32,680 nt of DNA from Bifidobacterium breve. GTDB taxonomy: Bacteria > Actinomycetota > Acidimicrobiia > Acidimicrobiales > Acidimicrobilacustridaceae. Of the stretch, positions 1 to 32,680 are shown in pieces. Position 1 is the stretch's first letter. Each line of letters starts with the position of its first letter. Where the stretch lies: assembly GCA_945862505.1 (NCBI GenBank), contig CAMAYJ010000026.1, positions 1 through 32,680 of the forward strand, given 5' to 3'. Both the position numbers and the translations under genes were made by a program. The notes under the pieces are model-generated. The model was not told the origin of the DNA, did not search any database, and worked only from the letters and a program-made list of their open reading frames with translations.

Positions 1-501
1 GAGATCTGCGACGGCATGCTCCCAATGGGATGGGGTCAAGAAGGCCCTTCGGTTTACGGACCTCATCTCGAATCCGGTTTCACCAAACGCGGCAATCGTC
101 CTGACAATTTCGAGATTTTCGGTGGTGTGGGCGTGGTCCTCACTGACGATGTCAAGGGTGCGATAGACGCTATGAAACCGTTGACCGCGATGTATGTCGG
201 CGGTATGGGATCAGCTACTCACAATTACCACCGTGAATCGATGGCTCGCCGAGGATTCCCTGAAGCCGCTCAGCGCATTCACGAATGTTGGATGGCCGGA
301 AAGCGCGAAGAAGCTATCGCTGCAGTTCCTGACGAGTACCACGACGACGGATCTCTCATCGGCTCGCCTGCTCGCATCCGTGAACGCTGGGAGTCCTGGA
401 CTAAAATGGGGCTCACGGGTTTGATTATTCGTTCAGAAACCGGCGAGGGATTGAATCTCGTCGCTGACCTCGCGGGCACTCGCGACACTCAGGGGCAATG
501 A
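1..501 (+). CDS. LLM-class (F420-dependent type) oxidoreductase, C-terminal part
   Basis: The open frame runs in from the left edge, so the N-terminus is missing; 166 residues are visible and end in TGA. The segment resembles the C-terminal half of luciferase-like monooxygenases that use coenzyme F420 or FMN. It has a Gly/Phe-rich strand (NFEIFGGVGVVLTDD), a helix with MYVGGMGSATHNYHRE, and the family's late pattern 'DDGSLIGSPARIRERWESWTKMGLTGLII', which corresponds to the usual 'G(T/S)P..I.ERL..y.e.GvT.li.' motif. The next gene, a crotonase-fold protein, starts 1 nt after the stop, and an exporter is coupled to that, so the three are probably one transcript. The cofactor and substrate cannot be read from this fragment; F420 is inferred from the family and the likely host. 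Confidence 0.8.
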   Translation, partial: EICDGMLPMGWGQEGPSVYGPHLESGFTKRGNRPDNFEIFGGVGVVLTDDVKGAIDAMKPLTAMYVGGMGSATHNYHRESMARRGFPEAAQRIHECWMAGKREEAIAAVPDEYHDDGSLIGSPARIRERWESWTKMGLTGLIIRSETGEGLNLVADLAGTRDTQGQ

Positions 502-502
502 C

Positions 503-1339
503 ATGACGAGGTTTGAAACAATTGCTCTCGACACGCCCGGCGAAGGGATCTGTCGAATCACGCTGAATCGACCAGAGAAGCGAAATGCGATCTCGACCGC
601 GATGCGCACCGAGTTGTTGATCGCTCTCGAGACCAATGATCGAAATCCCGAAGTGCGCGTCACCATTATTCGTGGTGGCGGAGCCTGTTTTTCCTCCGGT
701 TACGACCTTGCCGGCGATCTCATGGTGGCGCCGCCGTTCCATACTGCGCCGGGCGATGGCGAGTGGGCCCGACAGGTCACCGACAATTGGTTTCGGTTTT
801 GGGACCTTGCCAAGCCCGTCATCGCTCAGGTTCATGGGTACGCAATCGCTGGTGCGACCGAACTCGTGCAGGCATGTGACCTTGTGTATGTTGCGGACGA
901 CGCACGCATTTCTTATCCGATCGTGCGCGTTGCCTCGCCACCCGATTGTCAGTACCACGAGCCTCTTCTTGGAATGCGGCGAGCAATGGAAATCATGCTC
1001 ACGGGCGGAGAAATGCTTGGTCCAGAAGCGGCACAAATCGGATGGGCGAATCGCTCATTCCCGGCAGTCGACCTCGACGAAGAGGTGCTCGACGTAGCGG
1101 CGCAGATTGCGGCGGTTGCGACCGATCTTGCCCAGATCAACAAACGAATGGTGCATCGCCAGGCAGAGATCATGGGCGTGCGTGCAGCCATCCGTGCTGG
1201 CTCCGAGTTCCAGGCGCTCGCTGGGCACCAGGCATCAGTTGAGGCATTCAAGGAAGATCCACTCGGGGCGATGAAGCGACACAATGCCGCCGACGCGGAA
1301 CGCCGAGAGGCACGAGAACAGCGTCGTTCCGCAAAGTGA
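503..1339 (+). CDS. Enoyl-CoA hydratase/isomerase (crotonase) family protein
   Basis: This 278-residue protein has the crotonase fold: NRPEKRNAI (about 22-30) and the first oxyanion-hole segment GGGACFSSGYDLAGD (58-72), then KPVIAQVHGYAIAGATEL (104-121). The family acts on acyl-CoA thioesters. The glutamate matching rat mitochondrial hydratase Glu144 is kept (E120 in GATEL). The place of the second catalytic glutamate (Glu164, normally in 'PE..LG') reads YPIVRVASPPD (138-148), with Ile140 in its place, and the usual GxGG turn is missing. Classical syn-hydration is therefore doubtful; an isomerase, hydrolase, decarboxylase-like or substrate-specialised role is possible. The C-terminal 25 residues are charged and Arg/Glu-rich. 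The start lies 1 nt after the preceding stop, and the end overlaps the next gene by 4 nt (GTGA). Confidence 0.85.
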   Translation: MTRFETIALDTPGEGICRITLNRPEKRNAISTAMRTELLIALETNDRNPEVRVTIIRGGGACFSSGYDLAGDLMVAPPFHTAPGDGEWARQVTDNWFRFWDLAKPVIAQVHGYAIAGATELVQACDLVYVADDARISYPIVRVASPPDCQYHEPLLGMRRAMEIMLTGGEMLGPEAAQIGWANRSFPAVDLDEEVLDVAAQIAAVATDLAQINKRMVHRQAEIMGVRAAIRAGSEFQALAGHQASVEAFKEDPLGAMKRHNAADAERREAREQRRSAK

Positions 1340-2898
1340 CCACAAGCGGTTCGGTAACAGCGAGCGGGGTCACCGTTCATTTCTCGCGAAACCGTTTGTT
1401 GGTCATCTTCTTCGGAATCCTGCTCGGAGCAACACTCTCGGGACTCGATGGCGCCATCGTGGCCACCGCCGCTCCGACCATTCTCAGTGAACTCGGCAGC
1501 GTTTCGCTGCTGCCGTGGTTGACAACCAGTTATCTGCTCGCACAAGTCACCACAATGGCCGTATACGGAAAGCTCGGCGATATCTTTGGTCGGCGACGCG
1601 TTTTCATCATCGCCGTCATTACTTTCATGGTCGGTTCAATGATGTGCGGACTTGCTCAGTCGATGCCGATGTTGATCGGCACTCGTGTGCTTCAAGGAAT
1701 CGGGGCCGGCGGAATCACAGCCCTTGCCATGGCCCTTATTGCTGACGTCACGCCCGCCGACAAACTCGGCAGGTATCTCGGGTTCACGGGAGTGGTTTTT
1801 GCGGTCAGCGCGATCTTGGGTCCTTGGGCAGGAGGATTCTTCACTGACAACTTCTCTTGGCGTTGGGCCTTCTTTGTGAATATTCCGAGCGGGACTCTCT
1901 GTCTCATCACATTGATGTTTGTTCCCAGATCCACGAATCGAGTCGCGCATCGCATCGATGTGCGCGGAGCATTACTTATTGCAGGTGCTGCTGCATCATT
2001 ACTTCTGGCCATTGGTGGAACCGGCGGTCAAGTCCGATTCTTAAGTGTGCGCACGATCGGTCTGGCCTCTCTTTCGGTTGTGCTCGTTCTCTTGTTCGTC
2101 CTTCACGAACGCAGAACTCCAGAGCCAATCTTGGCTTTGCGCGTGATCTCTGGCCGGGTAAGGGCGTTGGCCCTCTCGGCGAATCTGATCTCAGGGCTCG
2201 CGTTTGGAACAGCGATCGTCTACCCGCCATTGTTCTTCGAAGCAGTTCGAGGAATCAGTGCGACCCAGGCGGGGTTGCTGCTTGCTCCGTTCGCAGTTAC
2301 CTCAGGTCTCTGCACAATCATCGCTGGCCAGATCACCGATCGCCGCGGTGGGCACGTCGTGGTCCCATTCGTGGGCATGTTGGTGTCATGCATCGGAATG
2401 ATTTTGCTCTCCTCTATCGATGCTTCGACGTCCGCGACGTTTGTTGTGGGTTCGGCAATGTTGGTGGGAATGGGCATCGGCTTCGTGATGCAGACACTTC
2501 TGTACGTGATTCAGCGATTCAATGAAGCGTCCGATATCGGAATGGCGACATCAACGATCATGCTGTCTCGTCTGCTTGGGAATGCCCTCGGCGTAGCTCT
2601 CGTCGGAACGATCTTCACTAATACGCTCATAAGTGGCGTACAAAAGAGACTCCCGGATTTTCCGGCTGATTCCATTCAGGGCGCACCTCAAGAGATTGCC
2701 GCTTTGTCTGACGGAGTGCGTGAACAGATCGAGGATGCGTTTGGTCAAGCCCTCGCTAATGGTTTTACTGTCATGGTCCCCGTGATGATTATTGGAGCCG
2801 TAGTTGTGGCGTGCATCCCCGCGAAGTTGGTACGCGATCGCCTTAGGTCCACACTGAGCGAGATCCCGTTGGCGGAGGGGACTGCAAACGTGCTTTAA
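1336..2898 (+). CDS. MFS multidrug exporter, DHA2 (EmrB/QacA) type, 14 TM
   Basis: This 520-residue integral membrane protein has the length and hydrophobic pattern of the 14-helix DHA2 drug:proton antiporters. The TM1 signature LSGLDGAIVATAAPTILSEL matches the EmrB/QacA 'LD.TIVNVALP.I' motif with the membrane-embedded Asp. Motif A appears as GKLGDIFGRRRVF in the TM2-3 loop, and a glycine-rich motif-C-like stretch follows (GVVFAVSAILGPWAGGFF). It starts with GTG inside the stop of the crotonase gene (GTGA), so it is translationally coupled. Its substrate is unknown; coupling to an LLM oxidoreductase and a crotonase suggests export of a small hydrophobic compound or detoxification product, which is inference. 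It converges on the TauD-like gene 14 nt downstream, with no terminator seen between them. Confidence 0.9.
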   Translation: MTTSGSVTASGVTVHFSRNRLLVIFFGILLGATLSGLDGAIVATAAPTILSELGSVSLLPWLTTSYLLAQVTTMAVYGKLGDIFGRRRVFIIAVITFMVGSMMCGLAQSMPMLIGTRVLQGIGAGGITALAMALIADVTPADKLGRYLGFTGVVFAVSAILGPWAGGFFTDNFSWRWAFFVNIPSGTLCLITLMFVPRSTNRVAHRIDVRGALLIAGAAASLLLAIGGTGGQVRFLSVRTIGLASLSVVLVLLFVLHERRTPEPILALRVISGRVRALALSANLISGLAFGTAIVYPPLFFEAVRGISATQAGLLLAPFAVTSGLCTIIAGQITDRRGGHVVVPFVGMLVSCIGMILLSSIDASTSATFVVGSAMLVGMGIGFVMQTLLYVIQRFNEASDIGMATSTIMLSRLLGNALGVALVGTIFTNTLISGVQKRLPDFPADSIQGAPQEIAALSDGVREQIEDAFGQALANGFTVMVPVMIIGAVVVACIPAKLVRDRLRSTLSEIPLAEGTANVL

Positions 2899-2912
2899 AC
2901 AGGCTTCACCCG

Positions 2913-3872
2913 TCAGGCAGTTGGTCGTGTTCCGATAACACTCGCCCGTTCCATGATGCGGCGTTGCGGCCAGTAGTCGCTCGATGCGTAGTGCTGCACT
3001 GCTCGGTTGTCCCAGAACGCTATGGAATCTGGTTCCCATCGGAATCGCACCTGGTATTCACAGGTCGCAGCTTGGTCGCAGAGGTGGTCGAGGAGCTCTC
3101 GGCTCTCGGCTTCGGGAAGCCCGTTGATCTTGTTGACAAAGTTCCGATTCACATAGAGCAACTGGCGGCCCGTCCGTTCGTGTCGAACCACGACCGGGTG
3201 TTCAACGATCGGGAACATCTCACGAGTTTCTGCTTGGCGATCTTCAGGAACGGTGCGACCGAAACTCTTCATGTAGTCGTGTTCGGCCGTTAATCCGTCA
3301 ATAGCGATCTTGGTCTCATCAGAGAGACCGTCATAGGCCGCACCCATATCGGAAAAAAGCGTGTCACCTCCGACGGGCGGCACCTCAATGGCGTGAAGGA
3401 TCGCGCCCATTGAAGGGGCAGCGCGCCAGGTCACATCGTGGTGCCAAGAGTTCTCATATCCGGCAACCTCGGCAGTCTTTTCGAACCGCACCAACTCAGG
3501 CACGCCGGTATTCGATGGGATGAAAGGATGAACTTCGAGTTCACCGAATCGCTTCGCAAAGGCAACGTGTTGCTCAGAGGAAAGTGGTTGATTGCGGAAA
3601 AAGATGACCTTGTAATCATCGAGTGCTATCTGGATCTCAGCGATCGTCTCGGTTGAGAGGTCGTTGCGTAGGTCGACTCCTGAAATCTCTGCTCCGAGAG
3701 TGGAGCCGATCTGCTTCACATCAAAATTCGTCCATGTGAGCTTTGCGAGTCGCTCGCGTTCCTCGGCTAAGTGTGTTGCCGGCCCTACCGGTAAGCCGCC
3801 AGCCGTGGTCCTGCGTGTTGCGCCGAGAGAAGCACTCGGATCACGTTCGGGTACAAGTTGCTCTGTGGTCAT
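2913..3872 (-). CDS. TauD/TfdA-family Fe(II)/2-oxoglutarate dioxygenase
   Basis: This 319-residue protein is a non-haem iron hydroxylase that would use 2-oxoglutarate and O2 on a small substrate. The iron triad is visible: H144-x-D146 in SWHHDVTW and the distal H294 in AVQHYASSDYWPQRR. R305/R309 (PQRRIMERASVIG) are in the position that binds the 2-oxoglutarate carboxylate. The C-terminal segment is close to the taurine dioxygenase motif 'QHYA.aDY.PqRRiMhRatI'. The family also contains alkylsulfatases and herbicide dioxygenases, so the substrate (a sulfonate, a sulfate ester or another carboxylate) is not fixed. The first 40 residues are a low-complexity extension. The start at 3872 is chosen because GGGGAT sits about 5 nt upstream of it; in-frame ATGs at 3884 and 3938 are possible but run into the palindromic region. 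Confidence 0.9.
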   Translation of the reverse strand: MTTEQLVPERDPSASLGATRRTTAGGLPVGPATHLAEERERLAKLTWTNFDVKQIGSTLGAEISGVDLRNDLSTETIAEIQIALDDYKVIFFRNQPLSSEQHVAFAKRFGELEVHPFIPSNTGVPELVRFEKTAEVAGYENSWHHDVTWRAAPSMGAILHAIEVPPVGGDTLFSDMGAAYDGLSDETKIAIDGLTAEHDYMKSFGRTVPEDRQAETREMFPIVEHPVVVRHERTGRQLLYVNRNFVNKINGLPEAESRELLDHLCDQAATCEYQVRFRWEPDSIAFWDNRAVQHYASSDYWPQRRIMERASVIGTRPTA

Positions 3873-3896
3873 GACGATCCCCATCTGCTGTAAACC

Positions 3897-3926
3897 TGTC
3901 TGAACAGTAATGCAGACAAGTTTGTC
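3897..3926. promoter_or_regulatory. Overlapping palindromes between divergent genes (candidate operator)
   Basis: The short gap between the divergent dioxygenase and acyltransferase genes holds three nested inverted repeats. TGTCTG (3897-3902) pairs with CAGACA (3913-3918) across 10 nt. CTGT-ctga-ACAG lies at 3896-3907, and GACAA-gt-TTGTC at 3915-3926. A TACTGT -10-like box for the minus-strand gene (3904-3909 on the plus strand) falls inside the first repeat. Dyad symmetry of this size suits a TetR- or GntR-type repressor site, but no regulator gene is nearby and no -35 box is convincing. If the acyltransferase really starts at 3910 instead of 3931, part of the repeat is coding. Confidence 0.4.
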
Positions 3927-3930
3927 GCCG

Positions 3931-4956
3931 ATGAGCACTGTCTTACCTGAACCGGCTCGTTACGATGCTTGGGTGAAGAGAACGTGGATACGCCGAATTA
4001 TCACGATCTCTGGCGTTTGGTTTTTGGCTCTGGCTCTCTTAGTGCTTCTACCTCTTTGGTTGATCGCCTGCATCCTCGTTGATCTTATTGGCAGGAAGTG
4101 GCGAGTCCCGACATTGAGGCTCGTGGCGTTCGCGTTGTGCTGGTCGTGGCTTGAGGCGATCGGCGTGAGTGTTGCCGGCATCCTTTGGCTCGTTGGCAAG
4201 GGCAAGAATCAGCGTGCGAACTATGCGCTGCAACGGTGGTGGGCGAAGCAGCTCATCCGTTCGTTACGCATTACCTGTGGCTTCGGTATCGACGTCGAAG
4301 GAGTTGAGGCGCTGTCCGACAAACCGCTTTTGTGTCTTGGTCGACACGCGAGCCTCGGCGATGCACTCGTAAGTGCCTGGGTCTTCGGTTCCCTTGCCCA
4401 TCGATTCCCCCGGTACGTCATGAAGAAGGAATTACTTCTTGACCCATGTCTCGACATCGTGGGTCAACGAATCCCGAATTACTTCGTCGACCGCGGTTCG
4501 GCCGCCATTCGCCAAGAGATTGATGGCATACGGGCAATGGCCGCGAACATGTTGCCGAACGACGTTGCGGTCATCTTTCCTGAAGGAACACGAACGAATG
4601 ACGAGAAGCGCGTTGCTCTTGTGCAACGCTTAGAAAAGCGCGCACCTGAACGTCACGCCAAAATGGCTGGTCTTGAGCGGCTCCTGCCGCCGCGTGTGGC
4701 GGGTGCAACAGCTCTCCTTGAGGCCATCCCCGAAGGCGATGTTGTGTTTCTGTGGCACGTCGGATTCGACGGCCTCGACACTTTTGTCGGAGTTCGTCGT
4801 CGCCTCACCCACGCCGGGCCACATGCACGAGTTGTTCTTGAATTGCATGATCGAGCGTCCGTTCCAAGTGGCGCAGCTTTTGAGTCCTGGCTTGATGATC
4901 GGTGGTTAGAGATCGACCGCAAGGTTGTAGACGCATCAGAACCACGGATTGAATAG
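3931..4956 (+). CDS. Membrane-anchored PlsC-type acyltransferase (lysophosphatidate acyltransferase family)
   Basis: This 341-residue protein carries both hallmarks of the glycerolipid acyltransferase family: the HX4D catalytic motif (H139-ASLG-D144 in GRHASLGDAL) and the FPEGTR phosphate-binding motif (216-221). The family transfers an acyl chain from acyl-CoA or acyl-ACP to a lysophospholipid or another hydroxylated or aminated acceptor. Two long hydrophobic segments (about 23-54 and 63-88) anchor the N-terminus in the membrane, which is more than in minimal PlsC enzymes. The start at 3931 (MSTVLPEPAR) is preferred since it leaves the palindromic gap free; ATG 3910 is in frame and cannot be excluded, and neither has a clear Shine-Dalgarno sequence. 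The PhyH-type dioxygenase follows 42 nt downstream, so the two may be co-transcribed. The acceptor lipid is unknown. Confidence 0.85.
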   Translation: MSTVLPEPARYDAWVKRTWIRRIITISGVWFLALALLVLLPLWLIACILVDLIGRKWRVPTLRLVAFALCWSWLEAIGVSVAGILWLVGKGKNQRANYALQRWWAKQLIRSLRITCGFGIDVEGVEALSDKPLLCLGRHASLGDALVSAWVFGSLAHRFPRYVMKKELLLDPCLDIVGQRIPNYFVDRGSAAIRQEIDGIRAMAANMLPNDVAVIFPEGTRTNDEKRVALVQRLEKRAPERHAKMAGLERLLPPRVAGATALLEAIPEGDVVFLWHVGFDGLDTFVGVRRRLTHAGPHARVVLELHDRASVPSGAAFESWLDDRWLEIDRKVVDASEPRIE

Positions 4957-4998
4957 TTTCGTCCGAGTTGTAGCCGGCGTTATTTGGGGGAGTTCACG

Positions 4999-6204
4999 AT
5001 GTCTCTAGGCCTTGTAAAAGAGATCGATTTCAACGAATTCCATCGTGGGGAACTTCAACAGTTCCTAGGCGATGGGCGCGGAGCCAATGCTGCGGTGGCG
5101 ATGCCATCTGGTCGGTCTCTGACCATCGTTGTTGGTAACGATGCTTGGACCTATCGGTCAACCGGTGTCGATATCGAAGTAGTTGAGGGTCGAGCCGTTG
5201 GTTTGACGATCTCGCTTGAGCGCGATGCGTTCAGTGACTTTGTTAATGAGATGTGGTCGGTGTTCGGACTTCTCTATGGAGAACGCTTAGTTCTCGAAGT
5301 CGGTTCCTTCGAACACCTCGTTGCTTGGGAGCCGGTTCTCCAATCGCTTTGGTTCGATCGTCCGATTTACGCGGCAACCGAGAGTTCGGATTTTGTTGGC
5401 CGAAATGGACAGCCACTCTCACTCAACCAGTCGTTCACCCTCGATGACGACGCCGACGAGATGTCCCACTTCCTACAGACTTGTGGCTACTTGGTTCTTC
5501 GAAATGTGTTCAGCGCAGAAGAGATTGCAGCGATGAACGAGGTCGTCGAACGCGAGCGGCAAGGTTCCACCCCAGATGACAAGCGTTCGTGGTGGGCGAC
5601 AGACTCGGACGGCAATGAAGTCTGTTGTCGCGTGACCTACCTCGCTGAACGTGATCAGGTATTCGCCGACCTTGCCGCTGACGATCGCTTGAAAGCAATC
5701 GCATCCTTTTCGGGTGCGCAACTGTTGCCCTGTCCAGATCGCCTCGATGGCTTGGGCGTGGTCATCAAGAATCCTGGCGTGGTTGAAGGCTTGTCCGATC
5801 TGCCTTGGCACCGCGACTGCGGAATGGGTGGACACTTCGTGTTGTGTCCGGGCCTCAATGTGGGAGTTCAGCTCGACGAAGCAAGCGCGGAAAACGGACA
5901 ACTCTGGTTCCTGGCCGGTTCGCACCACCATGCGGCACAGTCGCTTGATATGTCACAGATCAATGGTTTGCCCGCCATTGCTGTCAATGCACAACCTGGC
6001 GATGTCACGGTTCATTTCGGTCACGTTATGCATGCTGCACCGCCGCCCAGTTCACCGACAGCAAATCGCAAAGCGGTCTATGTGGGATTCCACGTTCCGG
6101 AACTTTTCGATGTCATTGGTCCGGGTCAGGCCTACAACGACGTTCTCTTCACCCACGGCGACGGTCGCGTGCGATCAGTTGAAGAAACGTCTAGCGGCAA
6201 TTGA
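4999..6204 (+). CDS. PhyH-type Fe(II)/2-oxoglutarate dioxygenase with extra N-terminal domain
   Basis: This 401-residue protein ends in a phytanoyl-CoA-dioxygenase-like double-stranded beta-helix domain (about 150-375). The iron ligands are visible as H271-R-D273 in LPWHRDCGMGGH and distal H345 in GHVMHAAPPP; R357 (NRKAVYVGF) fits the 2-oxoglutarate contact. Relatives hydroxylate or halogenate acyl-CoAs, ectoine and natural products. The first 145 residues are an added alpha/beta region I cannot name with certainty; strands such as LTIVVGNDAWTYRS and the pattern overall resemble a sterol-carrier/SCP2-like lipid-binding module, which is only a guess. ATG 4999 is chosen for the strong GGGGGAG ribosome site 6 nt upstream; a TTG at 4984 would place that site inside the gene. 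The stop lies 7 nt from the stop of the convergent Rieske-fusion gene. Confidence 0.85.
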   Translation: MSLGLVKEIDFNEFHRGELQQFLGDGRGANAAVAMPSGRSLTIVVGNDAWTYRSTGVDIEVVEGRAVGLTISLERDAFSDFVNEMWSVFGLLYGERLVLEVGSFEHLVAWEPVLQSLWFDRPIYAATESSDFVGRNGQPLSLNQSFTLDDDADEMSHFLQTCGYLVLRNVFSAEEIAAMNEVVERERQGSTPDDKRSWWATDSDGNEVCCRVTYLAERDQVFADLAADDRLKAIASFSGAQLLPCPDRLDGLGVVIKNPGVVEGLSDLPWHRDCGMGGHFVLCPGLNVGVQLDEASAENGQLWFLAGSHHHAAQSLDMSQINGLPAIAVNAQPGDVTVHFGHVMHAAPPPSSPTANRKAVYVGFHVPELFDVIGPGQAYNDVLFTHGDGRVRSVEETSSGN

Positions 6205-6211
6205 ATCGCTT

Positions 6212-7765
6212 CTAAGAAACTGGACGAATGCGCAACGTGCGTTCTTCGGCGTTGAGGCATTTCCCAGTTGTGCAGTCGAATCTCCAGCCGTGCAACGTGC
6301 AGACCAATTCATCGCCATCGATCACGCCGAAGACGGAAAGGTCGGCATCGCGATGGGGGCATGTGCTTTGGACGATCCAATCGCCGATCTGAATTTCCTC
6401 TTCGGCAATGCCGCCTCGGTCAGGATCGGCTTTGCGCAGCGCTTCGGCCTCAGTTCTGATCATTCGTTCTTCTGAGAGCGATTTGAAGAAGTTGTAGACG
6501 TATTCGTTGAACGGCCCCGATCGCCACGCTGAAAAGCGACAGGACAGGAACAACGAGTTGCTCCAGTCCACAGCGCGTTCGGCGGCGACGGTTTCTACAA
6601 GGCGGCGATCAATGGTGAAGCGAAAGCCGCACTCTGCGCCATCCCATTCCGACACGGTGCCGGCAGGGAAATCGATGGCGATCTTGAGTTCACCCATATC
6701 GATCACGCAAACAGCGCCTACGCCGTTGCGAAGATTCGGAGCAATAGCGAGTAGCGGTTCCCACCACTCTTTGAGTCGTTGCACGAGATCGTCAGTTGGC
6801 TGAACCCACTGTGACTTGTGGTCTTCGATCCATGGGAGCCAGTCACATTGGTACTCACGAAGGTAGGACTCTTTCTGTTCAAAGATCGAGGCAACCTCGC
6901 TCGCTGAACACGGATGCGTGACATCGATTCGGTCGGGTGTGAACGCAATGGTGGTTCCAGGAATAGCGAGGATCCCGGTGCGGCCAGCATCTGACAGTCG
7001 GTTTATGAACTCGACCTGATCGGGAAAGATGCTTAATTCATCTCCGTTGATCACGTTCATACCGAACAATTCGGGATCGAGAAAGGCTGGTGGTCCAGCG
7101 CTGGGAACGACGGCGCGTGCGTTGATGACCTCGACATACCGAAGTGCTCGAGCGAACTGGCTGTCAATCTTCGCGTCGATGAGTTCGCGCATGACGTCGG
7201 CTGGTTCGTCGTAGACCATTGGGTACCAAATTGCTCCGCTGTATTGCACCCAATGAAGATCGATGGGGCCATGAGCGGTAAGAGCAGCAAGGTCGTGGGT
7301 TCGACAATCGTTCTGATTTACGAGGCGTCCGGTGTCGGCGGAAACGACGAGTGCGGAATCGCCACCTGGACCATCGGTGATCGATGTCTCACAATGAATT
7401 GCGATTCGGGTGCTGCCCAGTAGGTCGATCTCTTTGCCGTCGACGGTTCGCACAAAGTTGACGAAACCGAGTTCGCGCAGACGATTCTCGAGTTCTCGAG
7501 TGGGGTAGCCGGGGAGAAGAACTGTTGCAGTGCGTTCGATGTGATCTGAAAGCCACAGCTCATCGAGATGATCACCGTGGATGTGTGAGATGTAGAGGTA
7601 GTCGGCCGATTCGATGCGGGATATCAAGTCAGGGGAGAGGCGGTCGTTGCGGGGGAATACGCACCACGAGCCATGGAACGCGGGAAGAAACCAAGGGTCA
7701 CACACAATGGACACATCGGTGGTCTCGATGAGGATTCCCGCGTGACCGATTGATGTTGCCTTCAT
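6212..7765 (-). CDS. Metallo-beta-lactamase-fold protein fused to a C-terminal Rieske [2Fe-2S] domain
   Basis: This 517-residue protein joins two metal centres. The N-terminal part is a metallo-beta-lactamase fold of the UlaG/NAPE-PLD-like type, opening with GHAGILIETTDVSIVCDPWF and carrying an intact HIHGDH motif (H61, H63, D65, H66), followed by GDSALVVSADTG. After a middle region of about 200 residues, the C-terminus holds a complete Rieske cluster site: C469-P-H471 and C489-TL-H492 (CTLHGWRF), separated by 17 residues. The same two folds occur together in CMP-N-acetylneuraminate hydroxylase, but there the Rieske domain comes first. The protein may therefore be an oxygenase of an N-acyl or amine substrate, or a hydrolase with a redox domain; the substrate is unknown. 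It converges with the PhyH-type gene and has its own promoter-like box. Confidence 0.85.
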   Translation of the reverse strand: MKATSIGHAGILIETTDVSIVCDPWFLPAFHGSWCVFPRNDRLSPDLISRIESADYLYISHIHGDHLDELWLSDHIERTATVLLPGYPTRELENRLRELGFVNFVRTVDGKEIDLLGSTRIAIHCETSITDGPGGDSALVVSADTGRLVNQNDCRTHDLAALTAHGPIDLHWVQYSGAIWYPMVYDEPADVMRELIDAKIDSQFARALRYVEVINARAVVPSAGPPAFLDPELFGMNVINGDELSIFPDQVEFINRLSDAGRTGILAIPGTTIAFTPDRIDVTHPCSASEVASIFEQKESYLREYQCDWLPWIEDHKSQWVQPTDDLVQRLKEWWEPLLAIAPNLRNGVGAVCVIDMGELKIAIDFPAGTVSEWDGAECGFRFTIDRRLVETVAAERAVDWSNSLFLSCRFSAWRSGPFNEYVYNFFKSLSEERMIRTEAEALRKADPDRGGIAEEEIQIGDWIVQSTCPHRDADLSVFGVIDGDELVCTLHGWRFDCTTGKCLNAEERTLRIRPVS

Positions 7766-7772
7766 GCCGATG

Positions 7773-7778
7773 AGACTA
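7773..7778 (-). promoter_or_regulatory. -10 box of the MBL-Rieske gene (TAGTCT)
   Basis: On the minus strand TAGTCT ends 7 nt before the ATG at 7765, the spacing expected for a leaderless transcript starting at or near the start codon. No Shine-Dalgarno sequence is present. The same arrangement recurs at several genes in this window, which raises confidence in it. No clear -35 box is seen. Confidence 0.45.
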
Positions 7779-7993
7779 GTTAGGGCGAAGGAGAGTTGGT
7801 GATCTGGTCTACCTATTGCTCGTGATTAGCTCGGCGAGTCCAAATCTATCCTTGATCTCAAGAGTTCTTAGAAGATCATCCCGATCTCCAAATCGCCGGA
7901 GTGGAGACTGGTTTCTAGGCAGACGCGATGGGCGTCGGTTCGTGTTAGTTGTCAACGGCGAAAGCTTCTAAAACTTGGTTCTGCTCAAACGCG

Positions 7994-8020
7994 ACGAGAG
8001 GCCCCATTGGGGCCTCTCGT
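7994..8020 (-). terminator. Strong hairpin downstream of tRNA-Gly
   Basis: A perfect 12-bp inverted repeat (ACGAGAGGCCCC and its complement) encloses a 3-nt loop just 6 nt past the 3' end of tRNA-Gly on the minus strand. It would end the tRNA transcript. The T-tract after it is weak (TCGCGTTTG), so it may act as a processing or stabilising hairpin as well. In the rest of the gap up to 7772 I see no gene and only short imperfect repeats. Confidence 0.65.
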
Positions 8021-8026
8021 TCTGGG

Positions 8027-8097
8027 AGCGGGTGAAGGTAATCGAAACCTCGTAGCCGACTTGGAAGGACGGTGCTCTACCATTGAGCTACACCCGC
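8027..8097 (-). tRNA. tRNA-Gly (anticodon TCC)
   Basis: The minus strand folds into a full 71-nt cloverleaf. The acceptor stem is GCGGGTG/CACCCGC, the D stem GCTC/GAGC with loop AATGGTA, the anticodon loop CTTCCAA (anticodon at 8065-8063), and the T arm GAGGT-TTCGATT-ACCTT. The anticodon stem CCGTC/GTCGG contains one T-T mismatch (positions 30 and 40). The discriminator is U and the CCA end is not encoded (CCC follows). Confidence 0.93.
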
Positions 8098-8130
8098 AGG
8101 TTTTCATACCTTATCGCATCGGTTTGGTGA

Positions 8131-9423
8131 TCAGCCCGGAACGGCGAGTTGCGCCCCGACCGAACCTGGAGCAGGTGCATCCCATGCGGTGCCGCCGGTT
8201 CGTCCGCCAAGTTCCGGGCATTCGCCGGCGAAGATGCCCCACGAGCACTCCCATCCGGGGACGACCCAGTTGTGCATCATCCAAATATTTTTGTTCGCAG
8301 ATTTGCGACCACCGATAGCTGCGCAGTCCTCGGCGCTCATGGCCTCGCCACCAATAACTAGTCCGCCCTTCGAACAGAGGCCCCCATTGCTGTTGTGCTG
8401 GTGCCAGACGTCGTTCGCTCCCGCGAAACCTTCTGGGGCGCCACCGAGATGAAAGACGAGATAACTCAGCCCGACGAGTTTTGAATCAGGGTTCGTGCCG
8501 TCGAAGAGGAGTTCCGACGGTTTGGCTGGATCAAAGGAAATCACGAGTCGAGCGTTGGTGTAATGCGCTCCGATGCAGGGAATGTACGCAGTCGACTTCT
8601 GATAGCCGCCGGCTAACGCGTCTGCAACCGTTGGAAATTTCGTCACGACAGATCTCGCCAGATCTTGTTGAGCCGTGAGTTTCACACGTTCGTCGCGAGT
8701 GAGTTCAACCTGAGGAGTCGATCCACGATGGCTGTGTCCCTCGGCGTCGGTAGCGACCTGCCCGGGCGATGATGGGGGTCCCGAGAGTTCACACGGTGTG
8801 GCGGTAGTGGCGGATATTTCTGTGGTGCCGCCGTGTGCATGTCCCGCAGTGTCGTGAGCTTCGGTGTAACTGGGGGTGAGCATGATCGCCCCGAGTACGA
8901 CAGCAACTGTGCCAACGGCAAGCGCAGCAAAGCGCAGCGATATTCGTTCACGGCTTGGGCGCTGCAGCAGCGAAGGAAATGCAAGCGCAACAATCGCAAG
9001 CACAACAATGATTCCTTCAACGGCCGAAGAAATATTGCTAGGGGCAGAGAAGGATTCTGTCTGAAGTGCTTCAGGGCCGAACGGAAGACCAACGGTGGCT
9101 AACACAACCCACGTTGCGATGATGGCGAGGTTGACAACGATCGCAGATGCCCACACCCATCGGCGTGGACGGGCGACGATCAGGAGAGCAAAAGAGCATT
9201 GGTACGCAGCGATGGCTAGAAAAACCCAGCCGTGGGCCCAATCATCTGCGAGGTGATGGGGTGCGTATCCGAAGTGCACTGCCCCGACGGTTAAAGAAAG
9301 AACGGCGGCTAGCCAACGCACAGTGAGGTCCCGATCGAATTGATCGGAATGTCCTCGCGTGCCCGAAGATTGTCCAAGCACCTGCTTGTCAGGTTCGTTT
9401 GTGTTGGTGATTCCAGACTCCAT
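8131..9423 (-). CDS. Unrecognised five-TM protein with exported His/Cys-rich domain
   Basis: I do not recognise this 430-residue protein. Five hydrophobic helices are visible (about 36-52, 64-83, 89-111, 132-151, 163-182), followed by a 250-residue soluble part that an odd number of helices would place outside the cytoplasm if the N-terminus is inside. The linker is rich in histidine (EAHDTAGHAHGG at 189-199, EGHSHRG at 229-234). The C-terminal domain has conserved-looking motifs: CIGAHY (283-288), FHLGG (324-328), VWHQHN (339-344) and MMHNWVVPGWECSWG (382-396), with cysteines 350, 367, 393 and 402. The His/Cys pattern suggests metal binding (copper or zinc) or a disulfide-stabilised domain. 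ATG 9423 has GGAG 5 nt upstream and also a TAATCT box 9 nt upstream. Confidence 0.8.
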   Translation of the reverse strand: MESGITNTNEPDKQVLGQSSGTRGHSDQFDRDLTVRWLAAVLSLTVGAVHFGYAPHHLADDWAHGWVFLAIAAYQCSFALLIVARPRRWVWASAIVVNLAIIATWVVLATVGLPFGPEALQTESFSAPSNISSAVEGIIVVLAIVALAFPSLLQRPSRERISLRFAALAVGTVAVVLGAIMLTPSYTEAHDTAGHAHGGTTEISATTATPCELSGPPSSPGQVATDAEGHSHRGSTPQVELTRDERVKLTAQQDLARSVVTKFPTVADALAGGYQKSTAYIPCIGAHYTNARLVISFDPAKPSELLFDGTNPDSKLVGLSYLVFHLGGAPEGFAGANDVWHQHNSNGGLCSKGGLVIGGEAMSAEDCAAIGGRKSANKNIWMMHNWVVPGWECSWGIFAGECPELGGRTGGTAWDAPAPGSVGAQLAVPG

Positions 9424-9432
9424 GGAAACTCC

Positions 9433-9438
9433 AGATTA
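9433..9438 (-). promoter_or_regulatory. -10 box of the five-TM gene (TAATCT)
   Basis: TAATCT lies 9 nt before the ATG at 9423 on the minus strand, between tRNA-Pro and the gene. A GGAG also lies in the 9-nt spacer, so either a leaderless or a very short-leader transcript is possible. Confidence 0.4.
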
Positions 9439-9459
9439 TTTCATCTCGGTAGTGCTGAG

Positions 9460-9533
9460 TCGGGGAAGGGAGATTCGAACTCCCGGCCTCCTGCTCCCAA
9501 AGCAGGCGCGCTACCAAGCTGCGCCATTCCCCG
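9460..9533 (-). tRNA. tRNA-Pro (anticodon TGG)
   Basis: The minus strand gives a complete 74-nt cloverleaf. The acceptor stem is CGGGGAA/TTCCCCG, the D stem GCGC/GCGC with loop AGCTTGGTA, the anticodon stem CCTGC/GCAGG with loop TTTGGGA (anticodon TGG at 9499-9497), and the T arm GGGAG-TTCGAAT-CTCCC. The discriminator is A and no CCA is encoded. It lies upstream of the five-TM gene on the same strand. Confidence 0.96.
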
Positions 9534-9541
9534 GCGGGGCC

Positions 9542-9547
9542 ATGGTA
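9542..9547 (-). promoter_or_regulatory. Possible -10 box for tRNA-Pro (TACCAT)
   Basis: TACCAT on the minus strand ends 8 nt before the 5' end of the mature tRNA, so transcription would start almost at the tRNA itself. No -35 box is recognisable, so the call rests on spacing alone. Confidence 0.25.
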
Positions 9548-9627
9548 CAGGTAGAACTCGAGCCCTCCGTTACCAGGTCGATTCGAGACTGAATCTTCCG
9601 GCTGGACGAGGTCGCGAATCGCGCCGG

Positions 9628-9633
9628 TAGACT
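9628..9633 (+). promoter_or_regulatory. -10 box of tig (TAGACT)
   Basis: TAGACT ends 9 nt before the GTG start of tig and no Shine-Dalgarno sequence lies between them, which fits a leaderless or nearly leaderless mRNA for the tig-clpP-clpX transcript. A TGGACG about 19 nt upstream is a weak -35 candidate. Confidence 0.45.
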
Positions 9634-9642
9634 CGCCATCCT

Positions 9643-11019
9643 GTGAAAGCCACCGTCGAAGCCCTCGAGGGCAACAAAGTCAAACTGTCCGTTGAAGTTG
9701 ACGAGCAGGAATTCGAATCAGCCGTTGATGCGGCGTTCAAAAAGATCGCCCGCGAGGTACGCATACCTGGATTCCGTCCGGGTAAGGCTCCACGTCGGGT
9801 TCTTGAGTCACATATCGGCGCTGGTGCCGGTCGTGCTCAGGCGTTGAACGATGCATTGCCGGACTATTACTCCGAGGCGGTGCTTGCCAACGAGGTCGAT
9901 GTCATCGCGCCACCCGATATCGAACTTGTCGAAGGTTCTGAATTCGGAAACGTGAAGTTCGACGCAATCGTCGAGGTCCGCCCAGTTATTTCGATCTCCG
10001 GCTACAAGACTCTGGCTGTCGAAATCCCATCTCCGTCGCCGTCCGACGAAGAGATTGATGCGCAACTCGAGCGCTTCCGTAGTCAGTACGGCGATCTCGA
10101 AGTTGTTGAACGTGCCGCCGACACTGGCGACTACGTCACGATCGACATCGAAGGTTCGCAGAACGACGAGGTCCTCGAAGGTCTTGTTGCCAGTGCGTAC
10201 CTCTACGAGGTCGGCTCCGCCGGCATCGTTCCTGAACTCGACGAGCAACTTGCCGGCGTTTCTGCTGGCGATACCCGTTCCTTCGGTGCAGCGCATCCGA
10301 ATGGTGAGGAGGAAGATCCGCTTCATTTCGAGATAACCGTTACAGAAGTAAAAGCCAAGGTTCTTCCAGAACTCAACGATGAATTCGCCCTACAAGCTTC
10401 TGAGTTTGAGACCATGGCGGCATGGCGTGACGATCTTGTCACTCGCATGACCGAGGTTCGCAAAGCCCAATCACAAATGATCGTTCGTGAGAAAATCGGT
10501 GAAGCACTTGCGGAACTCGTTCCCGACGAACTTCCTGAACCGCTGATCGCAGCCGAGATGAACGAGCGTCTCCAGGACATGGCGATGCGCTTGCAGGCAC
10601 AGGGCCTTTCTCTCGATCAGTGGCTCCAGTTCTCGGGCACCGACACCGAACAGTTCCTTGATGAACTCAAGACCACGGCCGATCGTTCGGCTCGTGTTGA
10701 TCTTGCGTTGCGAGCAATCGCACTCGCAGAGTCCATCCAAGTTCTTGAAGAGGACCTCGACCTCGAATTCGAAGCTGTGGCTGCTCGTGTCGAACAAGAC
10801 AGCGATGTTGTCCGCACGCAGCTCACTGAAGCCGGGCACATCCCCGCACTCAAGGTCGACATTGCGAAGCGGAAGTCGCTCGATTGGTTGACAGAATCTG
10901 TCACCATCACCGACGAGGCCGGAAACAGCATCGCATTCTCCGATCTTGCCGCGTCAGATGAAGACGATGGCGATACCGTCCTAGACATCCCAGCGTCCGA
11001 GGAGGACGAATCCGAGTGA
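9643..11019 (+). CDS. tig: Trigger factor, ribosome-associated chaperone
   Basis: This 458-residue protein binds nascent chains at the ribosome exit tunnel. The N-terminal ribosome-docking domain holds the signature GFRPGKAP (43-50). An FKBP-like prolyl-isomerase domain follows (about 150-240, starting around [10 protein letters not shown]), and then the helical C-terminal chaperone cradle. The tail after about 430 is acidic ([11 protein letters not shown]...EEDESE), as in many actinobacterial trigger factors. The GTG at 9643 is the only sensible start because [18 protein letters not shown] begins the domain at once; there is no ribosome site, only the -10-like box. It overlaps clpP by 4 nt (GTGA), so chaperone and protease are translationally coupled. 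Confidence 0.97.
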
Positions 11020-11681
11020 TCGAATCCAGCAGCATCAGCGACCTGAAGATCAGTAATTACATTCCGAACCCGACAGTCATTTACGAGACAAGTCGCGGTC
11101 AGACCATTACTGCCGATCTTTACTCGCGTCTGTTGAAGGAAAACATCATCTTCATTGGCACGCCGATTGACGACACCGTTGCCAATCTGATCTGTGCGCA
11201 GTTGCTGCATCTCGAGTCGGAAAATCCCGACAAGGACATCAACATCTACATCAACAGCCCCGGTGGCGATGTTCTGGCGCTTATGGCCATTTACGACACC
11301 ATGCAGTTCGTGAAGCCTGACATTACGACCATCTGCTTCGGCCAAGCCGCCTCAGCAGCAGCGGTGCTCCTTGCCGCAGGCACCCCCGGCAAGCGCCTTG
11401 CGCTGCCTCATGCCCGCATCCTCATCCACCAGCCATACGCCGGGGCTCAGGGCCAGGCCACCGACATCGAGCTCGCCGCAAGAGAGATTCTTCGGATCCG
11501 TTCTTTGCTCGAAGAGGTCCTTTCGTCCCATACAGGGCAGACCCAAGAGAAGATCCACCGGGACACCGACCGGGACTTTGTAATGTCTGCAGAGGAAGCC
11601 AAAGAGTACGGGATCATCGACGAGGTGATTTCCCTCCGGGAGCTCGCCGACACGAGCGGTCCAATTACGGCCGTTCGCTGA
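11016..11681 (+). CDS. clpP: ATP-dependent Clp protease proteolytic subunit
   Basis: This 221-residue serine peptidase is the tetradecameric chamber of the Clp protease. The catalytic triad is S113 ([10 protein letters not shown]), H138 (ARILIHQP) and D187 (TDRDFVM); the spacings of 25 and 49 residues equal those of the E. coli enzyme. The GTG start overlaps the tig stop. Many actinobacteria carry two clpP genes in tandem here and need both to make an active protease; only one is present, so a second copy would have to be elsewhere or the single protein forms a homo-oligomer. clpX follows 28 nt later. Confidence 0.97.
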
Positions 11682-11709
11682 GACTCAACAGACCAAGGGG
11701 TACCCAAAC

Positions 11710-12981
11710 GTGGCCAAGTTCGGAGATGGTGGCGAACTTCTGAAGTGCTCGTTTTGCGGGAAGTCCCAGAAGCAGGTCAAGAAACTGATCGCCGGTCCAG
11801 GTGTTTACATCTGCGACGAGTGCATCGACCTGTGCAACGAGATCATCGAAGAGGAGCTTTCCGAAACCGGGGAGCTTTCTCTTGAAGAACTTCCGAAGCC
11901 TGTCGAAATTTTTGAGTTCCTGAACGATTACATCGTTGGTCAAGAACAGGCCAAGCGCATTCTCTCGGTAGCGGTCTACAACCACTATCGACGCGTTCAG
12001 TACGGGGCGGCGCAGCGCGACGACGTTGAACTCGCAAAATCCAACATCCTTCTTATTGGTCCCACTGGTTGCGGCAAGACTCTGCTGGCACAGACTCTGG
12101 CTCGCATGTTGAACGTTCCGTTCGCCATTGCCGATGCCACGGCTCTCACCGAGGCCGGTTATGTGGGCGAGGATGTCGAGAACATCCTGCTCAAGTTGAT
12201 CCAAGCGGCCGATTACGACGTGAAGAAGGCCGAAACCGGAATCATCTACATCGACGAAATCGACAAGGTCGCTCGCAAATCAGAGAACCCCTCGATTACT
12301 CGAGACGTTTCCGGTGAAGGCGTCCAACAGGCACTTCTAAAGATTCTTGAAGGAACCACTGCTTCGGTTCCTCCGCAAGGAGGGCGTAAGCACCCCCATC
12401 AGGAATTCATCCAGATCGACACCACCAATATCCTTTTCATCTGTGGTGGTGCGTTCGCTGGCGTCGACAAGATCATCGAAAGCCGCATCGGCAAGAAGGG
12501 CATCGGCTTCTCGGCCGAACTTCGTTCCGATAAGGCCGATGTCGGTGCGCTGTACAAGAGCATCCTCCCCGAAGACCTTCTCAAGTTCGGCCTTATCCCC
12601 GAATTCATCGGCCGTCTGCCCGTGATCGGTGCTGTCGCCAATCTTGATCGCGAAGCTCTCGTCGAAATTCTGACCGAGCCACGCAACGCGCTAGTGAAGC
12701 AGTACCAGAAGTTCTTCGAGTTCGAAGAGGTTGAACTTGAATTCACTCCTGAAGCCCTCAACGCCATCGCTGACCAGGCCCTCGTGCGTGGCACCGGTGC
12801 TCGTGGCCTGCGTGCAATCCTCGAAGAAGTACTCCTCGAGATCATGTACGAACTTCCGAGCCGCGAGGACATCGCCAAGGTCGTCATCGGGGCAGAGTCG
12901 GTTATCGAACGAACCGAACCGGTGTTCATCACCCGTGCGTCGACACCACGCACGAATCGCCCACGACGCGCTGCGTCGTAG
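11710..12981 (+). CDS. clpX: ClpX, ATP-dependent unfoldase of the Clp protease
   Basis: This 423-residue AAA+ protein feeds unfolded substrates to ClpP. The N-terminal zinc-binding domain has C13, C16, C35 and C38 (CSFC...CDEC). The Walker A motif is GPTGCGKT (117-124), the pore loop GYVGED (150-155) and Walker B IIYIDE (178-183). The ClpP-docking loop IGF is at 265-267, and the sensor-2 region is RGTGARGLR. The start is GTG at 11710, with AGGGG about 9 nt upstream. It sits directly behind clpP. In related actinobacteria valS often follows, but here folC comes next. Confidence 0.97.
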
Positions 12982-13014
12982 TCGTCACTTTCTCTTCACA
13001 ATGCGCGTCACTCC

Positions 13015-14319
13015 GTGAACTTCGACGAATCAATCGCGTACCTCGACAGTCATATCAATCTCGAGGCGAGCGCCGGGCTCATTCATGGCCTCTCACTCGA
13101 CCACATGCGCAGCCTTGTGGGAGTGCTTGGCGATCCTCAGGATTCGTTCCAAGTCATTCATGTAACCGGAACGAACGGCAAGGGATCAACGGCGCGCATG
13201 ATCACGGCGCTGCTTATCGAGCACGGATTGTCTGTCGGCACCTACAGCAGCCCGCATTTGCAGCGAATCAACGAACGCATCTGCTGGAATGGCGAATCGA
13301 TTTCCGATGAGCAGTTCGCTTCAGTCATCACCGACGTCGCTCGTGTTGCACCACTTTCGGGTATCACGCCCTCGTTCTTCGAGCTTCTGACCGCCGCAGC
13401 GTTCCTATGGTTTGCTGAATCGGCTGTTGATGTTGCCGTGGTTGAAGTGGGGCTGTTGGGTCGTTACGACGCAACCAACGTGTGCTATGCCGATGTTGCC
13501 GTGATTACGAACATCGGCCGTGATCATACTGACGGCGAAGGAGAGTGGCGACAGGCAATCGCCACGGAGAAGGCCGGCATCATCACGGAGAAGTCGACGC
13601 TTGTAACTGGCGTAACTGATCTAGCGCTCCGAGCGATCTTCTACGCGGAAGGACCAGAGCGCGTCTTTTCTCGGGGCGATGATTTCGAGATAGCGAATGA
13701 CCTCTACGCAGTTGGTGGCCATCTCATCGATCTACGAACCCCTTTTGGCACCTACGACCAACTGTTGGTTCCACTGCATGGCGTGCACCAATCAGAGAAT
13801 GCGGCCTTAGCGGTTGTCGCTGTCGAAGCGTTTTTCGATCGAGCTCTAGACGAGGCCGTCATCGAATCGGCACTCCAGTCCGTAACAATGCCTGGGCGAT
13901 TCGAAGTTGTCTCTCATTCGCCTCTACTCATCCTCGATGGCGCCCACAACCCTGATGGTGCTCGAGCTGCGGCACGAACCCTCAACGAGGAATTTGATGT
14001 TTCGGGTCGACGGGTGCTCGTTGTCGGAATGTTGACGGGGCGCGATGTTGTCGAAATGCTCGAATCTCTAGAAGCACGGCAGGCCGACCTCGTTATCGCG
14101 TGCACGCCGCAAAGCCCGAGAGCGGTACCGGCATCAGATGTTGCGGCGGTGGTCCGCGCGATGGGGGTCATGGTCGAACAGATCGATGATGTCGCCACAG
14201 CGGTGCAGCGAGCGATCGACGTTTCAACCGATGAGGACGTCATTCTCGTTGCCGGTTCGCTCTATGTTGCAGGTGCGGCGCGTACTGCTGCTGAATGGAT
14301 CGCTCGCCGGGGCGACTGA
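13015..14319 (+). CDS. folC: Folylpolyglutamate synthase / dihydrofolate synthase
   Basis: This 434-residue ATP-dependent ligase of the Mur-ligase family adds glutamate to folates. It has the P-loop HVTGTNGKGSTA (49-60), the family pattern YSSPHLQRINERI that binds the pterin side, and the second-domain motif LDGAHNPDGA near residue 310. The GTG at 13015 is used as start since the domain begins with MNFDESIAYLDSHINLE. A five-codon frame (ATG 13001 to TGA 13018) overlaps this GTG and could couple initiation, but that may be chance. No promoter box is obvious in the 33-nt gap behind clpX, so it is probably part of the same transcript. Confidence 0.94.
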   Translation: MNFDESIAYLDSHINLEASAGLIHGLSLDHMRSLVGVLGDPQDSFQVIHVTGTNGKGSTARMITALLIEHGLSVGTYSSPHLQRINERICWNGESISDEQFASVITDVARVAPLSGITPSFFELLTAAAFLWFAESAVDVAVVEVGLLGRYDATNVCYADVAVITNIGRDHTDGEGEWRQAIATEKAGIITEKSTLVTGVTDLALRAIFYAEGPERVFSRGDDFEIANDLYAVGGHLIDLRTPFGTYDQLLVPLHGVHQSENAALAVVAVEAFFDRALDEAVIESALQSVTMPGRFEVVSHSPLLILDGAHNPDGARAAARTLNEEFDVSGRRVLVVGMLTGRDVVEMLESLEARQADLVIACTPQSPRAVPASDVAAVVRAMGVMVEQIDDVATAVQRAIDVSTDEDVILVAGSLYVAGAARTAAEWIARRGD

Positions 14320-14362
14320 GAAGCGTTCTTCTGGCGAATCGCATTTCGGGCAGGTGGTGGTC

Positions 14363-14368
14363 TAGCGT
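14363..14368 (+). promoter_or_regulatory. -10 box of ndk (TAGCGT)
   Basis: TAGCGT ends 7 nt before the ATG at 14376 with no ribosome site between, which suggests a separate leaderless ndk transcript. The identical hexamer occurs 8 nt before murJ on the other strand. Confidence 0.45.
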
Positions 14369-14375
14369 TTCGGAC

Positions 14376-14783
14376 ATGGACCGCACGTTTATTATCTGCA
14401 AACCCGACGCCGTCGAACGGGGCCTGGTCGGAGAAATCCTCTCTCGCTTTGAGCGCCGCAACCTCAGTGTTGTTGCCGCAGAGCTCCGAACGATCGATCG
14501 CGCTACTGCCGAGCGGCACTACGGCGAACATTCCGACAAGCCGTTTTTTGGTGAACTCGTTGAATTCATCACTCGCGGTCCAGCGATGCTTGCAGTGATC
14601 GAAGGTCCGGAGGACACGTGGAAGGTTGTTCGGACGATGATGGGTGCGACGAACCCTCGCGATGCTGCTCCTGGCACCATCCGCGGTGATCTCGGGATTC
14701 TCTTCACTGAGAACCTGATCCATGGCAGCGACGGCCCCGAAGCGGCTCAGCGCGAGATTGCACTTTTCTTCTCTGGCCTCTGA
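14376..14783 (+). CDS. ndk: Nucleoside-diphosphate kinase
   Basis: This 135-residue enzyme equalises nucleoside triphosphate pools by passing the gamma-phosphate through a histidine. It begins with the family's TFIICKPDAVERG and has the phospho-acceptor H116 in ENLIHGSDGPEAA; GTIRGDLG (100-107) is the nucleotide-binding stretch. The length is normal for the family. Upstream in-frame starts would only add an unrelated low-quality extension, so ATG 14376 is used; it also has the -10-like box at the leaderless distance. It sits between folC and mreB, as in other actinobacteria. Confidence 0.97.
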   Translation: MDRTFIICKPDAVERGLVGEILSRFERRNLSVVAAELRTIDRATAERHYGEHSDKPFFGELVEFITRGPAMLAVIEGPEDTWKVVRTMMGATNPRDAAPGTIRGDLGILFTENLIHGSDGPEAAQREIALFFSGL

Positions 14784-14795
14784 TTCCAGCGTTAG

Positions 14796-14824
14796 TTGGT
14801 CCCGCGTTGGTCGCGGACTAGCCT
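14796..14824 (+). promoter_or_regulatory. Promoter of the mre/mrd/rod operon (TTGGTC-17-TAGCCT)
   Basis: In the 184-nt gap before mreB, TTGGTC (14796-14801) and TAGCCT (14819-14824) are spaced by exactly 17 nt, a housekeeping sigma-factor layout. It would give a leader of about 135 nt with the ribosome site GGGAGG at 14954-14959, so this transcript is not leaderless. No riboswitch-like structure is evident in the leader. Confidence 0.5.
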
Positions 14825-14967
14825 GAACACAGGACGGAGAAGGTCAGGTGCATCGTTGCGCTGGCATGTTGGGACCGTCTTCTTCCACCTCATTTATCTG
14901 CATCGCTTCACTGTCGCCTTTTCACACCAGAGCAGCAGGCCCAGAGCTCCAACGGGAGGCTCACCCC

Positions 14968-16056
14968 ATGGCCGGGAATATTTTCAACTCGATTTCTTCG
15001 AGTATCTCCAAATCGATCGCTTCACGAGACTCGCTGTCCAACATTGTCGGACGCGACATGGCCGTCGATCTCGGCACCGCCAATACCCTCATTTACGTTC
15101 GCGGCGAAGGCATCGTGCTCAATGAGCCATCAGTAGTCGCCATCAACGTCAAAGACGGGCGGCCCGTTGCCGTAGGCGCCGAAGCAAAACGCATGATCGG
15201 GCGCACGCCATCTCATATCCAGGCGATTCGTCCCTTACGTGACGGCGTTATCGCCGATTTCGACATCTGCGAAAAAATGCTTCGCTATTTTATTCAGAAG
15301 GTTCATACTTCGAAGTGGGCCAAGCCACGCATGGTGATCTGTGTTCCTTCCGGGATCACTCCCGTTGAACAACGAGCCGTGCAGGAAGCCGCAGAGTTCG
15401 CCGGAGCACGTAAACCGGCATACATCATCGAAGAACCAATGGCTGCTGCAATCGGCGCTGGGTTACCAGTCCAGGAACCCACTGGGAACATGATCGTCGA
15501 TATCGGTGGCGGAACGACCGAAGTTGCTGTTATCTCGCTCGGCGGAGTTGTGACCTCGCAATCGGCACGCGTCGGTGGCGATGCCATCGATGCTGCGATC
15601 ATCAGCTACATCAAGAAGGAATACAGCCTCGCCCTTGGCGAACGTACCGCCGAAGAAGTCAAAATAGCGCTGGGCTCAGCATGGCCTCTTGAGATCGAAT
15701 TGCACGCGGAAATTCGCGGCCGCGACCTTGTTACTGGTCTCCCGAAAACCATCGTGACGACGACCGAGGAAATTCGTGAGGCGATTGAAGAACCGGTAGC
15801 TGCAATCGTCGACGCAGTGAAAGTCACCCTCGACAAGACCCCTCCGGAACTGTCTGCCGACATCATGGAACAAGGCGTTGTGCTTGCTGGCGGTGGAGCG
15901 TTACTTCACGGAATCAGCGAACGGCTCGAACATGAAACCGGTATGCCGATCATCATCGCCCAAAATCCCCTGTTCGCCGTCGCTATCGGCTCGGGCCAAT
16001 CGCTTGAGGAGTTCGACGCATTGAAGGGCGTGCTCTTCTCGTCGACCATCAACTGA
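14968..16056 (+). CDS. mreB: MreB, actin-like rod-shape protein
   Basis: This 362-residue bacterial actin polymerises under the membrane and steers lateral peptidoglycan synthesis. The nucleotide-binding motifs are phosphate-1 DLGTANT (34-40), phosphate-2 DIGGGTTE (178-185), and adenosine LAGGGALLHG (306-315); IIEEPMAAAIG (153-163) is the conserved interdomain segment. The N-terminal 25 residues (NIFNSISSSISKSIASR) could form an amphipathic membrane-binding helix. ATG 14968 is chosen because GGGAGG lies 8 nt upstream; a longer in-frame reading from 14848 has no family similarity. It opens the mreB-mreC-mreD-mrdA-rodA series and implies a rod or elongated cell. The single mreB here resembles the arrangement in other MreB-bearing actinobacteria. 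Confidence 0.96.
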   Translation: MAGNIFNSISSSISKSIASRDSLSNIVGRDMAVDLGTANTLIYVRGEGIVLNEPSVVAINVKDGRPVAVGAEAKRMIGRTPSHIQAIRPLRDGVIADFDICEKMLRYFIQKVHTSKWAKPRMVICVPSGITPVEQRAVQEAAEFAGARKPAYIIEEPMAAAIGAGLPVQEPTGNMIVDIGGGTTEVAVISLGGVVTSQSARVGGDAIDAAIISYIKKEYSLALGERTAEEVKIALGSAWPLEIELHAEIRGRDLVTGLPKTIVTTTEEIREAIEEPVAAIVDAVKVTLDKTPPELSADIMEQGVVLAGGGALLHGISERLEHETGMPIIIAQNPLFAVAIGSGQSLEEFDALKGVLFSSTIN

Positions 16057-16069
16057 GTCGATCTGCACC

Positions 16070-16900
16070 ATGGCGTCGTCGAGGCGAAGAGGACGAACAC
16101 GTATAACGATCAGTCTGTTGCTTCTGTCGGCAGTTTTCCTTCTAACTCTTGATAGTCGTGGGTCAGGGCCCGTCCAATCCGCCCGGAGTGCTGTGGTGTC
16201 GGTGCTGTCCCCACTGGGCAGTGCTGCCGCGATTGTTGTTAATCCCTTTCGGAACGCTTGGGATAGCGCATTTGATCAAGGGAATCTCAAGAACGAGAAT
16301 GAAACACTCCGTGAGGAAAACGATCGTTTGAAAGGCGATGTAACGGCCAACTCCATAGCGAAGAAACAGTTGCAGCAACTTCTGCAACTTGTCGGTATTC
16401 CATTCGTTGGCGATACCCCTGTCGTGCACACCCGTGTTCTTTCCGGTGCTGTTGGAAACTTCGGCGATCGAATCGAACTCGATAAGGGCTCGAATTCGGG
16501 CATCGAGAGAAATATGCCGGTAGTGACCGGCGAAGGGCTCATCGGAAAAGTTATCGAAGTAAGCGAGAACCGTTCAGTTGTGTCGCTTCTTTCGAGTGGG
16601 ACCTACAGGGTCGGGTTCTCTGTCGTAGGGACTGCTGCCATCGGGATTGCACAGGGCAGTGGTGGCGATGGCAGCCTCCGCGGAACCAATATCGATTCTC
16701 GCCAGGCAGTGACAGTGGGAGCGATCACTGCGACGAGCGGCTTAGCGGGCAGTCCGTTTCCTCCGAATCTTCCGATCGGCACGATCACCGCAGTTCGAAC
16801 CAATGAGGCGGCACTCGAATCGACTATTGATATTTCGATGTTCGCTAACCTCAACGATCTCGTCTACGCCGATGTCGTCCTATGGAAACCCGCTGGCTGA
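16070..16900 (+). CDS. mreC: MreC, rod-shape-determining periplasmic scaffold
   Basis: This 276-residue protein has a short basic cytoplasmic tail (RRRGRTR), one membrane helix (about 11-27) and an exported part. A coiled coil (about 70-108; ENETLREENDRLKGD) is followed by the two beta-domains typical of MreC, with GDRIELDKGSNSGIERNMPVV and a 'GLIGKV' turn. MreC activates the PBP2-RodA synthase and links it to MreB. It starts 13 nt after mreB and has no clear ribosome site, so translation probably depends on the operon. The length is within the family range. Confidence 0.93.
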   Translation: MASSRRRGRTRITISLLLLSAVFLLTLDSRGSGPVQSARSAVVSVLSPLGSAAAIVVNPFRNAWDSAFDQGNLKNENETLREENDRLKGDVTANSIAKKQLQQLLQLVGIPFVGDTPVVHTRVLSGAVGNFGDRIELDKGSNSGIERNMPVVTGEGLIGKVIEVSENRSVVSLLSSGTYRVGFSVVGTAAIGIAQGSGGDGSLRGTNIDSRQAVTVGAITATSGLAGSPFPPNLPIGTITAVRTNEAALESTIDISMFANLNDLVYADVVLWKPAG

Positions 16901-16903
16901 GTC

Positions 16904-17413
16904 ATGAATAACCCTGCACTGCGTTATCTGATTGTGATCGCGACAGCGGCGGTGCTGCAGTACACGGTCGTCACGCAATTTCGTATCTTGGGAGTGAGTG
17001 CCGATCTGTTCCTGCTTATCGCCGTAGCAGCAGGCATGATCGGTGGCGCTGAACGTGGAGCAATCGTGGGCTTTGCCAGTGGACTTTGTCTTGATCTGAT
17101 GGTGACAACGCCTTTCGGACTCTGTTCAATCTCAGGACTTGTTGCCGGTGTCGTGGCTGGCTTACTTGAGGACGCGACTATCCATTCCGCTCGGTGGCTG
17201 ACGATGGTGATTGCTTTTCTGGCGAGTTCCGCTGGAATTCTTTCGTTCGCCATTGCGGGAAACCTGCTTGGCCGTCCAGATCTGCTCTCTGGACACCTCT
17301 TCACGATCCTTGGGATCGTCGGAGTCGCATCTGCTGCACTGGTGTTTCCCGCTCTAAGGGCCTGTCGATGGGCAGATCCGGAAGATTCCCTCCTCCGGGC
17401 TGCAGCCCGCTGA
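16904..17413 (+). CDS. mreD: MreD, rod-shape-determining membrane protein
   Basis: This 169-residue protein is almost entirely hydrophobic, with about five membrane helices (for example YLIVIATAAVLQYTVV and LFLLIAVAAGMIGGAERG). The segment GFASGLCLDLMVTTPFGLCSISGL matches the MreD pattern 'G...GL..D.....lG...l'. It works with MreC in the elongasome. It starts 3 nt after mreC and is followed by a 79-nt gap before mrdA. The last 15 residues are charged. The sequence is divergent, as usual for MreD, so position in the operon adds much to the call. Confidence 0.9.
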   Translation: MNNPALRYLIVIATAAVLQYTVVTQFRILGVSADLFLLIAVAAGMIGGAERGAIVGFASGLCLDLMVTTPFGLCSISGLVAGVVAGLLEDATIHSARWLTMVIAFLASSAGILSFAIAGNLLGRPDLLSGHLFTILGIVGVASAALVFPALRACRWADPEDSLLRAAAR

Positions 17414-17492
17414 GGGCCTTGATCTGCTGAACTGTGGGAGCCGTGATTCTCCAGCTCGTGCATCCCACCGCCTTCGCGTAAACCCCTGACCC

Positions 17493-19448
17493 ATGGACAC
17501 CTCCTCGCCTCGTCTCCGCATGAGCATTCTTGGAGTTGTCGTTCTCGGGTGTTTCCTCGCCCTCTTCGCTCGGCTTTGGTACCTGCAGGTAATGGAAGCA
17601 CCTGCTCTCGCTGTCCAAGCGACGGCGAACCGCACTCGAACGGTCGCTACAGAAGCACCTCGTGGTCGCATTTTCGACGCGAAGGGTCGGGTGATTGTCG
17701 ACAACCGAACCTCGCTCATCGTTTCAATCGATCGTAACGAATTGAAGAAAGTGAAGAATCGCGACGACCTCATCGCAAGGCTTGCCGATGTTCTGACAGC
17801 GAATGGTGCGCCGATCAAGATCTCCACGATCGAGAAACGGTTGTCGGACAAGAAAGCTGACCAGTTGCAAGCACTTCCAATTGCCTCTGATGTCACCGAC
17901 GAGGTCATTCACCATCTTTCGGAGTATGCCGAAGATTTTCCTGCGGTTTCTTATGAGCGCAAGACAGTCCGCGTGTATCCCTACGGTACGATTGCATCGA
18001 ACATCCTTGGTTACACCGGTCGCATCACCGCCGAGACACTCAAGAGGTTGGAACCAGGAACTGATCCTGATGGAGTTGAGAAGTCCTATCAACCAGATTC
18101 CATCATTGGGCTGGCCGGAGTTGAATCGACCTACGAAAAGGAACTTCGCGGTACACCTGGCATTGAGTTGGTGCAGGTTGATTTCAAGAATCGCCCAGTT
18201 GGTACTGAGTCGTATCAACCCCCGAAGTCTGGCAACGATATCCAGCTCCATATCGATATCGAAGTTCAGATTCGAGCCGAGCAGGCGCTCGTCGAGCGAC
18301 TGAATGTTTTGCGTGGGACAGCCCAACGAGACGGCACAATTCGAGGCGCTCCAGCGGGTTCCGTTGTCGTGCTTGACCCTCGAGACGGGGGAGTTGTGGC
18401 GTTGGCATCGGCTCCGTCGTATGACCCCCAGGAGTTTGCAGTTGGGATCACCCAGGAGCGTTACAACCAGCTTCAAGACGTCAACGGGGCGAGTGCGCTG
18501 ATTGATCGTTCAATCACCGGCCAGTATGCGCCCGGCTCTACGTTCAAACTTGTGACTGCTGCTGCTGCGTTAAGTAACGGGCTCATCGATGGGAACTCAT
18601 CGATATACGACGATGGCGTCTACCGGGTTGGCAATCCCGTTCAGGAATTTACCAACGCCGGCAAAGAAAAATATGGAAATGTCAACGTGGTTCGCGGCCT
18701 TACGGTCTCGTCGGATGTTTACTTTTATTGGCTTGGCGACCGCATGGACGGAACCACGCTGATTCAGGACGCTGCGACAGCATTCGGTTTCGATAAGCGA
18801 ACCGGCATTGATCTCCCGAATGAATCGGCCGGCTACGTGCTGACCAAAGCCGAGAAGAAGGCACTTTCCAAAAAGTACCCCGACGCCTACCCGAATGGCG
18901 ATTGGTACACCGGCGACAACGTCCAGTTGGCGGTAGGTCAGAATGTGATTGTGGTTACTCCGTTGCAACTTGCTCGCGCGTATGCGGCATTTGCGAACGG
19001 TGGCACCGTCTACCAGCCACATGTGGTGTGGAAGATTCTCAGGCCCAACAGCACTACAACAGATCCATCTGATGTTCTGCGGGTGCTCGAACCGGTGGTC
19101 ACAGGCACCGTGACGCTCCCGCCCGATGTCCGTGGTCCAATTGCTTCAGGGCTCGAAGGAGTTACAAGCGGCTCTGGAACTGGGGCCTCGGCCTTCGTGG
19201 GTTTCGACCAACAGGCCTTCCGCATTGTCGGCAAGACGGGAACTGCTCAGGTCGATGGCAAAGCCGATACTTCGCTCTTCGCTTCGTATGGGCCTGCTCT
19301 CTCGCCGAAATGGGTGGTGGCCGCAGTCATGGAGGAGTCGGGCTTTGGCTCCGAAGCTTCGGGCGAAGTCGCTCGTCGGATCTATGAAGTGATCGCGAAT
19401 CAAGCGCTCACTGGTGCTGGAACCGCAACGAACGGATCGATGGACTGA
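17493..19448 (+). CDS. mrdA: Penicillin-binding protein 2, elongasome transpeptidase
   Basis: This 651-residue protein is a class B PBP that crosslinks peptidoglycan together with RodA. It has one N-terminal membrane helix (about 11-33), a dimerisation/pedestal domain beginning at EAPRGRIFDAKGRVIVDN (54-71), and a transpeptidase domain. The active-site motifs are S349-TFK (PGSTFKL), SSD (406-408, the PBP2-type version of SxN in SSDVYFYWLG) and KTGT (581-584). An in-frame TGA lies just upstream of ATG 17493, so the start cannot be earlier. No ribosome site is visible in front of it. The stop overlaps the rodA start by 1 nt (TGATG), so the two subunits of the synthase are coupled. The alternative symbol pbpA is used in some actinobacteria. 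Confidence 0.95.
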   Translation: MDTSSPRLRMSILGVVVLGCFLALFARLWYLQVMEAPALAVQATANRTRTVATEAPRGRIFDAKGRVIVDNRTSLIVSIDRNELKKVKNRDDLIARLADVLTANGAPIKISTIEKRLSDKKADQLQALPIASDVTDEVIHHLSEYAEDFPAVSYERKTVRVYPYGTIASNILGYTGRITAETLKRLEPGTDPDGVEKSYQPDSIIGLAGVESTYEKELRGTPGIELVQVDFKNRPVGTESYQPPKSGNDIQLHIDIEVQIRAEQALVERLNVLRGTAQRDGTIRGAPAGSVVVLDPRDGGVVALASAPSYDPQEFAVGITQERYNQLQDVNGASALIDRSITGQYAPGSTFKLVTAAAALSNGLIDGNSSIYDDGVYRVGNPVQEFTNAGKEKYGNVNVVRGLTVSSDVYFYWLGDRMDGTTLIQDAATAFGFDKRTGIDLPNESAGYVLTKAEKKALSKKYPDAYPNGDWYTGDNVQLAVGQNVIVVTPLQLARAYAAFANGGTVYQPHVVWKILRPNSTTTDPSDVLRVLEPVVTGTVTLPPDVRGPIASGLEGVTSGSGTGASAFVGFDQQAFRIVGKTGTAQVDGKADTSLFASYGPALSPKWVVAAVMEESGFGSEASGEVARRIYEVIANQALTGAGTATNGSMD

Positions 19449-20593
19449 TGTTGCCGCAATCGATTTCCTCTCGTGCGTCAAAGTTGAGCCGGCGCGATCC
19501 AACCGCACCGCTTCGACACATCGATCCCGTGCTCATCGGATGCACGGTGGCTCTCTCGATCTTGGGAGTAATCGCTGTGTATAGCGCAACGCGTGGTCCG
19601 GGGCCCGACTATTCGAAGTCGTATTTGTATAAGCAGACGATATTCATGGTCATCGGCGCAGGAGCGATGGTCTTTTGTAGCGTTGTTGACTACCGAAAGC
19701 TTCATGACTGGGCGTGGGTGTTTTATGGGATTACCACCGCTCTGCTTGTGCTCGTTGTCTCTCCGTTGGGTAGCGAAGTCAATGGAGCAAAATCATGGTT
19801 TTCCCTGGGACCGTTTCAGATGCAGCCTGCAGAGTTTTCAAAGCTGTCGCTTATTGGCGTCCTCGCGTTTTTGCTTTCGGAGTTTCGCGGTGATGTTGAC
19901 ATTCGGCGACTCGTTGCACTTCTCGCGACGGCTGCGCTGCCTATGGCTCTCATCATGTTGCAACCGGATCTCGGTGAGACACTGATCCTTCTTGCCATCA
20001 CGATGACGATCATGCTCGTGGGAGGACTCCCCACGAAATACATCGCGGTGCTCACGATCGTTGGCTTAGTAGGCGTCGTGGGCGCATTGAACTCACCGCT
20101 ATTAGCGGACTATCAGCGCGACCGGTTGACTGCTTTCGTGAACCCGAGCGATACCTCGAACGCTGCCCTCTACAACATCGAACAGAGCCAGCAGGCCATC
20201 GCCAATGGCGGGATCACTGGTCAAGGTCTTTTCGATGGTCCGCAAACAAAGTTGGGTTTTGTCCCTGAGCAACAGACGGACTTCATCTTTACCGCCGTTG
20301 CTGAGCAGTTTGGCATCATCGGAGCATCCACAATGCTGTTCTTGTACGGGCTGCTCTGTTACCGGATCTGGAGAATCGCCCAAGTTGCCAAGGATTCATT
20401 CGGCACGTATCTCTGCGCTGGAGTCTTGGCGATGTTCGCCTTTTCGGCGTTTGAGAACGTGGGTATGGCAATGGGGATCATGCCAGTGACAGGTATCCCT
20501 TTGCTTTTGATCAGCGCGGGGGGTTCGGCAACCATCACGGCATTGGCCGGACTTGGCCTTGTTCTCAACGTTTACATGCGCCGGTTCCAGTAG
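19448..20593 (+). CDS. rodA: RodA, SEDS peptidoglycan glycosyltransferase
   Basis: This 381-residue polytopic protein polymerises lipid II into glycan strands in complex with PBP2. About ten membrane helices are visible after a short basic N-terminus (SRASKLSRRDP). The SEDS signature is present: PAEFSKL (127-133), DYQRDRLTAFVNP (221-233), GQGLF (258-262) and PEQQTDFIFTAVAEQFG (273-289), with the catalytic-loop aspartate D278. It is coupled to mrdA by a 1-nt overlap and closes the morphogenesis operon; the next gene 31 nt downstream has its own promoter-like box. Confidence 0.95.
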   Translation: MLPQSISSRASKLSRRDPTAPLRHIDPVLIGCTVALSILGVIAVYSATRGPGPDYSKSYLYKQTIFMVIGAGAMVFCSVVDYRKLHDWAWVFYGITTALLVLVVSPLGSEVNGAKSWFSLGPFQMQPAEFSKLSLIGVLAFLLSEFRGDVDIRRLVALLATAALPMALIMLQPDLGETLILLAITMTIMLVGGLPTKYIAVLTIVGLVGVVGALNSPLLADYQRDRLTAFVNPSDTSNAALYNIEQSQQAIANGGITGQGLFDGPQTKLGFVPEQQTDFIFTAVAEQFGIIGASTMLFLYGLLCYRIWRIAQVAKDSFGTYLCAGVLAMFAFSAFENVGMAMGIMPVTGIPLLLISAGGSATITALAGLGLVLNVYMRRFQ

Positions 20594-20605
20594 GCCGGGG
20601 GTACC

Positions 20606-20622
20606 CCGGTAGCATCTACCGG
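20606..20622 (+). promoter_or_regulatory. -10 box (TAGCAT) inside a perfect inverted repeat, upstream of the radical SAM gene
   Basis: CCGGTAG-CAT-CTACCGG is a perfect 7-bp inverted repeat. It contains the -10-like hexamer TAGCAT (20610-20615), which ends 9 nt before the ATG at 20625. A second GC-rich dyad, CCGGGG-GTA-CCCCGG (20595-20609), lies directly before it and may help to end the rodA transcript. A repressor site over the promoter is possible. Confidence 0.4.
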
Positions 20623-20624
20623 TC

Positions 20625-22577
20625 ATGACCGATGTATGGCCCCAGCTGGAGCCCCTTCTGGCCAAAGTGGCGAAACCTGCTCGCTACATCGGCCTCGAGG
20701 ACGGAGCTCGTACCCCACACCATGCCCCCGACAAGGTGGCGTGGTTGTTGTCGTACCCCGATACGTACGAAATAGGTCTCCCAAATCAGGGTCTGCAGAT
20801 TCTCTACGAAATCCTCAATGAGAATCCCCACGCCGTTGCCGAGAGGGCCTACGCGCCATGGACTGATCTCGAGTGTCTTCTTCGCGATCGCAACATCCCG
20901 TTGTTCTCAATCGATAGCCATCGACCCGCATCGGCATTTGATCTGATCGGCTTCAACCTCTCGGCTGAACTGACCTACACAAATCTTCTCAACATGGTCG
21001 ATCTCGCTGGTGTGCCGGTGCGCAGCGCTGAACGCCGACCCGAGCATCCGCTCATCGTCGCTGGGGGACACTGCACCTATAACCCCGAGCCGATTGCTGA
21101 CTTCCTCGACATTGTTGTGTTGGGCGATGGTGAAGAGGTCATCACCGAAATTAACGAAGTGGTTCGCGATTGGAAAATGTCGGGCCGTACCGATGGCAGC
21201 CGGGAGAATGTCCTTCGTGAGCTGTCACACATCGTCGGCGTCTATGTCCCGTCGATGTACGACGTCACCTACGAGGGTGCAGACCTCGTGGCCGTTACCC
21301 CGCGCTATAGCGATGTTCCTGAACGGGTCGAGAAGCGCACCGTTGCTGATCTCGCCGAGTTCCCGTATCCCAAGACGCAACTGGTCCCAATCACCGAAGT
21401 AGTGCACGATCGCTTGAATGTTGAAGTGTTCCGCGGCTGTACTCGCGGTTGTCGGTTCTGCCAGGCAGGCATGATCACTCGCCCGGTTCGTGAACGACCC
21501 GCCGAGCAAGTCCGCACCATGGTCGAAGAGGGTCTGCGTCGAACCGGCTACGACGAGGTTGCCCTCACATCGCTGTCGACCGCGGATTTCTCGGGAATCG
21601 AAAAACTGGTCGGCGATATTGTGAAGTCGACTGACGACGGACCACCTGTCTCGGTATCACTTCCGAGTCTTCGCGTTGACGCGTTTGGTGTTGGTATCGC
21701 TACCCAAATCCAGCGTGCGCGTCGAACCGGACTCACCTTCGCTCCCGAAGCTGGCACATGGCGCATGCGTCAGGTCATCAACAAACTCATTCTCGAAGAG
21801 GACCTTTACAGCGCTGTTGAAGCCGCTTACTCAAACGGTTGGCGCCGAGTGAAATTGTATTTCCTTACGGGTTTGCCAACCGAAACCGATGAAGACACGT
21901 TGGGAATCGCCGAACTTGCTCGAAACTGTGTCGAACTCGGAAAGGCGCATACGAAGAGCCCATCAGTTACAGCGTCTGTTGGCGGTTTTGTTCCGAAGCC
22001 ATTCACGCCATTCCAATGGTTCGGGCAAAACACGGTCGAAGAACTCCGCCGCAAGATCAACCTTCTTCGCGACGACACCCGCAAGTCTCATGGCGTTCAG
22101 GTGAAGTGGCACGACCCAAAAGCGACACTCGTCGAAGGAATCATGAGTCGCGGCGATCGACGCGTTGGCGTTGTCATCGAGGAAGTGTGGCGACAGGGCG
22201 GAACCTTCCAAGAGTGGAACGAACGGTTCGACCTTGACCTCTGGACGAATGCCATGGCCGCCCATGGCATCGACCCGGACTGGTACGCCTATCGCCACCG
22301 CACCGAACACGAGGTCCTCCCGTGGGACCACCTCAGCGCCGGCCTGCATAAGGATTTCCTTTGGCAGGACTGGCGAGATGCCCTAGCCGAGGTCGGGCTC
22401 CCTGATTGCCGTTGGACCCCGTGTTATGACTGCGGAGCATGCACCGGTTATTCGATCGAGCACATCGTGGCCTCAGCCACACCTCCAGCAGGAGGTTCAC
22501 AGGGAACCGGACAGGACCTCGGTCGTTCCGTTCCCGTGACGCTTCTCGGCCGTGCACCCGTCGTGGTGGGGTCGTAA
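20625..22577 (+). CDS. B12-binding-like/radical SAM protein (TIGR03960-type family)
   Basis: This 650-residue protein has an N-terminal region resembling a cobalamin-binding Rossmann fold (about 35-180; IVAGGHCTYNPEPIADFLD and VVLGDGEE). A radical SAM core follows, with the 4Fe-4S motif C272-TRG-C276-RF-C279. The pattern of later strands (SLPSLRVDAFG, TFAPEAGTWRMRQVINK) fits the family usually found beside a DUF2344 protein. A second cysteine cluster near the end, CYDCGAC (C600, C603, C606), could hold another iron-sulfur site or zinc. The reaction is unknown; constant linkage to RNase E/G and L21/L27 genes suggests RNA or ribosome modification, which is inference. Its stop overlaps the start of its partner gene by 1 nt (TAATG). 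Confidence 0.88.
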   Translation: MTDVWPQLEPLLAKVAKPARYIGLEDGARTPHHAPDKVAWLLSYPDTYEIGLPNQGLQILYEILNENPHAVAERAYAPWTDLECLLRDRNIPLFSIDSHRPASAFDLIGFNLSAELTYTNLLNMVDLAGVPVRSAERRPEHPLIVAGGHCTYNPEPIADFLDIVVLGDGEEVITEINEVVRDWKMSGRTDGSRENVLRELSHIVGVYVPSMYDVTYEGADLVAVTPRYSDVPERVEKRTVADLAEFPYPKTQLVPITEVVHDRLNVEVFRGCTRGCRFCQAGMITRPVRERPAEQVRTMVEEGLRRTGYDEVALTSLSTADFSGIEKLVGDIVKSTDDGPPVSVSLPSLRVDAFGVGIATQIQRARRTGLTFAPEAGTWRMRQVINKLILEEDLYSAVEAAYSNGWRRVKLYFLTGLPTETDEDTLGIAELARNCVELGKAHTKSPSVTASVGGFVPKPFTPFQWFGQNTVEELRRKINLLRDDTRKSHGVQVKWHDPKATLVEGIMSRGDRRVGVVIEEVWRQGGTFQEWNERFDLDLWTNAMAAHGIDPDWYAYRHRTEHEVLPWDHLSAGLHKDFLWQDWRDALAEVGLPDCRWTPCYDCGACTGYSIEHIVASATPPAGGSQGTGQDLGRSVPVTLLGRAPVVVGS

Positions 22578-23308
22578 TGAGGATTCGAGTGCGGTATTCG
22601 AAACTCGGAAAGATTCGTTTCTCGAGTCATCGCGATATGGCGCGTTGCTGGGAGCGAGCGCTTCGACGCGCTGAACTTCCCGTTTCAATTACCGAAGGTT
22701 TTTCGCCACGACCGAAGGTCCACTTCGGGCTGGCACTTTCTACAAGTCATGAGTCGCTGGGGGAGTACCTCGATATCGATTTGCAGGAGCCTGAGGGCTC
22801 AAGCGTTGATCTCGGGACATTGCCCGAGCGGCTCACGCCGTTCCTCCCACAGGGCGTCGTTGTCGAGGCAGTCTCGGTCATCGAACGCTCAGAGCTGTCT
22901 CTTCAAGAGGCAGTCACGGTTTGCACATGGTTGATTGAAGTTCCAGGAGTAAGTCCTGAACAGCTTGAGATCGATGTGCGCACCATGCTCGATGCCACAA
23001 CGCTTCCGGTGATCCGGGAACGGAAGGGCAAGAAGGTGGCCGACGATATTCGGTCAGGAATCATTGATCTTCGGGTCATTGGCGCCACGCCTTCTGATGC
23101 TCCTGAACAAGGGGCCGTCTTCGAAGCCGAGCTGGCAACCCAGCCCCGCTCCGTGCGACCAGCAGAACTTCTGGCCGCATTCGACCCGCCCCGCAACGAG
23201 GGGCGCGTCCGCAGAACACACCAATGGATCATCACTGACGGCGCGAGACGGGAACCGATCCCGGCCCACGCGACGGCACGCGCACCTGCACAAGCGGGCG
23301 CGCGATGA
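22577..23308 (+). CDS. Radical SAM-associated protein, DUF2344/TIGR03936 family
   Basis: This 243-residue protein starts with RIRVRYSKLGKIRFSSHRDMARCWERALRRAELPV and continues with EGFSPRPKVHFGLALSTSHESLGEYLDI, the conserved core of the DUF2344 family. That family is fused to, or encoded next to, the preceding radical SAM type, so it is probably a subunit or substrate-handling partner. Its role is not established. The ATG at 22577 overlaps the preceding stop (TAATG), and an in-frame reading further upstream lies wholly inside the radical SAM gene. The last 35 residues are basic and rich in Ala/Pro (REPIPAHATARAPAQAGAR). RNase E/G starts 15 nt later. Confidence 0.88.
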   Translation: MRIRVRYSKLGKIRFSSHRDMARCWERALRRAELPVSITEGFSPRPKVHFGLALSTSHESLGEYLDIDLQEPEGSSVDLGTLPERLTPFLPQGVVVEAVSVIERSELSLQEAVTVCTWLIEVPGVSPEQLEIDVRTMLDATTLPVIRERKGKKVADDIRSGIIDLRVIGATPSDAPEQGAVFEAELATQPRSVRPAELLAAFDPPRNEGRVRRTHQWIITDGARREPIPAHATARAPAQAGAR

Positions 23309-23323
23309 GAAGGGAACTCAATC

Positions 23324-25273
23324 ATGTCCGACCCCACGGTCGAACCCGGCGCTTCAGCGTCGAATCGTCAAGACCACCAATCAACCGAGAGCGCTCGTTC
23401 AGCAAACGCTGAGTCAACGCCAACCGCTTCTTCAGAGCCGGCTCGCACGGTCGCCCAATCGGGTCCTGAGGGATCAGGTGGAGCGAGCGCGTCCGAAGGC
23501 GAAGCCTCGCCGAGCGGAGATGGCGTCAATCGTCCGCGTCGTCGCCGAGGATCGCGTGGCGGAAGAAATCGCAACCGCTCGGGCGGAGCTCAAAACAACT
23601 CCGGCAACGCATCATCAACTGAGACCGCTAGCGCCGATGACCCGGTTGCCCCCAAGCCACAGATTGGCGATAGTCGACCTGCTCCAGAATCGGATGAAGC
23701 CGACCCGTCTCTGAAGGACGAGGGTCAAGCCTCTGGCCAACCACGAAGCGGAAATCGCCGACGTCGAGGTGGTCGCGGTCGTGGCGGTGGCGGTGGTGGT
23801 CAGCAGCAAGGCCAGAACGCTGAGAAGGCTCAGAATGCCCAGCAAGGCCAGCAAACCCAGAATGTTCAGCCGAACCAGCAGAAGGGCCAGCAACGCAAGG
23901 GAGTGGCACCGAAGCCGGTTGAGGCGATCCTCGGTGGCGATGGGCCAGATCTCGACGAAGAAACACTTGAAAAGCGCAAGGGTCGTGAGCGCAACGGCCG
24001 CCCAGTCGGTCGCTACATGATGGCGGTCAGCGTTCGCCCGGAAGCCACACAGATTGCCGTACTCGAGGGTCGAAACCTGATCGAGCATTACGTCTCCCGT
24101 CCGGCCGATGACGTTGCCCAAATCCACGGCAACATTTATCTCGGCAAGGTGCAGAACGTTCTGCCCGGAATGGAAGCTGCTTTCGTCGATATCGCAACGC
24201 CAAAAAATGCAGTGCTCTACCGAGGCGATGTGCAGTTCGATGCTGACGATGTCGAAGGTGCCGCTGCAAATGCACGCATTGAGCAGATCTTGAAGCCGCG
24301 CCAAACAATCATCTGCCAGGTCACAAAGAATCCGATCGCTCACAAGGGAGCACGCCTCACCCAAGAAGTGTCGCTTCCTGGGCGCTTCGTGGTGCTTATT
24401 CCGAACTCCAGCACCTATGGCATCTCAAAGCGTCTCGACGATGGTGAGCGTCGCCGGCTTCGCAATATCCTCGACAAAGTGAAGCCGCCGCAGCATGGCG
24501 TCATCGTTCGAACAGCAGCAGAAGGAGTGACATCCGAGGAGATTTCCTCAGACGTGCGCCGGCTCCTGTCGCAATGGGAACAAATCGAAAATCTGGCGAA
24601 CACTGCTCAAGCCCCTGCGCTTCTTTATCGGGAGCCCGATATGGCTGTTCGGGTCATTCGAGAAGAGTTCAGCGATAACTATCGAAGTGTTGTCATCGAC
24701 GACGAAGCCCTCTACAAAGATGTGCACGACTACGTGTCAAGTATTTCTCCGGCGCTTGCCGATCGCATCGAGTTCTACGACCGCTCCACCGAACCTCTCT
24801 CGATCTTCGAGCGACACCATGTACACGAGCAGGTTCACAAGGCGCTCGACCGCAAGGTGTGGTTGCCTTCCGGCGGTTCACTCATCATTGAGCACACCGA
24901 AGCACTCACGGTGATCGATGTGAACACCGGCAAAAACGTCGGATCGAAAAGCCTTGAGGAAACCGTTTACCGAAACAACCTCGAAGCTGCTGTCGAAATC
25001 GCAAAGCAGTTACGCCTTCGTGATATTGGCGGCATCATCGTTATCGACTTCATCGACATGGAGATCAAGGGAAATCGCGACGACGTCGTCAAGGTCTTCC
25101 GTGAAGCGCTGGCGCGAGATAAAACCCGCACCCAGGTGTTCGATATCTCCGAACTCGGTCTCGTTGAAATGACCCGGAAACGGATTGGCGAAGGGCTCCT
25201 TGAATCCTTTGCAACACAGTGTCCCGATTGTGAAGGCCGGGGCGTTCAGGTCGACCCGGACCTCTTGGTCTGA
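23324..25273 (+). CDS. rne: Ribonuclease E/G family endoribonuclease
   Basis: This 649-residue protein initiates mRNA decay and processes structured RNA. Residues 1-210 are a disordered extension with RPRRRRGSRGGRNRNR, RRRRGGRGRGGGGGG and a Gln/Asn-rich stretch (QQQGQNAEKAQNAQQGQQ...). The catalytic part begins at MMAVSVRPEATQIAVLE, with an S1-like RNA-binding region (NIYLGKVQNVLPGMEAAFVDI). The metal-binding aspartates are D532 (IDVNTGKN) and D575 (IDFIDME), 43 residues apart as in E. coli RNase E. The zinc-link CPDC (C633, C636) is near the C-terminus. The protein ends soon after, so the degradosome scaffold of enterobacterial RNase E is absent and the disordered part is N-terminal. AAGGGA lies 8-9 nt before the ATG. 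Confidence 0.95.
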   Translation: MSDPTVEPGASASNRQDHQSTESARSANAESTPTASSEPARTVAQSGPEGSGGASASEGEASPSGDGVNRPRRRRGSRGGRNRNRSGGAQNNSGNASSTETASADDPVAPKPQIGDSRPAPESDEADPSLKDEGQASGQPRSGNRRRRGGRGRGGGGGGQQQGQNAEKAQNAQQGQQTQNVQPNQQKGQQRKGVAPKPVEAILGGDGPDLDEETLEKRKGRERNGRPVGRYMMAVSVRPEATQIAVLEGRNLIEHYVSRPADDVAQIHGNIYLGKVQNVLPGMEAAFVDIATPKNAVLYRGDVQFDADDVEGAAANARIEQILKPRQTIICQVTKNPIAHKGARLTQEVSLPGRFVVLIPNSSTYGISKRLDDGERRRLRNILDKVKPPQHGVIVRTAAEGVTSEEISSDVRRLLSQWEQIENLANTAQAPALLYREPDMAVRVIREEFSDNYRSVVIDDEALYKDVHDYVSSISPALADRIEFYDRSTEPLSIFERHHVHEQVHKALDRKVWLPSGGSLIIEHTEALTVIDVNTGKNVGSKSLEETVYRNNLEAAVEIAKQLRLRDIGGIIVIDFIDMEIKGNRDDVVKVFREALARDKTRTQVFDISELGLVEMTRKRIGEGLLESFATQCPDCEGRGVQVDPDLLV

Positions 25274-25290
25274 GGCGACCCAAACTCCCG

Positions 25291-25325
25291 CTCCCGGCCC
25301 GGGTTTCATAATCTTGGGCCGGGGG
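25291..25325 (+). repeat. GC-rich inverted repeat between rne and rplU
   Basis: CTCCCGGCCC (25291-25300) pairs with GGGCCGGGGG (25316-25325) across 15 nt, with one wobble pair. As RNA it would form a stable stem behind rne, but no T-tract follows, so at most it is a weak or factor-dependent terminator. It also frames the -35 region of the rplU promoter. Confidence 0.5.
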
Positions 25326-25333
25326 GCTAGAGT
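25305..25333 (+). promoter_or_regulatory. Promoter of rplU-rpmA (TTCATA-17-TAGAGT)
   Basis: TTCATA (25305-25310) and TAGAGT (25328-25333) are 17 nt apart, and the -10 box ends 9 nt before the ATG of rplU. With no ribosome site between box and start, the transcript is probably leaderless or nearly so. The -35 box falls in the loop of the inverted repeat. Confidence 0.5.
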
Positions 25334-25342
25334 TGCCCCCCT

Positions 25343-25648
25343 ATGTATGCCGTGATCCAGACAGGTGGCAAGCAGTACCGCGTCGAAGAGGGCCAACGAC
25401 TTGATGTCGAACGCCTCGGCGAGGCTGACGAAGTCACCCTCACTCCAGTGCTCGTTGTCGATGGTGACACCGTCCTCGCTACTCCCGCGCAACTGGCTGG
25501 TGCCAGTGTCTCCGCCCGGGTTGTTGGTGCGGCCAAGGGTCCCAAGGTCATCGGCTTCACCTACAAGAACAAGGCCAACGAGCGTCGTCGTTGGGGTCAT
25601 CGTCAGCACTATGCGACGATCGAGATCACCGGCATTAAGAAGGGCTGA
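25343..25648 (+). CDS. rplU: 50S ribosomal protein L21
   Basis: This 101-residue protein has the normal L21 length and signature: MYAVIQTGGKQYRVEEGQ at the N-terminus, and KGPKVIGFTYKNKANERRRWGHRQHYATIEI near the C-terminus, which binds 23S rRNA. It starts at ATG 25343 directly behind the promoter box and is followed 3 nt later by rpmA, the standard pairing in bacteria. Confidence 0.98.
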   Translation: MYAVIQTGGKQYRVEEGQRLDVERLGEADEVTLTPVLVVDGDTVLATPAQLAGASVSARVVGAAKGPKVIGFTYKNKANERRRWGHRQHYATIEITGIKKG

Positions 25649-25651
25649 TCC

Positions 25652-25903
25652 ATGTCAAAGACCAAAGGTGGCGGTTCAACCCGCAACGGACGCGACTCCC
25701 AGAGCAAGCGCCTTGGTGTGAAGCGATTCGATGGCCAGGCCGTCAACGCTGGCACCATCATCGTGCGCCAGCGTGGCACTCGTATTCACCCCGGCGAAAA
25801 CGTCGGCAAGGGTGGAGACGACACGTTGTTCGCTCTCACTGAAGGAACCGTCAAGTTTGGATCCCGTAAGGGTCGCAAGCTTGTCGATGTGCATCCAGTC
25901 TGA
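25652..25903 (+). CDS. rpmA: 50S ribosomal protein L27
   Basis: This 83-residue protein is L27, whose N-terminus reaches the peptidyl-transferase centre. It has [39 protein letters not shown], the family signature. The N-terminus is MSKTKGGGS without the cleavable extension known from Firmicutes. It lies 3 nt behind rplU, and a strong terminator follows 23 nt downstream. Confidence 0.98.
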
Positions 25904-25926
25904 GTTGCTTGCGTAAGAATCTGATT

Positions 25927-25960
25927 GAAAGCGGACCATTTGGTCCGCTTTCTTCTTTTT
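25927..25960 (+). terminator. Rho-independent terminator of rplU-rpmA
   Basis: An 11-bp perfect stem (GAAAGCGGACC and complement) with an ATTT loop is followed by TTCTTTTT, a textbook intrinsic terminator. The last T residues also supply the TAA stop of the convergent dgt-like gene (25961-25959). On the minus strand the same stem has no T-tract, so it would work mainly in the plus direction. Confidence 0.92.
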
Positions 25961-27083
25961 AGTCCCGAGAGTCGATTCCGAGTGGACGGCGCTCATTTGG
26001 CCATTGAAGCAATCGGCCGGCGGTGTCGAATGCGAAACGGTCGGTCATGCCGGCGACGTAGGTGACCGCCGCAGTGACGGGATCGCCATCGGCCACCGAT
26101 GGGAGCGACTGGGGAGTTGTGATGAAGTGTTCCACCAGGGCGGTGAGCACATCGATGACCGCTTGGCCTTGCTGTATGGATTCGGGACGGTTGTAGATGC
26201 GTTCATAGTTGAACGAACGAAGCGCACTCAGCGCTGAAGCAGAGGTTGTATCCATCCCGACGATGCCCGTTTCGGCCGCCGCGCCAATGACAGCTCCAAT
26301 AAGCGTGTGCAGTTGTTGGCGTCGGGTGGCACCGAGAACCTCGATTACTTCGATTGGCAGGTCGGACGGGTTAACGATTCCGGTACTGACGGCGTCTTCA
26401 AGATCGTGAGCGCTATAGGCACATCGATCGGCCCAACTCACGACAACGCCCTCGGGGGTCATGGGCGTGGGGCGAGACCACGAATGATTTCGAATGCCAT
26501 CGAGTGTTTCAACACAAAGATTGAACGGCTCGAGAACAACATCGGCACCCCACACGGCGTGGTGGTAGCCACCGGGGATGAACGCATCGAAGGCGTCTTC
26601 GCTGGCGTGCCCGCCTGGGCCATGCCCACAATCGTGGCCGAGGGCGATTGCTTCAGTGAGAGAGACGTTGAGACCGAGACCTCGAGAAATCGCCGTTGCC
26701 ACCTGTGCGACTTCGAGTGCGTGTGTGAGCCGGGTGCGCTGATGGTCGTCGGGAAAAACAAAGACCTGGGTTTTTCCAGAAAGCCGACGGAAGGCTGGTG
26801 AGTGGAGAATGCGATCTCGATCGCGTTCGAAACAGGTTCGAAACTCGTCGGGTTCTTCTTCTGTGGCTCGGTTGCCAGCTCCGGACGCCCGAGTAGCGCC
26901 CAGAGCGAGAATCTTGTAATCATGCGCTTCACGTTCTTCGCGACGGACGCTATGAGCAGTAACTGTGGGTGGTGGGCTCTCGCTATGAGCAAGTACGAGG
27001 TTCTGTGCGGTTTGGGCCCCTTTCATGGTGGCGACCCATTCCTCGTGGCGTGGTGATCGGGAGGATGGTGCCTGCTCTTTCAT
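25959..27083 (-). CDS. dgt: dGTPase-like HD-domain phosphohydrolase
   Basis: This 374-residue protein belongs to the dNTP triphosphohydrolase family, which splits dNTPs into nucleoside and triphosphate. The N-terminal signature FERDRDRILHSPAFRRLSGKTQVF (85-108) and the metal site H121, H150-D151 (GHDCGHGPGGH) and D219 (SWADRCAYSAHD) are complete. The first 50 residues are not conserved-looking. The start at 27083 is preferred for AGGA 7 nt upstream; ATG 27101 and ATG 27026 are alternatives. The gene runs against the surrounding ribosomal/obgE order and is bounded by the rpmA terminator on one side and the divergent obgE promoter on the other, so it is an insertion into a conserved neighbourhood. 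True substrate preference (dGTP or other dNTPs) cannot be read from the sequence. Confidence 0.92.
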   Translation of the reverse strand: MKEQAPSSRSPRHEEWVATMKGAQTAQNLVLAHSESPPPTVTAHSVRREEREAHDYKILALGATRASGAGNRATEEEPDEFRTCFERDRDRILHSPAFRRLSGKTQVFVFPDDHQRTRLTHALEVAQVATAISRGLGLNVSLTEAIALGHDCGHGPGGHASEDAFDAFIPGGYHHAVWGADVVLEPFNLCVETLDGIRNHSWSRPTPMTPEGVVVSWADRCAYSAHDLEDAVSTGIVNPSDLPIEVIEVLGATRRQQLHTLIGAVIGAAAETGIVGMDTTSASALSALRSFNYERIYNRPESIQQGQAVIDVLTALVEHFITTPQSLPSVADGDPVTAAVTYVAGMTDRFAFDTAGRLLQWPNERRPLGIDSRD

Positions 27084-27125
27084 GGACGAATCCTGCCCCA
27101 TTAGTGAGACATCGGGGGGACACGA

Positions 27126-27154
27126 AGTATCGATCTGCGGACATGGTCCCCCAA
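27126..27154 (-). promoter_or_regulatory. Promoter of the dgt-like gene (TTGGGG-17-GATACT)
   Basis: On the minus strand TTGGGG and GATACT are separated by 17 nt and would give a leader of about 35 nt to the ATG at 27083. The -35 box is only 5 bp from the divergent obgE -10 box, so the two promoters could interfere with each other. Confidence 0.4.
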
Positions 27155-27159
27155 GCCCG

Positions 27160-27165
27160 TAGGCT
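27160..27165 (+). promoter_or_regulatory. -10 box of obgE (TAGGCT)
   Basis: TAGGCT ends 8 nt before the GTG of obgE with no ribosome site in between, again the leaderless spacing. The spacer CTCCGGTC is nearly the same as the CTACCGGTC before the radical SAM gene. Confidence 0.45.
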
Positions 27166-27173
27166 CTCCGGTC

Positions 27174-28466
27174 GTGTCCGGATTTATCGACGAATGCCAA
27201 CTCAATGTGCGCGGGGGCGACGGCGGCGCTGGCTGTGTCGCGTTCCGCCGCGAGGCCCACGTCGCCAAGGGTGGGCCCGACGGTGGCGACGGCGGTCGAG
27301 GTGGCGATGTATGGCTGGTGGCCGACCGAAACATCTCGTCACTTCTCGCTTTCAAAGACCATCCCCATCGACGGGCGTCGAGCGGTACCCATGGTCAGGG
27401 AAAAAAGATGCACGGTGCTGGATCCGATGATCTGATCGTGCATGTCCCTGAAGGCACAGTCGTTCATGCTCTCGAGGGCGAGATGTTGGCCGACCTTGTT
27501 CATCACGGTGATCGCTGGATGGCGGCGGCCGGCGGTAGAGGCGGGAAGGGCAATGCCAAGTTCCTTTCCAATATTCGTCGAGCTCCTTCGTTCGCCGAGC
27601 AAGGAGAGGTCGGGGAAGAACAATGGCTGAATCTCGAACTCAAGCTGATGGCCGACGTTGCCCTTGTCGGCTTCCCGAATGTCGGCAAGTCCACGCTCAT
27701 TTCGCGTATCTCCGCAGCGAAACCAAAGATCGCTGATTATCCATTCACCACCCTCGAACCCAACCTTGGCGTGGTTCGGGTCGAAGACAATTTCGAATTC
27801 GTTGTCGCCGATATTCCTGGCCTCATCGAAGGCGCCGCTGACGGCAAGGGTCTCGGTCATCGATTCTTGCGTCATGTTGAGCGCGCACGGGTTTTGGTCA
27901 TTCTCATCGACCTTGCTGGCGGTCTCGACGGAACCACTTCAGAAGGTCCTGCGGAGCAAGCGCGGATTCTGCTTGCTGAGCTCGAGGCGTATCGCCCCGA
28001 ACTTCTTGACCGGCCTCGAATCATCGTCGGCTCTCGTGCCGATCTGATTCCCGAGGATCTCGCTATTGCGTTGACCGGTAAACCTTCGGTGACCAGCGAT
28101 GGGCTCCAGCTCGATATTTCGGTTTCTGCGATCACCGGAGCAGGACTCCCTCGCCTCATCGGCCGAATGGCCGAGGAAGTTCGTGGCGCTCGTTCCGTGG
28201 AACCTGAACTCGATGGGTTTGTTATTCATCGTCCCATTCCTGAGGGAATTCGCATCGAGCGCGAAGACGACGGTTCTTATCGGGTCCTCGGTCGCTCTGC
28301 CGAGCGCGCCGTGGCTCTCTCTGATCTAACGAACCTCGAAGCTCTCGACTTCGCGCATTCTCGACTCAAGAAGATCGGAGTCGACAAGGCGCTTGCACGT
28401 GCTGGCGCCAAAGAAGGCGACACCGTGCGCATCGCAAATCTCACCTTCGATTACGAGGAGGAGTGA
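27174..28466 (+). CDS. obgE: Obg/CgtA family ribosome-assembly GTPase
   Basis: This 430-residue protein has the glycine-rich Obg fold (1-158; GGDGGAGCVAFRRE, GGPDGGDGGRGGDVW), a G domain and a C-terminal OCT domain (about 348-426, FVIHRPIPEG...). It acts in 50S subunit assembly and stress control. G1 is GFPNVGKS (166-173), G3 DIPG (213-216) and G5 SAITG (318-322). The G4 motif, normally NKxD, reads S287-R-A-D290, so the Asn and Lys that contact guanine are replaced while the Asp is kept. The start is GTG 27174, after which the Obg fold begins at once. It is coupled to proB by a 1-nt overlap (TGATG) and shares a divergent promoter region with the dgt-like gene. Confidence 0.95.
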   Translation: MSGFIDECQLNVRGGDGGAGCVAFRREAHVAKGGPDGGDGGRGGDVWLVADRNISSLLAFKDHPHRRASSGTHGQGKKMHGAGSDDLIVHVPEGTVVHALEGEMLADLVHHGDRWMAAAGGRGGKGNAKFLSNIRRAPSFAEQGEVGEEQWLNLELKLMADVALVGFPNVGKSTLISRISAAKPKIADYPFTTLEPNLGVVRVEDNFEFVVADIPGLIEGAADGKGLGHRFLRHVERARVLVILIDLAGGLDGTTSEGPAEQARILLAELEAYRPELLDRPRIIVGSRADLIPEDLAIALTGKPSVTSDGLQLDISVSAITGAGLPRLIGRMAEEVRGARSVEPELDGFVIHRPIPEGIRIEREDDGSYRVLGRSAERAVALSDLTNLEALDFAHSRLKKIGVDKALARAGAKEGDTVRIANLTFDYEEE

Positions 28467-29560
28467 TGGTCGTTGTCGTAAAAATCGGAACATCATCGCT
28501 CACCGATTCCGAGGGGAGCATCCGTAAAGACGCCATCGTAAAATTGTGCGATGAGGTCGCCACTGTGCGGGCCACCGGCCACAGTGTTGTCATCGTTACA
28601 TCTGGTGCAATCGGCGCGGGGCTTCCTGCGCTTGGGCTGGGTGGTGCGAATCGTCCTACTGACTCGCGCACGCTCCAAGCTGTTTCTGCAGTTGGTCAGT
28701 CGCGTCTGATGGGTGTTTACTGCGAGGCGCTCGATCAGCATTCACTCGTTGGTGGCCAAGTTCTTCTCGCACCGTTGGACTTTGTCGACCGCCGTCAATA
28801 TTTACAAGCGCGCGGGACGCTCACGCGCCTGCTTGAACTTGGCGTCGTGCCGATCGTCAATGAGAACGACGCCGTTGCCGACGATGAAATTCGGTTCGGC
28901 GACAACGATCGACTCGCGGCCCTTGTTTCACATCTTGTCGACGCTGAACTTCTCGTACTGCTCACCGATACCGCTGGGCTGCTCTCGGCCGATCCCCGCC
29001 TCGATCCCGATGCCTCGTTGATCGAGGAGATCATCGAATTCGATCAGCAACTCGACGAAATCGCCGGTGGCCCTGGCACCCCTGGCGGCAGCGGAGGAAT
29101 GGCCTCAAAGATTTCAGCGGCAAAGATCGCCGCATGGTCTGGCGTTCGCACTGTGATCGCCGCAGCTCACCGTCCTTCAGTTCTCACTGATGCAGTTGAA
29201 GGAGTCAGCGGTGTCGGCACGATCGTTGCTGCTCACCAACGGGATCTTCCCGCCCGCAAGCTTTGGATTGCCTTTGCTGTGCGGTCTTCCGGGGTGGTCT
29301 CTGTCGATGCGGCAGCCCGAGCGGCTCTCGAAGGCGGTGGAGCTTCGCTGCTTGCGGTTGGCGTGGTCGGAGTCCAAGGAGACTTCGAAATCAATGATGC
29401 CGTGGAGATAGCAGACCAAAACGGCTTGGTCTTTGCGAAGGGTCTTGTTCGTCAGAGTTCCTCGACGCTCGCAAACTCGTTGGCCCGTTCGACGACAGGC
29501 CTGTCGACCGAGGTTCCTTCACATGTGGTTGACGCAGACGACCTTGTGATTCTTTCCTAG
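28466..29560 (+). CDS. proB: Glutamate 5-kinase
   Basis: This 364-residue enzyme phosphorylates glutamate in the first step of proline synthesis. It has an amino-acid-kinase domain (VVVVKIGTSSLTD at the N-terminus, NENDAVADDEIRFGDNDRLAALVS, LTDTAGLLSADPR, GTPGGSGGMASKISAAKIA) and a C-terminal PUA domain (about 275-364), the usual architecture. ATG 28466 is used; a GTG one codon earlier is equally in frame, and AGGAGG lies about 4 nt upstream. It overlaps obgE by 1 nt. Its TAG stop is interlocked with the TAG of the convergent murJ in a CTAG. proA, its pathway partner, follows only after the inverted murJ. Confidence 0.95.
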   Translation: MVVVVKIGTSSLTDSEGSIRKDAIVKLCDEVATVRATGHSVVIVTSGAIGAGLPALGLGGANRPTDSRTLQAVSAVGQSRLMGVYCEALDQHSLVGGQVLLAPLDFVDRRQYLQARGTLTRLLELGVVPIVNENDAVADDEIRFGDNDRLAALVSHLVDAELLVLLTDTAGLLSADPRLDPDASLIEEIIEFDQQLDEIAGGPGTPGGSGGMASKISAAKIAAWSGVRTVIAAAHRPSVLTDAVEGVSGVGTIVAAHQRDLPARKLWIAFAVRSSGVVSVDAAARAALEGGGASLLAVGVVGVQGDFEINDAVEIADQNGLVFAKGLVRQSSSTLANSLARSTTGLSTEVPSHVVDADDLVILS

Positions 29561-31146
29561 CGACGCAGCAGGCGAGTCATCGTGAGTCTTGCCTCATCAA
29601 CTCTGAGGAGAACGAGCGACCCGGCATAGACGCCGGTTCCGAGACCGACTGCACAGAGAACGGTCACGAGATCGCTCAGATCGGTGAAGCGGAGAAACGC
29701 CCAGACGGCGATTCCCATCACCGCCGCTGAGAGAACGAGTTTCGCAATTGTCACGATGGTGGAAGCGTCGAAGAATCTCCCTATTCGGCGATGAAGAAGA
29801 AATAGTGCAATGAAAGCGAAGACTGTGTAAGCGATTGATCCGCTCGCGCCAAGCCCGACAACACCGAAGCGGTCGACGACGGCAAAGGCGATCACCAGGG
29901 CGAGAATTGTTTCCGATGCGTTTATATAGAAGGGAAGTCGCGTGTCGCGCTGGGCATAAAAACCTCTCATTGCAAAGAGGAAGAGTGAGAAAGCCGGGAG
30001 GCCAAAGAGAAATGCAATCAGCGTGTTCGCGGTCGTTTCGGCATTCGATTGGGTGAACTCTCCGTGTGCCAGCACAAGTCGAACGATCGGCCCCGCAAGC
30101 AGAATCATGCCGATAGAGGCCGGTATCGCGAGAACAAGCACAAGCCGCAGGCCTGAACTGAAACGACGTCGAAGGCCAGAAGCATCGGCGGCAGCATGAA
30201 GCGCCGAGAGTTCAGGCGTATAAGAGGTCATGACCGAGACGGTCCATAGCCCGTAGGGAAGTTGAAAAAAGAGCCAGGCGTAGGCATAGATCGAAACGCC
30301 ATCGACACCATTGGCCAACGTTTGAATGATTCCGTAGGCCACGAGATTCGAGACGACATAGCCAAACGTCCAACCGGAAAGACGGCCAACCTCGCGTACG
30401 GCAGGGTCGCGAAGATCAAAGTTCCAATGCAATCGAACTCCGGCCGATCGCATTGCGGGCCACAGAACCAACGTCATGGCCAGTAGTCCGGCAGTAGTGC
30501 CGAAACCGAGTAGCAGCAAGAGTCCGGTGTCGTGACTGACCTGATCGAAGGTAAGTGCTTTGCCGGCAGCGAGATGGGGGAGGGCAAGGAAGAGGCAAAT
30601 AACGACGACATTGTTGAGTACCGGGGCAAATGCGGGAACTGCAAAAGAGCGCCGGGCATTCAGCAGAGCAGTGCCCAGACTGGTGAGTCCGTAGAAAAGT
30701 ATCTGGGGCGCAAACATCATCAGAAGCGGGACTGCAATTTTCGCTTGCGTTGCTGCATCTGCGCTTGAAGAGGAAAGGTTGTAGAGGCGGATAATGATGG
30801 GGGAGAGAGCGATGCCCACAACAGTGGCAACCACAAGGACGACACTGATGACTGTTGCTAACGCGTCGATGCCGCGGTTGTCATCTCGCCCCGTGTGGGC
30901 AACGACGACGGGAACGAGGGTGGCGGAAAGAATGCCGCCAAGCACGAGGTCGTACAGCAGGTTGGGTGTGTTGTTCGCCAGGTTGTAGGCCTCGGCCAGT
31001 GCGGTGGCACCGATGGCGTAGGCCATGACTCCGACACGGAGAAACCCTGTGAGTCGGCTGAGACCAGTGCCAAGAGCGACCAAGGCGCTTGAGCGCACGA
31101 GATGATGGGTTCTCTGTGCTGTCACGTCCTCGGCAGAGCTGCTCAT
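29557..31146 (-). CDS. murJ: MurJ/MviN family lipid II flippase
   Basis: This 529-residue membrane protein has about 14 helices and belongs to the MOP superfamily. Its N-terminus shows the MurJ pattern SSALVALGTGLSRLTGFLRVGVMAYAIGATALAEAYNLANNTPNLLYDLVLGGILSATLVPV, and later FAPVLNNVVVI and QRDTRLPFYINA occur at family-typical places. It flips lipid II across the membrane and so supplies the MreB/PBP2/RodA machinery encoded upstream. ATG 31146 is preferred because the -10 box TAGCGT lies 8 nt upstream; an in-frame start at 31239 would overlap the proA promoter region. The large soluble and kinase-like extensions seen in mycobacterial MviN are absent. It sits inverted between proB and proA. 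Confidence 0.92.
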   Translation of the reverse strand: MSSSAEDVTAQRTHHLVRSSALVALGTGLSRLTGFLRVGVMAYAIGATALAEAYNLANNTPNLLYDLVLGGILSATLVPVVVAHTGRDDNRGIDALATVISVVLVVATVVGIALSPIIIRLYNLSSSSADAATQAKIAVPLLMMFAPQILFYGLTSLGTALLNARRSFAVPAFAPVLNNVVVICLFLALPHLAAGKALTFDQVSHDTGLLLLLGFGTTAGLLAMTLVLWPAMRSAGVRLHWNFDLRDPAVREVGRLSGWTFGYVVSNLVAYGIIQTLANGVDGVSIYAYAWLFFQLPYGLWTVSVMTSYTPELSALHAAADASGLRRRFSSGLRLVLVLAIPASIGMILLAGPIVRLVLAHGEFTQSNAETTANTLIAFLFGLPAFSLFLFAMRGFYAQRDTRLPFYINASETILALVIAFAVVDRFGVVGLGASGSIAYTVFAFIALFLLHRRIGRFFDASTIVTIAKLVLSAAVMGIAVWAFLRFTDLSDLVTVLCAVGLGTGVYAGSLVLLRVDEARLTMTRLLRR

Positions 31147-31154
31147 CGGCGATA

Positions 31155-31160
31155 ACGCTA
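31155..31160 (-). promoter_or_regulatory. -10 box of murJ (TAGCGT)
   Basis: On the minus strand TAGCGT ends 8 nt before the ATG at 31146, the leaderless distance, and the hexamer equals that of ndk. No ribosome site is present, and the divergent proA promoter lies about 35 bp away. Confidence 0.45.
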
Positions 31161-31192
31161 GTTCCCACCGTTCCTCGCCGACGTGAGCCCTA

Positions 31193-31220
31193 CTGACCCG
31201 AATGCCTTGGCGAGTAACCT
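31193..31220 (+). promoter_or_regulatory. Promoter of proA (CTGACC-16-TAACCT)
   Basis: CTGACC (31193-31198) and TAACCT (31215-31220) are 16 nt apart, and the -10 box ends 7 nt before the ATG at 31228, suggesting a leaderless proA mRNA independent of proB. Confidence 0.5.
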
Positions 31221-31227
31221 TTCTGGG

Positions 31228-32487
31228 ATGAGTAAACATGATGCTTCAACGCCTATTGCCGAACTTGGTCGTCGTTCAAAGGCTGCGTCAAGGGCGTTAG
31301 CTACCGCATCCACCGAGCAGAAGAATCACGCACTGCATGCTGCTGCAGATCGACTCGTTGTTTCTTCTGACGCAGTCCTCAGCGCGAATGCTGTCGATGT
31401 GACCCGCGCCGAAGCCGATGGGGTGAGTTCCACGGTGGTCGATCGACTGCGACTCGACGAAAAGCGGATCGCTTCGATGGCTGGGGGACTGCGCCAAGTC
31501 GCATCATTGGCCGATCCTGTCGGCGAAATTATCGATGGTTGGGTGCGCCCCAACGGGCTTCGCATCTCCCGCGTGAGAGTTCCGCTTGGTGTTATTGCGA
31601 TCATCTACGAGAACCGTCCCAACGTCACCTCCGATGCAGCTGGACTCTGTTTGAAAGCAGGGAACGCGGCGTTCCTTCGTGGCTCCTCGGGAGCGATCGA
31701 TTCGAACATTGCTATTGAGACTGTTTTACGTTCGGCGATAACAGAAGCGTCGTTGCCTGCCGATTCGGTGATTCTCGTTGCTGATACTTCGCGTGAAGCG
31801 GCTGTTGAGTTCATGCGTCAACGTGACACGATCGATTGTCTGATTCCACGCGGCGGACCCTCGCTTATTGCATCGATTCTCGAGAACGCGACTGTTCCCT
31901 ATGTGATCGATGGCGACGGAAACTGTCACGTGTATGTCGATGTCGATGCTGATCTTGAAATGGCCATCCAAATCATTGTGAACGCCAAGATGCAACGCCC
32001 ATCGGTTTGCAACGCAGCGGAGACCCTGCTTGTCCATCGTGATGTGGCTGGCGAGTTCCTGTCGAGAGCAGTGTCTGCGTTAGCCGGCGTAGAACTGCGC
32101 GCCGACCAGCGGGCGCTCGAGTTTCTACCCGGAGCGACCCTGGCAACCGAGGAAGATTGGTCTACTGAATTCCTCGACCTCACGCTGGCTGTCGGCATTG
32201 TCGACGACCTCGATGCGGCAGTCGAGCACATCGCTCGCAATGGTTCCGGGCACTCAGAGGCGATCGTTACTCGTTCGCTCGAGGCTGCCGACCGCTTCAC
32301 TCATGAGGTCGATGCGGCCGCCGTTCTTGTCAACGCATCGACCCGATTCGTCGATGGTGAAGAGTTCGGATTCGGAGCCGAGATTGGCATCTCAACCCAG
32401 AAACTGCACGCCCGAGGACCGATGGGGCTCCGTGAACTCACGACAGCCAAGTTCATCGTGCGAGGCCAAGGACAAACCCGAGGCTGA
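31228..32487 (+). CDS. proA: Glutamate-5-semialdehyde dehydrogenase (gamma-glutamyl phosphate reductase)
   Basis: This 419-residue NADPH-dependent enzyme reduces gamma-glutamyl phosphate, the product of ProB. It has the aldehyde-dehydrogenase fold with PLGVIAIIYENRPNVTSDAAGLCLKAGNAAFLRG (119-151), the active-site Cys261 in KMQRPSVCNAAET, and the C-terminal EFGFGAEIGISTQKLHARGPMGL. The length is nearly that of the E. coli enzyme (417). ATG 31228 is preferred over an upstream GTG at 31183, which would add 15 unconserved residues and would include the promoter. The usual proB-proA pairing is split by the inverted murJ, and proA has its own promoter-like sequence. Confidence 0.96.
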   Translation: MSKHDASTPIAELGRRSKAASRALATASTEQKNHALHAAADRLVVSSDAVLSANAVDVTRAEADGVSSTVVDRLRLDEKRIASMAGGLRQVASLADPVGEIIDGWVRPNGLRISRVRVPLGVIAIIYENRPNVTSDAAGLCLKAGNAAFLRGSSGAIDSNIAIETVLRSAITEASLPADSVILVADTSREAAVEFMRQRDTIDCLIPRGGPSLIASILENATVPYVIDGDGNCHVYVDVDADLEMAIQIIVNAKMQRPSVCNAAETLLVHRDVAGEFLSRAVSALAGVELRADQRALEFLPGATLATEEDWSTEFLDLTLAVGIVDDLDAAVEHIARNGSGHSEAIVTRSLEAADRFTHEVDAAAVLVNASTRFVDGEEFGFGAEIGISTQKLHARGPMGLRELTTAKFIVRGQGQTRG

Positions 32488-32522
32488 TCGGCTGCGGTGC
32501 AAGTCGGGGGTTCGCGGGCCGG

Positions 32523-32528
32523 TAATGT
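32523..32528 (+). promoter_or_regulatory. -10 box of the MoxR-type gene (TAATGT)
   Basis: TAATGT ends 6 nt before the ATG at 32535, in line with the other leaderless-type starts in the window. No ribosome site lies between them. Confidence 0.4.
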
Positions 32529-32534
32529 CGGTAA

Positions 32535-32680
32535 ATGGATTATCGCTTCGAAACCCCCGCGGACGTCAGCACCCGGCTGCGCGACGTCGACTACCTCTCT
32601 GACGAGGCCATTGCCGGAGTCGTGTTCCTTGCCGATCGGCTCGGCAAACCAATTTTGGTTGAGGGCCCCGCTGGCACTGG
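32535..32680 (+). CDS. MoxR-type AAA ATPase, N-terminal fragment
   Basis: Only the first 48 residues lie in the window; the frame is open at the right edge. The sequence DYLSDEAIAGVVFLADRLGKPILVEGPAGTG ends within the Walker A motif (GPAGTGKT expected). Spacing from the start and the phrase 'KPILVEGPAGTG' match MoxR-family AAA+ ATPases, which often work with VWA-domain proteins in cofactor insertion or complex assembly. Such a partner would be expected downstream. The place after proA is usually taken by nadD/rsfS in actinobacteria, so the conserved order seems to break here. Confidence 0.75.
   Translation, partial: MDYRFETPADVSTRLRDVDYLSDEAIAGVVFLADRLGKPILVEGPAGT

Follow-up and report, generated by a model that had tools for sequence, protein, structure and literature searches.

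The window analysed here, a stretch of 32,680 nucleotides, carries at positions 6212..7765 of the minus strand a gene for a protein of 517 residues, with its ATG at 7765 and its stop at 6212; the plus-strand reading of the same interval contains many stops. The product begins with MKATSIGHAG, and because this beginning is common to its relatives, the start codon is credible. Three domains follow one another along the chain. The N-terminal one is a metallo-beta-lactamase (MBL) domain of the UlaG/CmlA-like type (residues 1 to ~285, with an approximate end; 6911..7765, minus strand), which is recognized by Foldseek, by profile matching and by a Lactamase_B_3 match in Pfam at residues 4-74 that falls slightly below the cut-off (E 1.1e-4, 22.7 bits against 24). 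Next comes an SCP2_Rv3818 domain (PF25451; residues 327-440, 6446..6787, minus strand), scoring about 143-147 bits (143.2 in the Pfam search) against a cut-off of 28.2 and covering positions 1-115 of the 119 in the profile. The C-terminal domain is a Rieske [2Fe-2S] domain (PF00355 match at 6242..6373, minus strand; E 4.5e-10, 39.7 bits, cut-off 20.3). The first-pass annotation, made from the letters of the window, had already recognized the MBL fold and the C-terminal Rieske domain within one chain and had pointed out that their order is the reverse of that in the CMP-sialic acid hydroxylase CMAH. Both statements hold. It had also placed a region of about 200 residues between the two metal sites; the region exists but is not blank, being occupied by the last part of the MBL fold, by long helices and by the SCP2-like domain.

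The metal-binding motifs lie in the translation of the minus-strand ORF exactly where they had been placed: HIHGDH, of the HxHxDH type, at residues 61-66 (7568..7585), the first Rieske ligand box C469-P-H471 (6353..6361) and the second one C489-T-L-H492 (CTLH, residues 489-492; 6290..6301), all on the minus strand. In an alignment of 106 full-length relatives, H8, H61, H63, D65, H66, D131, G132, P133, D136, N152, D153, H471, C489 and H492 show no variation, and C469 is kept in 105, the single exception being an X. The motif pair is not a matter of chance, since HxHxDH and the Rieske ligands are, but for this X, unchanged throughout this set. The first-pass claim that both metal sites are complete stands for the Rieske ligands, for HxHxDH and for D153, but we do not accept it literally for a zinc-type MBL site, since at the third and last zinc-ligand positions we found no histidine that is kept in all 106 aligned sequences. 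Near the third position there are instead the invariant acids D131 and D136, part of a D131-GPxG-D136 motif (7358..7375, minus strand) that we propose as an acidic stand-in for the third histidine; H171 is present in 101 of the 106 sequences. In the HMM alignment D131 is three columns off the relevant glutamate of CmlA, itself a metal ligand, and D153, within the N152-D153 pair (7307..7312, minus strand) proposed as the bridging-Asp position, falls at the CmlA stretch 'aaDs'. The lack of invariant histidines there, together with the invariant acids, suggests that the ligands are those of HxHxDH along with D153 and probably an acid; such a set would be nearer to the site of a CmlA-type oxygenase than to that of a zinc hydrolase.

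An AlphaFold2 model built with 35 family sequences has a mean pLDDT of 90 and a pTM of 0.84; its weakest regions are ~441-460 and some stretches of the Rieske domain. Searched with Foldseek against the PDB, it matches TM1162 (3x2z), FrsH (8a90), CmlA (5kik, 4jo0) and NAPE-PLD (4qn9) with E values of about 1e-11 to 2e-10, matches that by their nature arise through the MBL domain. The family sequence profile places FrsH first among solved structures (2.1e-8), and for the MBL part alone the order is FrsH (2.6e-8), CmlA (1.3e-4) and then NAPE-PLD. The PDB copy searched contained no full-length relative with a solved structure.

As judged by the match to PF25451, a domain that takes its name from M. 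tuberculosis Rv3818, the protein is a member of the Rv3818/NamH family. The gene Rv3818 is namH; its product hydroxylates part of the muramic acid, converting the N-acetyl into the N-glycolyl form (PMC6194230). We made the link to Rv3818 through PF25451 and through nocardial and rhodococcal homologues. The NamH protein has been described as having a UlaG domain at the N-terminus and a Rieske domain at the C-terminus (PMC10050696), so that the 'inverted CMAH' is simply the published NamH architecture. The MBL-then-Rieske order had been put forward as a possible new arrangement; profile searches instead reveal a widespread, named and genetically characterized family (Rv3818/namH, PF25451), an outcome that the first-pass annotation had itself named as a refutation, and the suggestion of novelty has to be given up. 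The guess at the chemistry fared better. The suggested oxygenase, with a Rieske centre feeding an MBL metal site and N-acyl groups among the possible substrates, agrees with what is known of NamH (N-acetyl of muramic acid, O2) and was correct without there being a new architecture, while the lipid headgroup and NAPE-PLD readings found no support. NamH uses molecular oxygen with UDP-MurNAc as the substrate, and is present in Nocardia and Rhodococcus and absent from Corynebacterium (PMC10234563). The enzyme may act on a precursor that follows UDP-MurNAc, because in a two-hybrid-type assay MurF was the only Mur ligase partner of M. tuberculosis NamH (PMC3605390). Walls are N-acetylated in Corynebacteriaceae and N-glycolated in Nocardiaceae, Mycobacteriaceae and Gordoniaceae (PMC6113628), and this division fits our profile search, in which none of the 14 control genomes, among them C. 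glutamicum, had PF25451. The window's genome has murB. Taken together, the gene very probably encodes a NamH-type N-acetylmuramic acid hydroxylase, that is, a known enzyme in a new place, an uncultured actinobacterium of the Acidimicrobiia, and not a new kind of enzyme.

Full-length relatives (37-95% identity) are widespread in Acidimicrobiia and extend to Nocardia, Rhodococcus, Tsukamurella and bins of Chloroflexota. Scanning genome contigs gave 79 loci, mostly from Acidimicrobiia and ranging from 95% down to ~54% identity, with more distant ones (41-46%) in Egibacteraceae, Thermoleophilia and Chloroflexia; the window's organism stands close to bins labelled Microthrix or Microthrixaceae. A match with E of 1e-100 or better over most of the query was counted by eye in 37 of 396 sampled genomes of the phylum, the window's own genome included, and the cultured Ilumatobacter nonamiensis also carries a homologue. 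Homologues of Nocardia farcinica, Rhodococcus ruber and Tsukamurella tyrosinosolvens, taken from records in a plasmid collection, are co-linear with the window protein (38-40% identity, 99-100% coverage, E down to 3e-111), and each has SCP2_Rv3818, Rieske and MBL matches in Pfam. In the tree the window protein is nested within Acidimicrobiia, next to relatives of 93% and 83% identity, and the Mycobacteriales-type proteins form a separate, well-supported clade; the tree gives no sign of a recent transfer of the window gene.

Several observations on individual records are worth mentioning. Outside Actinomycetota, three homologues of ~41-43% identity come from bins with the labels Chloroflexia and Thermobaculum. 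One of them is on a contig of ~102 kb. The three form a single clade in the tree; apart from this, a binning error is possible. On a Microbacterium sp. plasmid (L125:4001-5758) the annotation divides a homologue into three CDS (MBL, hypothetical, Rieske), and our match to it was likewise in three pieces, owing to frameshifts or sequencing errors. Five public MAG records titled 'Bifidobacterium breve' (L006, L036, L050, L055, L062) carry Acidimicrobiia-type namH loci, in L006 and L036 together with the window's neighbouring genes, and all five titles look wrong. MBL proteins of 470-606 residues from Halobaculum and other genomes (L120-L123) match the NamH-type MBL domain at ~28-32% over 180-250 residues; they have no SCP2 or Rieske domain in Pfam, for which reason we took them to be another family and left them out, and their C-terminal parts are uncharacterized.

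A PhyH-like gene at 4984-6204 is convergent with the window gene, and the vicinity also holds two tRNA genes, trigger factor, clpP, clpX and genes for an acyltransferase and a TauD-like protein. The PhyH, acyltransferase, TauD and clpPX neighbours are conserved, but in close relatives only and are not specific to muramic acid, so we dropped them as a functional clue. In more distant relatives, the shared flanking ORFs, taken without annotation, did not obviously include a recurrent mur or sugar gene. Also kept in close relatives is a 430-aa ORF between tRNA-Gly and tRNA-Pro (8131-9423, minus strand) that has no Pfam or NCBIfam match. Wall elongation machinery is encoded on the same contig, by a cluster of mreB, mreC, a class B PBP gene and rodA (14848-20593) and by murJ (29557-31239); these genes lie 7-23 kb from namH, and we treat their presence as coincidence. 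The arrangement is different in R. ruber YYL, where on the plasmid pYYL1.1 namH is divergent from murB, confirmed by NCBIfam. The murB product makes UDP-MurNAc, the substrate sugar of NamH, and the two genes of pYYL1.1 are possibly a plasmid-borne wall-modification pair. This plasmid is conjugative, and a gene for a CHAP-domain protein adjoins namH/murB (L118:3751-6551). In R. ruber MSA14 and T. tyrosinosolvens namH is near serS, beside genes for a HAD hydrolase and a lysophospholipid acyltransferase, which presumably resembles the Rv3813c-Rv3818-serS region of M. tuberculosis.

Our analysis establishes the family, the domain order, the fold and the conserved ligand residues of the window protein. 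The product, the use of O2 and the cytoplasmic precursor of the NamH family are known from the literature; for the window protein, we infer the electron path and the iron nuclearity. Electrons would pass from an NAD(P)H-fed reductase or a ferredoxin to the C-terminal Rieske cluster, and from there to an iron site in the MBL domain formed by H61, H63, D65, H66, D153 and probably D131. With the O2 that it activates, this site would hydroxylate the N-acetyl methyl of UDP-MurNAc, or of a UDP-muramyl precursor that comes later in the cytoplasmic pathway, adding a single oxygen atom, and the resulting N-glycolyl sugar would then be incorporated into peptidoglycan. The SCP2-like domain likely aids substrate binding or the docking of the Rieske domain.

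Might the protein be a NamH paralogue that hydroxylates the N-acetyl group of some other N-acetylated nucleotide sugar, such as a precursor of an envelope polysaccharide? A shift of substrate is conceivable because the protein has only about 38-41% identity with those of Mycobacteriales; moreover, the Acidimicrobiia and Mycobacteriales groups have different sequences around residues 124-130, and the gene is unlinked to mur genes within the window. Against this, the core residues are common to the whole family, nearly all positions of SGAIWYPMVY (176-185) being invariant, the window's genome has a single PF25451 gene, and the gene is spread through Acidimicrobiia as would be expected for a wall trait. 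We therefore regard a different substrate as unlikely.

The two other explanations that we considered have next to no probability. That the protein is a CMAH homologue with swapped domains could be argued from the two folds, which CMAH also has, and from a reaction of the same type; however, besides the reversed order, there is a named SCP2_Rv3818 domain between MBL and Rieske that CMAH does not have, and no sialic acid genes were seen within the window. A hydrolase of the UlaG/NAPE-PLD type, with the Rieske domain as an accessory, would account for the HxHxDH motif and for the Foldseek and sequence matches to NAPE-PLD and TM1162, but hardly for Rieske ligands that are invariant or for the lack of an invariant histidine at the third and the last position of the zinc ligands. 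In addition, the diiron oxygenases FrsH and CmlA are closer by profile and the named family is an oxygenase. Both are virtually excluded in favour of a NamH-type hydroxylase.

If the window gene is indeed namH, it is a reasonable prediction that the wall of the organism carries N-glycolylmuramic acid. Muramic acid in its N-glycolyl form serves as a chemotaxonomic marker for mycobacteria and their relatives and acts as a NOD2 ligand, and in mycobacteria it raises resistance to lysozyme and beta-lactams. The modification is usually described in Mycobacteriales and Micromonosporales, and our literature searches found nothing on the muramic acid type or chemistry of Ilumatobacter or Acidimicrobiia. 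The new element is modest: uncultured Microthrixaceae-like Acidimicrobiia and some Chloroflexota are likely to have an N-glycolylated cell wall. On balance, it seems probable that uncultured Acidimicrobiia commonly N-glycolylate the muramic acid of their walls and that some Chloroflexota do so too; less likely, the Acidimicrobiia branch uses a different N-acetyl sugar. The frequency of namH in uncultured Acidimicrobiia and its presence in Chloroflexota bins suggest for this mark a greater age or a broader distribution than it is usually given. On the side of enzymology, testable ligand candidates for the NamH family come from the conserved residues and from the link to CmlA/FrsH, although the enzyme itself is not new.

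Among known systems, CMAH also combines an MBL fold and a Rieske domain in one chain and turns an N-acetyl methyl into N-glycolyl, but has the Rieske domain first and uses another nucleotide sugar; we set it apart by its described architecture. UlaG, the UPF0173 protein TM1162 and NAPE-PLD share the MBL fold and the GHA and HxHxDH motifs, whereas they are hydrolases with additional histidine ligands and lack a Rieske domain. CmlA and FrsH, diiron MBL beta-hydroxylases (monooxygenases), share the MBL-fold oxygenase domain and give the best profile matches and top-ranking fold matches to the N-terminal domain of the window protein; they have no Rieske domain, possess an N-terminal non-MBL half and act on carrier-bound amino acids. 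With NamH (Rv3818) itself the window protein has in common the order of MBL (UlaG-like), SCP2_Rv3818 and Rieske domains, a similar length and all metal-ligand candidates, and it differs in coming from Acidimicrobiia, in being ~60% diverged and in having other gene neighbours.
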